From Pseudofrankia sp. DC12 (GTDB taxonomy: Bacteria; Actinomycetota; Actinomycetes; Frankiales; Frankiaceae), in assembly GCF_000966285.1 (NCBI RefSeq), contig NZ_KQ031391.1:492978-556977 (forward strand): a stretch of 64,000 nt of DNA, in the 5' to 3' direction. Under the pieces are notes generated by a model. The model was not told where the DNA came from and did not search any database. It saw nothing but the letters and a program-made list of their open reading frames with translations. Below are positions 1 through 64,000 of the stretch, in pieces; position 1 is the first letter of the stretch, and each line of letters begins with the position of its first letter. Both the position numbers and the translations under genes were made by a program.

Positions 1-2707
1 GCTCCTGCGCCGCACGGTCCAGCTCGGCCTGGTCCCACCCGGCACGGCCGAGCCCGCTGGCGGCCTCGTCGGCCAGCAGCCGTTCGGCCAGCAGTTCGGT
101 GAGCGGACGCGGCGGGCCGATGTGGAAGCCCTGCGCGTAGTCGACCCCGATATCGGCGAGCACCCGGGCGAGCGACTCCCGGTCCACGTTCTCCGCGATC
201 GTGTACATGCCGAGCGTCCGGGCGATCCGCACCACCGCGTCGACGAGGGCCATGTCCTGCGCGTTCGCGTCCGCCTGCCGGACGAAGTCACCGTCGATCT
301 TGACGCCGCTGAACGGCAGGGTGCGCAGGTGGACCACCGAGCCCATCCCGACCCCGAAGTCGTCGAGGATGAAGCGGCAGCCGGCCGCGGTGAGCTTCTC
401 GGCGAGCCGACGGGCGGGCTCGACGTTCACCAGGGTCGAACGCTCGGCGATCTCCAGGCCGAGCCGGGTCGGGTTGACGGCACTGCCGCGCAGCGCGTCG
501 AGGACGAAATCACCGAAGCCGGGGTCCTCGACCGAGCGCGCCGAGACATTCACGTGCAGGTAGAGCGACCCGTGCGGCCCGTCGGCGGCCAGGGCCGAGA
601 CGGCCTGGCCGACGACCCACCGGTCCAGCCGCAGCACCAGCTCGGTCCGCTCGACCGGTTCGAGGAACTCCCGCGGCGACAGCTCGGGCGTCAGCCCGTC
701 CCGCAGCCGGACCAGCAGTTCGTAACCGATGACGCGGCGGGCGGCGAGGTCGACCAGGGGCAGCGCGTCGACGGCGAGCGTGCCGCTCTCCAGCGCCGAG
801 CGCACCCGCTGGGTCACCGACACCCGCCGCTCGGCCTGGGAGTACTGCGCGTCGGTGAACAGCCGGGCCCGGTCGCGGCCCGCGTCCTTGGAGTCGTACA
901 GCGCCAGGTCGGCCTGGGCGAGCGCGGTGGTCTCGCTGTCGACGTGCGCGAGCGGCACCACGCCGATGCTGACCGTGACCCGCAGGGCCAGCTCGTCGAC
1001 CGGGATCAGAGCCCGCGCGACCGCCTGGCAGACGCTCTCGGCGACCGCGAGCCCCGCCTCGCCGTCGCCGTCCGGCAGCAGCACGGCGAACTCGTCACCG
1101 CCGAGGCGGCCGAGCTCGGCGGCGGGCAGCTCCTCGCGCAGCACCTGGCTCAGGCCCCGCATGACGATGTCGCCAACGGCGTGGCCGCGCAGGTCGTTGA
1201 TGTCCTTGAAGTGGTCGACGTCAATGATCAGGAGCGAGCCGGGCCGGCCGTCCGGGGTCGTCGAGAGGTGCGTGCGCAGCGCCTTGTTGATCGCCCGGCG
1301 GTTGTACAGCCCGGTCAGGGCGTCCCGCTCGGCCAGGTGCGCGAGCTCCTGCTGGACGCGGTGCAGGTCGGTGATGTCGCGCGAGGTGCCCAGCACCCGG
1401 GCCGGGCGGCCGGCGTCGTCGGTGATGACCTCGCCGAAGCACTCGAAGACCCGCTCGCCCTGGCCGCGCCGTTCGCGCAGCCGGTGCAGGTAGGTGAAGG
1501 TCCCGGGCGTGCGGATCGCGGCCGCGACAGCGGACCGGATCATGCTCATGTCCACGGGCGGCACCAGCTGCTCGACCTGGCCCAGGTCCATCTCGTCGCC
1601 GTCGCGGAAGCCCAGCAGGGCGATCTGGTTGCGGGAGAAGCTGACCGAGCCGGCGCTCAGGTCCCACTCCCAGGTGCCCGTGCGGGTGAGCTCCTCGATG
1701 CGGTCGAGGCGGTCCGGGCTGGAAAGCAGCAGCAGCGCGGCTCCGCCTGTGCTCGGGTTCAGCACGACCTGCTGGCCGGCGCCCGCGTCGGCCGCCGGCG
1801 CCGCCTCGGCCTCACCCGGCGGCAGGACGGGCGGCCGCGGGACGACCGGCCGGGCCATCATGACGGTGTCGTCGGTGACCGGTGTGCCCCAGGCCGCCTG
1901 GTCCCACTCGGGGGTGCCGCGCCAGGCCTGGTCGCCACCCGTTGGCGCGGTCCAGCCGGCGGGGGCGGACGCGACGGCCTGGTAGGCGTCTGTGACGTCG
2001 AAGACCTCGTAGAGCATCAGGCCGTCGGCCCAGCCGTAGCCGGGCGGGGTGAGCCGCTGGCAGCGCAGCCGCAGTCGGCGCTCGACGCCGTCCGGCCCGG
2101 TCCACGCGACGTCGACCGGAGCCGCCCCCACGACCAGCCCGGACAGCGGCAGCCGGGCCTCAGCGACGGCCCGGCGGGCCAGCGCGCGGGACGGCTCGGG
2201 CAGCGGGCTGCCCAGCCGCTCGGCGAACCCGTCATCGGCGCCGGTCCGGCCCGCCGACGCGTCAGCGCCCGCCGGGTCCGCCCGCTCACCGGTATCCTGC
2301 GCGGCCACGCTCAGGCCGGTGGCCGGCTGTGCGCCGGGATCCGATGTGGCCAGGTCCAGGCTGGTCGTCTCCGCAGCAGCCACGCCCGCGACGGGCTCCG
2401 CCGCGGCCCGGTCCGGACCGGTCTGCGCGGCGGGAGGATGCGGGCCCGTCGCCGCGGCGGCCGGGGCAGAGCCAGCATCGTCGGCGCCGAACTGCGTCCT
2501 GGGATCCGGGACGGCCGCGCCCTGGTCGTGCTCCGGGGCCGGCCCGGCGGTCTCCCCGTCCGGGGCAGTCGGCTCGCGGCCTGCCGGCGCGAGCCCGACG
2601 ACACCCGCGAGTGCCGCGTTGACCCAGACGACCCGGCCTTCGGTGTTCACCAGCAGTAGGCCTGCCGAGACGGCGTCGGCCACCAGCCCTGTCACCGCGG
2701 CGACCAA
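1..2707 (-). CDS. PAS-GGDEF-EAL cyclic-di-GMP turnover protein (3' end outside window)
   Basis: Makes and/or breaks cyclic di-GMP. Reading leftwards from the start there is a PAS-like segment interrupted by a long Ala/Pro/Gly-rich stretch (about 2270-2600), a second PAS (about 1670-1390), a GGDEF domain with an intact GGDEF motif near 1090-1110, and an EAL domain (about 770-100) whose signature reads YELLVR, with the downstream LDDFGVG and KID motifs present. The EAL domain ends at DYAQGFHIGPP near 100-140 and the frame runs off the left edge, so at least 902 residues are encoded. No RxxD inhibitory site lies just before GGDEF. The start chosen is TTG at 2707 because GGGAGGT sits four bases upstream; an in-frame GTG at 2695 lacks a ribosome site. 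No membrane segment is apparent, so it is probably cytosolic. Both catalytic domains look competent; net direction is unknown. Confidence 0.93.
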   Translation of the reverse strand, partial: MVAAVTGLVADAVSAGLLLVNTEGRVVWVNAALAGVVGLAPAGREPTAPDGETAGPAPEHDQGAAVPDPRTQFGADDAGSAPAAAATGPHPPAAQTGPDRAAAEPVAGVAAAETTSLDLATSDPGAQPATGLSVAAQDTGERADPAGADASAGRTGADDGFAERLGSPLPEPSRALARRAVAEARLPLSGLVVGAAPVDVAWTGPDGVERRLRLRCQRLTPPGYGWADGLMLYEVFDVTDAYQAVASAPAGWTAPTGGDQAWRGTPEWDQAAWGTPVTDDTVMMARPVVPRPPVLPPGEAEAAPAADAGAGQQVVLNPSTGGAALLLLSSPDRLDRIEELTRTGTWEWDLSAGSVSFSRNQIALLGFRDGDEMDLGQVEQLVPPVDMSMIRSAVAAAIRTPGTFTYLHRLRERRGQGERVFECFGEVITDDAGRPARVLGTSRDITDLHRVQQELAHLAERDALTGLYNRRAINKALRTHLSTTPDGRPGSLLIIDVDHFKDINDLRGHAVGDIVMRGLSQVLREELPAAELGRLGGDEFAVLLPDGDGEAGLAVAESVCQAVARALIPVDELALRVTVSIGVVPLAHVDSETTALAQADLALYDSKDAGRDRARLFTDAQYSQAERRVSVTQRVRSALESGTLAVDALPLVDLAARRVIGYELLVRLRDGLTPELSPREFLEPVERTELVLRLDRWVVGQAVSALAADGPHGSLYLHVNVSARSVEDPGFGDFVLDALRGSAVNPTRLGLEIAERSTLVNVEPARRLAEKLTAAGCRFILDDFGVGMGSVVHLRTLPFSGVKIDGDFVRQADANAQDMALVDAVVRIARTLGMYTIAENVDRESLARVLADIGVDYAQGFHIGPPRPLTELLAERLLADEAASGLGRAGWDQAELDRAAQE

Positions 2708-2899
2708 CGCACCTCCCACGCAGCTGTCGGCCTGGGTCGCGCCGGGCGCCCTGCTGGATCGGCGACGGCCGATCTGGTGGGTCGCGTCGGCGCTGGCCAG
2801 GCCCTCCGCTGCGCAGTCTAGCGGCAGTCGTCCGAGTACATTCCGTTAGGGGCACCGGACCCAGCGGAACAGGCCGCCTGCCGCGGCGGTTTCACGTCG

Positions 2900-3388
2900 C
2901 TAGTCGCCCGAGCCGTGCTCGTGAATCTGCTCGGCGAGGTACTGCGGCGCGCCGAGCTGGCGGATCAGCTCGAGCTGGGCCTCCAGCCAGTCGATGTGCT
3001 CCTCCTCCTCGGAGATCAACCACTCGAGGAGCGTGGCGGAGCCGAAGTCCGACTTGCTTCTGCCGAGCGTCACGCCCTTGCGCAGGGTCTCGACATTCTC
3101 CAGCTCACGGGCGTAGTCGAGCTCGAGCATCTCGGGCACGTTCTCGCCGGTGCGCAGGGGGTGCAGGCGCTGCAGGTTGGGGTGGCCGTCGAGGTAAAGA
3201 ATCCGATGAATGATCTTGTCGGCGTGCTTCATCTCGTCGATCGACTCATCGCGATAGTGACGCCCGAGCCCGTGGAATCCCCAGTGCTCCTGGATGCGGT
3301 AGTGCAGGAAGTACTGGTTGATCGCGGTGAGCTCGTTCGTGAGCACCGCGTTCAGGATCTCGACGACCTCGTCGTCTCCACGAACCAC
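2900..3388 (-). CDS. bfr: Bacterioferritin (haem-containing iron-storage ferritin)
   Basis: Subunit of the 24-mer shell that oxidises Fe(II) and stores it as ferric mineral in the cytoplasm. The 162-residue length is normal for the family. Ferroxidase residues are visible: Glu in LTNELTAINQY, Glu-Met-Lys-His in DEMKHADKI (the Met is the haem ligand between subunits), Glu in ELENVETLR and Glu/His in EEEEHIDWLE. Start: GTG at 3388 is preferred because GGAGG lies six to seven bases upstream and the family starts right before GDDEVVEILN; an ATG 33 bases further upstream would add a foreign head. It follows bfd by 75 bp on the same strand and probably shares its iron-responsive promoter. Confidence 0.96.
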   Translation of the reverse strand: MVRGDDEVVEILNAVLTNELTAINQYFLHYRIQEHWGFHGLGRHYRDESIDEMKHADKIIHRILYLDGHPNLQRLHPLRTGENVPEMLELDYARELENVETLRKGVTLGRSKSDFGSATLLEWLISEEEEHIDWLEAQLELIRQLGAPQYLAEQIHEHGSGD

Positions 3389-3463
3389 CCAGGGCCTCCA
3401 CTCGTCGTCACGCCGCCACAACGCTCCGCAGTGGTCGTCGCCGGTCGGCCGGGCCTGGAGCCG

Positions 3464-3661
3464 TCATGCGGCCCAGACAGCAGCAGCGACCGGCGCCGCA
3501 CGGAAGTGCCGGGAGAGAAGGTCCGCGATCTGTTCGCGACATCCCCCGCAGCCAGTGCCGGCATCGCAACGCTCGCCGACCTCGTCGGCGTCACGCGCAC
3601 CCGACTCAATGACTTTCCGTAGCGTCCGGTCGGAGACAGCAAAGCACGAGCAGACCAGCAT
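3464..3661 (-). CDS. bfd: Bacterioferritin-associated ferredoxin
   Basis: Small [2Fe-2S] protein that donates electrons to bacterioferritin to release stored iron. The 65-residue product has the complete BFD-domain cysteine pattern: CxC at the N-terminus (CSCFAVSD) and CGGC preceded by AGTG in the middle. A GAGGG ribosome site lies just before the ATG. It is the first gene of a bfd-bfr pair, with two iron boxes 90-140 bp upstream. In this arrangement storage and release are controlled together. The tail after residue 50 is Ala-rich and not conserved. Confidence 0.95.
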   Translation of the reverse strand: MLVCSCFAVSDRTLRKVIESGARDADEVGERCDAGTGCGGCREQIADLLSRHFRAAPVAAAVWAA

Positions 3662-3750
3662 TGCACCCTCACCACGCGGACGGGCCCGTCAGATAGCTCC
3701 GTGACCAGGCAGGTTCATTCGGCGCAGGGCCTCCCAGCTACCAACATCGC

Positions 3751-3769
3751 TTAGCTAAGGCTTCCCTAA
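3751..3769. promoter_or_regulatory. Iron box 1 (IdeR/DtxR-type operator)
   Basis: The 19-mer TTAGCTAAGGCTTCCCTAA matches the IdeR consensus TTAGGTTAGGCTAACCTAA at 15 of 19 positions, including both outer half-sites. It lies 90 bp upstream of bfd. In mycobacteria IdeR with iron activates bacterioferritin genes through paired upstream boxes; the same logic is inferred here. Confidence 0.75.
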
Positions 3770-3782
3770 GAGCAACAGAATG

Positions 3783-3801
3783 CCACGTTAGGCCGCCCTA
3801 A
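3783..3801. promoter_or_regulatory. Iron box 2 (weaker IdeR/DtxR-type operator)
   Basis: The core TTAGGCCGCCCTAA resembles the right-hand 14 bases of the IdeR consensus (11 of 14); the full 19-mer matches at 13. Its centre is 32 bp from that of box 1, close to three helical turns, so two dimers could bind the same face. It overlaps the left arm of a hairpin (3790-3797 with 3807-3814). Confidence 0.5.
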
Positions 3802-3814
3802 TACAAGGCGGCCT
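3790..3814. repeat. Inverted repeat overlapping iron box 2
   Basis: AGGCCGCC (3790-3797) pairs perfectly with GGCGGCCT (3807-3814) across a nine-base loop. It may be part of the operator or a hairpin; no gene ends next to it. Confidence 0.5.
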
Positions 3815-3932
3815 TAGTAGCGGCGCAGCTCACACCCAGGACCGGCCGGCATGACTGGGAACGGGGGCGAGGAACGGCCGCGCGGGGCCTGGCGGGCGGT
3901 GGCCGGCCGGTGTCGTTGTCAGGAGGCGCGCG

Positions 3933-5051
3933 TCAGGCGCCGGCGTCGAGGACGATCTCGACGCGGCGGTTGGCGGCCCGGCCGGCCCGGGTCGCGTTGT
4001 CCGCGATCGGGCGGTTCGCGCCGTAGCCGACGGCCCGCAGCCGCCCGGCCAGCACGCCTCTCGTCACGAGGTAGCCCACCACGGCCTGCGCCCGCCCGAG
4101 AGAAAGAGCCTGGTTGACGGAGGCGGGCCCGGTGCCGTCGGCGTGACCGGCGACCAGCGCCGGGAAGGTGCCCGCGCGCAGCGCGACGGCGATCCCGTCG
4201 AGCGCGGCCCGGTCACTGTCGGACAGCGCCGCGCTGCCGGAGGCGAAGGTGACGGGGTGGCCCGAACTGGCGGCCGCGAGGCCCACGCCGGCCTCGCCCG
4301 GCCCCTGGGCGCCACTCGTTCCCGTCGCCGCGCCGGCCGCGGACCCGGCGTCCGGCGCCGCGGTGGTGGCGACGACCAGCTGGTTGTCCAGGTCGATCCT
4401 GGTCGCGCCGGTGCGGCCCGCGGTGAGCACGGCGGCGCCGAGGCTCGCCCTGCTGCTCTCGTTGGCGACCGTGCCGGTCAGCACGAGGTGGCCGCCGACC
4501 AGGGTCAGCGTGTGGGTCCCGGGCCCGCGGGACAACGCGGTGACGAGGCCGGCCAGCGCCGGGAGGGCCGGCTGGGCGGCCCGCGGGTCGATGGCGATCT
4601 CGCTGGTCAGCCGCCCACCGGTGGCGTCGACGACGTCGTTGAGGAGAGCGGCGCGCTGGGCCCGGTCCGGGACCGTCGCGCGCACCGTCAGCCGGCCTCC
4701 GTCGACGCTCAGCACGACCGGCTCGGCCGGCCTGGTCGCGATGAGCGCGTCCGAGCCGAGCCGAGCCGAGCCGACCCCGTCCACCCTGGCGGCGCGCAGG
4801 GCAGCGTCGGCAGCGGCGGCGCTGGCGAAGTCGCCGTGCAGGGTGGCCGCCCTGCCGGCGACCGTGACCACGACCTGGGTCGCGCCGGACTGGCGTACCG
4901 CCTCGTTCGCCCGCTGGGAGAGGTCCTTCTCGATCGGTCCGCGGCGCAGCCCGACCGCCAGCAGGGCGAGCACGAGCCAGGTCAGCAGCAGCGAGACGGC
5001 GAACACGACCGGTCGCGGACGCTTCAGCTGCGGTACCGCGGACAGGACCAT
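3933..5051 (-). CDS. ArfA-like membrane protein with BON repeats and an OmpA domain
   Basis: Predicted envelope protein of 372 residues. After a short basic head there is one membrane helix (about residues 15-38, FAVSLLLTWLVLALLAVGL), then a region of two or three BON-type repeats (about 45-250, each with the alternating gDAxLAxxVxxAL pattern), a flexible Gly/Ala linker, and a C-terminal OmpA domain (about 275-372) with the peptidoglycan-binding pattern GHADGTGPASVNQALSLGRA ending in NRRVEIVL. This order matches mycobacterial ArfA/Rv0899, which supports survival at low pH. Start ATG at 5051 follows CGGAG. It stands alone on the minus strand downstream of a PAP2 gene. Peptidoglycan tethering is likely; transport activity is not implied by the sequence. 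Confidence 0.85.
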   Translation of the reverse strand: MVLSAVPQLKRPRPVVFAVSLLLTWLVLALLAVGLRRGPIEKDLSQRANEAVRQSGATQVVVTVAGRAATLHGDFASAAAADAALRAARVDGVGSARLGSDALIATRPAEPVVLSVDGGRLTVRATVPDRAQRAALLNDVVDATGGRLTSEIAIDPRAAQPALPALAGLVTALSRGPGTHTLTLVGGHLVLTGTVANESSRASLGAAVLTAGRTGATRIDLDNQLVVATTAAPDAGSAAGAATGTSGAQGPGEAGVGLAAASSGHPVTFASGSAALSDSDRAALDGIAVALRAGTFPALVAGHADGTGPASVNQALSLGRAQAVVGYLVTRGVLAGRLRAVGYGANRPIADNATRAGRAANRRVEIVLDAGA

Positions 5052-5367
5052 GAACCGACTCCGAGCTGGGAAACCGGACGAGCGAGAACCGGTTGAGCGA
5101 CGACCGGGGCAGCGGCGACACGGCCACTGGCGAGGCGGACGGGGCTCGGAACGCGGTTCGCCTGGCCGCGGGACTCCCGCGACACGGGCAACTCTCGCAC
5201 ATCGGGACCGACCCGGCGCACACCTCACCCCGACACGCCGCAACAGACCCCATCAGCGGCGCAACACGCGCGGATCCGGCGCGGCGGACACACCCGCCGA
5301 TCGCCCGGCGGCGAGAGGTTCGGCCTGGCGGCGCCGGGCCGCCCGGCCGCGGCGGCCGGGCGGCCCG
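5052..5367. other. Intergenic region without recognised gene
   Basis: Spacer between the OmpA/BON gene and the end of the PAP2 gene. It is GC-rich and holds a run of CGGCCGGGC-type repeats near 5335-5370. Open frames here have neither ribosome sites nor recognisable products. The promoter of the OmpA/BON gene must lie here, but I see no clear -35/-10 pair. Confidence 0.6.
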
Positions 5368-6507
5368 CTAGGTGAGGGTCGCCAGTCCCCCGGCCGCGGA
5401 CCGGGACGGGTTCGCCGGGTTGGGGACCGACGGCTGATCACAGGGGGCCGGGGCCGGGGCCGGGACGGCCGCGGCCAGCGAGTCCGCCGCCGCACCGGAG
5501 CCGGCCGGCAGCGGCAGGCGGTCGGGCGCGGGCGAGAGGTCGTCGCCCGCCGGCGTGGCCAGGCCCCGGCGTGGGGACCGGCGGGTGAGCGCGATGGCCG
5601 CCGCCGCCGAGACCGCCAGCACCGTCCAGCCGGCGACGGCGTCCAGGATGTAGTGGTTCGCCGTCGCCATCACGACGAACGCAGTGCAGCACGGGTACAG
5701 CACGCCGAGCACCCGCAGCCACAGCCAGCGGGCGTGGCGGGCGATCAGCAGCCCGCACCACAGCGCCCAGGCGCAGTGCAACGAGGGCATCGCGGCGTAC
5801 AGGTTGGCGACCTTGTCGAGGCCGTGCGGAGCGGCGCTGGCACTGGCGCTCCACCAGCCGTAGTTGCTGAACCGGGACATCGTGTCGATGAAGCCGGAGT
5901 TCGGCAGCAGCCGCGGCGGCGCCGTCGGGAACAGGAAGAACCCGATCAGGCACAGGATCGTGGTGAACACCAGCGTCCAGCGGGCCCGCGCGTAGCTCAT
6001 GCCGTGACGGCGGTGCATCCACAGGATGACCGTCGGCGTGACGATGAAGTGCAGGGTCGCGTAGTAATAGCAGCAGATCACCGCGAGTACCGGCACGGTC
6101 TGCAGCCAGTGGTTCAGCGAGAGCTCGCTGTCCAGGTGCAGCGCGGTCTGCCAGCGCAGCAGCGTCTGGCCGGTCCGGGTCGCCTCGGCGACGGAGCCCT
6201 CGGCGAACCCGCGGGTCGCCGTGTAGCAGTAGTACAGCGCGACCAGGATCAGGATCTCGACCCACCAGACGGGCCGCCCGGTCTCCGGATCACGGAACCG
6301 CCTGCGCCATCGGTCTCCGCGGCTCTCCAGGCCGGCGGCGCCGTGCTCGGCTGCGGCCGGGCCCGCGGCCGTCACCAGAGCCACCGGCGCCTCCTCGCGG
6401 CCGTCCGGTGCCGTGCCCACCTGCCCCGCGCCAGCCGTCTGCGCCACGTGGACGCGCGGCCTCGGGGTACCTGCCCCGTCCTGACCCGTTGCCATCCCTC
6501 TACTCAA
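5368..6507 (-). CDS. PAP2-family membrane phosphatase/phosphotransferase
   Basis: Integral membrane enzyme of the PAP2 superfamily, close to the inositolphosphotransferase Aur1/Ipt1-like branch. Roughly six hydrophobic segments occupy residues 80-320. The second and third PAP2 motifs are present: PSLHC, and NHYILDAVAG with the catalytic His and Asp. Both ends are Pro/Ala-rich and cytosolic in character. Start: TTG at 6507 has GGAGG seven bases upstream and is preferred to the ATG at 6495, which has GAGGG directly adjacent. Substrates could be phosphatidate, isoprenyl diphosphate or inositol lipids; the sequence does not decide. The next gene upstream, on the same strand, is an L,D-transpeptidase, fitting a role in the cell envelope. 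Confidence 0.85.
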   Translation of the reverse strand: MSRGMATGQDGAGTPRPRVHVAQTAGAGQVGTAPDGREEAPVALVTAAGPAAAEHGAAGLESRGDRWRRRFRDPETGRPVWWVEILILVALYYCYTATRGFAEGSVAEATRTGQTLLRWQTALHLDSELSLNHWLQTVPVLAVICCYYYATLHFIVTPTVILWMHRRHGMSYARARWTLVFTTILCLIGFFLFPTAPPRLLPNSGFIDTMSRFSNYGWWSASASAAPHGLDKVANLYAAMPSLHCAWALWCGLLIARHARWLWLRVLGVLYPCCTAFVVMATANHYILDAVAGWTVLAVSAAAAIALTRRSPRRGLATPAGDDLSPAPDRLPLPAGSGAAADSLAAAVPAPAPAPCDQPSVPNPANPSRSAAGGLATLT

Positions 6508-6664
6508 CCCGATACCTCCGACTGTTCTCCTACCAGCCCCACCGGACAGGCCCAGCCCGCCCGAGCCGGAAACGCTGCAGGGGATCAGCTCCGCCACCCC
6601 GAGGCGGGGCAGCGGCACCGATCCCCTGTGACCAAGCGCACGCCGAGAAGCTCCCCCGCGAAGG

Positions 6665-8020
6665 TCAGGTGCCGGGGTGGGTGCTGGCGGTGGCCGGGCT
6701 CGCCGGTGCCGCCACCGAGCCGGCGCCGCTCGCGCCGGTGGGGGTGGCGCCGCTCGCCGGCAGGGCGCTGCCGGCCACCCAGGTGGACCACGGTATCGAC
6801 CAGTCGTTACCCAGCTGCGAGGTGTCCGGCGGCCGGCCGCTGTTGAAGACGTTGACGATGTCCCCGACCTGGCTGAAGTTGTAGAACCACTCTGCGTCGG
6901 CCGGCGCCGCGTTCACGCAGCCGTGCGAGACGTTGACCCGGCCCTGGTCGGCCACCGACCACGGGGCCGCGTGGACGTACTGACCACCGCTGGTGATCTG
7001 CACGTTCCACAGCACGGTCTCGTAGTAGTAGTCCGGGTCACCCTTCGGGATGCCGACCGTCGCCGAGTCCATGATCACGGACTGGGCCTTGCCGATGACG
7101 TTGTGCGGCCCGTCCATGGTCAGCAGGGTCGGCTTGCCGCCCTTGCCACCGCTGATCGGCAAGGTCTTCACCAGCTGGCCGTTGCGGTAGACCTTCATCG
7201 TGTGCGCGGCGATGTCGACCTGGCTGACCTGTGCGGCGCCGATGGTGAAGTCCATCGCGCGGTCCTTGACCCCGAGCAGCCCGTTGCCGGCATCGAGCCC
7301 GGCCAGGTTCGCCTCGACGTGGACCTTGGTGCCGGACGGGTAGTAGTCCTTCGGGCGCCAGCGGACCACCCGGTCGGTCAGCCAGCTCCAGGAGCCCTCG
7401 AGCGCCGGGGTGGTGGTGACGGACAGCCTGCTCTGCACGGCGGCGCGGTCGGTGGTGGGGCTGCTGAAGGTCAGCACGACCGGTGTGCCGACGCCGACGA
7501 CGTCGCCGCCGACCGGCTCCCAGGAGACCTTGAACTGTTTGGCCGGGGTTCCCGTCGTGAAGGCCACGTGGCTGGTCGTGGTGCCGGTGACGCCGGCGGC
7601 CGGCGCGGTCGACGCGGTCACCTGGTAGTCACTGGCCGCGTAGAGGCCGCCGGTCGACGTCCAGGTCCTGTGGTCCGCCGAGTAGGTCCCGACCAGAGTG
7701 CCGGCGTCGGTCTTCTGCGACGTGCTCGCGGCGCGGGCGACCTGGACGTCGACGAGCGGGGCGTTGGCCGTGACGACGACCTTGTCCGTCACCGCGACGC
7801 CGGTCGCGCCGTCGGCCGGAGTCACCTTGACGGCGGCCGCCGGCACCGCGGGCGTGGTCGGCGCGCTGCCGTCGGCCTGGGCGCCCCCGCCGCCGCTCCC
7901 GCAGGCAGCCAGGATGATCGCGAGCAGCGGTATGACGATCGCGACGAGAGGCCTGGGAAAACCACCGCGCACGGCGGCCCGGCCAGGCCGATGATTGGGC
8001 TCGCTCGCGGAGAAGACCAT
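6665..8020 (-). CDS. L,D-transpeptidase lipoprotein (YkuD domain, Ldt family)
   Basis: Cross-links peptidoglycan stem peptides 3->3 outside the membrane. The 451-residue product begins with a signal peptide ending in the lipobox LAAC (Cys about residue 39), followed by a Gly/Ser spacer, two Ig-like domains (about 60-250), and the YkuD catalytic domain with the motif VSHGCVNAAPADAEWFY holding the nucleophilic Cys and its His. A Gly/Ala/Pro-rich tail closes the protein. The architecture is that of mycobacterial LdtMt2. ATG at 8020 follows GAAGAAGG seven bases away; longer frames upstream have no ribosome site and would bury the signal peptide. Confidence 0.94.
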   Translation of the reverse strand: MVFSASEPNHRPGRAAVRGGFPRPLVAIVIPLLAIILAACGSGGGGAQADGSAPTTPAVPAAAVKVTPADGATGVAVTDKVVVTANAPLVDVQVARAASTSQKTDAGTLVGTYSADHRTWTSTGGLYAASDYQVTASTAPAAGVTGTTTSHVAFTTGTPAKQFKVSWEPVGGDVVGVGTPVVLTFSSPTTDRAAVQSRLSVTTTPALEGSWSWLTDRVVRWRPKDYYPSGTKVHVEANLAGLDAGNGLLGVKDRAMDFTIGAAQVSQVDIAAHTMKVYRNGQLVKTLPISGGKGGKPTLLTMDGPHNVIGKAQSVIMDSATVGIPKGDPDYYYETVLWNVQITSGGQYVHAAPWSVADQGRVNVSHGCVNAAPADAEWFYNFSQVGDIVNVFNSGRPPDTSQLGNDWSIPWSTWVAGSALPASGATPTGASGAGSVAAPASPATASTHPGT

Positions 8021-8773
8021 CGTTCGCCTTCTTCCGATCTCCGGGACTGCCGTTAGCACGTCCGTGCGACAACTCTGTGCCGGACGGTACCCATCGGCGC
8101 GGCGTTCGTCGCGCCGAGGAAGCAAAATAGCCCTGTCGCCAGGGCGACCATCACCATTTGACCAAGATGCCAATACGGAGAGTCGCACTCTCCTGGCAAT
8201 GTTCACGAAGCCCTCCCACACCGCACGACCGACATCTACCGCCGCACGGACCGTTCGTGATCCTGACAACCTGCCACCGAGCGGGGCGATATCTCGCCAG
8301 GCCCGCACCGCCGTCGGCCCAGACCGGCCCGCCCGGAACACGCGGCTCCGGTGGAGCGGCCCACATCAACGACAACAAACGGCCACCGTGTGTGCCGGCT
8401 CCGCTCCCCCGCGGCGCCGGCCGATAACCGATCCCGGACCAGCCTGCCTCACCAGAACCACCGGGCGCACCGCCGGCTTCCCACCGGCCACGGGACGGTG
8501 AACAACATCCGCCCGGCGCCGGTCTAGCGCGTCACTATGCGGTCGTGGAAACCCGGGAATGTCACAAAGAACGCCCCGGTCGGACGCGGAGAGTAAGCAT
8601 ACAAGGGCGGGCTGCCGGCTGGCGGCGGCGGAATCCCGAAACATGCGCCGAACAGGGCCGTGACAGGGGCCGCGACCCGGCGGGCGAGGATGGCGCCGGG
8701 AGCGCGGCCACGCCCGGCCGCCCTGGGTGACGGCGGGCGCACGGCCCGAAGAGGCTGAGGGACAGGAGGCGCC
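8021..8773. other. Long divergent intergenic region (ldt / urate oxidase)
   Basis: About 750 bp with no convincing gene. It lies between divergent genes, so it should carry both promoters. A small hairpin GCCCTG-TCGC-CAGGGC sits at 8130-8145. Base composition is slightly less GC-rich than flanking genes around 8100-8260. Open frames near 8550-8730 have no ribosome site or coding bias. Confidence 0.6.
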
Positions 8774-9664
8774 ATGGCGATCGTTCTCGGGCCGAACCAG
8801 TTCGGGAAGGCGGAGGTACGGCTGGTCCACGTGGACCGGTCGACCCCGGTGCACAGGATCACCGATCTCAACGTGTCGTCCGCGCTGCGCGGCGACTTCA
8901 CCGATGCGCATCTGACCGGTGACAACGCGCACATCCTCACTACCGACGCGCAGAAGAACACCGTGTACGCGTTCGCGCGGGACGGCGTCGGCGAGATCGA
9001 GGAGTTCGCGCTGCGGCTGGCCCGGCATTTCACCGGTTCGTTCCCGTGGATTACCGGCAGCCGGGTCGAGATCGAACAGTACGGCTGGGACCGCATCCCG
9101 GTCGGCGGCGCCGGACATGACCATGCATACAGCCGGGCCGGTGCCGAACGGCGCACCACGGTCGTCACGCTGGACGGCGACGAGGCACACGTCGTTTCCG
9201 GCCTCGCCGGGCTCGTCGTGCTCAAGTCGACCGGTTCGGAGTTCTGGGGCTTCGCGACCGACCGCTATACCACGCTTCCCGAGACCACCGACCGGATCCT
9301 CGCCACCGAGGTCACCGCGCGCTGGCGCCTGACCGGCCTCGGGCACGACTACGGGAAGCTGTTCACCAGCATACGGACGATCCTGCTGGAGACGTTCGCG
9401 TCGGTGCACAGCCTCGCGTTGCAGCAGACGCTTTACAAGATGGGCGAGGAGGTGCTGACCGCACATCCGGAGGTCGCCGAGATCAGGATGTCGATGCCGA
9501 ACAGGCACCATTTCCTGGTCGACCTGGAACCGTACGGCCTCGACAACCCCAACGTCGTCTTCTACGCGGCCGACCGCCCCTACGGCAAGATCGAGGGGAC
9601 GGTGGCCAGGGACGACGCGCCCCCGGCCGGGCCGGCGTGGCTGACGGTCCCCGGCTTCTGCTGA
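8774..9664 (+). CDS. Urate oxidase (uricase)
   Basis: Cofactor-free urate hydroxylase: urate + O2 -> 5-hydroxyisourate + H2O2, first step of urate breakdown. The 296-residue length and two tandem T-fold halves fit the family. Recognisable segments are the N-terminal FGKAEVRLVHV, the TTDAQKNTVYA loop with the catalytic Thr and the preceding Lys of the first half, LKSTGSEFWGF, and MPNRHHFLVDL near the C-terminus. AGGAGG lies four bases before the ATG, an excellent ribosome site. No allantoin or hydroxyisourate genes are adjacent, so it is a stand-alone purine-salvage or nitrogen-scavenging gene here. Confidence 0.95.
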   Translation: MAIVLGPNQFGKAEVRLVHVDRSTPVHRITDLNVSSALRGDFTDAHLTGDNAHILTTDAQKNTVYAFARDGVGEIEEFALRLARHFTGSFPWITGSRVEIEQYGWDRIPVGGAGHDHAYSRAGAERRTTVVTLDGDEAHVVSGLAGLVVLKSTGSEFWGFATDRYTTLPETTDRILATEVTARWRLTGLGHDYGKLFTSIRTILLETFASVHSLALQQTLYKMGEEVLTAHPEVAEIRMSMPNRHHFLVDLEPYGLDNPNVVFYAADRPYGKIEGTVARDDAPPAGPAWLTVPGFC

Positions 9665-9674
9665 GCCGCTCCGG

Positions 9675-10487
9675 TCAGCTCGCCCGCAGGGTCACGACGT
9701 CGCCGGGAGCCAGGCCCAGCCGGCTCGCGGCGGCGCCGTCGCGTACGGCGAACGCCGCCATCCCGGCCGAGTCGACGTAGAGCACCAGCTCGCCCGTCCC
9801 CACGGACCCGAACGTCACCCCGACCGGGATCCGCAGCGGCGCGCCGGCCGCCGAGGTCAGGACCTCGGCCCGGCCGCCGGGCACCAGCCCGACATCCGCG
9901 AGAAGATCGCCGGTCGCGGCCAGCTGGACGTTGCCGAACCGGTCCACGAGCACGACCTCCGCCTCCAGCTCGGCGGCCGGCGCGTCGGCCGCGCGCACCC
10001 GGGCGAGGACCGGCGGGAGCTGGACCAGCCCGGCCGGGTCGACCCGCTCACCGAGCGTCTCCGGCGACGTGCCGGTGGCCAGCTCCGCCGCGGCGGGCGC
10101 GAAGACGTCGCGCCCGTGGAAGGTCGCGGGAACCCCCGGCCGGGCCACCAGCGCCACCGCAGCCCGCACCCCGCCGAGCACCGCGGTCGCGGGGGCGAGC
10201 AGGCCGTTGTCCGGCCCGACCAGCAGCCCGCCCGGCGTGACCAGCACGATCCCGCGCCGGCTGGTGCCGACGCCCGGGTCGACGACAGCCAGATGCACAG
10301 GGACCGGCAGGTAACGCACCGTCTGGGCCAGCACCGCCGCGCCGCGCCGCACATCTCCCGGGTCGATCAGGTGGGTGATGTCCAGCGCCCGCACGCCGCG
10401 GCGCAGCAGCACGCCGTGACACGCCGCGACGAACCCGTCGGCGAGCCCGTAGTCGGTCAGGAAGCTCACGTGCGGCACGGCATCCAT
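9675..10487 (-). CDS. SAM hydrolase / hydroxide adenosyltransferase (DUF62 family)
   Basis: Probably splits S-adenosylmethionine with hydroxide to adenosine and methionine; relatives are the chlorinase and fluorinase. The 270 residues show the family landmarks in order: LTDYG near residue 11, DPGDVRRGA, VVDPGVGT, GPDNGLL, FHGRDVFAP and DRFGNVQL. The Asp and Arg of FHGRD/DPGVG support hydroxide chemistry. ATG at 10487 follows GAGAGAG. It is convergent with urate oxidase with only ten bases between the stops, and four copies of a 17-bp repeat lie upstream. Confidence 0.9.
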   Translation of the reverse strand: MDAVPHVSFLTDYGLADGFVAACHGVLLRRGVRALDITHLIDPGDVRRGAAVLAQTVRYLPVPVHLAVVDPGVGTSRRGIVLVTPGGLLVGPDNGLLAPATAVLGGVRAAVALVARPGVPATFHGRDVFAPAAAELATGTSPETLGERVDPAGLVQLPPVLARVRAADAPAAELEAEVVLVDRFGNVQLAATGDLLADVGLVPGGRAEVLTSAAGAPLRIPVGVTFGSVGTGELVLYVDSAGMAAFAVRDGAAASRLGLAPGDVVTLRAS

Positions 10488-10530
10488 GCTCTCTCGCCAC
10501 CCACCAGGCGCCAGCGGGGCCGCGCTGGCC

Positions 10531-10598
10531 GACCGTCACGCCAGCCCGACCGTCACGCCAGCCCGACCGTCACGCCAGCCCGACCGTCACGCCGACCA
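10531..10598. repeat. 17-bp tandem repeat, four copies
   Basis: Unit GACCGTCACGCCAGCCC starts at 10531, 10548, 10565 and 10582; the fourth copy diverges in its last bases. It lies in the spacer upstream of the DUF62 gene, 45-110 bp from its start. Confidence 0.9.
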
Positions 10599-10703
10599 GC
10601 CGTCGCGACCAGCGCCCCACTGGAAGTCTTGGTCACTAATCCTATGCCCAAACCGGACAGACCCCAGGCAACGGGGCCGGCCCCGGCCCCGTTGCGGGCC
10701 TGC

Positions 10704-11894
10704 TCAGATCGCGCCGTCGGCACGCAGCCCGGCCAGCTCCGCGCCGTCGTAGCCGAGCTCGGTCAGGATCTTCTCGGTGTGCTCACCGAGCGCCGGCACC
10801 GGCTCCAGCCGGGGCGGGGCGCCCGGGAACTCGACCACTGGGCGCAGCTGACGGACCGGCCCGGCCGGGGAGTCGATCTCGATCCAGCGGTCCCGGGCGG
10901 CCAGCTGCGGGTGAGTCAGCACGTCAGCCATCTCGTTGACCCGCCCGTAGGCGATCCCAGTCGCGTCGAGGCGAGCTGTCACCTCGGCCGTCGGCAGCCG
11001 GCCGACGACGCCGGCGACCAGCGCGTCGGTACGGGCCCGGTTGCGCACCCGCTCCCGGTTGGTCGCGAACCCCGGGTCGTCGGCCAGCTCCGGGCGGCGC
11101 AGCAGGCCGACCGCCAGCCGGGCCCACTCGCGGTCGTTCTGCACCCCGATCAGCACGCTGTCGCCGTCGCCGGTGGTGAACGCCTCGTACGGCGCGATCG
11201 AGGGATGGCCGACGCCGGCCCTGGCCGGGGCACGGCCAGTGTGCTCGGCGAACTGGACGGCGTAGCCGTTCCACTCGGTGATCGCGTCCAGCATCGTGAG
11301 GCCGAGCGCCGCGCCCGCGCCGGTCCGCTCCCGGCGCAGCAGCGCCACCAGGACCGCCTGCGCCGCGTAGGTGCCGGCGGCGACGTCCGCCGCGGCGAAC
11401 CCGGCCTTCGCCATGTGCTCCGGCGTGCCGGTCACCGAGACGAGGCCGGACTCGGCCTGGATCAGCATGTCGTAGGCGCGCCGGCCGGCGTAGGGGCCGC
11501 TCGGGCCGTAGCCGGACAGGTCGACGGCGACCAGCCGCGGGTACCGCTCCAGCAGCCCGTCCGCGTCCAGGCCGAGCCGGGCGGCGGCGCCGGGTGAGAG
11601 GTTCTGCGCGACGACGTCGGCGGTGGCGACCAGCTTCTCGACGGCCGCCCGGCCGGACGGCACCTTGACGTCGACCGCGAAGGACTCCTTCGACCGGTTC
11701 AGCCAGGAGAAGTGCGCCGACATCCGGCCGCGGACGGCGTCGTCATAGGCGCGGGCGAAGTCGCCGGCTCCCGGGCGTTCGATCTTGATCACCCGGGCGC
11801 CGTACTCGGCGAGATGACGGGTCGCGAACGGCAGCGCGACCGCGTGTTCCAGGCTGACGACGGTCATTCCGGCAAGCGGCAGCACGACCAGCAC
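10704..11894 (-). CDS. CaiB/BaiF-family (class III) acyl-CoA transferase
   Basis: Moves CoA between carboxylic acids through an aspartyl-CoA intermediate. The product has the family's typical N-terminal pattern ALPFATRHLAEYGARVIKIERPGAGDFAR, the SKESFAVDVK segment, the catalytic Asp in AYDMLIQAESGL and the C-terminal ALGEHTEKILTELGY. Length of about 396 residues is normal. The start is uncertain: GTG at 11894 or 11885 or ATG at 11867 are all in frame and none has a clear ribosome site; conserved sequence begins at LPLAGMTVV. It is divergent from the DUF3099 gene. The acyl substrate cannot be named. Confidence 0.9.
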   Translation of the reverse strand: MLVVLPLAGMTVVSLEHAVALPFATRHLAEYGARVIKIERPGAGDFARAYDDAVRGRMSAHFSWLNRSKESFAVDVKVPSGRAAVEKLVATADVVAQNLSPGAAARLGLDADGLLERYPRLVAVDLSGYGPSGPYAGRRAYDMLIQAESGLVSVTGTPEHMAKAGFAAADVAAGTYAAQAVLVALLRRERTGAGAALGLTMLDAITEWNGYAVQFAEHTGRAPARAGVGHPSIAPYEAFTTGDGDSVLIGVQNDREWARLAVGLLRRPELADDPGFATNRERVRNRARTDALVAGVVGRLPTAEVTARLDATGIAYGRVNEMADVLTHPQLAARDRWIEIDSPAGPVRQLRPVVEFPGAPPRLEPVPALGEHTEKILTELGYDGAELAGLRADGAI

Positions 11895-12085
11895 ACTAGG
11901 GCGGCGACGACCGGCACGTCGGTCGTTCGGCCGCTCCGGGCCGCACCGAACGTCCGCGGCGCGGAAGGCGGACAATGGTGGGTTGGCGGCCGTTTGCGGC
12001 CGGCGCGGACGTGAGCCGGCCGTCGAGCCACGGGACGGGCTCGAAGCGAGAGACAAGGCACGAGCCGAGAGACCAGGGAGTGAGC

Positions 12086-12685
12086 GTGCGGATCTGGCGG
12101 CGTCGGCAGCCGGTGCTGATCACCTCAGCGGCCGACCCTCGCCATGTCGACATCCGCCGCCGCGAGGGCCAGTACCTGTTCTGGATGGCCGTGCGCGTGC
12201 TGTGCTTCGTGCTCGCGGTCCTGCTCTTCCACGGGTGGGTCAGGTTCGTCGCGATCGTGGTCGCCCTGGTCATCCCCTGGGTGGCCGTCGTGATCGCCAA
12301 CGCCGGGCCGGCACCGTCCCGGCGCCGCCCGGCCGGGTACGCCGACGCCGCCCAGCCCCTCGGCGGCGGCGCCAGGTCCCTGGAGTCCGGCCGGCATCCC
12401 GTCGTCGACAGCGACGATCTCCCGAACCAGGGCGCCTGGCCCGGTCGCGGCGACGGCGACGCCTCCTGGGACTGGCCCCCCGACCCGGCCCGGCCCACGG
12501 GCCCCGGCTCGGCGGAACCTGGCCCGGGCCAGGACCAGGAGCGGGCCGGCGAGCCCCGCTTCGCCGGCCCGCGGCCGGCCGGAGACCGGCCCCCGTTCGC
12601 CCCGCCCTACACGCCCCCGCCGCCGCGGGGCGACGTCGGCTTCTTCGGCCCCCGCCGCCCGCCGCGCGCCGACCGCCGGAAATAG
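12086..12685 (+). CDS. DUF3099 membrane protein
   Basis: Actinobacterial membrane protein of unknown function. The conserved part is short: ITSAADPRHVDIRRREGQYLFWMAVR followed by two membrane helices (about residues 30-75) separated by HGWVRF. The remaining 120 residues are Pro/Gly-rich and probably disordered in the cytosol, ending in a basic RRPPRADRRK. GTG at 12086 is chosen because GGGAG lies five bases before it; another GTG at 12080 overlaps that site. It is divergent from the CoA-transferase gene and runs towards the frameshifted isomerase-like gene. Confidence 0.8.
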   Translation: MRIWRRRQPVLITSAADPRHVDIRRREGQYLFWMAVRVLCFVLAVLLFHGWVRFVAIVVALVIPWVAVVIANAGPAPSRRRPAGYADAAQPLGGGARSLESGRHPVVDSDDLPNQGAWPGRGDGDASWDWPPDPARPTGPGSAEPGPGQDQERAGEPRFAGPRPAGDRPPFAPPYTPPPPRGDVGFFGPRRPPRADRRK

Positions 12686-12728
12686 CGGCGGCCCGACCGC
12701 CCCAGGCCTCAGGCCCACGGGCGACGGG

Positions 12729-13528
12729 TCAGGTGATCCGGGCCAGCTCGCGCCACAGGCCGAGCACAGCCGGGTCGCCGTCCACGCGGAGCCGTTCGGT
12801 CCCGACCCGGTTCCAGAGGAACAGGTAGAGGTCGGCGGCCGTGCCCACGAGGGAGCAGTCAGCCGGCTCGACGGCCTGGGTCACCGTGCGGGCCGCCGGG
12901 CCGATCCGGATCGTCCAGCTGGCGTCGGCGTCGGTGGCCCGGACCGACAGCGCGACCGGCGCCGGCGAACCAGGCCGCGGTGGCGCAGCGCGTAGAACCC
13001 GGTGAGGAGCTCGTCGATGCCGTCGGTGGCGAACGCCGCGGGCACCGCGGGCCGCTCCCCCTCGGTGCCCGCGCCGGGCTGGCCGGACGCCGCCAGCGCC
13101 AGCTCGGCGTCCACCCGGTGGACCGCCGTCTCATGCCGGTGGACCGCCGTCTCATGCGCCTGCCGGCGGGCCCAGAACGCCAGCGGGGACGGCGCGCCCC
13201 GCCACAGCGTCCAGCAGGCCACCGCCGGGTCCGCGTTCGCGAACGTGCCGACGAGGGCCGCATGCCCGTCCCGGAACCAGCCGAGCAGCTCGCCGTCGGG
13301 CATCACCAGCTCGCCGTCGCCGTCGATCGGCCGCGGCTCGGCATGGCCCGCCTGGAGGTAGGAGGCCGCCCAGCGGGGCACACAGCCGGTGTGCGTCACC
13401 AGGTCGCGCACCCGCCAGCCCGGGGCGGACAGCACCTCGGCGTCGAACCCGGCGAGCGCCGCCGCCGCGGCCAGCCGGTCGCCGTCCCGGCGCAGCGCCG
13501 CGAGGTGCCCGTCGATCCCCATGCCCAC
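12729..13528 (-). pseudogene. Frameshifted maleylpyruvate isomerase-family (mycothiol-dependent) protein
   Basis: The N-terminal part (13528 to about 12965) encodes an MDMPI/DinB-fold domain with LVTHTGCVPRWAASYL and the HETAVHR histidines used for metal binding. The C-terminal part (about 12956-12729) continues in another frame: PVALSVRATDADASWTIRIG, then DLYLFLWNR and a natural TGA. From start to stop there are 800 bases, one short of a multiple of three, so a single missing base in GGTTCGCCGGCGCC near 12955-12965 explains everything. This may be a true mutation or a sequencing error in a GC run. A 21-base duplication (13118-13160) repeats ETAVHR. GTG at 13528 has AAGG seven bases upstream; ATG at 13522 is an alternative. 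Confidence 0.75.
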
Positions 13529-13708
13529 GATGTCGCCTTTCCCTGCGCCGCCGCGCATTCGCACCGCATTCCGGTCAGACGGGACGCACTACGGCACGGC
13601 GAACAAGCCCAGCCCACCGGACAAGCACTACTTAGCTGTGGCGCAACGTTCATGTTGTGGCCGACTGATGGTATTCGTCTGCGCTACCAGCCCTGTCACC
13701 GTGGCCTT

Positions 13709-14863
13709 GTGCGCGTCGCGGTGGTCACCGAATCGTTCCTTCCTCATGTGGACGGGGTGACGAACACGGTCTGCCGCGTCCTGGAGCATCTGAAGACCGA
13801 AGGCCATCAGGCGCTCGTGGTCGCGCCGTCGCCCGGTCCCAGGTCGATCGCCGACGCTCCTCGGATCTACGCGGATGCGCCGGTGCTCTGGGCCCCGTCG
13901 GCCCCCCTGCCCGGCTACCCGCAGTTCCGGTTCGCGACCCCCTGGCCAAGCCTCACCCCGACGCTGCGGGCCTTCGCGCCGGACATCGTGCATCTGGCCG
14001 CGCCGGCCGGGCTCGGGGCGCAGGCCGCGTACGCCGCCCACCGGCTCGGCGTGCCCAGTGTCGCGGTCTACCAGACCGACATCGCCGGCTTCGCCCGTCG
14101 CTACGGCCTGGCCGCGCTCGACCGCGGGATCTGGCGGTGGCTCGCGACCGTGCACCGGCTGGCCGCCCGGACACTCGCGCCGTCCTGGGACGCCGTCGAC
14201 GCGCTGGTCGGCGCCGGGGTGCAGCGGGTCGCCCGCTGGCGGCGCGGTGTCGACCTCGAGCGGTTCAACCCCGGGCACCGGGACGAGCAGCTGCGCGCCC
14301 GGCTCGCCCCCGCGGGCGAGGTGCTCGTCGGCTACATGGGCCGGCTGGCGAAGGAGAAGGGCGTCGAGCTGCTCGGCTCCGTCAGCGACCTGCCCGGCAC
14401 GCGGCTGGTGGTCGTCGGCGACGGGCCGGAGCGGGCCCGCCTGGAGCGCAAGCTCCCCGGCGCCGCGTTCCTCGGCTTCCAGTCCGGGCAGCAGCTGTCC
14501 TCGGCGCTCGCGAGCCTCGACGTGTTCGTACACACCGGCCAGTACGAGACCTTCTGCCAGGCCGCCCAGGAGGCGAAGGCCAGCGGGGTCCCGGTGGTCG
14601 GCCCGGCGGCCGGCGGGCTGCTCGACGTCGTCGAGCACGGCCGGACCGGCCTGCACTACCGGCCCGGCGACCCGGCGGCCCTGCGCGCGGAGGTCAGCCG
14701 GCTGGTCGGCGACGCGTCCGGCCGAGTCGCCATGGGCGTCGCCGCCCGCGAGTCGGTGGGGGACTGCGGGTGGCGCGCCATCGGCGATGAGCTGCTCGGC
14801 CACTATCGCGACGTGCTCGGCGCCAACGTCGGCGCCGCCCGCGACGCCGACGCCTGGCGATGA
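13709..14863 (+). CDS. mgtA: MgtA-like GDP-mannose-dependent alpha-mannosyltransferase
   Basis: GT4-family, GT-B fold glycosyltransferase of 384 residues resembling mycobacterial MgtA (Rv0557), which mannosylates glucuronosyl-diacylglycerol and takes part in lipomannan-type glycolipids. Visible features: N-terminal TESFLPHVDGVTNTVCRVLEHL, PDIVHLAAPAGLG, AVYQTDIAGFARRYG, RWRRGVDLERFNP, the phosphate-binding VGYMGRLAKEKGVE, and the donor-site HTGQYETFCQAAQEAKASG. The start is the GTG at 13709 because conserved sequence begins immediately (VRVAVVTESF), though no ribosome site is seen. It is followed 290 bp later by another GT4 gene on the same strand. Acts at the cytoplasmic face of the membrane. 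Confidence 0.88.
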   Translation: MRVAVVTESFLPHVDGVTNTVCRVLEHLKTEGHQALVVAPSPGPRSIADAPRIYADAPVLWAPSAPLPGYPQFRFATPWPSLTPTLRAFAPDIVHLAAPAGLGAQAAYAAHRLGVPSVAVYQTDIAGFARRYGLAALDRGIWRWLATVHRLAARTLAPSWDAVDALVGAGVQRVARWRRGVDLERFNPGHRDEQLRARLAPAGEVLVGYMGRLAKEKGVELLGSVSDLPGTRLVVVGDGPERARLERKLPGAAFLGFQSGQQLSSALASLDVFVHTGQYETFCQAAQEAKASGVPVVGPAAGGLLDVVEHGRTGLHYRPGDPAALRAEVSRLVGDASGRVAMGVAARESVGDCGWRAIGDELLGHYRDVLGANVGAARDADAWR

Positions 14864-15152
14864 GCCCGGCGCGGGCGTCGGCGGGACCACTCCGCCAGGC
14901 CGGGCGACGCGGCCCGGCCGCCACCTGCTCGGGCCACCGCCGGCCCTGGCCAGAACCCCACCCACTCCCCAGCCCCCACGGACCGGACATGACCGGACCG
15001 GCCGCGCCGCGGCCAGGCTCCGGGCCGCGCTGGCCTGCCCTGACCCGGACGGCCGACCACCTGCCCGCCTGGCCAGGTGGACCGACCAGAGAGAGCACCA
15101 GCCCGCCGCGCGGCTCGCCGCCGGGCGCGCGGGCCGACGGAAGGTGGGCCCG

Positions 15153-16334
15153 ATGAGGATCGCGCAGGTCGCCAACTTCGTGGCGCCGACGTCCGGCGGC
15201 ATCCGCACGACGCTGCGGCACCTGGCCGCGGGCTATGTCGCCGCCGGCCACGAGGTGGTCCGGGTGCTGCCGGCGCGTCGCGACGGCGTGCGCCACGTCG
15301 ACGGGGTCACCACGCTGATGGTGCGCTCCCCGCTGGTACCCGGAACGCCATACCGCATGATCACCGAGCCGTGGCGGGTCACGGCGATGCTCGACGAAGC
15401 GCGCCCGACCCACCTCGAGGTGCACGACCGCACGACGCTGCGCCGGCTGGGCCGTTGGGCGCGCCGGGACGGCGTCCACTCGCTGGTCGTCTCGCACGAG
15501 CGGGTCGACCGGCTGCTGGGCGCGAAGACCCCGGCGTCGCTGCGCGGCGTGCTGCCGGTGCGCGCCGCGGCCGACGTCACGAACCGGACGCTGGCCGCCG
15601 GCTACGACACGGTGGTGACGACGACCCGCTGGGCCGCGGCCGAGTTCCTGCGCCTCGGGGTGAACAACCTGCGCCAGGTGCCGCTCGGCGTCGACCTGGA
15701 CCGGTTCGGCACCGAGTGGGCCGACCGGTCGCTGCGCCGGGCGTTCGCCCGCGACTCGGACGTGCTGCTCGTCGCGATCAGCCGGATGGACCCGGAGAAG
15801 CGGGTCGACATCGCGATCGACGCGCTCGCCGAGCTCGTCCGCCGCAAGGTCCCGGCCCGGCTGGTGCTGGCCGGCGACGGCAGCGGGCGCAAGGAGCTGG
15901 AGCGCCGGGCCGCCGGCCTGCCGGTGGTGTTCCTCGGGTTCGTCGCGGACCGCCAGCGACTGTCGGCCCTGCTGGCCAGCGCCGACGTCGGCCTGGCCCC
16001 CGGGCCGGTCGAGACGTTCGGGCTGGCGGCGCTGGAGGCGATGGCGAGCGCCACGCCGGTGGTGGTGCACCACGGCAGCGCGATGGCCGAGCTGATCGAC
16101 CCGCACTGCGGCCGGGTCGCCGCCGGCTGTGGCTACGGCTTCGCCGACGCCATCGAGGAGGTCCTCGCGCTCGACGAGAACGACCGGCGAGTGGCCGCGC
16201 GTGCCCGCGCCGAGACGTTCCCCTGGTCCGCCACCGTCGAGGGATTCCTGTCCGTCCACGGCCTGTCCCCGCGGCCCGCCCAGGCCTCGTTCACACCGGC
16301 ACCCGGCGAGACCGACCTGCCCCGCGCCGCCTGA
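15153..16334 (+). CDS. GT4-family glycosyltransferase
   Basis: A 393-residue GT-B glycosyltransferase. It shows the N-terminal acceptor segment VANFVAPTSGGIRTTLRHLAAGY, QVPLGVDLDRFG, the central AISRMDPEKRVDIAIDAL, the loop LAGDGSGRKELERRA and the donor-binding ETFGLAALEAMASATPVV with its EX7E pair. ATG at 15153 has GGAAGG eight bases upstream. It lies 290 bp after the mgtA-like gene in the same direction, which suggests a shared glycolipid or polysaccharide pathway. Sugar donor and acceptor cannot be read from the sequence; mannose is a guess from context. Confidence 0.85.
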   Translation: MRIAQVANFVAPTSGGIRTTLRHLAAGYVAAGHEVVRVLPARRDGVRHVDGVTTLMVRSPLVPGTPYRMITEPWRVTAMLDEARPTHLEVHDRTTLRRLGRWARRDGVHSLVVSHERVDRLLGAKTPASLRGVLPVRAAADVTNRTLAAGYDTVVTTTRWAAAEFLRLGVNNLRQVPLGVDLDRFGTEWADRSLRRAFARDSDVLLVAISRMDPEKRVDIAIDALAELVRRKVPARLVLAGDGSGRKELERRAAGLPVVFLGFVADRQRLSALLASADVGLAPGPVETFGLAALEAMASATPVVVHHGSAMAELIDPHCGRVAAGCGYGFADAIEEVLALDENDRRVAARARAETFPWSATVEGFLSVHGLSPRPAQASFTPAPGETDLPRAA

Positions 16335-16481
16335 CCGGGGCCGGCCGCGCCCGTCCGAGCCCCCTCCTCGCCTGCCGCGGAGGGCGTTCCGGCGCGCCCG
16401 CACGCCGGTTACCTGCCGGAATCACCCCCGGTTAGGGCATGTTCTGGTCCGGTCGGGGCCACATCTCGCGCTGGAAGTGCC

Positions 16482-16487
16482 TACCGT
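16482..16487 (+). promoter_or_regulatory. Leaderless -10 element
   Basis: TACCGT ends six bases before the GTG at 16494, the layout expected when transcription starts on the start codon. No good ribosome site precedes that GTG. Confidence 0.5.
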
Positions 16488-16493
16488 AGGCGC

Positions 16494-17282
16494 GTGTACC
16501 ACGCACTGCTGCCCGCGCCCCGGTCTGGACTCCTGACCGGGTGGGGCAACGCCTGGCTGGCTGGGCTCGTCGGCTCCGACGACGTCCTGACGCACATCCA
16601 CGGGACGCTCGGGCCCGGCCGGCACACGATCGGCGGCGAGCCGCTCGTGCTCGGCCTGGGCGCGCTTCGTTCCGCGCGGGCCGAGCGGTTCCGCCTGATC
16701 CTGCCGGTGCCGGGCGACGTCTCCGGCCTGCCCGGCCCGCCGGAGGTCAACGCCGACGCGCTCTCCGCCGGCGAGGCGGTGCTCGTCCTCGGCGCCAGCC
16801 CGCCGCTGCTGCTGGTGCCCATGGTCGAGGTGCACGGACCGGCGGTCGAAGGAGCGCTGGAGTCGGTCCACTGGCGGGTCCTGCCGGCCGCCCGGGTACC
16901 GGCGCCGCCGGCCCCGGTCCGGGCCTCCGAGTACGAGCTGGCCAAGGCGATCACGTCCACCACGTCGGCACTGCTGGACCTCGACATCGCCAGTGCCCGG
17001 CCCGAGGTGCTCGCGCTGCTGCGGGACCGGGCCGAGGAAGACCCCGGCCCGGGCCTCGGCCCCGGCTACCCGCCGGTCGCGCACGCCCTGCTGGCCCGGG
17101 CCGAGCGGCTGCACGCCCTGCTGGACCTGGCCGCGCTGGACGACGGTGCGGCCGTCACCGCCAGCGAGATCGGCCGCCGCAGCGCCGCGCTGCGCGGCCT
17201 GTCCGCCGCCGTCCGCCGGGCCTACGAAGCCGCCTACGACGCGTTCGACCCCAGCCACGCGAGCTCCCCGCCGTCCCGCTGA
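16494..17282 (+). CDS. Conserved actinobacterial protein of unknown function
   Basis: A 262-residue soluble protein I do not recognise by name. The N-terminal half is a beta-rich domain (HALLPAPRSGLLTGWGNAWLAG, then HIHGTLGPGRHTIGGEPLVL). The C-terminal half, from about residue 140, is helical with a charged surface (ALLARAERLHALLDLAALDDGAA) and ends in a Ser/Pro tail. It has no signal peptide or membrane helix. GTG at 16494 appears leaderless, with TACCGT six bases upstream. It follows the GT4 gene on the same strand after 160 bp. High GC at third positions across the whole frame supports it as coding. Confidence 0.8.
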   Translation: MYHALLPAPRSGLLTGWGNAWLAGLVGSDDVLTHIHGTLGPGRHTIGGEPLVLGLGALRSARAERFRLILPVPGDVSGLPGPPEVNADALSAGEAVLVLGASPPLLLVPMVEVHGPAVEGALESVHWRVLPAARVPAPPAPVRASEYELAKAITSTTSALLDLDIASARPEVLALLRDRAEEDPGPGLGPGYPPVAHALLARAERLHALLDLAALDDGAAVTASEIGRRSAALRGLSAAVRRAYEAAYDAFDPSHASSPPSR

Positions 17283-17714
17283 CCGGGAGGCGGCGACAGT
17301 GCCCTTGTACCCCCCTGTACCGGCGGCGCGTCGCCGGACACCCCCGCCCGGTAGCAAGGCCCCCCGCCCAAAAAACCTTGCTTTCGAGACCTGGTCTCTA
17401 TGGTCCAACTTCCGTCGATCACCTGGCTTAGCAGTGTTAGCCGCGGCATTCTGCCCAACGTTCGGGCGCCCAACGGTGGGAATACGGCCAGGCCGGAGGC
17501 AAGCGACGGCGCCGTCGCGCGGAATTCCTCGGACAACCAGCCCAGCGCCGACTGACGAAGCGGCCGCCGCCCGGAAAACACACCAGACCACGGCAGGTCG
17601 GGACTCATGGCCCGGCGGCCCGGAGGCGAACGGTCCCCGGGCTGCCCGCCGCCGCGCGCGGCCGGGCAACCGACCGGCGCGCCCCCCGAGGCCCGGTTGG
17701 TTCAGTTCAGCCGT
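17283..17714. other. Intergenic region with AT-richer palindrome
   Basis: About 430 bp between convergent genes. It contains a relatively AT-rich island (about 17365-17440) with the near-perfect inverted repeat GAGACC-T-GGTCTC at 17379-17391. A direct repeat of 13 bases (GTTCAGTTCAGCC, twice) at 17700-17725 spans the stop of the DUF3090 gene. No convincing gene was seen. Confidence 0.55.
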
Positions 17715-18230
17715 TCAGTTCAGCCGCGGGCAGAAGTGGCCGTCCGGGCCGTCGGGACGACCGCACAGCACGCAGGACGGGCGGCCGGCGGCGACGATGC
17801 TGCGCGCCCGCTCGATGAACGCCCGGGTCTGCGGGATCGACAGCCCGACCCGCAGCGAGTCGAGGTCCTCCTCGCTGACGGGGGTGCCTGGCTGGTTCTG
17901 GGCGAGCCCGGCGGCCTCCACGAACACCCGGCGGCCGTCCCACGAGACGGTCAGCTGGCCGAGGTGGAAGTCCTCCTCGAACGGCGCCTGCAGCGGCGCG
18001 AGGTCCACCTCGATGTCGGCGGCGGCCGGGACGGGAACGCCCTGCTGCTGGCCGACCTGGCCGAGCAGCGCGGACAGGCCCTCGGCGAGCGCGGTCACCT
18101 CGGCCTTCTCCAGGCCGATCGTCACGAGCTGGCCGGACTGAGCGGCCTGAAGATAGAAGGCGCGCTCGCCCGGCTGCCCGACAGTCCCGACCACGAACCG
18201 CTCCGGCGGGTCGAACACGAATCGTTGCAT
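17715..18230 (-). CDS. DUF3090 family protein
   Basis: Conserved actinobacterial protein of about 171 residues with unknown biochemical role. It begins FVFDPPERFVVGTVGQPGERAFYLQA, has a beta-rich core, and ends with a short cysteine motif (CVLCGRPDGPDGHFCP) that resembles a small zinc knuckle. ATG at 18230 is placed at the conserved start; an in-frame GTG 12 bases upstream is possible. In other actinomycetes the gene often sits beside a histidine-phosphatase gene; that partner is not next to it here. The stop lies inside a 13-base direct repeat. Confidence 0.85.
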   Translation of the reverse strand: MQRFVFDPPERFVVGTVGQPGERAFYLQAAQSGQLVTIGLEKAEVTALAEGLSALLGQVGQQQGVPVPAAADIEVDLAPLQAPFEEDFHLGQLTVSWDGRRVFVEAAGLAQNQPGTPVSEEDLDSLRVGLSIPQTRAFIERARSIVAAGRPSCVLCGRPDGPDGHFCPRLN

Positions 18231-18476
18231 GCCTGCGTACACTCCGTCAGTTCCGGCCAGGGGGTCGCTCCCCGAGACGCGTCACGGCCTCCAGAAGGTC
18301 GACCGACCTCCCTCGAACAGGGTCTGCGAGGCCGGTATTCCGGCCGGTATTCCGGCCGGTCTCACGCTATCCGGCCGGACCAGCCGGACGCTCGAAAGAT
18401 CCTACGTCGAGTATCCCCGCCCGGCCGGCGGGCCGCCGACGCCCGCCCCCGGGATACCCGGTCAGCGCACGGCTGG

Positions 18477-19640
18477 TCAGTCGCGCGCCGGGCCGGTCCC
18501 GAGGGCAGGCCCACCGGCCGCCGCGACGAGGCGGCCACGGCCGAGGGCGTCGGCCGGGGTGCCCGCCGCGGCCGGGGCACGGTCCTCGACCGTCGGCGCC
18601 GAGCAGCAGTCCGTCGGGCAGACATCCGGGAACGGCCCGAGGCCCGCGCAGGAACGGCGGGGCAGCCCCGGGTCGCGGCGCTCGGCGAGCAGCTCGGCGA
18701 CCATCTGGACGAACCGGGGGTCGGCCCCGACCGTCCCGGCCCGCACGGCCTGGACGCCGGCCTTCTCGGCCCGGGCCAGCGCGTCCCGGTCGAGGTCCTG
18801 GATGACCTCCATGTGGTCGCTGACGAAGCCGACCGGCACGATCACCACCGCTCGGGTGCCGGCCGCCGCGAGCTGCTCGACCCGGTCGCCGACGTCGGGC
18901 TCCAGCCAGGGAACGGTGGGCGGCCCGCTGCGGCTGCAGTAGGCGACGTCCCAGGGATGCTCCCGCCCGCCCCGGCCGGCCACCGCCTCGACGATGGCGC
19001 GGCTGACGGCGGCCAGCTGGGCCGGGTAGGCGCCGCCGTCGGGCCCGCTCTCGGCGGCCTGGCGCCGGGGCACCGAGTGCGCGACGAACACGAGGTGGGC
19101 ACCGTCGCGCAGGCCGGCGGGCAGGCGCTCGAGGCCGGCCGCGACCCGGTCGACCATCGGCTCGACGAAGCCTGGGTGGTCGAAGAAGACCCGTAGCTTG
19201 ACCAGCTCGGGGACCGGGTCACCGGCTGGCAGCGCGGCCAGGCCGGCGGCCAGGTTCTCCCGGTACTGCCGGCAGGCGGAGTAGGTCGCGAACACCGACG
19301 GCACGAAGACCGCGGCCCGCCGGACCCCGTCCGCCCGCATCTCGGCCAGAGCCGCGCCGAGGAGCGGCTCCCAGTTCCGGTTGCCCCAGTAAACCGGCAG
19401 CGGCGCGAGCTCGTCGCGCAGCGCCCTCAGCAGCTCGCGGCTCTGGTCGTTGATCGGGCTGCGCCCGCCGAGCCGGTGGTAGTGCTCCGCGACCTGCGCG
19501 ATCCGGGCCTCTGGCACGCCCCGGCCGCGGGTGACGTTGCGCAGGAACGGCAGCACGTCGTCCGGCCCGTCCGGGCCGCCGAACGTCAGCAGCAGCAGCG
19601 CGTCGACGGCGCCGTCCTCGGACGGTGACGCGGAGCTCAC
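18477..19640 (-). CDS. hemH: Ferrochelatase (coproporphyrin type, with Fe-S cysteines)
   Basis: Inserts Fe2+ into the porphyrin; Gram-positive members act on coproporphyrin III. The 387-residue product has the family core: LLLTFGGPDGPDDVLPFLRN, YHRLGGRSPIN, VAHSVP with the catalytic His, and VGFVSDHMEVIQDLD with the catalytic Glu. The C-terminus carries CAGLGPFPDVCPTDCC, the cysteine cluster that binds [2Fe-2S] in actinobacterial ferrochelatases. It starts 27 bp downstream of fabG on the same strand, so the two form an operon. In mycobacteria the order is mabA-inhA-hemH; here inhA is missing between them. Confidence 0.95.
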   Translation of the reverse strand: MSSASPSEDGAVDALLLLTFGGPDGPDDVLPFLRNVTRGRGVPEARIAQVAEHYHRLGGRSPINDQSRELLRALRDELAPLPVYWGNRNWEPLLGAALAEMRADGVRRAAVFVPSVFATYSACRQYRENLAAGLAALPAGDPVPELVKLRVFFDHPGFVEPMVDRVAAGLERLPAGLRDGAHLVFVAHSVPRRQAAESGPDGGAYPAQLAAVSRAIVEAVAGRGGREHPWDVAYCSRSGPPTVPWLEPDVGDRVEQLAAAGTRAVVIVPVGFVSDHMEVIQDLDRDALARAEKAGVQAVRAGTVGADPRFVQMVAELLAERRDPGLPRRSCAGLGPFPDVCPTDCCSAPTVEDRAPAAAGTPADALGRGRLVAAAGGPALGTGPARD

Positions 19641-19667
19641 GGCGTCGATGCCTGACCGGGACCGGTG

Positions 19668-20390
19668 CTAGTGGCCCATGCCTATGCCGCCGTCGACCGG
19701 GAGGACGGCGCCGGTGATGTAGGAGGCCCGCTCGGAGGCGAGGAACGCGACCGCGGCGGCGACCTCGTCCGGCTCGCCCATCCGCCGGCCCGGGACACTG
19801 GAGATGATCAGCTCGCGCTGGGCGTCGGTGAGCGCGTCGATCATGGCGGTGCGGATCGGTCCCGGCGAGACGACGTTCGACGTGATCCCGCGCGGCGCGA
19901 GCTCACGGGCCAGCGAGCGGGCGAAACCGATGAGGCCGGCCTTGGAGGCCGCGTAGTTCGACTGGCCCGCGTGCCCGGACATGCCGACGACCGACGAGAT
20001 GAACACCAGCCGGCCGTAGCGGCGGCGTAGCATGCCCCGCGCCGCCCGCTTGGCGACCCGGTAGGCGCCGAGCAGGTTCGTGTCGACGACGTCCCGGAAG
20101 GCGTCCTCGGACATCGTCAGCAGCAGCGTGTCCTTCTCGATCCCCGCGTTGGACACGACGATGTCGACCGGGCCGAGCTCAGCCTCGACCTCGGCGAACG
20201 CCTTGTCGACCGACTCCACGCTCGTCACGTCCAGCCGGACGCCGAACAGCCCGTCGGGCGCCTGCCCGCCCCGGCTGGCGACCGCGACCCGCTGGCCATC
20301 CGCGGCCAGCGCCGCGGCGCAGGCGGCGCCGATCCCCCGGTTACCCCCGGTGACAAGCGCTACCCGACCCTGACCCGCGTTCTCTGCCAT
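19668..20390 (-). CDS. fabG: 3-oxoacyl-ACP reductase (FabG/MabA)
   Basis: NADPH-dependent beta-ketoacyl-ACP reductase of FAS-II. The 240-residue short-chain dehydrogenase shows TGGNRGIGAA for the cofactor, NAGIEKD, the catalytic Ser in VFISSVVG, Tyr and Lys in YAASKAG, and the C-terminal ITGAVLPVDGGIGMGH typical of FabG. ATG at 20390 has TACGAT seven bases upstream and no ribosome site, so it appears leaderless. It is the first gene of fabG-hemH. InhA, its FAS-II partner, lies 9.3 kb away on the other strand. Confidence 0.95.
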   Translation of the reverse strand: MAENAGQGRVALVTGGNRGIGAACAAALAADGQRVAVASRGGQAPDGLFGVRLDVTSVESVDKAFAEVEAELGPVDIVVSNAGIEKDTLLLTMSEDAFRDVVDTNLLGAYRVAKRAARGMLRRRYGRLVFISSVVGMSGHAGQSNYAASKAGLIGFARSLARELAPRGITSNVVSPGPIRTAMIDALTDAQRELIISSVPGRRMGEPDEVAAAVAFLASERASYITGAVLPVDGGIGMGH

Positions 20391-20397
20391 AGAGCGG

Positions 20398-20403
20398 ATC
20401 GTA
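20398..20403 (-). promoter_or_regulatory. Leaderless -10 element before fabG
   Basis: TACGAT on the minus strand ends seven bases before the fabG ATG; no Shine-Dalgarno sequence is present. Confidence 0.5.
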
Positions 20404-20637
20404 GCGGTCTCCGGCACCTCCGGGCCGAACCTCGGCCACCGCGATCCGTGGCCAGGCAGCGTCCCGGCCCGCCCGCGCGAGGCGCGTCTCACACTCGGGA
20501 CGCGGCCCGGCTGGACGGGACCGCCCAGGTTGGTACCCCGGCGAGCACGTACGGTTTCGACGAGCGTGTCGTAGTTCGCGGCGGGTCGCTCCGTGAGGAC
20601 CGGGGTTACCGCGTTCGGCGGGCGATGACGAAGATGG

Positions 20638-23577
20638 ATGCGGGGTGGCCGCAACGCACCGCCCGCCCCGCGCGTCCGGACTGGAGTGGCAGGCGTCGTG
20701 TTCAGGCCCGGGATTCGCCACGTCGAGTACCGACCGCGGGAATGGTCCTTCGAGCCGCCCGGCCGGCCGGTGGACGAGGCCGCGCCCGGCAACGACGGCG
20801 ACGACCGTGCACCCGGCGACCGCGGCGCACCTGGCGACCACGCTGGCCCCGGTGACGACGGTGGCCCCGGTGACGACGGTGGCCCTGGCGGCGACGTGAC
20901 GGCCCAGGCCGGGCTGCCAGCCGACGAGGCCGCCGTCGCCGGCCGGCCCGCCGAGCCCGTGAGCCCGCCCGGGCGAACCGTGCCGTGGCTCGGGCAGGTC
21001 GAGCCCGGGCCCGCGCTGCAGCCCTTGCCGGCGCCGCCCGATCCCACCCGGGCGCCGGCCGCGGCCGCGCCAGGCGCGATCGTCCCCGGCCCACCCGGCG
21101 GGATCCTCGACCTGGGTGCGCTGGCCGAGGTCGAGGACCGGCTGCGTCAGCTGGCGACGGCCCACATCGACGGCGCCGCCCAGGCCGGCGGCCTGGATCG
21201 GGGATCCGCGGACCGGCGCCGCGCGCTGACGACGGCCGGGGCGTCCGCGGCCGCCGTGCTCTGGTTCGACTCCCTGCGCGCCGAGGACCGGGTCAGCGCC
21301 ACACCGGACGCGGCACCGCTGCTGGCCGCCGTCCACGAGGTGCTGGAGGCTGCGCGCCCGGCGGTTGCCGGCACCGACGACGACGAGGCCACGGGTAGCC
21401 GCGGCGAGGGTGGCGGAAGCCGGGCCGACGGCGCCCGGCCGGGCGCCGAAGGCGGCCCGGTCACGCGGCTTCCGGTGCCCGCCGGCCCGGCGGCGCGCGC
21501 GTTGCGCGCGACCGGCGCCGGCACCGCCGGTCCGAGCGGGACCGTCTGGGGCGCGCTGGGCCGGCGCTTCGCCGGCACCCGGTTCGACCATTCCCAGGGC
21601 GGCCGGATCGTCTGCCTCCTCGAGTACCCGGAGCTGCGTGACGCGGCCGTCTGGGAGGCGGTCACCGACGAGCGGACGCCGTATCTCGGGGAGCTGTTCT
21701 GGGTGGTGCTGGTCTCGGGCGCGGCCGTCGGCGCCGAGGCGGCCGGCGCCGAGCGGGCCGGCCTCGGCGGGCCCGGCGGCCCGGACCGGGCCGCGAGGAT
21801 GTTCGAGGCCGCCGGCTGGCAGGTGCTCACTCTCCGTCACGGCAGACGGCTGGCCGCTCTGTTCGGCCGCCCGGGCGGGCAGGCGCTGCGGGCCCGCCTC
21901 GGCCGGATGAGCCAGGAGGAGTACCGCGAGCTGCTGACCACCTACGGGCCGCCCCTGCGCCGCCGGCTCGCCGGGCCAGGCGCGGCCGGCGTCGGCGTCG
22001 CGGGGCTGGTGGAGACGCTCACCGACGACGAGATCCACGCCGCGCTGCGTGACCTGGGCGGCCATGACCTGGCGCTGCTGATCGACGCCTTCGACGAGGT
22101 GGCCGCGGACCGGCCGACCGTGCTGTTCGCCCACGTCCACAGCCGCGCGACCCGGGATCCCGAGGCCCACGAGGTCCGGCCGGGCCCGGCGCCGGCCGTC
22201 GGCATCACCTCGGTCCGCCCGATGGTCCCGCCGGCGGGGAAAGCGGACCCGGTGGTCAGGCCGGCGGGCGGCGGATCCACGCTCCAGCCGCTGGCCGGCG
22301 GCCGGCCGGGCGAGGGCGGTCGCGGCGCCCGGCTAGCCGCCCACGTCGCGTCCTACCTGGACCGGGCAACCCGCGCGGCCCCGCTCCCACCGCCCGTCCC
22401 GCCGGATCTCGACCCCGGCGGTGACGGACAGGCGCTCGCGTCGACCCAGTCGGCGTTCGGTCACCTGCTGCGCGGCCTGGCCGCCGCCGCGCCCGAGCTG
22501 GCCGACGCGATCGTCACGGTCTCGACGAGGGACGCCGACGGCGTCGTCGCGGACTGGCTGGACCCGGTGCCGGACGCGGGCCCGGCGCTGGCGTCGTCGA
22601 CTGGGCGCCGGCACGTCGCCGGGACGCTCACGCCCGGCGCGTTCGCCGGGGTGCTGGGCAACCTGGGCGTCGCGTGGAACCGGCAGGGCCTGGCGCTGCT
22701 GCCGATCGGGGTCACCGACGAGCTCGCCGCCGGCCGGGTGGTGGCGGCCTGGGCGGCCGGCTGCGCGACCGACGCGCGCTCGGTGCTCGCGATCGCCGAC
22801 ACCGGCCGCTACCCGGCGGCCGGGGCCGGCCAGCGGACGGCGGGCCCAGCGGTCGCGGCCGTGACAGCCGGGGCCGGTCTGCCCGGCGTGACCCGCTATG
22901 AGCCGGCCTTCGCGCAGGACCTGGCCTGGTGCCTGCTCGCGGCGCTCGGCAGGCTGGGCCGGGCCGACGGCGGGTCCGGCCTGGTGCGGCTGTCGGGCCG
23001 GCCGGTCGACCAACGGGCGGCGGCCGTGCCCGCTCCCGGGCCGGGGCGCGACCACCGGCGGGCGGGTGTGCTGGCCGGTGGCTACCGGCTGCGGTCAGGC
23101 GGTCCCGCGCCGCTGCTGACCCTGGTCGGGATGGGCGCGGTCCTCCCGGAGGTGCTGGCCGCGGCGGGCGAGCTGACGGACCGGCTGGGCGGCGGGATCG
23201 GGGTGGCCGTCGTGACGTCGGCAGACCTGGTGTTCGACGCGCTGCGCGCCCGCGACGAGCGTTCCCACGCCGCCGACGCGGACGCGGCGGACCGGTCCTG
23301 GGTGCTGGCGGAGCTGCTCCCGGCGAACCTGCGCGCCCCGCTGGTGACCGTCGTCGACGGCGACCCGCGCCAGCTCGGCTTCCTGGCCGGCGTGCACGGC
23401 GACCGGCTCGCCGCCGTCGGCGCGGGCCCCGCCGGCGACGAGTCCGGCGCGGGCGCTCCCGTCGCGGCCGCGGCGATCGTCGGGGCGGCGCTGCGCCTGC
23501 TGGGCCGGGACGCGGACGCCCCGGCCGGCCAGGACCAGGCCGGTCCCGGCGCCGGGCCGGAACGGGTCAGCCGCTGA
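20638..23577 (+). CDS. Divergent transketolase / pyruvate-dehydrogenase E1-like protein, probable pseudoenzyme
   Basis: A 979-residue protein with the three-part layout of AceE-type E1 and related actinobacterial transketolases. Family resemblance is clear in LWFDSLRAEDRVS, AGWQVLTLRHGRRL, LFGRPGGQALRARLGRM, LRDLGGHDL, LLPIGVTDEL, RYEPAFAQDLAWCLLAALGRLGR, VRLSGRPVDQ and LLTLVGMGAVLPE. Yet residues that hold or activate thiamine diphosphate in the family are changed: the KPHASP-type His is Asp224, GDxELDEG is EYPELRDA at 329-336, the LNRQ Asn is gone near 360, and the Glu of IAEVN is Pro666. Residues 50-90 are collagen-like Gly-X-Y, and 380-odd further residues are Ala/Gly/Pro inserts. The start is uncertain (ATG 20638 or GTG 20698). 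It overlaps the convergent TPR gene by 11 bases at the stops. Role unknown; scaffold or regulator is more likely than E1 catalysis. Confidence 0.85.
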   Translation: MRGGRNAPPAPRVRTGVAGVVFRPGIRHVEYRPREWSFEPPGRPVDEAAPGNDGDDRAPGDRGAPGDHAGPGDDGGPGDDGGPGGDVTAQAGLPADEAAVAGRPAEPVSPPGRTVPWLGQVEPGPALQPLPAPPDPTRAPAAAAPGAIVPGPPGGILDLGALAEVEDRLRQLATAHIDGAAQAGGLDRGSADRRRALTTAGASAAAVLWFDSLRAEDRVSATPDAAPLLAAVHEVLEAARPAVAGTDDDEATGSRGEGGGSRADGARPGAEGGPVTRLPVPAGPAARALRATGAGTAGPSGTVWGALGRRFAGTRFDHSQGGRIVCLLEYPELRDAAVWEAVTDERTPYLGELFWVVLVSGAAVGAEAAGAERAGLGGPGGPDRAARMFEAAGWQVLTLRHGRRLAALFGRPGGQALRARLGRMSQEEYRELLTTYGPPLRRRLAGPGAAGVGVAGLVETLTDDEIHAALRDLGGHDLALLIDAFDEVAADRPTVLFAHVHSRATRDPEAHEVRPGPAPAVGITSVRPMVPPAGKADPVVRPAGGGSTLQPLAGGRPGEGGRGARLAAHVASYLDRATRAAPLPPPVPPDLDPGGDGQALASTQSAFGHLLRGLAAAAPELADAIVTVSTRDADGVVADWLDPVPDAGPALASSTGRRHVAGTLTPGAFAGVLGNLGVAWNRQGLALLPIGVTDELAAGRVVAAWAAGCATDARSVLAIADTGRYPAAGAGQRTAGPAVAAVTAGAGLPGVTRYEPAFAQDLAWCLLAALGRLGRADGGSGLVRLSGRPVDQRAAAVPAPGPGRDHRRAGVLAGGYRLRSGGPAPLLTLVGMGAVLPEVLAAAGELTDRLGGGIGVAVVTSADLVFDALRARDERSHAADADAADRSWVLAELLPANLRAPLVTVVDGDPRQLGFLAGVHGDRLAAVGAGPAGDESGAGAPVAAAAIVGAALRLLGRDADAPAGQDQAGPGAGPERVSR

Positions 23578-24748
23578 CGTTGGCGTCGCGCAGGGTGAGC
23601 GCCTCGCGGCCGGCGGCGGCGGCGCCGGCCGCGTCGCCGCCGGTGGCGCGGACCCGGGCCACCTGTTCGAGGGCCCAGACCAGGTCGCGCAGGATCTCGG
23701 GGCGGTCACCGACGATCTGGCGGCGGCGGCGCTCGACGTCGAGGGCCTCCTCGAAGCCGTCGGCCGCGGCGGGCAGGTCGCCGAGGGCCTCCTTCGCCCC
23801 GGCGACCTTGTCGAGCCCGACCGACAGGTCGCGCAGGACCGTCGGGTGCTCGCCGTACTCGGTCCGCAGCCAGCGGACCAGCTTCAGGGACTCGTCGTAG
23901 GAGTCCATCGCGCCCGACACGTCGCCCTGGTCGTAGCGCATGTTCCCGACCAGGCTGAGCGAGTGGAACAGGGCGCGCGGCACCGTCGGGTCGATGTCGG
24001 TGCCGCCGGCCGAGGCGGCAGCGAGGGCCCGGCGGGCCGTCGCGACGCCCTCGTTGTAGCGGACGAGCGCGCCGGGACTGTCGCCGCGAAGCCGCAGCAT
24101 GTCGCCGACGTCGAGCAGCCCGCGGGAGATGTCCCGCAGCAGCGGAGCGACCTCGCCGTACACGCTGAGCAGCCCGCGCCGGACCTCCAGCGCCTCCGAG
24201 TACGCGTCCAGCGCGGCCTTCGTGTCGCTCTGCTGCTGGCGCAGGTCCCCGATCTTCTCCAGGGTGTTGGCGAGACGCTGGCGGGCCGTCGGCGCCGACG
24301 CGCCGTCGGCCAGCAGCCGGTGCGCGAGCGCCAGGCACTCGGTCTGGATGTCCAGCGCGCCGACCAGGTCGCCGAGCGCGGCGCGGGCGGCACCGGCCCG
24401 CTCCAGGCTGACCCCGAGGCGGCGTTCGGACTCGGGCGTGCGGTCGGCCGTGGCCAGGTGCCGGTTGATCCGCAGCGCTTCCTCGTAGTTCTCCTGGGCG
24501 AGCGGCGCCTGGTCGTGGTCGAGCAGGGCGTCGCCGTACTCGATCAGGGCCGCCGCGAGATGCCCGAGATCGGCGACTCCGCTGGTGGCCGAGGCGACCC
24601 GTTCCCGGCTCAGCGAGACCAGCGCCTCCAGCGCGGCCAGCAGTGTGTCCGGCTCACCGCGCTCTCTGGCCAGCTTCGCCAGCCGTTCGAGGTTCTGTGG
24701 GGTCAGCTGCTGTCCGGTGGCCGCGACCTGACCTGCGTGGTCGTCCAT
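23567..24748 (-). CDS. Tetratricopeptide-repeat protein
   Basis: A 393-residue all-helical protein. Six or seven TPR-like repeats span about residues 60-385, recognisable by recurrent alanine and glycine at fixed spacing, as in YGDALLDHDQAPLAQENYEEALRI, EKIGDLRQQQSDTKAALDAYSEAL and MRYDQGDVSGAMDSYDESLKL. It lacks a signal peptide or catalytic domain, so a protein-binding role in the cytosol is likely. ATG at 24748 has TACTCT seven bases upstream and no ribosome site, so it appears leaderless. Its last 11 bases overlap the 3' end of the E1-like gene on the other strand. The two may be functionally linked, but convergence does not prove it. Confidence 0.88.
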   Translation of the reverse strand: MDDHAGQVAATGQQLTPQNLERLAKLARERGEPDTLLAALEALVSLSRERVASATSGVADLGHLAAALIEYGDALLDHDQAPLAQENYEEALRINRHLATADRTPESERRLGVSLERAGAARAALGDLVGALDIQTECLALAHRLLADGASAPTARQRLANTLEKIGDLRQQQSDTKAALDAYSEALEVRRGLLSVYGEVAPLLRDISRGLLDVGDMLRLRGDSPGALVRYNEGVATARRALAAASAGGTDIDPTVPRALFHSLSLVGNMRYDQGDVSGAMDSYDESLKLVRWLRTEYGEHPTVLRDLSVGLDKVAGAKEALGDLPAAADGFEEALDVERRRRQIVGDRPEILRDLVWALEQVARVRATGGDAAGAAAAGREALTLRDANVSG

Positions 24749-24755
24749 AACCGGA

Positions 24756-24761
24756 AGAGTA
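24756..24761 (-). promoter_or_regulatory. Leaderless -10 element before the TPR gene
   Basis: TACTCT on the minus strand, seven bases before the ATG at 24748. GGATCCATCACACG lies just upstream (24770-24786), sharing CCATCACAC with the operator-like palindrome at 50475. Confidence 0.45.
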
Positions 24762-25004
24762 GTAGCCCCTGGGATCCATCACACGGCCGCTTGCGGGTCC
24801 GGTCTGAGCCAGTCTCGAAGTCGACCACGCCTGGCGATACTTATATCGCACCTCGTTACGCCCTACGCTCGCGCCGGGCGCCGGGCCGCGACGCCCCGCC
24901 ACCCGTCGCGCGCTGCGTGACATCCCGTGCACCGGACTCGCCGGGTCGCCACGGATGGCGACCGCGACAGCGGCGGCCTCTCGCCCGCCCGTCCACCGGC
25001 CGGC

Positions 25005-26837
25005 TCAGCCGAAGAAGTGGCCCGGCGGGTAGGCGCGGTCGATCCGGGACCGGGGCGTGCCGCCCAACGCGTCGGTCAGCGTCCGCGCGGTGTTGACCAG
25101 CGGGACGTGGCTGAACGCCTGCGGGAAGTTGCCGGTCATCCGCCCGAGCCGGGGGTCGTACTCCTCGGCGAGCAGCCCGACGTCGTTGCGCAGCGCCAGC
25201 AGCCGCTCGAACAGGTCCTGGGCCTCCCGGACCCGGCCGGACAGGGCGTAGTTGTCCGCCAGCCAGAATGTGCAGGCCAGGAACGCCCCCTCGCCGGCAG
25301 GCAGGCCGTCGACGGCACCGTCCTCGGCCGTCGGGTAGCGGTTGACGAAGCCGTCCTCGAGGAGCTCCCGCTCGATCGCGGCGACCGTGCCGACGACGCG
25401 CGGGTCGGTGGCCGGCAGGAAGCCGACCAGCGGCATGTAGAGCAGCGCCGCGTCCAGCTCGGTCGAGCCGTAGTACTGGGTGAACGTCCCGCGCGTCTCG
25501 TCGAAGCCCTGTTCGCAGACCTCGCGGTGGATCTCGTCCCGCAGCGCCGCCCAGCGGTCCACCAGCCCGGGCAGGCCGGACTCGACGATGCCCTTGACCG
25601 CGCGGTCCGCGGCCACCCAGGCCATCACCTTGGAGTGGGTGAAGTGCCGGCGCGGGCCGCGGACCTCCCAGATCCCCTCGTCGGGCTTGCGCCAGCCGGT
25701 CTCCAGGAAGTCCATCAGCTTGGTCTGCAGGCCCCAGGAGTCGTCCCGGCCGTCGACCTCGGTGGCCATCCTCGCGACGTGCAGGGCGTCGAGGACCTCG
25801 CCGTACACGTCCAGCTGGAACTGGTCGACGGCGGCGTTCCCGACCCGGACCGGAGCGGAGGCCTCGTAGCCCGGCAGCCACGGGACCTCGTACTCGGGCA
25901 GGCGCCGCTCGCCGGCCACCCCGTACATGATCTGGACCCGGGACGGGTCACCGCCGACCGCGCGCAGCAGCCACTCCCGCCAGGCAAGCGCCTCGCTGGT
26001 GAACCCGGCGTCGAGCAGGGCCAGCAGGGTGATCGTCGCGTCCCGCAGCCAGCAGTACCGGTAGTCCCAGTTGCGCACGCCGCCGATGTGCTCGGGCAGC
26101 GAGGTGGTGACGGCGGCCACGATCCCGCCGGTCGGCGCGAACGTGAGCGCCTTCAGCGTGATCAGGGAGCGGCGCACCGCGGACTGGTACAGCCCGTCGT
26201 AGGTGCAGCCGGCCATCCAGTCGGTCCACCACGCCTCGGTCTCGGCGATCATCTGGCGCACGGCGGGCGGCGGCGGGGTCGGCTGGTGCGACGGGTACCA
26301 GCTCAGCGAGAACGGGACAGCCTGGCCGGCGGCGACCTCGAACTCCGCGAACGTCGCCAGGTCGTGGCTCTCCATCGGCGCGGTCGTGCGCAGGGTCACG
26401 GCGTCCGGGCCGGCGATCGCGGTCACCGTGTGCTCGTCACGGCGGCGCACCCACGGCACGATCGAGCCGTAGTCGAACCGCAACCGGGCCTCGCTGCGCA
26501 TCCGGACCGTGCCGGACAGGCCCTCGACCAGCCGCAGCACGGTATGGGCGCCGGCCCTGGGCAGCATCGCGTCGGTGATCCGGACCGTGCCGGTGGCCGT
26601 GGCCATGTCCGTCTCGAGCACCAGGGTGTCGCCCCGGTAGCGGCGGACCACCGACTCGACCGGGTCGACCGGCGCGATCCGCCAGCGGCCGGCGTCCTCG
26701 TCGCCGAGCAGCGCGGAGAAGCAGGCCGGCGAGTCGAAACGTGGCAGGCAGAGCCAGTCGATCGAGCCGTCCCGGGAGACCAGCGCCGCCGAATGCGTGT
26801 CGCCGATCAGGGCGTAGTCCTCGATGAGCGATGCCAC
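25005..26837 (-). CDS. Glycoside hydrolase family 15 (trehalase or glucoamylase)
   Basis: Inverting alpha-glucosidase of 610 residues. Mycobacterial relatives (Rv2402 type) hydrolyse trehalose; others act on maltooligosaccharides. The N-terminal domain begins IEDYALIGDTHSAALVSRDGSIDWLCLPRFDSP, and the (alpha/alpha)6 barrel carries RNWDYRYCWLRDA, WLPGYE, and two well-conserved acidic stretches (near residues 395-410 and 550-560) that supply the general acid and base. GTG at 26837 has TAGGAG six bases upstream. It has no signal peptide, so it is cytosolic. It fits with GlgC/GlgM at 60-63 kb as part of glucan and trehalose turnover. Confidence 0.92.
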   Translation of the reverse strand: MASLIEDYALIGDTHSAALVSRDGSIDWLCLPRFDSPACFSALLGDEDAGRWRIAPVDPVESVVRRYRGDTLVLETDMATATGTVRITDAMLPRAGAHTVLRLVEGLSGTVRMRSEARLRFDYGSIVPWVRRRDEHTVTAIAGPDAVTLRTTAPMESHDLATFAEFEVAAGQAVPFSLSWYPSHQPTPPPPAVRQMIAETEAWWTDWMAGCTYDGLYQSAVRRSLITLKALTFAPTGGIVAAVTTSLPEHIGGVRNWDYRYCWLRDATITLLALLDAGFTSEALAWREWLLRAVGGDPSRVQIMYGVAGERRLPEYEVPWLPGYEASAPVRVGNAAVDQFQLDVYGEVLDALHVARMATEVDGRDDSWGLQTKLMDFLETGWRKPDEGIWEVRGPRRHFTHSKVMAWVAADRAVKGIVESGLPGLVDRWAALRDEIHREVCEQGFDETRGTFTQYYGSTELDAALLYMPLVGFLPATDPRVVGTVAAIERELLEDGFVNRYPTAEDGAVDGLPAGEGAFLACTFWLADNYALSGRVREAQDLFERLLALRNDVGLLAEEYDPRLGRMTGNFPQAFSHVPLVNTARTLTDALGGTPRSRIDRAYPPGHFFG

Positions 26838-27060
26838 GGGCACTCCTAGCAGGGAAGATGCGGCAGCGCCGCTGGCGCCCGCGCGGCCGGGCACCCGCCT
26901 GGTCGGCGAGGCCCGCGTCGGCCGCGAGGGCAGGCGCTACACATTACGAGCCAGTTCGCCGGGCTACGTTGGGGGTAGGGCCCGACCGGGTGGTCCCGGC
27001 GTGGGCTGGACCTGACGACATGACCTGACACAGGGCACAACCGAACGGGGATTCCCCAGA

Positions 27061-27528
27061 GTGACCGCAAACCTGCCGGCACCTCCCCCGGCGCCCGCGG
27101 CGCCCGCCGTGACCGCGCCGACGCCACGCGTGCGGCCGCCGAAGCCGTCTCCCTGGGCGCAGGCCTGGCGCTACCTGCGCGACCCGCGCCGGCGGACCTA
27201 CGTCGTGCTCGGGGCGATCGCGACGCTCGGCCTGATCGGGTTCGGGATCTACGCGATCGTCGACGGCCCGCCGCCGACCGTCGAGGGCGTCGTCTACTTC
27301 ACCGGCGACGCGACCAAGGCCCAGAAGGACGCAGTCCGCAAGGCCTGTCCGTCGGTGGGCGGGGCGATCCAGGAGCCGCCGGACCGCAACAACCTGGACG
27401 TGACCCGCGTCTACCCCCTGCGCTACGACCTGACCAAGGCGTCCAGCTCCGACCGGGCCAAGCTGTTCGGGTGCGTGTCAGGCCGTCCGGGCGTGCTCGG
27501 CATCAATACCGAGACCCAGGGCCAGTAG
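27061..27528 (+). CDS. Small single-pass membrane protein, unknown function
   Basis: A 155-residue protein with a Pro/Ala-rich cytosolic head, one membrane helix (about residues 48-70, YVVLGAIATLGLIGFGIYAIV) and an extracytoplasmic domain of about 85 residues with two cysteines (RKACPSVGG and LFGCVSG) that could form a disulphide. I do not recognise the family. GTG at 27061 is preceded by the palindrome GGGGATTCCCC rather than a standard ribosome site. It lies between the GH15 gene (divergent) and the antiporter pair. Confidence 0.7.
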   Translation: MTANLPAPPPAPAAPAVTAPTPRVRPPKPSPWAQAWRYLRDPRRRTYVVLGAIATLGLIGFGIYAIVDGPPPTVEGVVYFTGDATKAQKDAVRKACPSVGGAIQEPPDRNNLDVTRVYPLRYDLTKASSSDRAKLFGCVSGRPGVLGINTETQGQ

Positions 27529-27667
27529 CGGACCGGGCAGCAGGTCAGGGTGCCGGCGGGGACGGCGCCACAGGCAGAAACCGGTATAACTAACCCGGCG
27601 GTGCCGCGGTGCGACCAGCGAAGCTGCCGGCGGGCCGACGTCGACACAGCCAACGAGAGGCGGCGCC

Positions 27668-28150
27668 GTGCAGATCGAGGAGACCGCGCTGCCCGGGATC
27701 GGGCTGCGGCACGAGTTCACCACCCGCGCCGGGCGCCGCGTCGGCGTCGTCTCGCACCACAAGGGCCGGCGCGAGCTGGTGGTCTACGACGCCGACGACC
27801 CGGACGCCGTCGCCGAGTCGCTCGCGCTCACCGCCGAGGAGGGCGACGTGCTCTCCGAGCTGCTCGGCGCCCCGCACATCGTCGAGAAGCTGGCCAACCT
27901 GAACAAGGTGTTCGCCGGCCTGGTCGGCGAGCGGATCCGGATCTCGGCGGACTCCCCGTACGCGGGCCGGCTACTCGGCGACACCCAGGCCCGGACGCGG
28001 ACCGGCGCGTCGATCGTCGCGGTCGTGCGTGACCAGGAGGTCCTCGCCTCCCCGCGGCCGGACTTCCGGTTCGCCCCGGACGACGTCGTCGTGGTCGTCG
28101 GGACGCCGGAGAACACCGCCGCCGTCGCGGACCTCTTCCACACCGGCTGA
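27668..28150 (+). CDS. khtT: KhtT-like regulatory subunit with RCK_C (TrkA-C) domain
   Basis: Cytosolic regulator of a CPA2-type K+/H+ antiporter. The N-terminal 70 residues (LPGIGLRHEFTTRAGRRVGVVSHHKGRRELVVYD) match the KhtT N-terminal domain, followed by a helix and an RCK_C domain (about 85-158) with IRISADSPYAGRLLGD and FRFAPDDVVVVVGTPE. RCK_C of this group binds nucleotides such as c-di-AMP. GTG at 27668 follows GAGAGG. The antiporter subunit starts 130 bp downstream on the same strand. Its last codons and stop form the first copy of an 18-bp tandem repeat. Confidence 0.9.
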   Translation: MQIEETALPGIGLRHEFTTRAGRRVGVVSHHKGRRELVVYDADDPDAVAESLALTAEEGDVLSELLGAPHIVEKLANLNKVFAGLVGERIRISADSPYAGRLLGDTQARTRTGASIVAVVRDQEVLASPRPDFRFAPDDVVVVVGTPENTAAVADLFHTG

Positions 28151-28231
28151 CACGGCCACACCGGCTGACACGGCCACACCGGCTGACACGGCCACACCGG
28201 CTGACACGGCCACACAGGCTGACACGGCCAT
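28139..28231. repeat. 18-bp tandem repeat containing the khtT stop codon
   Basis: Unit CTGACACGGCCACACCGG begins at 28147, 28165, 28183 and 28201 (the last with one change) with a partial fifth copy at 28219. Because 18 is a multiple of three, each copy repeats the last codons and the TGA stop of the preceding gene in the same frame. Confidence 0.92.
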
Positions 28232-28279
28232 CCGGGGGCGAGCGCCGCCCAGGTTGACGGGACAGGAGGGGGTGACGGC

Positions 28280-29548
28280 GTGCATGAGACAGCATCGATC
28301 TTCATCGAGCTCGGCGGCGTGCTGTTCTGCCTCGGCCTCGTCGGGCACGTCGCCGCTCGGATCGGGATCTCCCCGATCCCGTTCTACCTGCTCGCCGGGC
28401 TCGCGTTCGGCCACGGCGGGCTGCTGCCACTAGGGGCCAGCGAGACCTTCATCGAGACCGGCGCCGCGATCGGCGTCGTCCTGCTGCTGCTCACCCTGGG
28501 GCTTGAGTACACGGCCGACGAGCTGATCCAGGGGCTGCGCCGGCAGGCCTCGGCCGGCCTCCTGGACCTCGTCCTGAACGCGGCTCCGGGCGTCGCCGCC
28601 GCGCTGCTGCTCGGCTGGGGTGGGCGCGCGGCCGTGGTCATGGGCGGGGTCACCGCGATCTCGTCGTCCGGGATCATCGCGAAGGTCCTCGGCGACCTGG
28701 GCCGGCTGGGCAACCGCGAGACGCCGGTGGTGCTCTCGGTGCTGGTGCTGGAGGACCTGGCGATGGCGGTGTACCTGCCGATCGTCACCGCGCTGCTGGC
28801 GCACCAGACGATCGCCCGCGGCTCGCTGACACTCACGGTCGCGCTCGGCGCGCTGGTCGGAGTGCTGTATCTGGCGCTGCGGCACAGCGCCAAGGTCACG
28901 CTGCTGGTGTTCAACCCCAGGTCCGACCGCAACGACGAGATCCTGCTGCTGCGGGCACTCGGGCTCGCGCTGCTGGTGGCGGGCGTCGCGCAGCGCCTCG
29001 AGGTGTCGGCGGCGGTCGGCGCGTTCCTGGTGGGCATCGCGCTGTCCGGGCCGGTCGCGCAGAGCGCGAGCGAGGTGCTGACCCCGCTGCGGGACCTGTT
29101 CGCCGCCGTCTTCTTCGTCTTCTTCGGACTGCGGACGGACCCCGCCGCGATCCCCTCGGCGCTGGCCGTGGCCTCCCTGCTGGCGATCGCCGGGATCGCG
29201 ACGAAGGTGCTGACCGGCTGGTGGGCGGCCCGCCGGGCGGGGATCGCGACACTCGGCCGGTTCCGCGCCGGGGCGGCCCTGGTAGCCCGCGGCGAGTTCT
29301 CGATCGTCATCGCCGGCCTCGCCGTCGCCGCCGGGATGAACCCGAAGCTGGGGCCGCTCGCCGCCAGCTACGTGCTGCTGATGGCCATCCTCGGCCCGCT
29401 CGCCGCCCGGTTCGTCGAGCCCGTCACCCGCGCGGCGCTGCGCAGGCGCCGCCGCAAGCCGCCCACGCCGGGCTCCGGCGCCGCGCCGCGGACCCAGGAC
29501 CCGGGACCCGCCGCGCTCCCGGCGGCCAGCGACCAGCCGGACCGGTGA
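28280..29548 (+). CDS. khtU: CPA2-family K+/H+ antiporter (KhtU/KefB-like)
   Basis: Integral membrane cation/proton antiporter of 422 residues with about 12 hydrophobic segments. Landmarks are the N-terminal ARIGISPIPFYLLAGLAFG, the TLGLEYTADEL segment, TAISSSGIIAKVL, VLVLEDLAMAVYLP (the conserved acidic pair of the transport site), GAFLVGIALSGP and FFVFFGLRTD. A basic and proline-rich tail of 45 residues lies in the cytosol. It lacks the C-terminal TrkA-N domain of KefB, consistent with regulation by the separate KhtT protein upstream. GTG at 28280 is preceded by AGGAGG. Likely role: potassium efflux and pH homeostasis. Confidence 0.92.
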   Translation: MHETASIFIELGGVLFCLGLVGHVAARIGISPIPFYLLAGLAFGHGGLLPLGASETFIETGAAIGVVLLLLTLGLEYTADELIQGLRRQASAGLLDLVLNAAPGVAAALLLGWGGRAAVVMGGVTAISSSGIIAKVLGDLGRLGNRETPVVLSVLVLEDLAMAVYLPIVTALLAHQTIARGSLTLTVALGALVGVLYLALRHSAKVTLLVFNPRSDRNDEILLLRALGLALLVAGVAQRLEVSAAVGAFLVGIALSGPVAQSASEVLTPLRDLFAAVFFVFFGLRTDPAAIPSALAVASLLAIAGIATKVLTGWWAARRAGIATLGRFRAGAALVARGEFSIVIAGLAVAAGMNPKLGPLAASYVLLMAILGPLAARFVEPVTRAALRRRRRKPPTPGSGAAPRTQDPGPAALPAASDQPDR

Positions 29549-29685
29549 CGCGGGGCCGGCACGCCACGCGGCGGACCAGTCCAGGCCCGGCCAGGCCCGT
29601 TGTAGACAGGCCACAAAGACGCGGCGCGCGGATCTGGCACCCCGGCTATGCCGACCTGAGCAGCGCCTTTGGCAGGATGCCATTC

Positions 29686-30459
29686 ATGAGCGGACTTCTC
29701 GAGGGCAAGCGGGTCCTCGTCACCGGCGTGCTGACCGACGCGTCGATCGCGTTCAACGTGGCCCGGATCGCGCAGGAGCAGGGCGCCACCGTCGTGCTCA
29801 CCGGCTTCGGGCGCGGTCTGTCGATCACCAGGCGGATCGCGCGGCGGCTGCCGGTCGAGGCGCCCGTGCTGGAGCTCGACATCACCGTGGAGGAGCACGT
29901 CGCCGGCCTGGCGGGCCAGGTCCTCGAACACGTCGACGGCCTCGACGCGGTGCTGCACGCGATCGCGTTCGCGCCCGAGGCGGTGCTCGGCGGAAAACCG
30001 TTCGTCGAGGGCGCCTGGTCCGAGGTCGGCACCGCGGTCCAGGTGTCGGCCTGGTCGCTGGCCGCGCTGACCCGGGCCGCGCTGCCGCTGTTCGGCGAGA
30101 AGGCGAGCGTCGTCGGCCTGGACTTCGACGCCTCGGTCGCCTGGCCGAGCTACGACTGGATGGGCGTCGCCAAGGCCGGCCTCGCGTCGACCGCCCGCTA
30201 CCTGGCCCGCGACCTCGGCCCGCGCGGCATCCGGGTCAACCTGGTCTCGGCCGGGCCGCTGCGCACGATGGCCGCGAAGTCGATCCCGGACTTCGAGAAG
30301 TTCGAGCAGGTCTGGGACGGCCGCGCCCCGCTCGGCTGGGACGTGGCGAACACCGAGCCGGCGGCCCAGGCCTGCGTCGCCCTGATGTCGGACTGGTTCC
30401 CCGCCACCACCGGCGAGATCCTGCACGTCGACGGCGGCTTCCACGCCATCGGCGCTTGA
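29686..30459 (+). CDS. inhA: NADH-dependent enoyl-ACP reductase (InhA type)
   Basis: Last reductive step of each FAS-II cycle. The 257-residue product aligns closely with mycobacterial InhA: GLLEGKRVLVTGVLTDASIAF for NADH, AQEQGATVVLTGF, LELDITVEEHVAGLAG, LHAIAFAPE, DFDASVAWPSYDWMGVAKAGL with the catalytic Tyr and Lys, AGPLRTMAAK, and SDWFPATTGEI...DGG at the end. ATG at 29686 has AGGA about ten bases upstream. It stands alone here; fabG and hemH, its operon mates in mycobacteria, are about 9.3 kb away on the other strand. Three stacked hairpins follow it. Confidence 0.95.
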   Translation: MSGLLEGKRVLVTGVLTDASIAFNVARIAQEQGATVVLTGFGRGLSITRRIARRLPVEAPVLELDITVEEHVAGLAGQVLEHVDGLDAVLHAIAFAPEAVLGGKPFVEGAWSEVGTAVQVSAWSLAALTRAALPLFGEKASVVGLDFDASVAWPSYDWMGVAKAGLASTARYLARDLGPRGIRVNLVSAGPLRTMAAKSIPDFEKFEQVWDGRAPLGWDVANTEPAAQACVALMSDWFPATTGEILHVDGGFHAIGA

Positions 30460-30476
30460 GGCGACCGGCCGGAGAC

Positions 30477-30563
30477 GGCGCTTCGCGCCTCCGCAGACCT
30501 CCCAGATCGGCTTCGCCGATCCGGCGGCAGGGACCCCGGCTCCGCCTCGGGCGCTGAGCGCCC
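30477..30563. terminator. Three stacked short hairpins between convergent genes
   Basis: GGCGC-TTC-GCGCC (30477-30489), GATCGGC-TTC-GCCGATC (30505-30521) and GGGCGC-TGA-GCGCCC (30549-30563) lie between inhA and the convergent Eis-like gene. No T-tract follows, so they may be Rho-independent only in the actinobacterial sense. The middle one recurs in a longer form at 39731-39761. Confidence 0.55.
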
Positions 30564-30657
30564 CAACGCCTGTTCAAGGCATGACCGGATGCCATGGGTC
30601 CGTCTCTGCCGTGGCCGGCAGCAGGGTTGCGTGGACAGCGTCCGGCGGGCGGACGGT

Positions 30658-31956
30658 TTAGAAGCCGGTGGCCGCGAACGGCAACGCGGCGGTGGCGAAC
30701 AGGGTGTCGGCGGTCGCCACCGCCGCCGGGTTCCGGGCCTCGACGCGGCCGGCGGCGGTGAGCTGCCACCAGCGGGTGCCGCCCAGGTAGACGGCGCCCA
30801 GCTCGGCGATGCCGGTTCTGAGGTCGGCGGGGCCGCTGGTCGACACCCGGCCCGCGCCCGCCGCGCTGATCTCGTAGACGCCGGAGTTGGCCGCGAGCAG
30901 CGGGTCGACGACCTCCACCGTCACCCGGCCCGTGCCGGTGTAGGTCCGGGCCGCGAGCGCCGCCTGCGCGTCCAGCAGCCGCAGCCACGTCTCATCCTCG
31001 GCCCTGGTGAGGCGCACCGCCCTGGCGTCCGTCAGCGCGGCCGGCAGCGGGTCGTCCAGCGACATCTCCAGGAACTCGACCCGGTCGACGAAGTCGAGGC
31101 CGGTCAGATGCCGCAGCAGCCCGGCCCTGGCGGCCGGGGTGCCGGCGACGAAGTCCGTCACGTGCACGGCCCTGTTGCCGTCGACGTGCCAGTCCGGCGT
31201 CCTGACCGGCTCGTACAGGGCGAAGCCGTCCTCAGCCCCCGGCTCGCCGTGCACGACGGCGAGCTGCGCGGTGGCCGCCTCCCTGACCCACCGCAGGCGA
31301 CGGTTCCACCAGCCGCTCGACCGGCCGACCGCGCCCGGCTGGTGCGCGGCCTCCTCATGGACCCGGGCGAACAGGTCCCAGGCGTCCACCGGGCCGACGA
31401 GCCGCACCGGGCCGCCGACGGGCGCCGTCGGGCGCCACCGCACCCGGGCCAGCGTCACCTCCAGCCGGCCGACCTGGGTGGCGACGCCGTAGCCGAACCG
31501 CTCGTAGATCGTCGCCTCGCTGGCGCGCAGCGTCGCGACCACGTCACCGCGGCCCGCCGCGTCCTCGAGCTGGGCGCGCATCAGCCGGGTGAGCAGCCCG
31601 CGGCGGGTGTGGGTCGCGAGCACCCCAACCCCGCTGACCGCGGCGTGCGGCACCCGCCGGCCGCCGGGCACGGTCAGCCAGCTCGCGAAGGAGTCGACGC
31701 AACCGACCAGCTCGCCGTCGACGAAGGCGCCGAACCGCCGGTCCAGCTCGGCGAACGCGTCGCCACCCGTGTTCTCGGCCGACTCGGCGCTCGGCAGCGG
31801 CCCGAGGAAGAGCATCGCCGTGCGGAACACCCGGCGCGCCGCGTGCCGCTCCTCGGGAGCCAGTGTCCGGATCTCGACCGCCGCGGCCTCGCGCGAGCGG
31901 GCCAGGCCGTTCCTCGACTCGTCCGCCAGGGTTCTGGGCGGGGCTGCCTCGTCCAC
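30658..31956 (-). CDS. Eis-like GNAT N-acetyltransferase
   Basis: A 432-residue protein with the Eis layout: a GNAT domain (about residues 15-150) with VGVLATHTRRGLLTRLMRAQ as the acetyl-CoA loop, a second GNAT-like domain, and a C-terminal sterol-carrier-protein fold ending in ATLFATAALPFAATGF. The free C-terminal Phe is used as catalytic base in mycobacterial Eis, and here the last residue is Phe. Related enzymes acetylate amines of aminoglycosides or protein lysines; the true substrate is unknown. GTG at 31956 has AAGGAG eight bases upstream and is clearly preferable to longer starts at 32022 and 31995. Confidence 0.88.
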   Translation of the reverse strand: MDEAAPPRTLADESRNGLARSREAAAVEIRTLAPEERHAARRVFRTAMLFLGPLPSAESAENTGGDAFAELDRRFGAFVDGELVGCVDSFASWLTVPGGRRVPHAAVSGVGVLATHTRRGLLTRLMRAQLEDAAGRGDVVATLRASEATIYERFGYGVATQVGRLEVTLARVRWRPTAPVGGPVRLVGPVDAWDLFARVHEEAAHQPGAVGRSSGWWNRRLRWVREAATAQLAVVHGEPGAEDGFALYEPVRTPDWHVDGNRAVHVTDFVAGTPAARAGLLRHLTGLDFVDRVEFLEMSLDDPLPAALTDARAVRLTRAEDETWLRLLDAQAALAARTYTGTGRVTVEVVDPLLAANSGVYEISAAGAGRVSTSGPADLRTGIAELGAVYLGGTRWWQLTAAGRVEARNPAAVATADTLFATAALPFAATGF

Positions 31957-32222
31957 AACAAGCGCTCCTTCAGGTCCATCGACGGCGGGCACCATCGTCG
32001 CCGGTCCCAGGTCGGGCGTCACCGGAGTTTCCGGTCACGGGACCCCGGCCCGGCCGGCCATCCGCCCGCCTGACCGGCATCGGCTGCGCGCCTCGGCAGG
32101 TACGTCACCAGGGCGCCCGCAGGGGACCGGGACGCCAAGGCCGATACTGGACGACGGCACGAGCAGCCGGGCAACTGGTGCGGCCTGCTCGCGGGGGCAC
32201 ATCGAGGCGGAGGCGGCATCCG

Positions 32223-33524
32223 GTGGCAGCACGTATCGCGGTGGTCGGCGGGGGAATCCTGGGGCTGGCGGTGGCCAGGCGTCTCGGGCAGGTCGACCCC
32301 ACGGCCACGGTCACCGTCCTCGAGAAGGAACAGGACATCGCGCGCCACCAGACCGGCCGCAACAGCGGGGTCGTGCACGCGGGCCTGTACTACACGCCCG
32401 GCTCGCTGAAGGCGACGCTGTGCCGCCGCGGTGTCGGACTGCTGCGCGACTATGTCGACGATCACAAGATCCGGTTCGAGGAGTGCGGCAAGATCGTCGT
32501 CGCCGTCGACGACTCCGAGCTGGACCGGCTCAAGGAGATCGCCCGCAAGGCCGAGGCGAACGGCGTCCCCGGCTGCCGCTGGCTCGACGCCGCCGAGCTG
32601 CGCGAGATCGAGCCGCACGCCAGGGGCGTCGCGGCCCTGCACTCCCCCACCACCGCGATCGTCGACTACCCGGCGGTGTGCAGGGCGCTGCGCGACGACG
32701 TCCTCGACGCGGGCGGCACCGTGCGCACCGGCACCGAGGTCGTCGGGATCGAGGAGAAGGCGGATGGCGTGTGGCTGCGGCTGCGGGCGCGCGGCGCCGC
32801 GCCGGTGGCGCCGAACGGCCACCACCCGGACGGCGCGAGTGCCGCGGCGAAGGCCGAGGTCCACGAGGTGACCGAGCAGGCCGGCCCGTTCGACCTGCTG
32901 GTGTCCTGCGCCGGTCTGCAGTCCGACCAGGTCGCCCAGCTCACCGGCGAGGACCCGTCGCCGCGGATCATCCCGTTCCGCGGCGACTACTGGCTGCTGC
33001 GGCCGGAACGGCGCGACCTGGTCAAGGGCCTGATCTACCCGGTGCCCGACCCGCGGTACCCGTTCCTGGGCATCCACCTGACCAAGCGGGTCGACGGCGA
33101 GGTGCTCGTCGGGCCGAACGCGGTGCTCGCCACCGCGCGGGAGGGTTACACCGTCGGCACGGTGAAGGCCGCGGACCTGCGCCAGACGGTCGCCTGGCCG
33201 GGCATGCGCAAGCTGGCGATGGCGCACTGGAAGACCGGCGCCAAGGAGATGCTGCGCACGGCCAGCAAGCGGGCTTTCGTCGCCGAGGCGCGCCGCTACG
33301 TCCCCGAGCTGTCCGCGGCCGACGTGGTGCGCGGCCCGGCCGGCGTCCGCGCCCAGGCGGTCGCCCTGGACGGCAGCCTGGTCGACGACTTCGTGCTCGC
33401 GCACAGCGGCCGCGTCCTGCACGTCCGCAACGCGCCCTCCCCCGGCGCCACCGCGTCGCTCGCGATCGCCGAGTACATCGTGGCGAAGCTCGTGCCGCAG
33501 GCGCAGGCCGACCCGGCCACCTGA
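32223..33524 (+). CDS. lhgO: L-2-hydroxyglutarate oxidase
   Basis: FAD-dependent oxidase or dehydrogenase that recycles L-2-hydroxyglutarate to 2-oxoglutarate. The 433-residue product begins with the dinucleotide-binding motif VGGGILGLAVARRL, then EKEQDIARHQTGRNSGVVHAGLYY and YTPGSLKATLCRRG, and further on PFRGDYWLLRP and GPNAVLA, all characteristic of LhgO. GTG at 32223 has GGAGG about nine bases before it. It is divergent from the Eis-like gene and convergent with panE. A 20-odd residue hydrophilic insert (NGHHPDGASAAAKAEVHEV) interrupts the middle of the protein. Confidence 0.93.
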   Translation: MAARIAVVGGGILGLAVARRLGQVDPTATVTVLEKEQDIARHQTGRNSGVVHAGLYYTPGSLKATLCRRGVGLLRDYVDDHKIRFEECGKIVVAVDDSELDRLKEIARKAEANGVPGCRWLDAAELREIEPHARGVAALHSPTTAIVDYPAVCRALRDDVLDAGGTVRTGTEVVGIEEKADGVWLRLRARGAAPVAPNGHHPDGASAAAKAEVHEVTEQAGPFDLLVSCAGLQSDQVAQLTGEDPSPRIIPFRGDYWLLRPERRDLVKGLIYPVPDPRYPFLGIHLTKRVDGEVLVGPNAVLATAREGYTVGTVKAADLRQTVAWPGMRKLAMAHWKTGAKEMLRTASKRAFVAEARRYVPELSAADVVRGPAGVRAQAVALDGSLVDDFVLAHSGRVLHVRNAPSPGATASLAIAEYIVAKLVPQAQADPAT

Positions 33525-33606
33525 GCGGCACCCGTCCGGGACCGGTCACCCGCCGCGCCGGCCCGTGGCCGGCCCGTCACGGCCGGTCGGCCGCGGGCCG
33601 CGGCAG

Positions 33607-34560
33607 TCAGGCGGCGTCGCTGATCGCCGCGAGCAGCGGGAGGACGGCCGCGCAGGTCGGGGTCGGGATGCCGTACTCGGCGCCGATGCGCACGACGGCG
33701 CCGAGCAGCGCGTCATGCTCCAGCCGCCGGCCGGCCAGCCGGTCGTAGAGCATCGACGTGCCGGCGCCGGGTGGCTGGCCACGCAGCCGGCGTACGGTGA
33801 ACTCCGGCAGCCCGGCAGGGACCTCGGCCCCGTCGGCCCGCGCGACCGCGACGACCTCGGCCATGATCGCGAGGGCGAGCTGGGCGATGTCATCGCGGCG
33901 CAGCACCTCCAGGCGCCGGCCGGTCAGCGCGGTGAGGGTGTTCGCGGCGCTGTTGACGCACAGCTTTGTCCAGGCTGCGGAGGGGAAGTCCTCGGTCAGC
34001 CGGACCTCGCCGCCGGTGAGCACCCGCTCGCCCAGCCGCTGGGCCAGCGGCCCGTCGGGAACCTGCAGGACCCCGCCGGCCCGGTGGCGGATCAGGCCCG
34101 GCCCCTCGGCCTCCGCGTTGATGTAGACGACGGCCGGCAGCACCTGGCCGGCGGGCGCGAACGCCGCGACCCGCTCCGCGTGCCGGACCCCGTTCTGCAG
34201 GACGACGACGGCCGTCCCCGGGCCGACCGCCGCGGTGAGCCACGGCGCGGCCATCGGCACCTGGTGCGCCTTGGTGGCCAGCAGCACCCAGTCGAAGCCG
34301 TAGCCGGGCAGCCGGGCCGGGTCGATGACCACCTCCGCCGGCACCTCGGTCTCGACGTCGCCGCCGCTCGGCCCGGTCGAGACGATCCGCAGCCGGTCGA
34401 ACGGCTGCCGGACGCACAGCCACACCTCGGCGCCGCAGGCCGCCGCCCTGGCCGCGAAGTAGCCGCCGACGGCGCCGACCCCGATCACCGCGACCCGCGC
34501 AGGCGGGGAGCCGGAGCGCGGCCGGCCCGGACGCACCAGGCGCCCGGTCACGAAGTCCAT
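33607..34560 (-). CDS. panE: Ketopantoate reductase family protein (2-dehydropantoate 2-reductase)
   Basis: NADPH-dependent reductase; PanE makes pantoate for coenzyme A. The 317 residues show VAVIGVGAVGGYFAARAAACG for the cofactor, LLATKAHQV, LQNGV, and the catalytic-helix pattern AAWTKLCVNSAANTLTALTG with the conserved Lys. The start is uncertain: ATG at 34560 has GGAG directly adjacent, GTG at 34551 has it nine bases away, and longer frames are Ala/Pro-rich and unlikely. Paralogues of this fold act on other 2-keto acids, so PanE activity is probable but not proven. It is in the same direction as the oxidoreductase gene upstream. Confidence 0.85.
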   Translation of the reverse strand: MDFVTGRLVRPGRPRSGSPPARVAVIGVGAVGGYFAARAAACGAEVWLCVRQPFDRLRIVSTGPSGGDVETEVPAEVVIDPARLPGYGFDWVLLATKAHQVPMAAPWLTAAVGPGTAVVVLQNGVRHAERVAAFAPAGQVLPAVVYINAEAEGPGLIRHRAGGVLQVPDGPLAQRLGERVLTGGEVRLTEDFPSAAWTKLCVNSAANTLTALTGRRLEVLRRDDIAQLALAIMAEVVAVARADGAEVPAGLPEFTVRRLRGQPPGAGTSMLYDRLAGRRLEHDALLGAVVRIGAEYGIPTPTCAAVLPLLAAISDAA

Positions 34561-34794
34561 CTCCGGGCCCGGCGGGGCGGCCGTCGCCGACCTCGGCAGT
34601 CCCGGTCGCCCGCGCGGCCCCGGCTCCCACGGGACGGCATCCGGGCGGGCCGGCGACGCCGAGGCGGACGTCGCCGCGGCCAGGGCGGATTCGGCCATGC
34701 CCACGAGAGTGCCCGACCCGGCCCAGCCCGGGCCACCGGGACAGCCACCGGCCCGCGGTGTTCTGGCCCACTGCGCGCGGTACATCCGGTCGGG

Positions 34795-35760
34795 CTACTC
34801 CTGGGTGGCCAGCACCACCTTCCCGAAGACCGACCGCTCCCGCAGCCGCGCGGCGGCGTCCTCGAAGCGGTCCAGCGCGACGACCTCGTCGATCGGGATC
34901 CGCAGCGTGCCACCGACCAGGCCCGCCGCCACCGCGTGGATCGCCGTAGCGCGCCGCTCGGGCGTGACGACCAGGCCGGCGTAGCCCAGGAGACTCAGGC
35001 CCTTGCGGTAGAAGGTCCGGCCCGGCAGCGAGACGTTCTCGCCGCTGGACACACCGAGGATGACGATCCGGCCGCCGATGGCGGCGAGCTCGACGGCCGC
35101 CGGAGTGAAGGCGCCGCCCAGCGGGTCGAGGACCAGCGTCGGGGAGAGCTCGTCCAGCTCGGCGACGAGCCGCGCCGCGTCCGCGACGACGACCCGGTCG
35201 GCGCCGAGCGCGGCGACCGCGTCCGCCTTGGCCGACGAGCCGACCTGGGCGACGACCGACGCCCCCGCGAGCTTCGCGAGCTGGACCGCGACCACCCCGA
35301 CGCCACCGCCGGCGCCGAGCACCAGGACCCGGTCGGCGGCCCGCAGGCCGCCGAGCACGTGCAGCGCGTCGTACGCGGTGACGGCGGCGACCCCGATCGC
35401 GCCCGCCTGCGCCGGGTCGACCCCGGCGGGCAGCTCAACGACCGCACCGCGCGGCGCGACGACCGCACCGGCCCACGTGCCGTCCCGGACGAGCCCGGTT
35501 CCGAGACCGGTGACGACGACCCGGGTGGCCGTGCCCGCGAGGACGCCCGTTCCCTCGACGCCGAGGGTGCGCGGCAGCCGGGCCAGGTCGCCGACCATCC
35601 CGGTGGCCGCGTAGGTGTCGATCGGGTTGACGCCCGCGTGGTCGAGCTCGACGAGCAGCTCGCCGTCGCCCGGCACGGGCAGCTGGACCTTCTCCTCCAG
35701 CCGCGGCGGCTCGCCGGCCACCGCCAGCCGCACCGCCCTGGTCACCGATCCGTCGCTCAT
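34795..35760 (-). CDS. Quinone-oxidoreductase-like medium-chain dehydrogenase
   Basis: Zinc-free MDR-superfamily NADPH oxidoreductase (zeta-crystallin type), 321 residues. Features: VELDHAGVNPIDTYAATGM, the cofactor motif VLVLGAGGGVGVVAVQLAK, GADRVVVADA, and the C-terminal RIPIDEVVALDRFEDAAARLRERSVFGKVVL. The zinc ligands of alcohol dehydrogenase are absent. ATG at 35760 matches the conserved start; a GGAGG lies 14 bases away, rather far. It shares strand and direction with panE downstream (235 bp). Substrate is probably a quinone or enone. Confidence 0.9.
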   Translation of the reverse strand: MSDGSVTRAVRLAVAGEPPRLEEKVQLPVPGDGELLVELDHAGVNPIDTYAATGMVGDLARLPRTLGVEGTGVLAGTATRVVVTGLGTGLVRDGTWAGAVVAPRGAVVELPAGVDPAQAGAIGVAAVTAYDALHVLGGLRAADRVLVLGAGGGVGVVAVQLAKLAGASVVAQVGSSAKADAVAALGADRVVVADAARLVAELDELSPTLVLDPLGGAFTPAAVELAAIGGRIVILGVSSGENVSLPGRTFYRKGLSLLGYAGLVVTPERRATAIHAVAAGLVGGTLRIPIDEVVALDRFEDAAARLRERSVFGKVVLATQE

Positions 35761-35867
35761 CCTGAGGCTCGCCCTCCACTTCGCGCCGGCCGGCGCCTCC
35801 CGCCGGACAACCGCGCGCCGGCCTGATCCCATTCCCTTCCGTGGCCACGCTGAGGCACGCTGACGGC

Positions 35868-35906
35868 ATGGGTGACGCTGACAGCATGGGTGACGCTGAC
35901 AGCATG
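35868..35906 (+). repeat. 18-bp direct repeat creating alternative start codons
   Basis: ATGGGTGACGCTGACAGC occurs at 35868 and 35886 and again, altered, at 35904 (ATGGGTAACAC), giving three in-frame ATG codons at the head of the next gene. Confidence 0.9.
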
Positions 35907-37229
35907 GGTAACACAGAGAGCCGACCGTCGAGCGCCGGGGGCGAAGCCGGCCCGGCCGACCGGCGTCCGGCGGCGCCGGGCCAGCGGCGGCCGGCCGCCA
36001 CCGCCGAGCCGGCCCTGCCGGGTGACGAGCTCGGCCGAGCGTGGCTGGCCGCGCGGGCGGGTCTCACCGTGACCCACCTGGACACGGCCGCGTCGGGAGT
36101 GCCGAGTAGCGGCGTCCTCGCGGCCCAGACGACCTACCTGGCGGCCGAGGCGACAGTCGGCTCCTACGTGGCCCAGCACGAGGTCGCCGCCGGTCCGCTG
36201 GCCGCGGCCCGGGGGACGCTCGCGGGGCTGCTCGACCCGGCGCTGCGAGCCGGGGACGTCGTGTTCCACCACTCCGCGACGTCGGCTTTCGCGGCATTGC
36301 TGGCCGCCTGGCCGCTGCCGCGCGGCGGGCGGGTCGGGATCGTCCCCAGCGACTTCCGGTCGAACTGGCTCGCCCTGTTGGCCCGCGCCGGCCGCGACGA
36401 GCTGGAGCTGGTCGACCTGCCGACGCTGCCCGACGGCCGCCTCGACCTCGGCCGGCTCACCCGCGGCGACGGCCCGGGCGCCCTGGACCGGCTCGACCTG
36501 GTGGCGTTTCCCGAGGTGCCCAGCCAGCGGGGAATCGTCCAGCCGACGGCGGCCGTGGCGGCGCTGTGCCGGGCCGCCGGGGTGCCGCTGCTGCTCGACG
36601 TGGCCCAGTCGCTGGGCCAGGTGGACGTGACGGCGGCCGGGGCGACCGGCGGGGTCACGGCCTACGCCGGTACCTCCCGCAAGTGGCTGTGCGGGCCGCG
36701 AGGTGTCGGCTTCGTCGCCGTGCGACCGGACTTCGTGGAGCGCCTCGGCGTGGCGGCGGCGTCCGGTCACGCCGCGGGCTGGGAGCCCGACCCGGCCGCG
36801 CCCGCGGGCAGCAGGGTCGTACCCGCCCCAGGCGTCGGCCGTTTCGACGTGGGCGAGGCCCCGGTCGCCGCCTGGCTGGGCTTCGGGGCCGCGCTGGCCG
36901 AGCACGCGGCCGCCGGTCCGGGCGCGGTCCGGGCCCGTGTCCACGCGCTGGCCGGCGCCGCCCGGCGCCGCCTCGATGGCCTGGCCGGCTGGCGGCTCGG
37001 CGAGGACGTCGACTCCCCCTGTGGCATCGTCACCCTGTTGCCACGGGCAGGCGTCGACCCGCCGGCGGTCCAGGCCCGGTTGGCCCAGGACGAACGGATC
37101 CTGACCACCGCGATCGGCCCGGCCCGGGCCCGCGACGCCGTCCCGGTCCTGCGGGTCAGCCCGCCCGTCCACGCCACCCTGGCCGACCTCGACCGCCTCG
37201 CCGGGGCCCTGGAGCGGCTCAGCCGCTGA
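35868..37229 (+). CDS. egtE: PLP-dependent class V aminotransferase, EgtE-like
   Basis: A fold-type I PLP enzyme of about 453 residues. Compared with mycobacterial EgtE, which removes the cysteine moiety to form ergothioneine, it keeps the order LDTAAS, VGSYVA, GDVVFHHSATSAF, FPEVPSQRGIVQP, LLLDVAQSLGQVDV (PLP-ring Asp), and AGTSRKWLCGPRGVG with the Schiff-base Lys, then FDVGEAPVAAWLGFGAAL and VLRVSPPVH. The conserved part begins near residue 45; before that is a low-complexity head containing the 18-bp repeat. Start is ATG at 35868 or one of two later ATGs; GTG at 35841 is possible. No egtABCD genes adjoin it, so the EgtE role is inference; a cysteine desulphurase-like role is the alternative. 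Confidence 0.75.
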   Translation: MGDADSMGDADSMGNTESRPSSAGGEAGPADRRPAAPGQRRPAATAEPALPGDELGRAWLAARAGLTVTHLDTAASGVPSSGVLAAQTTYLAAEATVGSYVAQHEVAAGPLAAARGTLAGLLDPALRAGDVVFHHSATSAFAALLAAWPLPRGGRVGIVPSDFRSNWLALLARAGRDELELVDLPTLPDGRLDLGRLTRGDGPGALDRLDLVAFPEVPSQRGIVQPTAAVAALCRAAGVPLLLDVAQSLGQVDVTAAGATGGVTAYAGTSRKWLCGPRGVGFVAVRPDFVERLGVAAASGHAAGWEPDPAAPAGSRVVPAPGVGRFDVGEAPVAAWLGFGAALAEHAAAGPGAVRARVHALAGAARRRLDGLAGWRLGEDVDSPCGIVTLLPRAGVDPPAVQARLAQDERILTTAIGPARARDAVPVLRVSPPVHATLADLDRLAGALERLSR

Positions 37230-37397
37230 CAGGCGCGAGCCGGGCCGGCGGGCGGCCCCGGGGCGTGCCCCAACCGCCGTCACCGCGACGCGCGAGAGGA
37301 CCTTCGGCCGCACAGGCCCGCGGCCGGGGTGTGGCATTGTCCGGATCACGAGGCGGACGGGCATTGCGCCCACGCAAACTCGGCGGAAAGGCGCGCC

Positions 37398-38984
37398 ATG
37401 ACCAAGCCGCGAGAAGGCTCCGACGACGCGGCCGTGGGCCGGCCATCCGCGGGCCGTGGGCTCCACCGGCGGGACTTTCTCGGAACCGCCCTGGCCACGA
37501 CCGTCGTCACCGCCGGCGCGGCGGCCGGCTGCGGGCCGGCCGGCCGCCCGACGGCGGCGGCCGCCACGACGCCAGCGGGCGCCACCCCGCCGCCGGTCGC
37601 GGAGATGATGTCCTGGATCGACCAGGTCGTCGCGCGCGGGGTGCGCCGGCCGGGCTACGCCGCCGACGGCTGGACCACCGGGTTCGTCGCCCAGAAGTTC
37701 CGCGAGTTCGGGCTGGTCGACGTGCACGCCGAGCCGGTGGCGGTGACCCGCTGGGAGCCCGAGCGGTACACGCTGACCGCCACCCCCGCCGGCGCGGCGG
37801 CCCGGGACCTGGCCTGCTTCCCGCTGCCGCACGCGGCGCCCGCGAGCAGGCTGGAGGCGCAGCTCGCCAGCTTCGACGCGGCCAGCCCCAGCGCGGTCGC
37901 CGGCCGAGCGGCGCTGGTCGACGCCCGGCCGCTGGCGCTCCCACCGGCTGTGCCCGCCGGGCTCGGCAGCGCGCCGAAGGACCTGTCCCGCCGGGTGTAC
38001 GACCCGGCAGGAACCTTCGCCGGCGAGACCCAGGTGCTGCCGTTGGCCAGCACCTCCGACGCCGTCACCGACCCGGCCGCCCAGGCCGGCGCCGTCGCGT
38101 TCATCGGCTGCCTCGTCGGCTACCCCAGCGGCGGCCACCGCTACTACTTCCCGTACAACGGCAAGCCGACGGCGCTGCCCGGGGTCTGGATCGGCGCGGG
38201 CGACGGGCGGTGGCTGCGCGACCAGCTCGCCCGCGGCCCGGTCCGGGTCCGCCTCGACGTGGCGACGTCCACCGCGCCGGCGCGCAGCGACAACGTGGTC
38301 GGCGACCTGCCCGGCCCGCCCGGCGACGACGAGCTGGTCCTGATCGGGTCACACCACGACGCGCCGTGGGCCTCCGCCGTCGAGGACGGCAGCGGGATCG
38401 CGATGGTCCTGGCCCAGGCCAGGTACTGGTCGCGGGTGCCGGCGGCCGACCGGCCGCACCGGATGCGCTTTCTGCTCCAGGGCGGGCACTTCCACGGCGG
38501 CGCCGGGCTGGTCGACTACGTGGCGAAACACGGCACCGAACTGGCGAAGGTCGTGCTGGAGGTGCACCTGGAGCACGCCGCCCGCGACGTCGCCGCCGCC
38601 GGCGGGCGCCTCACGGCCACCGGCCGCTGCGTGCCGCGCTGGTTCTTCACCAGCAGGATCCCAGCGCTGGAGAGCACGGTCTACGACGCGCTGGTCGCCG
38701 AGCGGCTGGGCCGGTCGATGCTGCTCGCGCCCGATGCCTTCGGCCCGATGCCGCTGTCCGACGGGGCGCTCTACTACCCGGCCGGCGTCCCCATCGTCCA
38801 GTTCCTCTCGGCACCCTGGTACCTGTTCGACGAGGCGGACACCCTCGACAAGGTCGACCAGGACAGCCTGCTCCCGATCACCCGCGCGGTCATCCGGATC
38901 CTCGACGCGACCCGCGCGATGACCGCGGCGGGCCTACGGGCGCAGCGCGTGCGGCCACCGGCCCAGAGCGGCTCGCCGTCCTGA
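37398..38984 (+). CDS. Tat-exported M28-like protein with altered metal site
   Basis: A 528-residue exported lipoprotein-like protein. It starts with a twin-arginine signal (LHRRDFLGTALATT) followed by a lipobox-like AAAGC, so it is probably anchored outside the membrane. The body has an M28-peptidase fold with an inserted domain (about 130-270). Of the usual ligands, GSHHD (His319/Asp321 region) and VEDGSG (Asp330) remain, but the Glu-Glu that carries the general base reads GGHFHG at 362-367, the next acidic ligand is in EVHLEH (388-393), and the final His of the YHT motif reads YLFDEADT (475-482). It may use a different metal set or be inactive. ATG at 37398 has GAAAGG seven bases upstream. 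It follows the EgtE-like gene after 168 bp. Confidence 0.82.
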   Translation: MTKPREGSDDAAVGRPSAGRGLHRRDFLGTALATTVVTAGAAAGCGPAGRPTAAAATTPAGATPPPVAEMMSWIDQVVARGVRRPGYAADGWTTGFVAQKFREFGLVDVHAEPVAVTRWEPERYTLTATPAGAAARDLACFPLPHAAPASRLEAQLASFDAASPSAVAGRAALVDARPLALPPAVPAGLGSAPKDLSRRVYDPAGTFAGETQVLPLASTSDAVTDPAAQAGAVAFIGCLVGYPSGGHRYYFPYNGKPTALPGVWIGAGDGRWLRDQLARGPVRVRLDVATSTAPARSDNVVGDLPGPPGDDELVLIGSHHDAPWASAVEDGSGIAMVLAQARYWSRVPAADRPHRMRFLLQGGHFHGGAGLVDYVAKHGTELAKVVLEVHLEHAARDVAAAGGRLTATGRCVPRWFFTSRIPALESTVYDALVAERLGRSMLLAPDAFGPMPLSDGALYYPAGVPIVQFLSAPWYLFDEADTLDKVDQDSLLPITRAVIRILDATRAMTAAGLRAQRVRPPAQSGSPS

Positions 38985-39003
38985 GGTCCTGACCCCGCCG
39001 GCG

Positions 39004-39032
39004 CCCAGCCGGTCAGCCGGTCAGCCGGTCAG
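39004..39032. repeat. 8-bp tandem repeat at convergent gene ends
   Basis: CCGGTCAG is repeated three times just before the stop of the hydrolase gene, which falls inside the last copy. Confidence 0.8.
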
Positions 39033-39781
39033 CCGCCGAAGTACAGCAGCCACTGCTCGCGGGTGCGCGGGCGGTAGACCATGTTCGTCTGCGTCACGTC
39101 CGACATGGCGGCGCTGTCGCGCGGCGGCGAGTAGAAATGGCCGGGATAGACGACCGGGTCGTCCGGGAGCGCGGCCAGCCGCTGCAGGCTGTCGTACATC
39201 TGGGCCGGGCTGCCGCCGGGGAAGTCGGTCCGGCCGCACCCGTCGAGGAAGAGCGTGTCGCCGGCGACGAGCCGGTTGTCGACGAGGAAGCACTGGCTGC
39301 CCGGGGTGTGGCCCGGAGTGTGCAGCAGCCGGACCGGGATCGCGCCGACGTCGACGGTGTCGTCGTGGTCGTGCTCGACGAGGTCGGAGGCGGACACCTC
39401 GGTGACCCGGCGGACGAACTCGGCCTCGTTCTTGTTGACGTGCACCGGCGCCTGCACCCTTGCCAGCACCTCCCGGATCCCGGCCAGCGAGAAGCCCATC
39501 ATCGTCCCGCCGACGTGGTCGGGGTGATGGTGCGTGGCCAGCATCCCGACGAGCCGCATCCCGTCGGCCCCGAGGATCCCGAGCAGCTCCTCGGCGGCGT
39601 ACGCGGGGTCGACGATGACGGCCTCGCCGGTCTCCCGGTCGCCGATCAGGTAGCAGAAGTTGACCATCTGCCTCGCGATGGGGTCACCGACGGCGAAGTC
39701 CCGGCCCGACAGCAGCTGGCGGAAATACAACCTCTCAGATCGGCTTCGCCGATCTGAGAGGAACCCTGGACGGTCTTCCAT
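39029..39781 (-). CDS. Metallo-beta-lactamase fold hydrolase (glyoxalase II-like)
   Basis: Binuclear metal hydrolase of about 250 residues. The motifs are in order: TTHHHPDHVGG, HTPGHTPGSQCF, DGCGRTDFPGG and VYPGH, giving all His/Asp ligands. DGCGRTDFPGG is typical of the glyoxalase II and persulphide dioxygenase group. Conserved sequence begins LYFRQLLSGRDFAVGDPIARQMVNF. The first 17 codons, from ATG 39781, are formed by a perfect 31-bp palindrome; if that is a late insertion the original start may be TTG at 39730. Substrate not determined. Confidence 0.88.
   Translation of the reverse strand: MEDRPGFLSDRRSRSERLYFRQLLSGRDFAVGDPIARQMVNFCYLIGDRETGEAVIVDPAYAAEELLGILGADGMRLVGMLATHHHPDHVGGTMMGFSLAGIREVLARVQAPVHVNKNEAEFVRRVTEVSASDLVEHDHDDTVDVGAIPVRLLHTPGHTPGSQCFLVDNRLVAGDTLFLDGCGRTDFPGGSPAQMYDSLQRLAALPDDPVVYPGHFYSPPRDSAAMSDVTQTNMVYRPRTREQWLLYFGG
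39731..39761. repeat. Perfect 31-bp palindrome inside the start of the hydrolase gene
   Basis: CCTCTCAGATCGGC-TTC-GCCGATCTGAGAGG: 14 bp perfect arms with a TTC loop. Its core (GATCGGC-TTC-GCCGATC) also lies at 30505-30521. It encodes residues 7-17 (FLSDRRSRSER) of the hydrolase if translation starts at 39781. Confidence 0.95.
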
Positions 39782-40354
39782 GCCGCCAGGCTAGCCAACC
39801 TGCGTCGCCGCGGCGCCCCGCGGGTAAGCGATCCGATCCCGACAAGACCGTGCCGATCTGCTACAAGGAGGTGAAAGAGCAGCGGGGCGCACGCTACGGT
39901 CACCCAGACCGGGGGGAACCGGCGCAGCCCCGCCCGCCGGCGTCCGCCCGCCACAGCCGGCGGGCCCGCCGAAGACCACCAACCGCGGGCGGTCACCGGC
40001 ACTCGTCGCCACCGCCGGGCCGAGCTGGCTCATCGGCGTCTACGAGTTCTCACAGACGCTGGCGAGGATCCCGGTGGCGATCTTCGTACTGTCCTGGCTC
40101 GTCACCGGCCTGATCAGGCTGGGAAGGCACGTCGCCCGCATCACCCGTACCGACAGCTGACGATGGACTGCGACTGCAGCTGCTGAGGGCCCGATGGGGC
40201 CGGGCCCGGCCGCCGGACAACCCCGCCGCGAGAATTCCAGACGGGCCTGAAGGTCGCGTGGCCCGGTTCCCGGTGGCACAACTCGCGGGCTACAGCCGCT
40301 GGCGCCGACGGGCTGTGCGCCGTGAGCCACGATCGGGTCTGCTGAAATGGGGCG
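39782..40354. other. Intergenic region with an unused strong ribosome site and a degenerate membrane helix
   Basis: About 570 bp. AAGGAGGTGA at 39865-39874 is a perfect Shine-Dalgarno sequence but no usable start codon in the frame that follows is evident. From about 40026 to 40160 one plus-strand frame reads WLIGVYEFSQTLARIPVAIFVL and SWLVTGLIRLGRH, like a membrane helix with a natural TGA, but has no start back to the stop at 39825. This may be a broken small membrane-protein gene. The rest shows nothing. Confidence 0.5.
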
Positions 40355-41134
40355 GTGCCTCCCCCTGACCCTCCGCTTGTCCCGAACGACGGCTCCGCGC
40401 CGGGCACCTCCCCCAGTGTCCCCGCGGTGCCACCCGGATCACCGGAGACCGAAGACACCGCGCTCGACGACGGAAGACCCGCCTCCGTCACCGTCGCGGC
40501 GGTAGACGACCACCCGATCGTCCTGGAGGGCCTCGCGACAGCGCTGCGCCAGCTGCCCGGGATCGACGTGATCGCGACCGCGTCGTCGGTCCGGGACCTG
40601 CTGGCCGGACCGGGCCGTCAGGCGGACGTGGTGCTGCTGGATCTCGGCCTCGGCGACGGAAGCAGCCCGCCCGAGACGATTCGTCACCTCATCGACCTGG
40701 GAATGTCCGTGGCCGTCTACAGCGCGACCGCTGACCCGGCGACGGTCCGTGCCGCGATCAGGGCCGGAGCGGCGGCGTTCGTGGCGAAGACCGACCAGCT
40801 GGCCGACGTCGCCGAGGCGGTCCGCAGAACCGCCGACGGAACCGGCTGGATCTCGCCGCCGCTGGCCTTCCTGCTGCTCACCGACGACGCCCCGGACCGT
40901 CCGGCCCTGTCGCCGCAGGAGACCCAGGCGCTCCAGTTCTATGCGGCCGGGCTGTCGATGAAGGCGGTCGCCAGCCGGATGGGCATCGCCCCGGAGACAG
41001 CGAAACAGTACATCGACCGCGTCCGCAAGAAGTACCGCGACGCGGGCCGGGTCGCCGCCAGCAAGATCGATCTTCTGCGCCGGGCCATGGAGGACGGGCT
41101 CATCGACCCGTCGGCCACCGACCCACCGGTCTGA
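40355..41134 (+). CDS. Orphan response regulator with LuxR-type HTH
   Basis: Two-domain regulator of 259 residues. A 40-residue Pro-rich head precedes the receiver domain: AAVDDHPIVLEGL supplies the acidic pair, VVLLDLGLGD the phospho-acceptor Asp, VYSATAD the Ser/Thr and AFVAKTD the Lys. The C-terminal HTH (about residues 185-245) begins LSPQETQALQFYAAGLSMKAVASRMGI and continues PETAKQYIDRVRKKY. No histidine kinase is adjacent. GTG at 40355 has only a weak ribosome site (GGGGCG). The frame ends 330 bp before a convergent membrane-protein gene. Confidence 0.9.
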   Translation: MPPPDPPLVPNDGSAPGTSPSVPAVPPGSPETEDTALDDGRPASVTVAAVDDHPIVLEGLATALRQLPGIDVIATASSVRDLLAGPGRQADVVLLDLGLGDGSSPPETIRHLIDLGMSVAVYSATADPATVRAAIRAGAAAFVAKTDQLADVAEAVRRTADGTGWISPPLAFLLLTDDAPDRPALSPQETQALQFYAAGLSMKAVASRMGIAPETAKQYIDRVRKKYRDAGRVAASKIDLLRRAMEDGLIDPSATDPPV

Positions 41135-41464
41135 GGGCCGCTCTCCGGGCGGGCCAACCAGCGGGCACGGCCTCCGGCGGACGGCCAACGCCCACGCGAC
41201 GGCAACAAAACGCGCGCTGCCGCGTGTGCCTCTACGCGACAAGCGCTTCGCCGGCCGGAAAGCCCGCAGACGGTCCGTGCGGAAGTACCGGGGCGGATGC
41301 CGGCAGGCTCGCGGGCTGCCGGCATCCGCCAGGATGGCGCCGGGAGTACCCCGCGTACCCCGACACCCACCAGCCGGCGACCCGGACGTCCTCCCCCAAG
41401 GATGGTCCCGATCTCCCCAGAACTCGGCTGGCGTCACTGATTCTGCCGGAACCCGACAGATCGG
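41135..41464. other. Intergenic region between convergent genes
   Basis: 330 bp between the response regulator and the membrane-protein gene. GC-rich with GGCATCCGCCAGG-type half repeats (41310 area). No gene or clear terminator seen. Confidence 0.5.
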
Positions 41465-42409
41465 TCACGACCCCATTGGTCCTGCTTCGGCGTCCCCCGG
41501 GCGGGGGTCACCTGTCGCCGCGCTCGCGTGGCGGGCGTCCAGGTCCGGCCCGTCCGCCGGCCCGTCGGCGACCGCCGCCATGGCCGGTGTGGCCCACCCG
41601 TCAGGCGCGGCGGCCCAGGCGGCGCCCGCGCCAGCCGTCCCGTCCGGCCAGGCCCGGCCGCGCGGCGTGCCCACGGGCTGGCGACCGGGCCGGGCCAACA
41701 GCGCCGCGGCGAGGGACAGCAGACCGCCGCCGAGAACCAGCCAAAGGCCGGGCGCGATCGTCGTCGTCGCCTCGATACCCGACCCGGCGAACAGGCCACC
41801 GCCCCGCAGGTAGCCGATGTCGACCAGCGCGACCAGCGCGGTCGCGAGCCCGGCGACCCCCGTCACCGCGGCCAGCAGCCGGGCGGGGATCCCATGCGGC
41901 CGGGCGGCCAGCCCCAGGACCGCGACGCCGACGACGATCCCCAGCCCGAACGTGAGCCGGCCGTGCTGCGTGGGGTCCGTCCCGGACACGGAGAACTCGA
42001 CCAGGCCGAACGCGCGCACCGTCGCCCAGGTCATCGCCGAGGCGCTCATGGTGAGCCCGGCCCCGGCGGCGGCGAGCACGGCCGGCAGCGCCAGCATCAG
42101 GCGGGACCGGCGACGCGCCTGCGGTACCCACCCGTCCGCGGCCGGCGCCGCCGCGGCGACCACGTCGGGCGGCCAGTCATCCGGCCAGAACGCGATGGCC
42201 TGGTCGGCCCCGTCGGCGGCCGCCGAGCCGGGCCGGGCCCACCGCGGGTCGGCGGTGGCGGCCGAGGCGGCCCGCCAGGCGGCCCTGGCCGCCGCGACCC
42301 GCCGGTCCGTCTCCCAGATCGGGCGCCCGGATGCCGGGCCGGGCCGGGCGGGCGCGGCCGGCCCCCCGCCGGTGCCGGCGGCGAACGGCTCGTCCCGATG
42401 CTCGACCAC
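41465..42409 (-). CDS. Four-helix membrane protein with disordered ends (paralogue 1)
   Basis: A 314-residue protein with an acidic/Ala-rich head (about 1-105), then four hydrophobic helices (about 108-250) and a Gly/Ala tail. The membrane unit (LMLALPAVLAAAGAGLTMS...MTWATVRAF, then GIVVGVAVLGLAARPHGI, LLAAVTGVAGLATALVAL, GLWLVLGGGLLSLAAALLA) matches in length and pattern that of the gene just upstream, so the two are paralogues; a conserved Trp follows helix 1. It resembles the Trp-associated membrane-protein group without a known function. The initial GTG lies just after TAACAA. The gap to the upstream paralogue is 78 bp, same strand. Confidence 0.75.
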   Translation of the reverse strand: MVEHRDEPFAAGTGGGPAAPARPGPASGRPIWETDRRVAAARAAWRAASAATADPRWARPGSAAADGADQAIAFWPDDWPPDVVAAAAPAADGWVPQARRRSRLMLALPAVLAAAGAGLTMSASAMTWATVRAFGLVEFSVSGTDPTQHGRLTFGLGIVVGVAVLGLAARPHGIPARLLAAVTGVAGLATALVALVDIGYLRGGGLFAGSGIEATTTIAPGLWLVLGGGLLSLAAALLARPGRQPVGTPRGRAWPDGTAGAGAAWAAAPDGWATPAMAAVADGPADGPDLDARHASAATGDPRPGDAEAGPMGS

Positions 42410-42487
42410 GGGCCGTTGTTACCACGGTCGGCCCGAGTGACGCCCGTCGACCATCGTGACTCCCCGTAGCCTCGGGCCAGGCCGCGG

Positions 42488-45070
42488 CTACCGAGCCTGG
42501 CCGGCGCGGTGGCCCCCACCGCGAACGGGGTCGGCCACAGCGGCACCCTCAGGGCGCCGCGGTGGCTGAGCCGCCTCACCCCGCGCGAGCGCGAGCGCGG
42601 TAACGAGGGCGAGCGCCCCGGCCGCGAGCGAGAGGTACAGCCCGGACTCGGGCCGTACAACGATCCTGTCGGCGGAGACGCCCCGGAAGGTCGCCAGCGT
42701 CGGCGGGCCGACCAGCAGGTCGGCGGCGGCGAGAACGACGACCAGCCCGGCCAGCACCGGGCCGAGCAGTGCGGCCCACGCCGCCAGGCGCCGCCGCGCC
42801 AGCCGCGCCAGGCCGAGCACCGCGAGCACGAGCCCGAAGACCAGGGTGAGTCTCCCGTCGCCGACGGTCAGGCCGGTGAAGGTACGTCGCTCGTCGCTGG
42901 TCGCCAGCGTGCTCCAGCGCATCGTCGCCGCGGCCGCGGCCACGAGGCCGCTGACGACCAGCAGGAGGGCCGGCAGCGCCCTTCGCCGCGGCCTGGCCGG
43001 GGCCTCCTGGACGGACTCGCGCCCGGCCTCGGGCCATCTGGCCGCCACGGCTGGCGCCGGGGAGCCGTGTCGGGGCTCGGAGGCGTGCCGGGGCTCGGAG
43101 GCGTGCCGGGGCTCGGAGGCGTGCCGGGGCTCGGAGGCGTGCCGGGGCTCGGAAGCGTGCCGGGGCTCGACAGCCGGCTGCCACCGGCCGTCCTCGTCAC
43201 GGTCGTCCTCATCACGGCCGCCGCCACGGTCGTCCTCGTCGAGGACGACCCGGTCGTGGCGGTAGGTGTCGCGGTCGTCCCGGCCGGTCTGGCTCCGACG
43301 GTAAGGGTGCCGGCGGTCGGCGTCGTCGAGATCCTCGTCCTCGTCCGTCTCGGTGGCTTCGGCACCAGCCAGGCCCGCGTTCTCGTGGCGGCCCGACGGC
43401 TGCTGGCCGGGTCGGCCCTCGGCTCGACGGGAGCCGGCCGGGCCGTCGTCGCCGGCTCGGTCGCCGCCGGACCGGTGTCCTGGCCGTTCGGCGAGGCGGG
43501 CGAGCGCCGCGGTGTTCTCGCCTTCCGGGTCGGCCGGCGCGGCGAGTCCCGCCGGCCGGCGGGACTCGCCGGCGGCGCGGGCCGAGCCCGGATCTGCCGC
43601 CGGCGTGGCCAGATCCCGGCGCGCCGGGTTGGGCGGCCGGGGTGAGTTTCGCCGCAACGAGACCCACAGCGTCGGCGGCTCGGTCGCCGCAGGCCCGGAC
43701 GGCGCCGAGGCGGGTGCCGGCGCCGCCGCGGCGGGTGCCGGCGCCACCGCGGCGGCCGTCCCCGCGTTCGGCGACGGGACCGGTTTCCCGGCGTCGGGCG
43801 AGGAGGGCGCAAGGCCCGAGCCGCCGCCTGGGGACGCGCCACGGCCCGCCGGAGCCGAGGACATCTTCTCGGCCCCGGCCAGGCCGGCGCCGGGCGAACC
43901 GGCGCCACGGCCACCCGGAGCCGCGGACGCGCGGTCGGTCGGAGCCGGACCGGCTCCAGGCGAACCGCTCGTCGGCGTGCCGGCGGCGCGCGGTGCGGCG
44001 GCACGGCCCTCGTCGGCGGGAGCTGCCCGCTGGGCTGGCCGTGCGCGTCCCTGCTCGACACCGCCCGCTGGTGCCGGCTCGCCGCCCTGCGGTGGTGCCG
44101 GCCGGCCCGCGGCGGTCCCGGACTTGGCAGGCTGGCCGGCCGCGGCTGCCGTGGGGTCGGCATCGGGCTGACCGGAACGGGCGAACCAGCCGCTCGCCGC
44201 GTCGGCGGCCGCGCCGCCGGGCCGCCGGGCCGGCGCCACCGGGGGGCTCGCATTCCCAGGCCTCGCGACCGACACGGAGCCCGCGGTGCCCGAGGGCGGC
44301 GCCGGCGCCTCGGTCGCCGGCGCGGTCCCGGCGCGGGCGGCGGGCGGCGCTGGGCGCCCGCCCGCCGGCGTACCCGCGGCCGGCGGTAGGGGCTGTCCCG
44401 GCCGCGCGGGCGGCCCAGCGGCCGCGGATCCCGGCCGTCCTGCGGGTGGCGGCGCCGCGGCCCCCGCCGACGACGTCGGCTGGCCGCCCCCGGCGAACCC
44501 GCTGTGACCCCGCGCCTGGGCTCCCGGACCGGTTCCCGCCGGCCGCGCGGACGGCGCCTGCGACGTCGCCGAACCCGAGGAGCCCGGCCCTGACGGCTTG
44601 GACGATCCCGCCGGCCCAGCGGGCCCGGCAGACCCAGACGACCCAGACGACCCGGCCGGACCCGGGCCCGCCGGGCGGGACGGGGAGAAGGCTGCTAGCC
44701 CGCGCTGGCCGGCCGGCCCGGCCGCCGCCGGCCGCGGCTGAGGCCCTGGCGCCGACGGAGCACCGGGCGAGGCAGGGGGCACGCGCGCAGCGCCGCCACC
44801 CGAACCTCCCGCCGGCGAGGCGGCGGCTCTGGCGGGCGCGGGCCCGGCGCCCGCCGGGCGCGGAGCGCCAGGACGGGCTGCGGCCGGCCCGCCGGAGCCG
44901 GACTGGGGCGCCGGCGGACCCGCCGAACGGCCCTTGCCGGCACCCGTCCCTCCCGGCCCGCTCGCGGCGGGGCGTGTGTTCCCGGGCGGGCCAGGACGCG
45001 GCGAGGCGGCGTCGGGCCCGGACGGCTCGGCGTCGTCCGGGCCCGTCGCCGGTTTGCGCTGTTCGACCAT
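42488..45070 (-). CDS. Four-helix membrane protein with ~640-residue disordered N-terminal region (paralogue 2)
   Basis: An 860-residue protein. Residues 1 to about 640 are almost entirely Pro, Ala, Gly, Ser and Arg with charged runs, and hold a stretch of Arg/Asp-rich sequence (DEDEDLDDADRRHPYRRSQ) and six copies of the hexapeptide HASEPR (18-bp repeat at 43067-43170). The last 190 residues hold four membrane helices like those of the neighbouring paralogue, beginning ALPALLLVVSGLVAAAAATMRWSTL. The N-terminus starts at ATG 45070 with GGAG six bases upstream. The disordered region is cytosolic if topology follows positive-inside. Function is unknown; a scaffold or a surface-adjacent tether is possible. 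Confidence 0.7.
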   Translation of the reverse strand: MVEQRKPATGPDDAEPSGPDAASPRPGPPGNTRPAASGPGGTGAGKGRSAGPPAPQSGSGGPAAARPGAPRPAGAGPAPARAAASPAGGSGGGAARVPPASPGAPSAPGPQPRPAAAGPAGQRGLAAFSPSRPAGPGPAGSSGSSGSAGPAGPAGSSKPSGPGSSGSATSQAPSARPAGTGPGAQARGHSGFAGGGQPTSSAGAAAPPPAGRPGSAAAGPPARPGQPLPPAAGTPAGGRPAPPAARAGTAPATEAPAPPSGTAGSVSVARPGNASPPVAPARRPGGAAADAASGWFARSGQPDADPTAAAAGQPAKSGTAAGRPAPPQGGEPAPAGGVEQGRARPAQRAAPADEGRAAAPRAAGTPTSGSPGAGPAPTDRASAAPGGRGAGSPGAGLAGAEKMSSAPAGRGASPGGGSGLAPSSPDAGKPVPSPNAGTAAAVAPAPAAAAPAPASAPSGPAATEPPTLWVSLRRNSPRPPNPARRDLATPAADPGSARAAGESRRPAGLAAPADPEGENTAALARLAERPGHRSGGDRAGDDGPAGSRRAEGRPGQQPSGRHENAGLAGAEATETDEDEDLDDADRRHPYRRSQTGRDDRDTYRHDRVVLDEDDRGGGRDEDDRDEDGRWQPAVEPRHASEPRHASEPRHASEPRHASEPRHASEPRHGSPAPAVAARWPEAGRESVQEAPARPRRRALPALLLVVSGLVAAAAATMRWSTLATSDERRTFTGLTVGDGRLTLVFGLVLAVLGLARLARRRLAAWAALLGPVLAGLVVVLAAADLLVGPPTLATFRGVSADRIVVRPESGLYLSLAAGALALVTALALARGEAAQPPRRPEGAAVADPVRGGGHRAGQAR
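43067..43170. repeat. 18-bp tandem repeat encoding HASEPR
   Basis: The unit GGAGGCGTGCCGGGGCTC (plus strand) recurs five to six times without interruption inside the disordered region of the membrane protein. Each copy is in frame. Confidence 0.92.
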
Positions 45071-45354
45071 CCACCGCTCCCGACGCCTTGAGACCGAGAG
45101 CCGGCGAGCCCCGAACCGGGCCGGGCACGCGCGCGGTCGTCCGCGCGTCGGGGGAGGCCCGGCACGGCGTGGGAAACACCGACTGGCCGGACCCTACCGA
45201 CAGCGCGCACACGCGGCTACGAGCGGCATCGCCCGCCAGAGCCCAGGGCCTCGGGCTGGGGCGGCGCCGGACCGGCCCCGGCATGGCTGGGGCCCGCCGC
45301 GCCCAGGCACGGCGTGCCCCAACGGTCGGTTCGAGGGCGAGTGGTTCGGCCCGA

Positions 45355-46770
45355 TCAGACCGCCTCGCCGATCCGGTGCACCCGCATGGTGTTGGTCATG
45401 CCCGCCACGCCCGGGGGTGTCCCGGCGACGACGACGACCAGCTCGCCCGGGCTGCACCGGCCGATCTGGAGCAGCGCCTCGTCGACCTGGCGGACCATCT
45501 CGTCGGTGCTGTTCGCGAACGGGACGACGAAGGTCTCGACGCCCCAGAACAGCGCCATCTGGTCTCGCACGTTGGGGATCGGGGTGAACCCCAGCACCGG
45601 CACGTACGACCGGTAGCGAGCCAGGCGGCGAGCGGTGTCGCCGGACAGCGTGTGCGCGACCAGGTACCGCGCGCCGACGGCGGCGCCGACCTCCACGGCG
45701 GCCTGGGCGATCGCGCCACCGAGGGTGCGCGGCGCCGTGCGCAGCAGCGGAATCCGGGACAGGTCGTGCTCGGCGGTCTCGATGATCCTGGCCATCGTCG
45801 AGACGGACTCGATCGGGTAGGCACCGACGCTGGTCTCCGCCGACAGCATGATCGCGTCGGCGCCGTCGAGGACCGCGTTGGCGCAGTCGCTCGCCTCGGC
45901 CCTGGTCGGCCGGGGGGCGCTGATCATCGACTCGAGCACCTGGGTGGCGACGATGACCGGCTTGGCCCGCTCCCGGGCGGCGCTGACCACCCGCTTCTGG
46001 ACCAGCGGCACGTCCTCGAGCGGCAGCTCGACGCCCAGGTCACCGCGGGCGACCATCAGCCCGTCGAACGCCTCGACGATGCCGTCCAGCTCGGCGACCG
46101 CCTGCGGCTTCTCGATCTTGGCGATGACCGGGACATGGACCCCGGCCTCGTCCATGATCTTGCGGACCTTGTCGGCGTCGGCCGCCGAGCGGACGAACGA
46201 CAGTGCGATCATGTCGACGCCCAGCTCAAGGGCGTAGCGCAGGTCCTCCTCGTCCTTGTCGGTGAGCGCGGGGACGGTGAGGGCGGCATTGGGGATGTTC
46301 ATCCCCTTGTTGTTGCTGACCGGCCCGCCGATGACGACCGTGGTGTGGACGTCGGTGTCGGTGACTCCGTCGATCGTCAGCACCAGCCGGCCGTCGTCGA
46401 CGAGGATCCGGTCGCCGGTCTTCACGTCGCCGGGCAGTCCCGGGTAGGTGGTGCCGACCTGGTGCTGGTCGCCGGCGACGTCCCGGACGGTGACCGTGAA
46501 CTGCTCACCGGGGACCAGGGTCACCCCACCGGATGCGAAGGTCCCCAGCCGGATCTTCGGCCCCTGCAGGTCGGCGAGGATGCCGACCGCACGGCCGGAC
46601 TCCTCACTGGCCTCACGGACCTTCCGGTACACCGTCGCGTGTTGCTCGTGTGTTCCATGGGAGAAGTTGAGGCGTGCGATGTCCATTCCGGCGTCGACTA
46701 GGGCACGCACCCGTTCGGGGGAGTTGGTGGCCGGACCCAACGTGCAGACAATCTTGGCTCTTCGTGGCAC
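45355..46770 (-). CDS. pyk: Pyruvate kinase
   Basis: Glycolytic enzyme: PEP + ADP -> pyruvate + ATP. The 471-residue product shows all landmarks: RRAKIVCTLGPATNSPERV at the start, MDIARLNFSHG, ILADLQGPKIRLG, the catalytic MVARGDLGVEL, SFVRSAAD, and the phosphate/effector site of the C domain with VVVVAGTPPGVAGMTNTMRVH. GTG at 46770 is the normal family start; TAGGCT lies seven bases upstream and no ribosome site is seen, so the message appears leaderless. No neighbouring glycolysis genes. Confidence 0.97.
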   Translation of the reverse strand: MPRRAKIVCTLGPATNSPERVRALVDAGMDIARLNFSHGTHEQHATVYRKVREASEESGRAVGILADLQGPKIRLGTFASGGVTLVPGEQFTVTVRDVAGDQHQVGTTYPGLPGDVKTGDRILVDDGRLVLTIDGVTDTDVHTTVVIGGPVSNNKGMNIPNAALTVPALTDKDEEDLRYALELGVDMIALSFVRSAADADKVRKIMDEAGVHVPVIAKIEKPQAVAELDGIVEAFDGLMVARGDLGVELPLEDVPLVQKRVVSAARERAKPVIVATQVLESMISAPRPTRAEASDCANAVLDGADAIMLSAETSVGAYPIESVSTMARIIETAEHDLSRIPLLRTAPRTLGGAIAQAAVEVGAAVGARYLVAHTLSGDTARRLARYRSYVPVLGFTPIPNVRDQMALFWGVETFVVPFANSTDEMVRQVDEALLQIGRCSPGELVVVVAGTPPGVAGMTNTMRVHRIGEAV

Positions 46771-47123
46771 GAGTCAAAGCCTAGGAAATGATCGTCCGGG
46801 TTTGGACGGCGGGCCATCCGGAGGTGCCGGCGCGTCGCGCTTGGGCCGCCACCTCCGGCGGACAGTCCACGCGTTACGGACATGCCGTAACCCAGTGCGC
46901 CCCGACGCGCGACGGCGTACGGTCGAGCAACCGGCATCCGCCGGCAGTCCCCTGTCGGATTGGCGACAGCCTCCGCGCCGCGACCTCGGGCCGGCAGCGC
47001 ACCAGGGGACCCAAAGACCCAGCACAGCAAGGGAAACCGAGCACCGGCGCCCGGCGGTCCCTCAGTTCGGCGACGTGCGGAGGTAGGGATGGCGCAGCGG
47101 TACGGGGTCTCGCGGAGCGCGGT
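46771..47123. other. Intergenic region upstream of pyk
   Basis: About 350 bp. It includes the pyk promoter; otherwise no gene or strong repeat was found. The small plus-strand frame that follows starts at 47124. Confidence 0.5.
46778..46783 (-). promoter_or_regulatory. Leaderless -10 element before pyk
   Basis: TAGGCT on the minus strand, seven bases before the GTG at 46770. Confidence 0.45.
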
Positions 47124-47276
47124 ATGACCAACAACCCAGCGATTCACCGCCGCCCCTCGGGTGACGTCGACATTGCCGTTCCGCAGGACGAACCCGAGCA
47201 GCAGCGGGACGCGCCCGCCACGGCTTCGAAGAACGGCGCCGGCGATATTTCCGGCGCACCGGCCACCGCGGAATAA
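47124..47276 (+). CDS. Possible 50-residue acidic small protein
   Basis: ATG at 47124 has CGGAG six bases upstream, and the frame ends at a TAA before the convergent ABC gene. The product is hydrophilic, rich in Asp, Glu, Pro and Ala (VDIAVPQDEPEQQRDAPAT), with no membrane segment or motif. G/C-ending codons predominate but less than in neighbours. I do not recognise it; it may be an unannotated small gene or a chance frame. Confidence 0.35.
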   Translation: MTNNPAIHRRPSGDVDIAVPQDEPEQQRDAPATASKNGAGDISGAPATAE

Positions 47277-47318
47277 CGAGACGCGACCGTCCATAAATAG
47301 CCGCGGCCAGGGAGGGGC

Positions 47319-49202
47319 CTAAGCCGCGGCGACGCCCGCCGGGGACTCCGCAACAGCCGGGGACTCCGCGGCGAACTGGGTGCGGTACAGCTCCGCGTAG
47401 AGGCCGCCGTGAGCGAGCAGGGCGGCGTGCCGGCCCTCCTGCGCGACCCGGCCGTCCTCGATGACGAGGATGCGGTCCGCGTCCCGGATCGTCGAGAGCC
47501 GGTGGGCGATGACGAGCGCTGTCCGCCCGGTCAGCGCGGCTGCGAGCGCCTGCTGCACGGCCGCCTCCGACTCGCTGTCCAGGTGGGCGGTCGCCTCGTC
47601 GAGCACGACGACGCTCGGCTCCTTCACCAGCAGCCGGGCGATCGCCAGCCGCTGCTTCTCGCCGCCGGAGAGGCGGTAGCCGCGCTCACCCACAACCGTG
47701 TCCAGGCCGTCGGGCAGCGAGCGCACGAGCGCCCCGATCTGGGCCGCCTCCAGCGCGGCCCACATCAGGTCGTCGGCCGCGTCGGCGCGGGCGTAGCGGA
47801 GGTTCGCCCGGATCGTGTCGTGGAACATGTGCGCGTCCTGGGTGACGACGCCGACGGTCGCGCGCAGCGAGGCGAGCGTGACGTCCCGCACATCCTGGCC
47901 GCCGACCCGGACCGTGCCGTCGACCGCGTCGTAGATCCGCGGCACCAGCTGGCTGATCGTCGTCTTGCCGGCACCCGAGGGGCCGACCAGCGCGACCAGC
48001 TCGCCCGGCTCGACCCGGAACGTCACGTCGTGCAGCACCAGCGCCGGGACGCGCGGGTCGAGCACGGCGACCGACTCCAGCGACGCCAGCGAGACCTCGC
48101 TGGCGGCCGGGTAGCGGAACCCGACATGGTCGAACTCGATGCTCGTGCCGCCGGCGGGCGGCGCGAGCGCGACGGCGCCGGGCCGGTCGGTGATCGCCGG
48201 CTCCAGGTCGAGCACCTCGAAGACCCGCTCGAACGACACCAGCGCCGTCATCACGTCGACGTGCACGTTGGACAGCTGGGTGAGCGGGCCGTAGAGCCGG
48301 GTGAGGTAGGCGGTCAGCGCCACGATCGTGCCGACCGCGATGTGGCCCTCGGCGGCGTACCGGCCGCCCAGGCCGTAGACGACGGCGGTCGCGAGCGCCG
48401 CCACCAGCGTCATCGACGCGAAGAAGACCCGCCCGTACATCGCCTGGGTGACACCGATGTCGCGGACCCGGCCGGCCTGGCGGCGGAAGACGGCGGCCTC
48501 GCGGGCCGGGTCACCGTAGAGCTTGGCGAGCTGCGCGCCGGCGACGTTGAACCGCTCGGTCATCGTGGTGTTCATCTCGGCGTTGAGCCCGTAGCTCTCC
48601 CGGGTCAGCGAGGCCAGCCGCGGGGCCAGTTTCTTGGCCGGGACGACGAACACCGGCACCAGGACCAGCGCGATCAGCGTCACCTGCCAGGACAGCGTGA
48701 ACATCGCGGCCAGGACGAACCCGACCGTCAGGATGTTGGAGAGCACGGCCGACAGCGTGTTGGTGAACGCCGACTGCGCGCCGAGCACGTCGTTGTTGAG
48801 CCGGGTGATCAGCGCCCCGGTCTGGGTCCGGCTGAAGAAGGCCAGTGGCTGACGCTGCACGTGGTCGAACACCCGGGAGCGCATGTCGAAGATCAGGCCC
48901 TCGCCGATGCGGACCGACAGCCAGCGGGACAGCAGCGACAGGCTCGCGTCGACCAGCGCGAGGCCCGCGAGGACGCCGGCGAGCGCCTCGACGAGACCGA
49001 CCCGGCCGCGGCTGATCCCATCGTCGATGATCGCCTTGTAGATCAGCGGCAGCACCGTGCCGAGCGCGGCGTCGAGCACCACCACCAACAGGAAGGCGCC
49101 CAGCAGCCGCCGGTAGGGCCGGGCGAAGCCGGCGATCCGCCGGATCGTCCCCGGCCGCAGCTTCTGCCGGGCGACCGACCGGTCGCGCTGGAAGCTGCTC
49201 AT
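47319..49202 (-). CDS. ABC-type multidrug/lipid exporter (fused TMD-NBD)
   Basis: Half-transporter of 627 residues that works as a dimer. About six membrane helices lie in residues 30-330. The nucleotide domain (about 360-600) has GPSGAGKTT (Walker A), a Q-loop, LSGGEKQRLAIARLL (signature), VVVLDEATAHLD (Walker B) and a switch His in IAHRLSTIRD. The insertion SEVSLASLESVAVLDPRVP before Walker A is unusual. ATG at 49202 is preferred; it starts 160 bp after the end of the enoyl-CoA hydratase gene on the same strand. Substrate unknown; a peptide, lipid or drug exporter fits. Confidence 0.92.
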   Translation of the reverse strand: MSSFQRDRSVARQKLRPGTIRRIAGFARPYRRLLGAFLLVVVLDAALGTVLPLIYKAIIDDGISRGRVGLVEALAGVLAGLALVDASLSLLSRWLSVRIGEGLIFDMRSRVFDHVQRQPLAFFSRTQTGALITRLNNDVLGAQSAFTNTLSAVLSNILTVGFVLAAMFTLSWQVTLIALVLVPVFVVPAKKLAPRLASLTRESYGLNAEMNTTMTERFNVAGAQLAKLYGDPAREAAVFRRQAGRVRDIGVTQAMYGRVFFASMTLVAALATAVVYGLGGRYAAEGHIAVGTIVALTAYLTRLYGPLTQLSNVHVDVMTALVSFERVFEVLDLEPAITDRPGAVALAPPAGGTSIEFDHVGFRYPAASEVSLASLESVAVLDPRVPALVLHDVTFRVEPGELVALVGPSGAGKTTISQLVPRIYDAVDGTVRVGGQDVRDVTLASLRATVGVVTQDAHMFHDTIRANLRYARADAADDLMWAALEAAQIGALVRSLPDGLDTVVGERGYRLSGGEKQRLAIARLLVKEPSVVVLDEATAHLDSESEAAVQQALAAALTGRTALVIAHRLSTIRDADRILVIEDGRVAQEGRHAALLAHGGLYAELYRTQFAAESPAVAESPAGVAAA

Positions 49203-49363
49203 GGTTGTCCAGGCGTTCCGACCTGCCGGGGGTGACATCCGCCGCACGCGTCCTCTCACTGGTTGCCGCACCCGACTGTAAGGACCAGGACGACGGACCG
49301 CATTCCCCGACATCGACGACGGTCGGCTCGCCGCTGCGTCGAGCGGGGGTCCGCCGGGGCTGG

Positions 49364-50179
49364 TCAGGCTGTGGGACGGTCGGCGAGGCAGCGGGCCAGC
49401 GCAGCGCGCTCGGCGGCGCGCCGGTCACCGGGCCGCGAGGCCCCGCGCAGCAGAGCCTTCGTCTCCACGGCCGCGGCGCGCGGGGTGGCCAGGACGGCGG
49501 TGACGAGGTCGTCCACGGCCCGGTCGAGGTCCGCCGCCGGCACGACCCGTTGGGCGACGCCCGCGGCGAGTGCCTCGGCGGCGGTGAGCCGGCGGCCGGT
49601 CAGGCAGAGGTCGAGCGCGGTCGGGTAGCCGAGGAGCTCGACGAGGGTGCCGGTGACGCCCAGTCCCGGCACCAGACCGTGTGCGGCCTCCGGAAGCGCG
49701 AGTGTGGCGTCCTCGGTCAGGACGCGCAGGTCGCAGGACAGCGCGAGCTGCAGTCCAGCGCCGGTGGCCGGGCCGGTGACGGCGGCGACGCTGATCAGGT
49801 CAGCCCGGTCGGACAGCCAGCCGAACGCGGTCTGCCAACGGGTTACCAGGGGTTCCAGGGCGACGGCCTCATCAGGTGGCCCGTCGGGCGCGTGGCGCTC
49901 GCGCCGGGCAGCTGCCTCGGGGGCCGTCTCCGTCGGCAACGACCACGCCGCGCCGCGCAGGACGATCACTCTGATGTCGCCGGTCAGTGATCCGGCCACA
50001 GCCGTGAGCGCCTCGGACACGACGGTCAGCCCGGCCCCTGTCGCCAGGTGACCGCCCCGCCGGCCGCCGGCGTGTTCGGTGGTGAGACTGCTGTTCTTGA
50101 AGGTCACCGTCGCGCGAGCGCCGGTGACGGTGAGCCCAAGACCGGCCGCCGCCATCCAGGCGACGGCCGGTGCGGGCAC
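49364..50179 (-). CDS. Enoyl-CoA hydratase/isomerase family (crotonase-like) protein
   Basis: A 271-residue crotonase-fold protein. The oxyanion and CoA regions are recognisable (VAAVTGPATGAGLQLALSCDLRVLTEDATLALPEAAHGLVPGLGVTGTL), but the Glu that hydratases carry in the GGCELAM segment is Gln here (GAGLQLAL), while the second acidic site (LPEAAHG) remains. Hydratase activity is doubtful; other crotonase chemistry is possible. A 35-residue insert (EAAARRERHAPDGPPDEA) lies in the N-terminal half. GTG at 50179 is two bases after the TGA of the upstream HTH gene (TGATCGTG), so the two are translationally coupled. Confidence 0.85.
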   Translation of the reverse strand: MPAPAVAWMAAAGLGLTVTGARATVTFKNSSLTTEHAGGRRGGHLATGAGLTVVSEALTAVAGSLTGDIRVIVLRGAAWSLPTETAPEAAARRERHAPDGPPDEAVALEPLVTRWQTAFGWLSDRADLISVAAVTGPATGAGLQLALSCDLRVLTEDATLALPEAAHGLVPGLGVTGTLVELLGYPTALDLCLTGRRLTAAEALAAGVAQRVVPAADLDRAVDDLVTAVLATPRAAAVETKALLRGASRPGDRRAAERAALARCLADRPTA

Positions 50180-50181
50180 GA

Positions 50182-50442
50182 TCAGGCGCTCTTCTTCTTG
50201 CTGCCCCGGGTCGCCCCGCCACGGCCCCGCAGGGTCGTTCCGGACTCGGACAGGATCCGGTGCACGAAGCCGTACGACCGGCCCGACGACTCGGCCAGGA
50301 GTCGGATGCTCTGCCCGGACTCGTACTTCTTGCGAAGCTCGGCGGCCAGCTTGTCACGCTCGGCGCCGGTGATCCGGGTTCCTTTCCTAAGCTCGGCCAA
50401 CGTGGCCCCCTCCGTGTCGATGATCTGCGAACCGATCTTCAC
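50182..50442 (-). CDS. Small helix-turn-helix protein
   Basis: An 86-residue basic protein conserved in streptomycetes and relatives. It has RKGTRITGAERDKLAAELRKKYESG followed by a HTH of about 20 residues (SIRLLAESSGRSYGFVHRIL) and a basic tail rich in Gly and Lys (GATRGSKKKSA). It likely binds DNA. A perfect palindrome TGTGATCCATCACA lies 33-46 bp upstream (50475-50488), a plausible autoregulatory site. It is followed immediately by the enoyl-CoA hydratase-like gene; this gene order recurs in actinobacteria. GTG at 50442. Confidence 0.88.
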   Translation of the reverse strand: MKIGSQIIDTEGATLAELRKGTRITGAERDKLAAELRKKYESGQSIRLLAESSGRSYGFVHRILSESGTTLRGRGGATRGSKKKSA

Positions 50443-50474
50443 TCAGCTTCGGGAAACGCGCCACTCGAAGCACA

Positions 50475-50488
50475 TGTGATCCATCACA
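50475..50488. promoter_or_regulatory. Candidate operator palindrome TGTGATCCATCACA
   Basis: Perfect 14-bp dyad 33 bp before the HTH gene. Similar CCATCACA sequences lie upstream of the TPR gene (near 24775) and the ABC-F gene (near 55095). Confidence 0.45.
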
Positions 50489-50781
50489 CGCGATCAGTGG
50501 CCCCCGGCGCGCCCGTGAGCCCGACGTTCTCCTAGTCCGCCGTCGTCCCAGGCGGTATGGATCAACGTCACAACGCCAGTCTCCCCAATCACACGGGTGG
50601 TTCCTAACAAGGAGCGCGGCGCGTCGCGGGCCAGGCGGGACGCAACTCGGCGTGTCCGGTACAGGCCGCACGGACCACACCTGGCCGACGGGCGGCCCGG
50701 CCCGGGCGTGGCGGTCGGGCCGGAGATGACCTCGCTGGTCACATCACCGGTGCCGGCCAGGCGGATCGGCCCTCCAGTCGT

Positions 50782-50787
50782 TACGGT
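50782..50787 (+). promoter_or_regulatory. Leaderless -10 element
   Basis: TACGGT ends six bases before the GTG at 50794 that opens a nine-codon uORF; transcription probably starts at that GTG. Confidence 0.5.
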
Positions 50788-50793
50788 GCTGTT

Positions 50794-50823
50794 GTGATCG
50801 CGGCCCGGGCTCTCGCCGAATGA
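50794..50823 (+). CDS. Nine-codon upstream ORF overlapping the membrane-protein start
   Basis: GTG-ATC-GCG-GCC-CGG-GCT-CTC-GCC-GAA-TGA; its TGA overlaps the ATG of the next gene (AATGA). With a -10 six bases before its GTG it is likely a leaderless leader peptide that couples translation to the downstream gene, which itself lacks a ribosome site. Confidence 0.4.
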   Translation: MIAARALAE

Positions 50824-52190
50824 GCGCCGCCGACACGGCGGCACCGGCCACGACACCGTCGGCGGGCCGGTCCTGGTGGCGCGCGCCGCCGCGGGACGGG
50901 CCGTCGGGCGCCGCCCAGCTGGCCCGGTCCGGTCGAGGCCAGCTGGGCGAGCTGGCGCTCTGGGTAGTGCTCGTGGCCACCCTCACCGGGGCCACCGCGC
51001 TCCTGGTGGCCGCCGGTGTTCACTACGCGCCGGCCGGGCGGTCCGAGCCGGCCGCCGGGACTCTGCCGCTGACCTGGCCGCCGCGGTTGACCCCGCGCAC
51101 CGCGCTGGCCCCGGCGCTGGCCGCGGGCGCGCTGCTGGCCGCCACGCTGGCCGGCCGTCGGCCCGCCGGTCACCGAACGCCGGCCTTCGGGCGACCGCTG
51201 ATCCTTTCATACCTCGTGACGGTCGCGTGGTGGCTGGCGCTGGGCGCCGCGTCACGGCCAGGCGAACGGGTGGCGGGAGCGCTGCTCGCCGCCGGGGACC
51301 GCGCGCCTTCGGACCTGCTGCACGCCACGAGCAGCCAGCCGCCGGGGCCGGCGCTGCTGGTCTGGGTGCTGACGCGAAGCGGGCTGCACGGCTCGCTGGC
51401 CGTCGGGCTGGCCTTCACGGCCCTCGGCGCGCTGGTCGTGCCACTGGTCGCGCTGGCGGTGCGTTCGCTGTGCCACGAGCCGGCGGCCCGCCGGCTGCTG
51501 CCGGTGCTGGCGTTCGCGCCCTGGGCGCCGTTCGCCGTGGCCAGCCGGGACGCGGTGACGGCGGCGGTGGCGGCCGCGGCGCTGGCCGTCGGCGTGGTCG
51601 GGTGCGAACGGGGCCGGCGAGCCTGGTGGGCGCTGGGCGCGGGCCTGCTGCTGGGCGTGGCTGGCCTGTTCAGCTTCCCCGCGATGTGGCTCGGGGTGGC
51701 GGTGGCCGCGGCCTACTTCGTGCGCCGCCGGCCCCTGCTGAACGTGATCACCGGGGTGGGCGCGCTGGTGCCGTTGTTCGCGCTGCGGCTCGCGGGCTAC
51801 TCCTGGCCCGACGGCCTGGCCCGGGCCGGCACCGGGCTGTTCGATTACGCGGCGGCCCTGACCTGGCTTGTGCCGGACCTGCTGGTGGTCCTGCTGTGCT
51901 GCGGCCCGGTGCTGGTCCGGGCGGCGCGGCGGGTCGCGATGACGCCCGGCTGGCCGTTCCTCGTCGGCGCGACGGCGGCGGCGCTGTTCGCGCTGTTGGA
52001 CGGCCTGGCGAGTGGCGGGGTGGCGACCAGCTGGCTGTCGCTGTTCCCGTGGCTGCTGGTGGCGGCGCTGGCGCCCCGGCCGCGGCCGGCCCAGCCCGGC
52101 GACACCAGCAGCGCCGGAGCCGTTCCCTACGGCCTCGTCGGCGCCGGAGCGGCGGTGGCCGTCGTCCTCGCCGCGCTGCTGGCGACCTGA
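50820..52190 (+). CDS. Polytopic GT-C-like membrane protein
   Basis: A 456-residue protein with about 10-11 hydrophobic segments. The periplasmic loop SQPPGPALLVWVL resembles the PPGP motif of GT-C mannosyl- and arabinosyltransferases; other residues of the fold are not decisive. A 40-residue head is hydrophilic and lies in the cytosol. ATG at 50820 overlaps the stop of the nine-codon upstream frame, so translation may depend on it. The sugar donor, probably a polyprenyl-phosphate sugar, is unknown. Next downstream is a CDF gene in the convergent direction. Confidence 0.75.
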   Translation: MSAADTAAPATTPSAGRSWWRAPPRDGPSGAAQLARSGRGQLGELALWVVLVATLTGATALLVAAGVHYAPAGRSEPAAGTLPLTWPPRLTPRTALAPALAAGALLAATLAGRRPAGHRTPAFGRPLILSYLVTVAWWLALGAASRPGERVAGALLAAGDRAPSDLLHATSSQPPGPALLVWVLTRSGLHGSLAVGLAFTALGALVVPLVALAVRSLCHEPAARRLLPVLAFAPWAPFAVASRDAVTAAVAAAALAVGVVGCERGRRAWWALGAGLLLGVAGLFSFPAMWLGVAVAAAYFVRRRPLLNVITGVGALVPLFALRLAGYSWPDGLARAGTGLFDYAAALTWLVPDLLVVLLCCGPVLVRAARRVAMTPGWPFLVGATAAALFALLDGLASGGVATSWLSLFPWLLVAALAPRPRPAQPGDTSSAGAVPYGLVGAGAAVAVVLAALLAT

Positions 52191-52217
52191 CCGCGGGGCC
52201 GCGCCGCTCGATCCGCC

Positions 52218-53144
52218 TCAGGACGCGGCGACGGGCGCACGCGGGATGTCGGGCTCCAGGTAGACGCGGCAGGTGGTGGGAGCCGCCGCGCGCAGCAGGC
52301 GTTCGGCCTCGTCGATCGCGGCCGTGACCTCGGCGACCGTCAGCCCCGGGTCCAGGCCGATCTTCGCGGCGACCAGCAGCTCGTCCGGGCCGAGGTGCAG
52401 GGTGCGCATGTCCAGCACCGCGGTGACCGACGGGGCGGCCGCCAGCGCGGCCCGGATCGCCCCGACCACGGCCGGCGCGGCGGCCTCGCCGACGAGCATG
52501 CCGTAGCTCTCGACCGCCACCACCACGGCGACGACGAGCAGCAGCACCCCGATGGCGAGCGTCCCGGCCGCGTCCCAGAGGGGGTCGTCGAGCAGCGAGG
52601 TGAGCCCGACCCCGGCGAGCGCGAGCACCAGACCGATCAGCGCCGCGAAGTCCTCCAGCAGCACCACGGGAAGCTCGGGGGCGCGGGCGTCCCGGACGAA
52701 CCGCCACCAGCTCTCGCCGCCCTTGTGGTGACGGGCCTCGGTGATCGCCGTCCGGAACGAGAAGCCCTCCAGCCCGATCGCGAACACCAGGATCACGATC
52801 GCGATCAGCGGCGACTCGAGATGATGCGGGTGGCGGAGCTTCTCGATGCCCTCGTACACCGAGAACAGCCCGCCGACGGTGAACAGCACGATGCCGACAA
52901 GGAAGCCGGCGATGTACCTGGACCGGCCGAAGCCGAACGGGTGGTCCTCGTCGGCCGGGCGGACCGACTGGCGCTGGCCGAGCAGCAGCAGCGCCTGGTT
53001 GCCGGAGTCGGCCACCGAGTGGATCGACTCCGCGAGCATCGACGACGAACGGGTGAACAGGAACGCGACGAACTTCGCCAGCGCGATCCCGAGGTTCGCC
53101 GCGAGCGCCGCCAGCACCGCCTTGGTCCCACCACCCGTGCTCAC
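52218..53144 (-). CDS. Cation diffusion facilitator (metal/H+ antiporter)
   Basis: CDF-family exporter of 308 residues for Zn2+, Fe2+ or Mn2+. Six membrane helices occupy about residues 8-215 with the conserved HSVADSGNQ (His and Asp of the transport site) and EDHPFGFGRSRYIAG, then a cytosolic ferredoxin-like domain to the C-terminus. The middle segment EARHHKGGESWW in loop 4-5 is His-rich and may help metal selection. GTG at 53144 has GGGGAG about ten bases upstream. It is followed by an ABC-F gene upstream on the same strand. Confidence 0.93.
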   Translation of the reverse strand: MSTGGGTKAVLAALAANLGIALAKFVAFLFTRSSSMLAESIHSVADSGNQALLLLGQRQSVRPADEDHPFGFGRSRYIAGFLVGIVLFTVGGLFSVYEGIEKLRHPHHLESPLIAIVILVFAIGLEGFSFRTAITEARHHKGGESWWRFVRDARAPELPVVLLEDFAALIGLVLALAGVGLTSLLDDPLWDAAGTLAIGVLLLVVAVVVAVESYGMLVGEAAAPAVVGAIRAALAAAPSVTAVLDMRTLHLGPDELLVAAKIGLDPGLTVAEVTAAIDEAERLLRAAAPTTCRVYLEPDIPRAPVAAS

Positions 53145-53362
53145 CCGGAACCGTCTCCCCTCGCCCGTGCCGACTCCCGGCAAGTGTGCCAAAAGGACCC
53201 TACGGGCACACAGCCGGGTGCTTCTACAGGCAAGTAGCAGACGCAGGTCAGCCCAGGTGCCGGCCCTCGTCCGAGACCGGCCCAGTCGTTCAGGTCCGTC
53301 TCGGACCGGACCTCTTGGGCGGAGCGGCCGGAGGCGCGGAGCGCCGTCGCCGGCCGATCGCC

Positions 53363-54976
<1,614 letters not shown>

Positions 54977-55378
54977 GAAGAAAAGGCCTCTCGAGGCAGG
55001 TGACGGCGGGCACGGCCGTCGGAACGGCCGACCTCGTGGACAGGCGAGAACGCGGACGCGAGGCGTCCGCTCACTCCAGCTGAACGAGGTGCTCCATCAC
55101 AGGCCTGCGGTCACTCCCTAGTCGCCACGGCCTTCCCAGGGTACGTGCCGGCCCACGGCGGGTACGTGCCGGCCCACGGCGAGATCGTCGCCGACCGCGC
55201 CAGACCGCGTCACATTGTCCGACCGCAGAACGCGACAACATGACACAACCAAGATCCCGAGCCGGGCCCAGGCCGCCCCCGGAATCCCGGCCAGCCCCGA
55301 TCCACGCTGGCGAGGCCCCTGGGCCCGAGCAGGCGGAGCAGCCGCAGGGCGCTCCGCGCCCGGTTCCGGCCGAACGCC
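54977..55378. other. Intergenic region with 21-bp direct repeat
   Basis: About 400 bp between the ABC-F gene and the end of the transglutaminase gene. GGTACGTGCCGGCCCACGGCG occurs twice at 55140-55160 and 55161-55181. CTCCATCACAGG near 55092 shares a core with the palindrome at 50475. No further gene was seen. Confidence 0.55.
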
Positions 55379-56227
55379 TCAGGCGAGGCGGGTGACGTTG
55401 ACCGTGACGCCGAGGGAGGACGACGTGCCGCCGGAGTAGACGCCGCGCATCGGCGGGACGTCGTCGTAGTCGCGGCCGCGGGCGACGACCACGTGCCGCT
55501 CCCCCGCCGGCACGGCGTTCGTCGGGTCGAAGCCCCACCAGTCGCCGAACCAGCCCTCGACCCAGGCGTGGCTCTGTCCCTCGACGGTCTCGCCGATCGC
55601 CGCGTCCGCGAGCGGGTGCAGGTAGCCGGAGACGTACCGGCTCGGCATCCCGGCCGCCCGCATGAGCACCAGCGCGAGGTGGGCGAAGTCCTGGCAGACG
55701 CCCTCGCCTCGCTTCCAGGCCTCGGTCGCCGACGTGTGGACGTCGGTCGTCCCCGGCCGGTAGGTGAGCCGCTCGCGCACCCAGTCGCCGACGGCCAGCA
55801 CGAAGTCCGCCGGGTCGTGGGCGGCGGCCAGCTCCCGGCCGGCCGCGACCAGCTCGGGGTGGTCCGGGGTGAAACGAGCCGGCCGCAGGAACTCGACATA
55901 CCGGTCGGCGACGTCGTCCCCGCGCAGTGCCTCCCAGCTCGGCGGCTCCGGGCGTGCCGGCTCGGGGGCGGTGCGGACCAGCGACCGGCCGGTGACGACC
56001 AGCTCGGTGTGCGGCCCGTGGAGGTCGAACGCGGTGACCTGGCTGCCCCAGTAGTCCCAGTAGCGGTACAGCGTCGCCGCCGGCTCGGTGCGCACCGATG
56101 CCTCAAGCGTCACCTGGCCGCCACCGGTCTGCGGGATGATCCGCGCCTCGTTGTACGACGACAGCACCGGCGACGCATACCGATACCCCGTCGAGTGCTC
56201 TACCCGCATCTGCCAGCTCACTGCCAT
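55379..56227 (-). CDS. Transglutaminase-like cysteine peptidase/amidase
   Basis: A 282-residue protein with the papain-like transglutaminase core. The catalytic triad is visible: Cys in GEGVCQDFAHLALVLMRAAG, His in SHAWVEGWFGDWW and Asp in GFDPTNA. The N-terminal domain starts RVEHSTGYRYASPVLSSYNEARIIPQT. It is third in an operon after the ATP-grasp and alpha-E genes, spaced 24 bp from the alpha-E gene. In related genomes this trio is always together and is proposed to ligate or trim peptides. Substrate is unknown. Confidence 0.93.
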   Translation of the reverse strand: MAVSWQMRVEHSTGYRYASPVLSSYNEARIIPQTGGGQVTLEASVRTEPAATLYRYWDYWGSQVTAFDLHGPHTELVVTGRSLVRTAPEPARPEPPSWEALRGDDVADRYVEFLRPARFTPDHPELVAAGRELAAAHDPADFVLAVGDWVRERLTYRPGTTDVHTSATEAWKRGEGVCQDFAHLALVLMRAAGMPSRYVSGYLHPLADAAIGETVEGQSHAWVEGWFGDWWGFDPTNAVPAGERHVVVARGRDYDDVPPMRGVYSGGTSSSLGVTVNVTRLA

Positions 56228-56251
56228 CTCCTTGTCGACGCCGGCAACCGG

Positions 56252-57196
56252 CTAGGCGGGTACCTCGGTCGCCCACTCGCGCGGGACCTCGCGGGCGAAG
56301 TAGCGGGCGGTCACTCCGGCGCTGACCTCCGAGCAGGTGGTCTGCAGCGCGCGCAGCAGCTCCGGCATGTCCTCGACCAGCTCGTCGACCCCGCGGAACT
56401 CAAGCTCCGTGCGAGCCAGGCCGACCGCGCGGCGGGTGGCGTCGTGGACAGTGGTCCGGCCCCCGCGCCGGCCGCCGTCGAGCTCGGCGAGGATCTGCTC
56501 GCCGAGCGCCAGCGACCAGTAGACCGACCGCGGGAACAGCCGGTCGAGCAGCATGAACTCGGCCACCCGGGAGGCGTCGACGGCCCGCCGGTAGGTCCGC
56601 AGGTAGGCCTCGTGCGCGCCGCACGAGCGCAGCAGGCTGACCCAGCTCTGTGAGTTCGGGTCGTCACTGATGCTGGAGGACAGCAGCCGGGAGGTCATGT
56701 CGACTCGCTCCAGGCTGCGGCCGAGCGCCAGGAACCGCCAGCCGTCGTCGCGGGCCAGGGTGGCGTCGACCAGGCCGGCGAGCATCGCGGTGCGCTCCCG
56801 GATGTACCGGAAGAACACGTGCGGGCCGAGCCGGCGGGCCAGCTGCTCGGTGTGCTCCAGCTCGATCCAGGTGGCGTTGAGGCACTCCCAGACCTCGCTG
56901 GAGACGACGACGCGGGCGCTGCGGGCGTTCTCCCTGGCCGCGGTGATCGCGCCGACGATGCTGGAGGAGTCGCCCCGGGCGTAGCCGAGCAGCTCGATGA
57001 CGACCTGCGAGTCCACCGGCCCGTCGACCAGCCCGGTGCCCATCACGGCGAGCAGCTCGCGGCCGGCGGACGCCTCGTCCAGCCACGGGTCCTCCAGGAC
57101 GCGGTGGACGTGCACGTCGAGGATGCGCGACGTGCTCTCGGCCCGCTCGACGTAGCGGCCGATCCAGAACAGCGACTCGGCGATCCTGCTCAGCAT
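56252..57196 (-). CDS. Alpha-E domain protein
   Basis: All-helical protein of 314 residues of the alpha-E family. It begins MLSRIAESLFWIGRYVERAE and has the repeating acidic pattern, including SRVAEFMLLDRLFPRSVYWSL and RTELEFRGVDELVEDMPELL. Its ATG at 57196 overlaps the last seven bases of the ATP-grasp gene (ATGCTGA), so translation is coupled. It is thought to work with the circularly permuted ATP-grasp as an unknown biosynthetic or modification partner. No catalytic residues are evident. Confidence 0.93.
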   Translation of the reverse strand: MLSRIAESLFWIGRYVERAESTSRILDVHVHRVLEDPWLDEASAGRELLAVMGTGLVDGPVDSQVVIELLGYARGDSSSIVGAITAARENARSARVVVSSEVWECLNATWIELEHTEQLARRLGPHVFFRYIRERTAMLAGLVDATLARDDGWRFLALGRSLERVDMTSRLLSSSISDDPNSQSWVSLLRSCGAHEAYLRTYRRAVDASRVAEFMLLDRLFPRSVYWSLALGEQILAELDGGRRGGRTTVHDATRRAVGLARTELEFRGVDELVEDMPELLRALQTTCSEVSAGVTARYFAREVPREWATEVPA

Positions 57197-58953
57197 CTCT
57201 TGGTTCGCTCCGTCCGGGCACGGCGCTCCGGCCCCTCGCTCGCTTCGCTCCCGAGGGACCTCCGCGCCGTGTCCTCCTCCGCGAACGTGCCCTCCGGCGA
57301 CCTCCACTGCGTGCCTCCCACTTCGCTGCGCTCGTGGGAGGCATTCCGCGGAGGTGCGCCTCCGGGCCGCACGGTCACTTTCTGCTGGTTCTGTTGCTGT
57401 TGTTGCTGCTGTTCGCCGCCCGTGTCCGGGCCGACGTCGGGGCCCTGGGCGACCAGGAACTCCCCGCCGGCCGGACGGCCGTAGCCGCTGGGGCGCTCCC
57501 CCTCGGCCAGCTGCGGCGCGAGCACCCAGGTGTCCTTCGAGCCGCCGCCCTGGCTGGAGTTCACGACGAAGCTGCCGCGCGGCAGCGCGACTCGGGTCAG
57601 CCCGCCGGGCAGCACCCAGATCCGGCTGCCGTCGTTCACCGCGAACGGCCGCAGGTCGATGTGCCGGGGCCCGAGCCGGTCGCCGGACAGCGTCGGCGAC
57701 GTCGAGAGCCGGACCAGGCGCTGCGCGATCCAGCCGCGCGGGTCGGCCGTCACCTGGCCGCGCAGGGTCGTGAGCTCCGCGTCGGTGGCCTGCGGGCCGA
57801 TGACGATGCCCTTGCCGCCGGAGCCGTCGACCGGCTTGACCACCAGCTCGTCGAGGTGGTCAAGCACGTAGGCGCGCTGGTCGGGGTCCTCCACCCGGTA
57901 GGTGTCGACGTTCGGGAGCACCGGCTCCTCGCCGAGGTAGTACCGGATCAGGTCGGGGACGTAGGTGTACATCAGCTTGTCGTCGGCGACGCCGTTGCCG
58001 ACCCCGTTGGCGATCGTGACCTCGCCGGCCCGGGCCGCGTTGATCAGCCCGGCGCAGCCGACCACCGACTCGGGCCGGAAGTGCAGCGGGTCGAGCCAGT
58101 CGTCGTCGATCCGGCGGTAGATGACGTGTACCGGCTGCTCGCCCTCGGTGGTGCGCATCGTGACCTGGTTGTCGCGGACCTGCAGGTCGCGGCCCTCGAC
58201 GAGCTCGACGCCCATCTGGCGGGCGAGCAGGGCGTGCTCGAAGTAGGCCGAGTTGTAGATGCCAGGGGTCAGCACGACGACCGTGGGGTCGGCGACCTCC
58301 GGCGGCGCGGCGGCCCGCAGCGCGTGCAGCAGGTGGGAGGCGTAGTCGGCGACCGGCCGGACCCGGTGCGTCGCGAACAGCTCCGGGAAGACCCGCGTCA
58401 TGGCCCGGCGGTTCTCGATGACGTAGCTGACCCCGCTGGGCACCCGGACGTTGTCCTCCAGCACCCGGAACTGGCCCTGCTCGTCGCGGATCAGGTCGAT
58501 GCCGGAGACGTGGCAGCGCACCCCGTTGGGCGGGTCGATCCCGTGCGCCGCGCGGTGGAAGTGCGAGCTGGACATGACCAGCCGCCGCGGCACGATCCCG
58601 TCGTCGAGGATCTCGGCCCGGCCGTAGATGTCGGCGAGGAACGCCTCCAGGGCACGCACCCGCTGGACGACACCGCGCTCGATCGTGTCCCACTCGGAGC
58701 CCGAGAGCAGCCGGGGCACCAGATCCAGCGGGAACGGCCGTTCCTCGCCGAACAGGATGAAGGTGATCCCGGCATCCCGGAACGCCCGGTCCAGCGCGGC
58801 CTTGCGGGCCGCCAGGTCACCACTGCTCAGGGGCTGCAACGCGTCGTAGAGGGCCGCGTACACCTCGCGCGGGACCCCAGCCGGGTCGAACACCTCATCC
58901 CAAGCGGCGGTGGCCTGCACCTCCGCCGGATATCCCTCGAACAGGTCCGCCAC
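57190..58953 (-). CDS. Circularly permuted ATP-grasp type 2 protein with novel C-terminal tail
   Basis: Putative amide-bond ligase of 587 residues. The N-terminal half has YAALYDALQPLSSGDLAARK and VRVPSGVSYVIENR; the middle has EGRDLQVRDNQVTMRT, VANGVGN-type and KPVDGSGGKGIVIGP for ATP binding, then FAVNDGSRIWVLPGGLTRVALPRGSFVVNSSQGGGSKDTWVL. After about residue 510 the conserved protein ends. The rest is a Gln run (QQQQQQQNQQ) and palindrome-derived sequence (ASHERSEVGG, SLGSEASEGPERRARTE) not seen in family members. GTG at 58953 has TACGCT six bases upstream, a leaderless start. It is the first gene of the operon and overlaps the alpha-E gene. Confidence 0.9.
   Translation of the reverse strand: MADLFEGYPAEVQATAAWDEVFDPAGVPREVYAALYDALQPLSSGDLAARKAALDRAFRDAGITFILFGEERPFPLDLVPRLLSGSEWDTIERGVVQRVRALEAFLADIYGRAEILDDGIVPRRLVMSSSHFHRAAHGIDPPNGVRCHVSGIDLIRDEQGQFRVLEDNVRVPSGVSYVIENRRAMTRVFPELFATHRVRPVADYASHLLHALRAAAPPEVADPTVVVLTPGIYNSAYFEHALLARQMGVELVEGRDLQVRDNQVTMRTTEGEQPVHVIYRRIDDDWLDPLHFRPESVVGCAGLINAARAGEVTIANGVGNGVADDKLMYTYVPDLIRYYLGEEPVLPNVDTYRVEDPDQRAYVLDHLDELVVKPVDGSGGKGIVIGPQATDAELTTLRGQVTADPRGWIAQRLVRLSTSPTLSGDRLGPRHIDLRPFAVNDGSRIWVLPGGLTRVALPRGSFVVNSSQGGGSKDTWVLAPQLAEGERPSGYGRPAGGEFLVAQGPDVGPDTGGEQQQQQQQNQQKVTVRPGGAPPRNASHERSEVGGTQWRSPEGTFAEEDTARRSLGSEASEGPERRARTERTKRC
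57233..57364. repeat. Cluster of palindromes in the ATP-grasp 3' end
   Basis: CCCTCG...CGAGGG at 57233-57257, GCCTCCCAC (57313-57321) with GTGGGAGGC (57334-57342), and CGGAGG-TGCG-CCTCCG at 57349-57364. They encode the extra C-terminal tail. They resemble short mobile palindromes more than terminators because the frame stays open through all of them. Confidence 0.75.
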
Positions 58954-59356
58954 GGCCGAAGCGTAGGGCTCGCATGTTTCCACGACATAACCAACCACTC
59001 CGCCGGCAACGGTGACCGATCCCACTCCGTCAGCACACGGGAAAACCACCATGGACCCAGCACGGCAACACGATCGCCCGGTACCACGGCGGCCGGGGCA
59101 GCCGGCACCCGGGCTCCCGGCGGGGCCGGGCCCGTGAGAGGCTGTGCGGCGGACTTACGGGCGCGTAGGCCGCAGCCTCGCCGGCACCGCCGGGGCCAGA
59201 CCGCGCCGGCCTGTCGGGAGAGCGCACGACGGCCACACGGTCTGGCCGCCTCGGCGCGGGTCTCCATGCGCCCACAGCCTCACGTAGTAGACAGCCTCAC
59301 GCGGGACGCAGCCCGACCCGGACCTTGATCTTGAGCGCGAAAGGCCGACTCACGTC
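58954..59356. other. Divergent intergenic region
   Basis: About 400 bp upstream of both the ATP-grasp operon and the rmlB-like gene. Besides the leaderless -10 above and a 13-base direct repeat (GTAGTAGACAGCCTCACG-like, near 59285), nothing is evident. Confidence 0.5.
58960..58965 (-). promoter_or_regulatory. Leaderless -10 element before the ATP-grasp operon
   Basis: TACGCT on the minus strand ends six bases before the GTG at 58953; no ribosome site precedes it. Confidence 0.5.
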
Positions 59357-60373
59357 ATGTCGACGACACTGCTGGTGACCGGGGCCGCCGGGTTCATCGG
59401 TTCGAACTTCGTGCGCTACTGGCACAGCTCGCATCCGGGTGACCGGGTGGTGGGGCTGGACTCGTTGACGTACGCGGGTCTGCGGGAGAACCTCGCCGAC
59501 GTGCTGGACGGGTCGGGTGGTCTGGTGAGCTTGGTCCACGGGGACATCCGGGACCGGGAGCTGGTCGAGTCGCTGCTGCGCGAGCACCGGGTCGACACGG
59601 TGGTGAACTTCGCGGCGGAGTCGCACAACAGCCTGGCGATCCTGCGGCCGGGTGACTTCTTCTCGACGAACGTGATGGGTGTCCAGAGCCTGCTGGAGGC
59701 GGCGCGGACGGTCGGGGTGGGCCGGTTCCACCAGATCTCGACGTGTGAGGTCTACGGCGATCTGGACCTGGCTGACCCGGGGGCGTTCACGGAGGACTCG
59801 CCGTACCTGCCGCGGACTCCGTACAACGCGGCGAAGGCCGGCGGCGATCATGCTGTGCGGGCCTATGGGTACACCTACGACGTGCCGGTGACGATCACGA
59901 ACTGTTCGAACAACTATGGGCCGTACCAGTTCCCGGAGAAGGTCATCCCGCTGTTCGTGACCCGGGCGCTGCAGGGCCAGGAGCTGCCGCTGTACGCGTC
60001 GACGAAGAACCGGCGCGAGTGGCTGCACGTGCTCGACCACTGCCGGGCGGTCGAGGCGGTGCTCCAGGGGGGCCGGGTCGGGGAGACCTACCATGTCGGG
60101 TCCGGTGTCGAGGCCGACATCGAGACGATCGCCGACACGATCCTGGCCGAGCTGGGCCTGCCCGGCTCGCTGAAGACGATCGTCCCGGACCGCCCGTCGC
60201 ACGACCGCCGGTACCTGCTCGACTCCAGCAAGCTGCGCACCGAGCTCGGCTGGGCGCCGGAGATCGAGTTCACCGACGGCATGCGCTCCACCATCGCCTG
60301 GTTCCGCGACAACGAAGCCTGGTGGCGCCCCCTCATCGGCCGCTCGCCTGTACAGGAGACCGCTTGGAAATAG
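59357..60373 (+). CDS. rmlB: dTDP-glucose 4,6-dehydratase family protein (RmlB-like, TCE variant)
   Basis: NAD-dependent sugar-nucleotide dehydratase of 338 residues that makes 4-keto-6-deoxysugars for rhamnose or other deoxyhexoses. Features: TGAAGFIGSNFVRYW for NAD, GDIRDRELVESLL, FAAESHN, PYNAAKAGGDHAVRAY (Tyr156, Lys160), NNYGPYQFPEKVIPLF, and RREWLHVLDHC. The usual Thr-Asp-Glu triad reads Thr129-Cys130-Glu131, so the Asp general acid is replaced by Cys. The first two-thirds use G-ending codons (GTG, GGT, TCG) more than the C-ending ones of neighbours. ATG at 59357 has AAAGG ten bases upstream. A 13-bp-stem hairpin follows its stop. Confidence 0.85.
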   Translation: MSTTLLVTGAAGFIGSNFVRYWHSSHPGDRVVGLDSLTYAGLRENLADVLDGSGGLVSLVHGDIRDRELVESLLREHRVDTVVNFAAESHNSLAILRPGDFFSTNVMGVQSLLEAARTVGVGRFHQISTCEVYGDLDLADPGAFTEDSPYLPRTPYNAAKAGGDHAVRAYGYTYDVPVTITNCSNNYGPYQFPEKVIPLFVTRALQGQELPLYASTKNRREWLHVLDHCRAVEAVLQGGRVGETYHVGSGVEADIETIADTILAELGLPGSLKTIVPDRPSHDRRYLLDSSKLRTELGWAPEIEFTDGMRSTIAWFRDNEAWWRPLIGRSPVQETAWK

Positions 60374-60388
60374 GCGATCACCTGCGCG

Positions 60389-60422
60389 CCGGGCCGGCGG
60401 AGTCCGTCATCCGCCGGCCCGG
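60389..60422 (+). terminator. Hairpin after rmlB
   Basis: CCGGGCCGGCGGA pairs with TCCGCCGGCCCGG across an eight-base loop (13-bp stem). No T-tract follows, as usual in actinomycetes. Confidence 0.55.
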
Positions 60423-60528
60423 GGATGGTCGTCGACGCGGAAGCCGGTCCTAACCTGCGGGGATGTGTACCGGCGGGGGCCCGGCACACTAGGCTTCCAG
60501 TTGTGCCGGAATCGCCTGCGAGGACGTC

Positions 60529-61770
60529 GTGAGAACGGCCGGGCCCCGGGTCCTGGGGTTGGTCCTGGCCGGCGGCAAGGGGACGCGGCTGGCGCCGCTG
60601 ACCGATGACCGGGCCAAACCGGCGGTGCCGTTCGGTGGCCTCTACCGGCTGATCGACTTCGCACTGTCCAACCTCGTCAACGCGGGGTACCTGCGGATCG
60701 CGGTACTCACCCAGTACAAGAGCCACAGCCTCGACCGGCACATCACGACGACGTGGCGGATGAGCACGCTGCTGGGCAACTACATCACCCCGGTACCGGC
60801 GCAGCAGCGCCTCGGCCCGCAGTGGTTCGCCGGCAGCGCTGACGCCATCCACCAGTCGCTCAACCTCATCTACGACGACGCCCCGGACATCGTCGTCGTC
60901 TTCGGCGCCGACCACGTCTACCGGATGGACCCGCGGCAGATGGTCGAGCAGCACATCGAGACGGGCGCCGGGGTGACCGTGGCCGCCCTGCGGGTACCGC
61001 GGGCGGAGGCCGCCGGCCTCGGCGTGATCCGCCCGGCCCGCGACGGCCGCACGATCGACGAGTTCCTGGAGAAGCCGGCCGACCCGCCCGGCCTGCCCGA
61101 CAGCCCGGACGAGACGCTCGCCTCGATGGGCAACTACGTCTTCTCGACGAAGGTGCTCGTCGACGCCCTGCATGCCGACGCCGCCGACCCGGACAGCGTG
61201 CACGACATGGGCGGCAACATCGTCCCGATGCTGGTCGACCAGGGCGTCGCCTGCGTCTACGACTTCACCGAGAACGAGGTGCCCGGCGCGAAGGAACGCG
61301 ACCGCGGCTACTGGCGCGACGTCGGGACCATCGACGCCTACTACGACGCCCACATGGACCTGTGCGCGCTCGAACCGGTGTTCAACCTGTACAACCCGCA
61401 CTGGCCGATCCTGACCAGCGTGCCGTCGCTGCCGCCGGCGAAGTTCGTCCGGGACCTGCCCGACCGGACCGGCATGGCGGTGGACAGCATCGTGAGCAAC
61501 GGCGTGATCGTCTCCGGTGGGTCGCTGCGCCGTTCGGTGCTCTCCCCCGGCGTGCGGGTGAACTCCTGGGCCCAGGTCGAGAACTCCGTCGTGATGAACA
61601 ACGCGCTGATCGGCCGTCGGGCCATCGTGCGCGACGCGATCCTCGACAAGAACGTGATCGTGCCGCCCGGGGCCCAGGTCGGCGTCGACAAGGAGCACGA
61701 CCGGGCCCGCGGCTACACGGTCAGCCCCGACGGCATCACCGTCGTCGGCAAGGGCATCACGATCGAGTAG
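60529..61770 (+). CDS. glgC: Glucose-1-phosphate adenylyltransferase
   Basis: Makes ADP-glucose from ATP and glucose-1-phosphate, the donor for glycogen-type glucans. The 413-residue product has [30 protein letters not shown] (nucleotide site), [42 protein letters not shown], and the C-terminal left-handed beta-helix. GTG at 60529 follows GAGG six bases upstream. It is followed 370 bp later by glgM on the same strand. In mycobacteria this pair is divergent; here it is collinear. Confidence 0.97.
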
Positions 61771-62140
61771 CCAGCACCGGCTCCCGGCGCAGGTCACACC
61801 GCCACGCGCGATAGCTTGGCCGCGACCTGCCTTGACCGCACGACCGCCTGACGCGCGGCCACCTGCCGGCACGGCCGGTCACTCAGGCGGGCAGCTGATC
61901 GCCGCCTGCTCCCTCTCGCGGTCGTGGTTCGAGCCGGTCAGCGACCATTGGAGGGCCAGGCCGGCGATCACCACCCGACAGGGCCAGGCTGCGGGCGCGC
62001 CAGAGCTGCGGGGAGGGACCGGGGCGCGGCCAGCGGCCACGCGAGAGCCACGGGCGCGGGCCGCGCGAGCCGAGACCACCGGGCCGCGGCGTCAGCAGGA
62101 CCACCGACACGGAACGACCGAACAGCAGAGGGAACCACGG
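61771..62140. other. Intergenic region between glgC and glgM
   Basis: 370 bp without recognisable gene; contains GC-rich half palindromes near 61800-61870. The second gene may have its own promoter here. Confidence 0.5.
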
Positions 62141-63379
62141 ATGCGCGTCGCGTTGCTGACCAGGGAGTACCCACCGAACGTCTACGGCGGCGCGGGCGTC
62201 CACGTCGAGTACCTGGCCCGGGAGCTGGCCCGACTGGTCGACCTCACGGTGCACTGCGAGGGCGATCCAAAGGGCGCGAGCCCGGCCGGCACCGGCGGCT
62301 CCGGCGAGGCGGGCGGTTCCGGCGCGCCCGCGGTCCGGCGGCACCAGCCATGGCCGGCGCTCGACGGTGCCAACGACGCCCTGCGCACCTTCTCGATGGA
62401 CCTCGCGATGGCCGCCGCCGCGACCACGGCGAACGGCCCCGAGCCCGTTGCGTCCGCCGGGGCGGCGCCGGCCGGCGTCGACCTGGTCCACTCGCACACC
62501 TGGTACGCGAACCTCGCCGGGCACCTGGCGGCGATGCTCGCCGGGGTGCCCCACGTCATGACGTCACACTCGCTGGAGCCGCACCGGCCGTGGAAGGCGG
62601 AACAGCTCGGCGGTGGCTACCGGCTGTCGTCCTGGGCCGAGAAGACCGCGATCGAGGCCGCGGCGGCGGTGGTGGCCGTGAGCGCGGGGATGAAGACCGA
62701 CATCCTCGATGCCTATCCGGCGGTCGACCCGGCGAAGGTGCACGTCATCCGCAACGGGATCGACACCGAGGAGTACAGCCCGGACCTGGGCACCGAAGTG
62801 CTCGACCGCTACGGCGTCGACCCCGGGCGCCCGTCGGTCGCGTTCGTCGGGAGGATCACCCGGCAGAAGGGGGTGCCCGTCCTGCTGCGGGCGGCGGCCG
62901 AGCTGGACCCGCGGGCCCAGCTGGTGCTGTGCGCCGGCGCGCCGGACACCGCCGAGCTGCTCGCCGAGGTCACCGAGCTGGTCGACGGCTTGAAGGCCCG
63001 GCGCGACGGGGTCATCTGGATCTCCGGCATGCTCCGGAAGCCCGAGGTCATCCAGCTGCTCTCGCACGCCTCGCTGTTCGCCTGCCCGTCGGTCTACGAG
63101 CCGCTGGGCATCGTCAACCTGGAGGCGATGGCCTGCGGCGCCGCTGTCGTCGCCTCCCGCGTCGGCGGCATCCCCGAGGTCGTCGACGACGGCGTGACCG
63201 GCCTGCTGGTCCCCCCGGACGACCCGTCGGCGCTGGCCGCCGCCATGAACACGGTCCTCGCCGACCCGAAACGTGCGACCGCCATGGGCCAGGCCGGCCG
63301 CGAACGCGCCGTGACCGAGTTCGGCTGGGCCGCCATCGCCCGCCAGACCGCCGGTCTCTACGGTTCCCTGATCAGCTGA
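62141..63379 (+). CDS. glgM: GlgM/GlgA-type alpha-glucan glycosyltransferase
   Basis: GT4 glycosyltransferase of 412 residues. In mycobacteria the orthologue (Rv1212c) joins ADP-glucose and glucose-1-phosphate to maltose-1-phosphate, the substrate for GlgE. Features: TREYPPNVYGGAGVHVEYLARELARLVD, VHSHTWYANLAGH, VTSHSLEPHRPWK, RNGIDTEEY, FVGRITRQKG, CPSVYEPLGIVNLEAMACGAAVVA and a C-terminal helix. ATG at 62141 has GAGGGA eight bases upstream. No glgE lies in the window. An insert of about 35 residues rich in Gly, Ser and Ala (GTGGSGEAGGSGAPAV) breaks the N-terminal domain. Confidence 0.9.
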   Translation: MRVALLTREYPPNVYGGAGVHVEYLARELARLVDLTVHCEGDPKGASPAGTGGSGEAGGSGAPAVRRHQPWPALDGANDALRTFSMDLAMAAAATTANGPEPVASAGAAPAGVDLVHSHTWYANLAGHLAAMLAGVPHVMTSHSLEPHRPWKAEQLGGGYRLSSWAEKTAIEAAAAVVAVSAGMKTDILDAYPAVDPAKVHVIRNGIDTEEYSPDLGTEVLDRYGVDPGRPSVAFVGRITRQKGVPVLLRAAAELDPRAQLVLCAGAPDTAELLAEVTELVDGLKARRDGVIWISGMLRKPEVIQLLSHASLFACPSVYEPLGIVNLEAMACGAAVVASRVGGIPEVVDDGVTGLLVPPDDPSALAAAMNTVLADPKRATAMGQAGRERAVTEFGWAAIARQTAGLYGSLIS

Positions 63380-63417
63380 CCGCCCCGGAACCAGACAGAC
63401 CCGCCCCAGAGCGCTGA

Positions 63418-63447
63418 AAAGCCCGGACAGGTTCGCCCGGGCTTTTT
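63418..63447 (+). terminator. Rho-independent terminator after glgM
   Basis: AAAGCCCGG and CCGGGCTTT form a stem around ACAGGTTCGC, followed by a T run. This is the clearest classical terminator in the window. Confidence 0.85.
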
Positions 63448-63639
63448 CACCGCTGGGAACGACTTTCCCGTTGCCTAACGGTTTCCCGTCCTGCTCCGGC
63501 ATCGCTCTCAGCGGCCCCGTGTAGATACCTCCGGTAGCCGGACCCAAACACATGGTTACAAGAATTTTCCGGAGCCCCCCAAAGGGGGTCGGCTCAGACA
63601 GTCCCCGAGAGGCCGAACGAAGATCTGCCGAACACGCCG

Positions 63640-63667
63640 ATGCACGTGCATACGGGATGTGCATCGG
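63640..63667. promoter_or_regulatory. Palindrome-rich leader before the last plus-strand gene
   Basis: ATGCACGTGCAT (63640-63651) is a perfect dyad; in addition CCGATGCAC (63638-63646) pairs with GTGCATCGG (63659-63667). It could be an operator or an RNA hairpin. No known riboswitch was recognised in 63452-63712. Confidence 0.4.
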
Positions 63668-63712
63668 CACGGGATATCCGATCAGCGAGGATCGTCGACC
63701 TTTGGGAGCAGC

Positions 63713-63910
63713 ATGTCCGTCAACCGTTCGGCTCGTCGGCTGCACGTCGTATTATCGATCTTGCTCGCGTTGGTCGTCGCGCTGCTGGCCGGCATCCTGG
63801 CTCGCGCCAACGCCAGCACCGTGCCTGGAGCGATCCTCTACGGCGGCAGTGCCTTCGGGGTCGCCCTCAGCCTGGCGCTCTCGGTGCTTGAGGCGTCCAA
63901 GCGGCCCTGA
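63713..63910 (+). CDS. Small two-helix membrane protein
   Basis: A 65-residue protein with two membrane helices (about residues 8-28 LHVVLSILLALVVALLAGILA, and 40-58) and a short basic C-terminus. ATG at 63713 has GGGAG four bases upstream; a GTG at 63659 would be in frame but lacks a ribosome site. Function unknown. A hairpin (63919-63944) separates it from the gene on the other strand. Confidence 0.65.
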   Translation: MSVNRSARRLHVVLSILLALVVALLAGILARANASTVPGAILYGGSAFGVALSLALSVLEASKRP

Positions 63911-63918
63911 GATCGCGA

Positions 63919-63944
63919 TGGCCCAGCCGGTGACGGCTGGGCCA
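63919..63944. terminator. Bidirectional terminator hairpin
   Basis: TGGCCCAGCC and GGCTGGGCCA form a 10-bp stem around GGTGAC between convergent genes. Confidence 0.7.
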
Positions 63945-63962
63945 CTCGCGGAGTGGGGCAGG

Positions 63963-64000
63963 TCAGACGTTGAAGCCGAGGGCACGGAGCTGTTCGCGGC
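63963..64000 (-). CDS. C-terminal end of an unidentified gene
   Basis: Only 11 codons and the TGA are inside the window: REQLRALGFNV before the stop. Too short to name. Confidence 0.5.
   Translation of the reverse strand, partial: REQLRALGFNV

What the first reader, a model, noticed from the sequence alone, without database searches (positions are those of the whole stretch)
20638..23577. E1/transketolase-like protein that seems to have lost its thiamine-diphosphate chemistry
The fold is recognisable over most of 979 residues (AGWQVLTLRHGRRL, RPGGQALRARLGRM, LRDLGGHDL, RYEPAFAQDLAWCLLAALGRLGR, RLSGRPVDQ, LVGMGAVLPE). Yet from family knowledge four catalytic hallmarks are changed together: the KPHASP-type His is TPDAAP at 222-227, GDxELDEG is EYPELRDA at 329-336, the LNRQ Asn is gone near 360, the Glu of IAEVN becomes Pro666, and GGAHQS is missing near 720. 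Such coordinated loss in an intact frame suggests selection for a non-enzymatic function rather than decay.
Basis: partly seen in the sequence, partly recalled or inferred. Interest (0 to 1): 0.72.

Follow-up and report, generated by a model that had tools for sequence, protein, structure and literature searches.

The report
Frankiaceae E1/transketolase-fold pseudoenzyme
Nearly all Frankia-type bacteria keep, at the same chromosomal spot, a large protein that looks like a pyruvate- or sugar-processing vitamin B1 enzyme but has lost nearly every amino acid needed to hold the vitamin, so it has probably been repurposed as a non-catalytic protein.

Summary
It belongs to one fully supported clade found in 22 of 25 Frankiaceae genomes (26 sequences in all), at one locus, divergent from fabG and usually between fabG and inhA. 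Its closest relatives, a ~35%-identical actinobacterial AceE-like family, keep the thiamine-diphosphate residues (71 of 71). In the Frankiaceae clade ten of eleven key positions are never retained; the eleventh (the KPHASP His) is kept by 13 of 21, and its Asp is private to the window. The frame is open and under purifying selection (core dN/dS 0.31-0.61, confidence limits below 1). Twenty-seven positions fixed in the enzymes are re-fixed to different residues. Two basal Frankiaceae genera carry only the catalytic version, elsewhere, and one of them has inhA and fabG adjacent, so an old single loss is likely. Best reading: a conserved pseudoenzyme, probably a dimeric scaffold or sensor; that role is inferred. 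Decay and a still-active ThDP enzyme are disfavoured; non-ThDP chemistry remains open.

The parts
20638..23577 (+). E1/transketolase-fold pseudoenzyme, 979 aa (959 aa if it starts at GTG 20698)
20698..20772 (+). N-terminal peptide VFRPGIRHVEYRPRE.S.EPPGRP, conserved codon-wise in the own genus only; possible real GTG start at 20698
20773..21072 (+). Low-complexity Gly/Pro/Asp-rich stretch (residues 46-145), weakly constrained
   Evidence: dN/dS 0.6-1.1
21085..22152 (+). PP-like (diphosphate-side) domain, residues 150-505
   Evidence: dN/dS about 0.2-0.4
21211..21219 (+). Former GGH (His106-type): DRR 192-194
21301..21318 (+). Former KPHASP: TPDAAP 222-227; most orthologues TPHAAP or TPHAGP
21622..21645 (+). 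Former GDxELDEG Mg-diphosphate motif: EYPELRDA 329-336
21709..21726 (+). Former DLNRQS (Mg-ligand Asn): residues 358-363, now in a variable Ala/Gly/Pro-rich stretch
22153..22332 (+). Interdomain linker, residues 506-565, low model confidence, dN/dS 0.5-1.3; replaces the enzyme's EGHPQNHS segment
22435..23037 (+). PYR-like domain, residues 600-800
22522..22539 (+). STRDAD 629-634 in place of the enzyme's SPDVSS (Asp521-type becomes Arg631)
22627..22635 (+). Former IAE catalytic Glu (Glu571-type): LTP 664-666; Ala or Pro in the clade
22714..22722 (+). TDE 693-695 in place of the enzyme's YD (Tyr599-type becomes Asp694); new fixed acidic pair
22771..22806 (+). D712/R714 and D721, new fixed residues in place of GGQ and TPSG
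22834..22863 (+). Site of the former GGAHQS loop (His640-type), deleted or scrambled
23038..23442 (+). Transketolase C-terminal-like domain, residues 801-935
20391..20637 (.). Intergenic region shared with divergent fabG
19668..20390 (-). fabG-like SDR, the conserved upstream neighbour
23567..24748 (-). TPR protein, convergent, overlapping the 3' end by 11 bp; neighbour in the own genus
29677..30459 (+). inhA-like enoyl reductase; in other genera it lies directly beyond the pseudoenzyme gene

Best explanation
The gene encodes a conserved pseudoenzyme of the AceE/transketolase fold. A copy of an actinobacterial AceE-like ThDP enzyme gene came to lie between inhA and fabG in an ancestor of most Frankiaceae and lost its whole ThDP-Mg site once: the diphosphate/Mg motif GDAELDEG, the Asn ligand, the catalytic Glu, most active-site His residues and Tyr. 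It has since been inherited vertically (supported by clade, synteny, loss pattern and purifying selection). The fold, and probably the homodimer built around the former active-site cleft, is kept (predicted). It most likely works as a non-catalytic dimeric scaffold or small-molecule sensor, using the former cofactor cleft or the re-fixed charged residues (R334/D335/E345, R631/D634, D694/E695, D712/R714/D721) to bind a ligand or partner. This last step is inference.
For: Key positions: 71 of 71 catalytic-family sequences keep them; none of 19-25 scored Frankiaceae sequences keeps ten of the eleven. One clade with 100% support, one change of state. Same locus next to fabG in Frankia, Parafrankia, Pseudofrankia and a further genus. 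22 of 25 family genomes have it. Core dN/dS 0.31 (0.24-0.39) to 0.61 (0.51-0.71); mostly 0.2-0.45 in domains against 0.5-1.3 in linkers; neighbours hemH 0.18-0.42, fabG 0.04-0.18; catalytic paralogue 0.12-0.27. 91 columns stay fixed to the enzyme's residue and 27 are re-fixed to another. AlphaFold2 model pLDDT 77, pTM 0.78, best match E. coli AceE, Z 34 over about 670 residues. Only 3 of the 22 genomes also hold a catalytic paralogue, so the protein does not depend on that paralogue as a partner.
Against: dN/dS is higher than in fabG or the catalytic paralogue, so constraint is partly relaxed. The model leans on catalytic homologues in the alignment: with 16 pseudoenzyme sequences alone pLDDT falls to 48. 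One genome (G009) has lost the gene, and G004 has a probable frameshift near residue 880. No expression, binding or phenotype data were found.
Confidence: 0.72

Rival explanations
1. Neofunctionalised enzyme: the cleft now runs a different, ThDP-independent reaction with the new invariant Arg/Asp/Glu residues.
For: 27 re-fixed columns, several charged and aligned with the former pyrimidine-side pocket: R631, D694/E695, D712/R714, D721.
Against: I know of no enzyme that uses this fold without ThDP (own knowledge). Much of the former site (His106, Asn260, His640, Tyr177 columns) varies freely.
Confidence: 0.13
2. Slow decay: an enzyme gene that lost its function in the Frankiaceae ancestor and is drifting away.
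For: Higher dN/dS than neighbours fabG and TPR; absent in G009; frameshift in one strain; variable former active-site columns.
Against: Open frame across the genera after large divergence (down to about 46% identity); dN/dS confidence limits well under 1; 278 of 718 comparable columns are at least 90% fixed within the clade.
Confidence: 0.08
3. Still a ThDP enzyme with unusual ligands.
For: Fold kept; GGHD (474-477) and Glu332 mostly kept; His142-type kept in 13 of 21.
Against: The Mg Asp is Tyr/Phe/His/Ala and the catalytic Glu is Ala/Pro in every one of 24 sequences. Some ThDP enzymes lack the catalytic Glu, but I know of none that also lacks the Mg ligands (own knowledge).
Confidence: 0.04
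4. Regulatory partner that forms heterodimers with the true AceE of the same cell.
For: A full-length true AceE is present in the genome.
Against: Identity to AceE is very low; the AceE N-terminal part is replaced by an unrelated low-complexity stretch.
Confidence: 0.03

Closest known systems
Uncharacterised actinobacterial AceE-like/transketolase-like family (Pfam PF00456 + PF17831 + PF22613), e.g. L028 Pseudonocardia dioxanivorans
   Same: Same domain order, about 35% identity over 800 residues
   Different: ThDP, Mg and catalytic residues present in 71 of 71; no long low-complexity N-terminal extension or long interdomain linker
Homodimeric pyruvate dehydrogenase E1 (AceE, TIGR00759; PDB 1l8a, 2g25)
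   Same: Fold, Z 34; weak sequence match over the GGHD helix region and the C-terminal half
   Different: 36 bits against a cut-off of 860; no ThDP site; no AceE-type N-terminal segment
Human TKTL1 / transketolase delta-38 model (PMC3485151)
   Different: TKTL1 loses one 38-residue segment; here many separate positions in both halves of the site are replaced, and some re-fixed, across a bacterial family

Membership tests
Pyruvate dehydrogenase E1, homodimeric (TIGR00759) | Score above the curated cut-off (859.9 bits) | tested here: not met
   36.1 bits
Pyruvate dehydrogenase E1, homodimeric (TIGR00759) | GDGxxD...N Mg-diphosphate motif and catalytic Glu571 | tested here: not met
   0 of 24 orthologues
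Pyruvate dehydrogenase E1, homodimeric (TIGR00759) | Overall three-domain fold | tested here: met
   Model pLDDT 77; Z 34 to 3lq2, 4qoy, 2g25, 1l8a; the model relies on catalytic homologues
Transketolase (PF00456/PF02779/PF02780) | Domain matches above gathering scores | tested here: not met
   Only PF02780 at E 0.19
Actinobacterial AceE-like family | Common ancestry with full-length alignment | tested here: met
   30-40% identity over about 800 residues
Actinobacterial AceE-like family | Intact ThDP-Mg site | tested here: not met
Pseudoenzyme | Loss of catalytic residues shared by orthologues | tested here: met
Pseudoenzyme | Purifying selection on the open frame | tested here: met
Pseudoenzyme | Absence of catalytic activity and cofactor binding | not testable with these tools
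   Needs purified protein

The most novel reading that the evidence does not exclude
A family-wide conserved ThDP-fold protein whose cofactor cleft has been rebuilt into a binding site for another ligand or partner, acting as a sensor or regulator inserted into the fatty-acid-synthesis gene neighbourhood of Frankiaceae.
Probability: 0.3. Interest if true: 0.68.

Novelty: new variant of a known kind. Interest (0 to 1): 0.52.

Why it matters
Clearly documented pseudoenzymes in the thiamine-diphosphate superfamily are few. This one has an apparent single loss, catalytic sister lineages in the same bacterial family, and strains that carry both versions, so it is a tractable case for asking what a large metabolic fold does after it gives up its cofactor. 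Automatic annotation as pyruvate dehydrogenase or transketolase would be misleading in Frankia metabolic models.

Tried and rejected
Chance ORF or wrong frame: rejected. Sequencing or assembly error: rejected, since the same losses occur in many independent genomes. Private change of one strain: only Asp224 is private. Structure from pseudoenzyme sequences alone: poor (pLDDT 48), so it neither confirms nor denies the fold by itself. Placement of the pseudoenzyme stem within the catalytic family: not resolved, because of the long branch. Three wide genome searches failed on the server and were replaced by a shorter query. Papers on a Frankia AceE/transketolase pseudoenzyme: none found; subscription papers are not covered. 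Conservation of the N-terminal peptide outside the genus: not found.

Full report
The window lies in a 6.88 Mb single-contig genome whose close relatives are Frankiaceae; its size suggests Frankia sp. DC12 (from memory, not tested). The ORF at 20638-23577 is open over 979 codons, with the codon-position G+C pattern of a real gene. Library matches are weak: NCBIfam aceE E=1.9e-9 but 36 bits against a cut-off of 860, PDB AceE E about 0.003, Pfam nothing significant. The genome has a full AceE elsewhere and no second copy of this protein.

Relatives fall into two groups. One is an actinobacterial AceE-like family at about 35% identity (Pseudonocardia, Amycolatopsis, Streptomyces, Nocardioides, Solirubrobacterales and others) that matches Pfam's transketolase N, PDH E1 middle and transketolase C-like models, scores 208 bits to aceE, and finds E. 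coli AceE in the PDB at 8e-47. It stays below every NCBIfam cut-off, so its own function is unassigned. The other is a Frankiaceae clade at about 46-82% identity.

Census of eleven positions, with E. coli numbering from memory (PDB titles confirm E571 and E235 as mutated residues). All 71 catalytic sequences keep their motif residues. In the Frankiaceae clade: His106-type 0 of 20, Tyr177-type 0 of 19, Mg Asp230-type 0 of 24 (Tyr, Phe, His or Ala), Glu235-type 0 of 24 (Asp in 23), Mg Asn260-type 0 of 24, loop Lys 0 of 25, Asp521-type 0 of 25 (Arg in 21), catalytic Glu571-type 0 of 24 (Ala 16, Pro 8), Tyr599-type 0 of 24 (Asp in 22), His640-type 0 of 22; only His142-type survives, in 13 of 21.

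History. The clade is monophyletic with full support and needs one change of state. The gene sits beside divergent fabG, with hemH and DUF3090 beyond, in Frankia, Parafrankia, Pseudofrankia and the genus of G011. In Frankia and Parafrankia inhA follows convergently; in most of the window's genus a TPR gene follows, and inhA lies further off. Of 25 family genomes, 22 have the pseudoenzyme, G009 has none, and G010 and G013 carry only a catalytic copy on other contigs. In G013 inhA and fabG are adjacent with nothing between, so the pseudoenzyme gene probably entered this spot later. In G009 fabG and inhA are about 4 kb apart with no trace of the gene. Three genomes of the own genus hold both versions.

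Selection. Core dN/dS runs from 0.31 (0.24-0.39) against the nearest relative to 0.61 (0.51-0.71) against Frankia; domains mostly 0.2-0.45, linkers up to 1.3. Strong codon bias (G+C 0.92 at third positions) depresses dS, so these are upper bounds (inference). Yardsticks: fabG 0.04-0.18, TPR 0.07-0.19, hemH 0.18-0.42, catalytic paralogue 0.12-0.27. Of 232 columns fixed in the enzymes, 91 are kept, 27 are re-fixed to another residue and 114 are no longer fixed. Re-fixed ones include, written as enzyme residue, window number, new residue: D334R, E335D, P345E, P630T, D631R, E661A, L662G, Y694D, D695E, G712D, Q714R and P721D. This is a mixture of relaxation and shifted constraint, not simple decay.

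Structure. With catalytic homologues in the alignment the model has pLDDT 77 and pTM 0.78 and matches E. coli AceE best (Z 34, about 670 aligned residues), then transketolases and phosphoketolases.

N-terminus. Residues 21-45 are conserved with third-base changes in five genomes of the genus and followed by a weakly constrained low-complexity stretch; this looks like a short docking peptide on a flexible tether (inference). It also suggests GTG 20698 as an alternative start.

Conclusion. Coordinated, old, clade-wide loss of the ThDP-Mg site in a maintained protein is shown. A pseudoenzyme acting as dimeric scaffold or sensor is the most likely function (inferred). The nearest published analogue is human TKTL1, for which a transketolase deletion model is folded but binds no thiamin cofactor specifically and has no activity (PMC3485151).

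Noticed in passing
L165 (G013 C147) 6621-8122; L163 (G009) 5810-11272: Basal Frankiaceae genus G013 has inhA and fabG adjacent, while other Frankiaceae have them separated by the pseudoenzyme gene; G009 has a second SDR gene and no pseudoenzyme in between.
   Followed up: partly
window 28280-30459: In the window the inhA-like gene lies next to a CPA2-type antiporter about 6 kb beyond the pseudoenzyme gene and on the other strand from that in Frankia and Parafrankia.
   Followed up: partly
L091 (G004) around 3948-3999: Probable single frameshift near residue 880 of the pseudoenzyme in one strain of the genus.
   Followed up: no
L006 around residues 188-215 of its ORF: A stretch matching window residues 345-375 reads as another frame and then returns, either a compensated frameshift or an assembly error.
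   Followed up: no
L046, L047: Aeromicrobium endophyticum carries two copies of the catalytic AceE-like family about 56 kb apart; the function of that whole family is unassigned.
   Followed up: no
L157 1611-11553: In G002 the catalytic paralogue lies beside a GntR-type regulator, amidohydrolase-like, aldehyde dehydrogenase-like and ABC transporter genes, which looks like a catabolic cluster.
   Followed up: no
window 20341-22170 (-): A 609-codon antisense open frame overlaps the gene; it looks like a GC-rich shadow frame.
   Followed up: no
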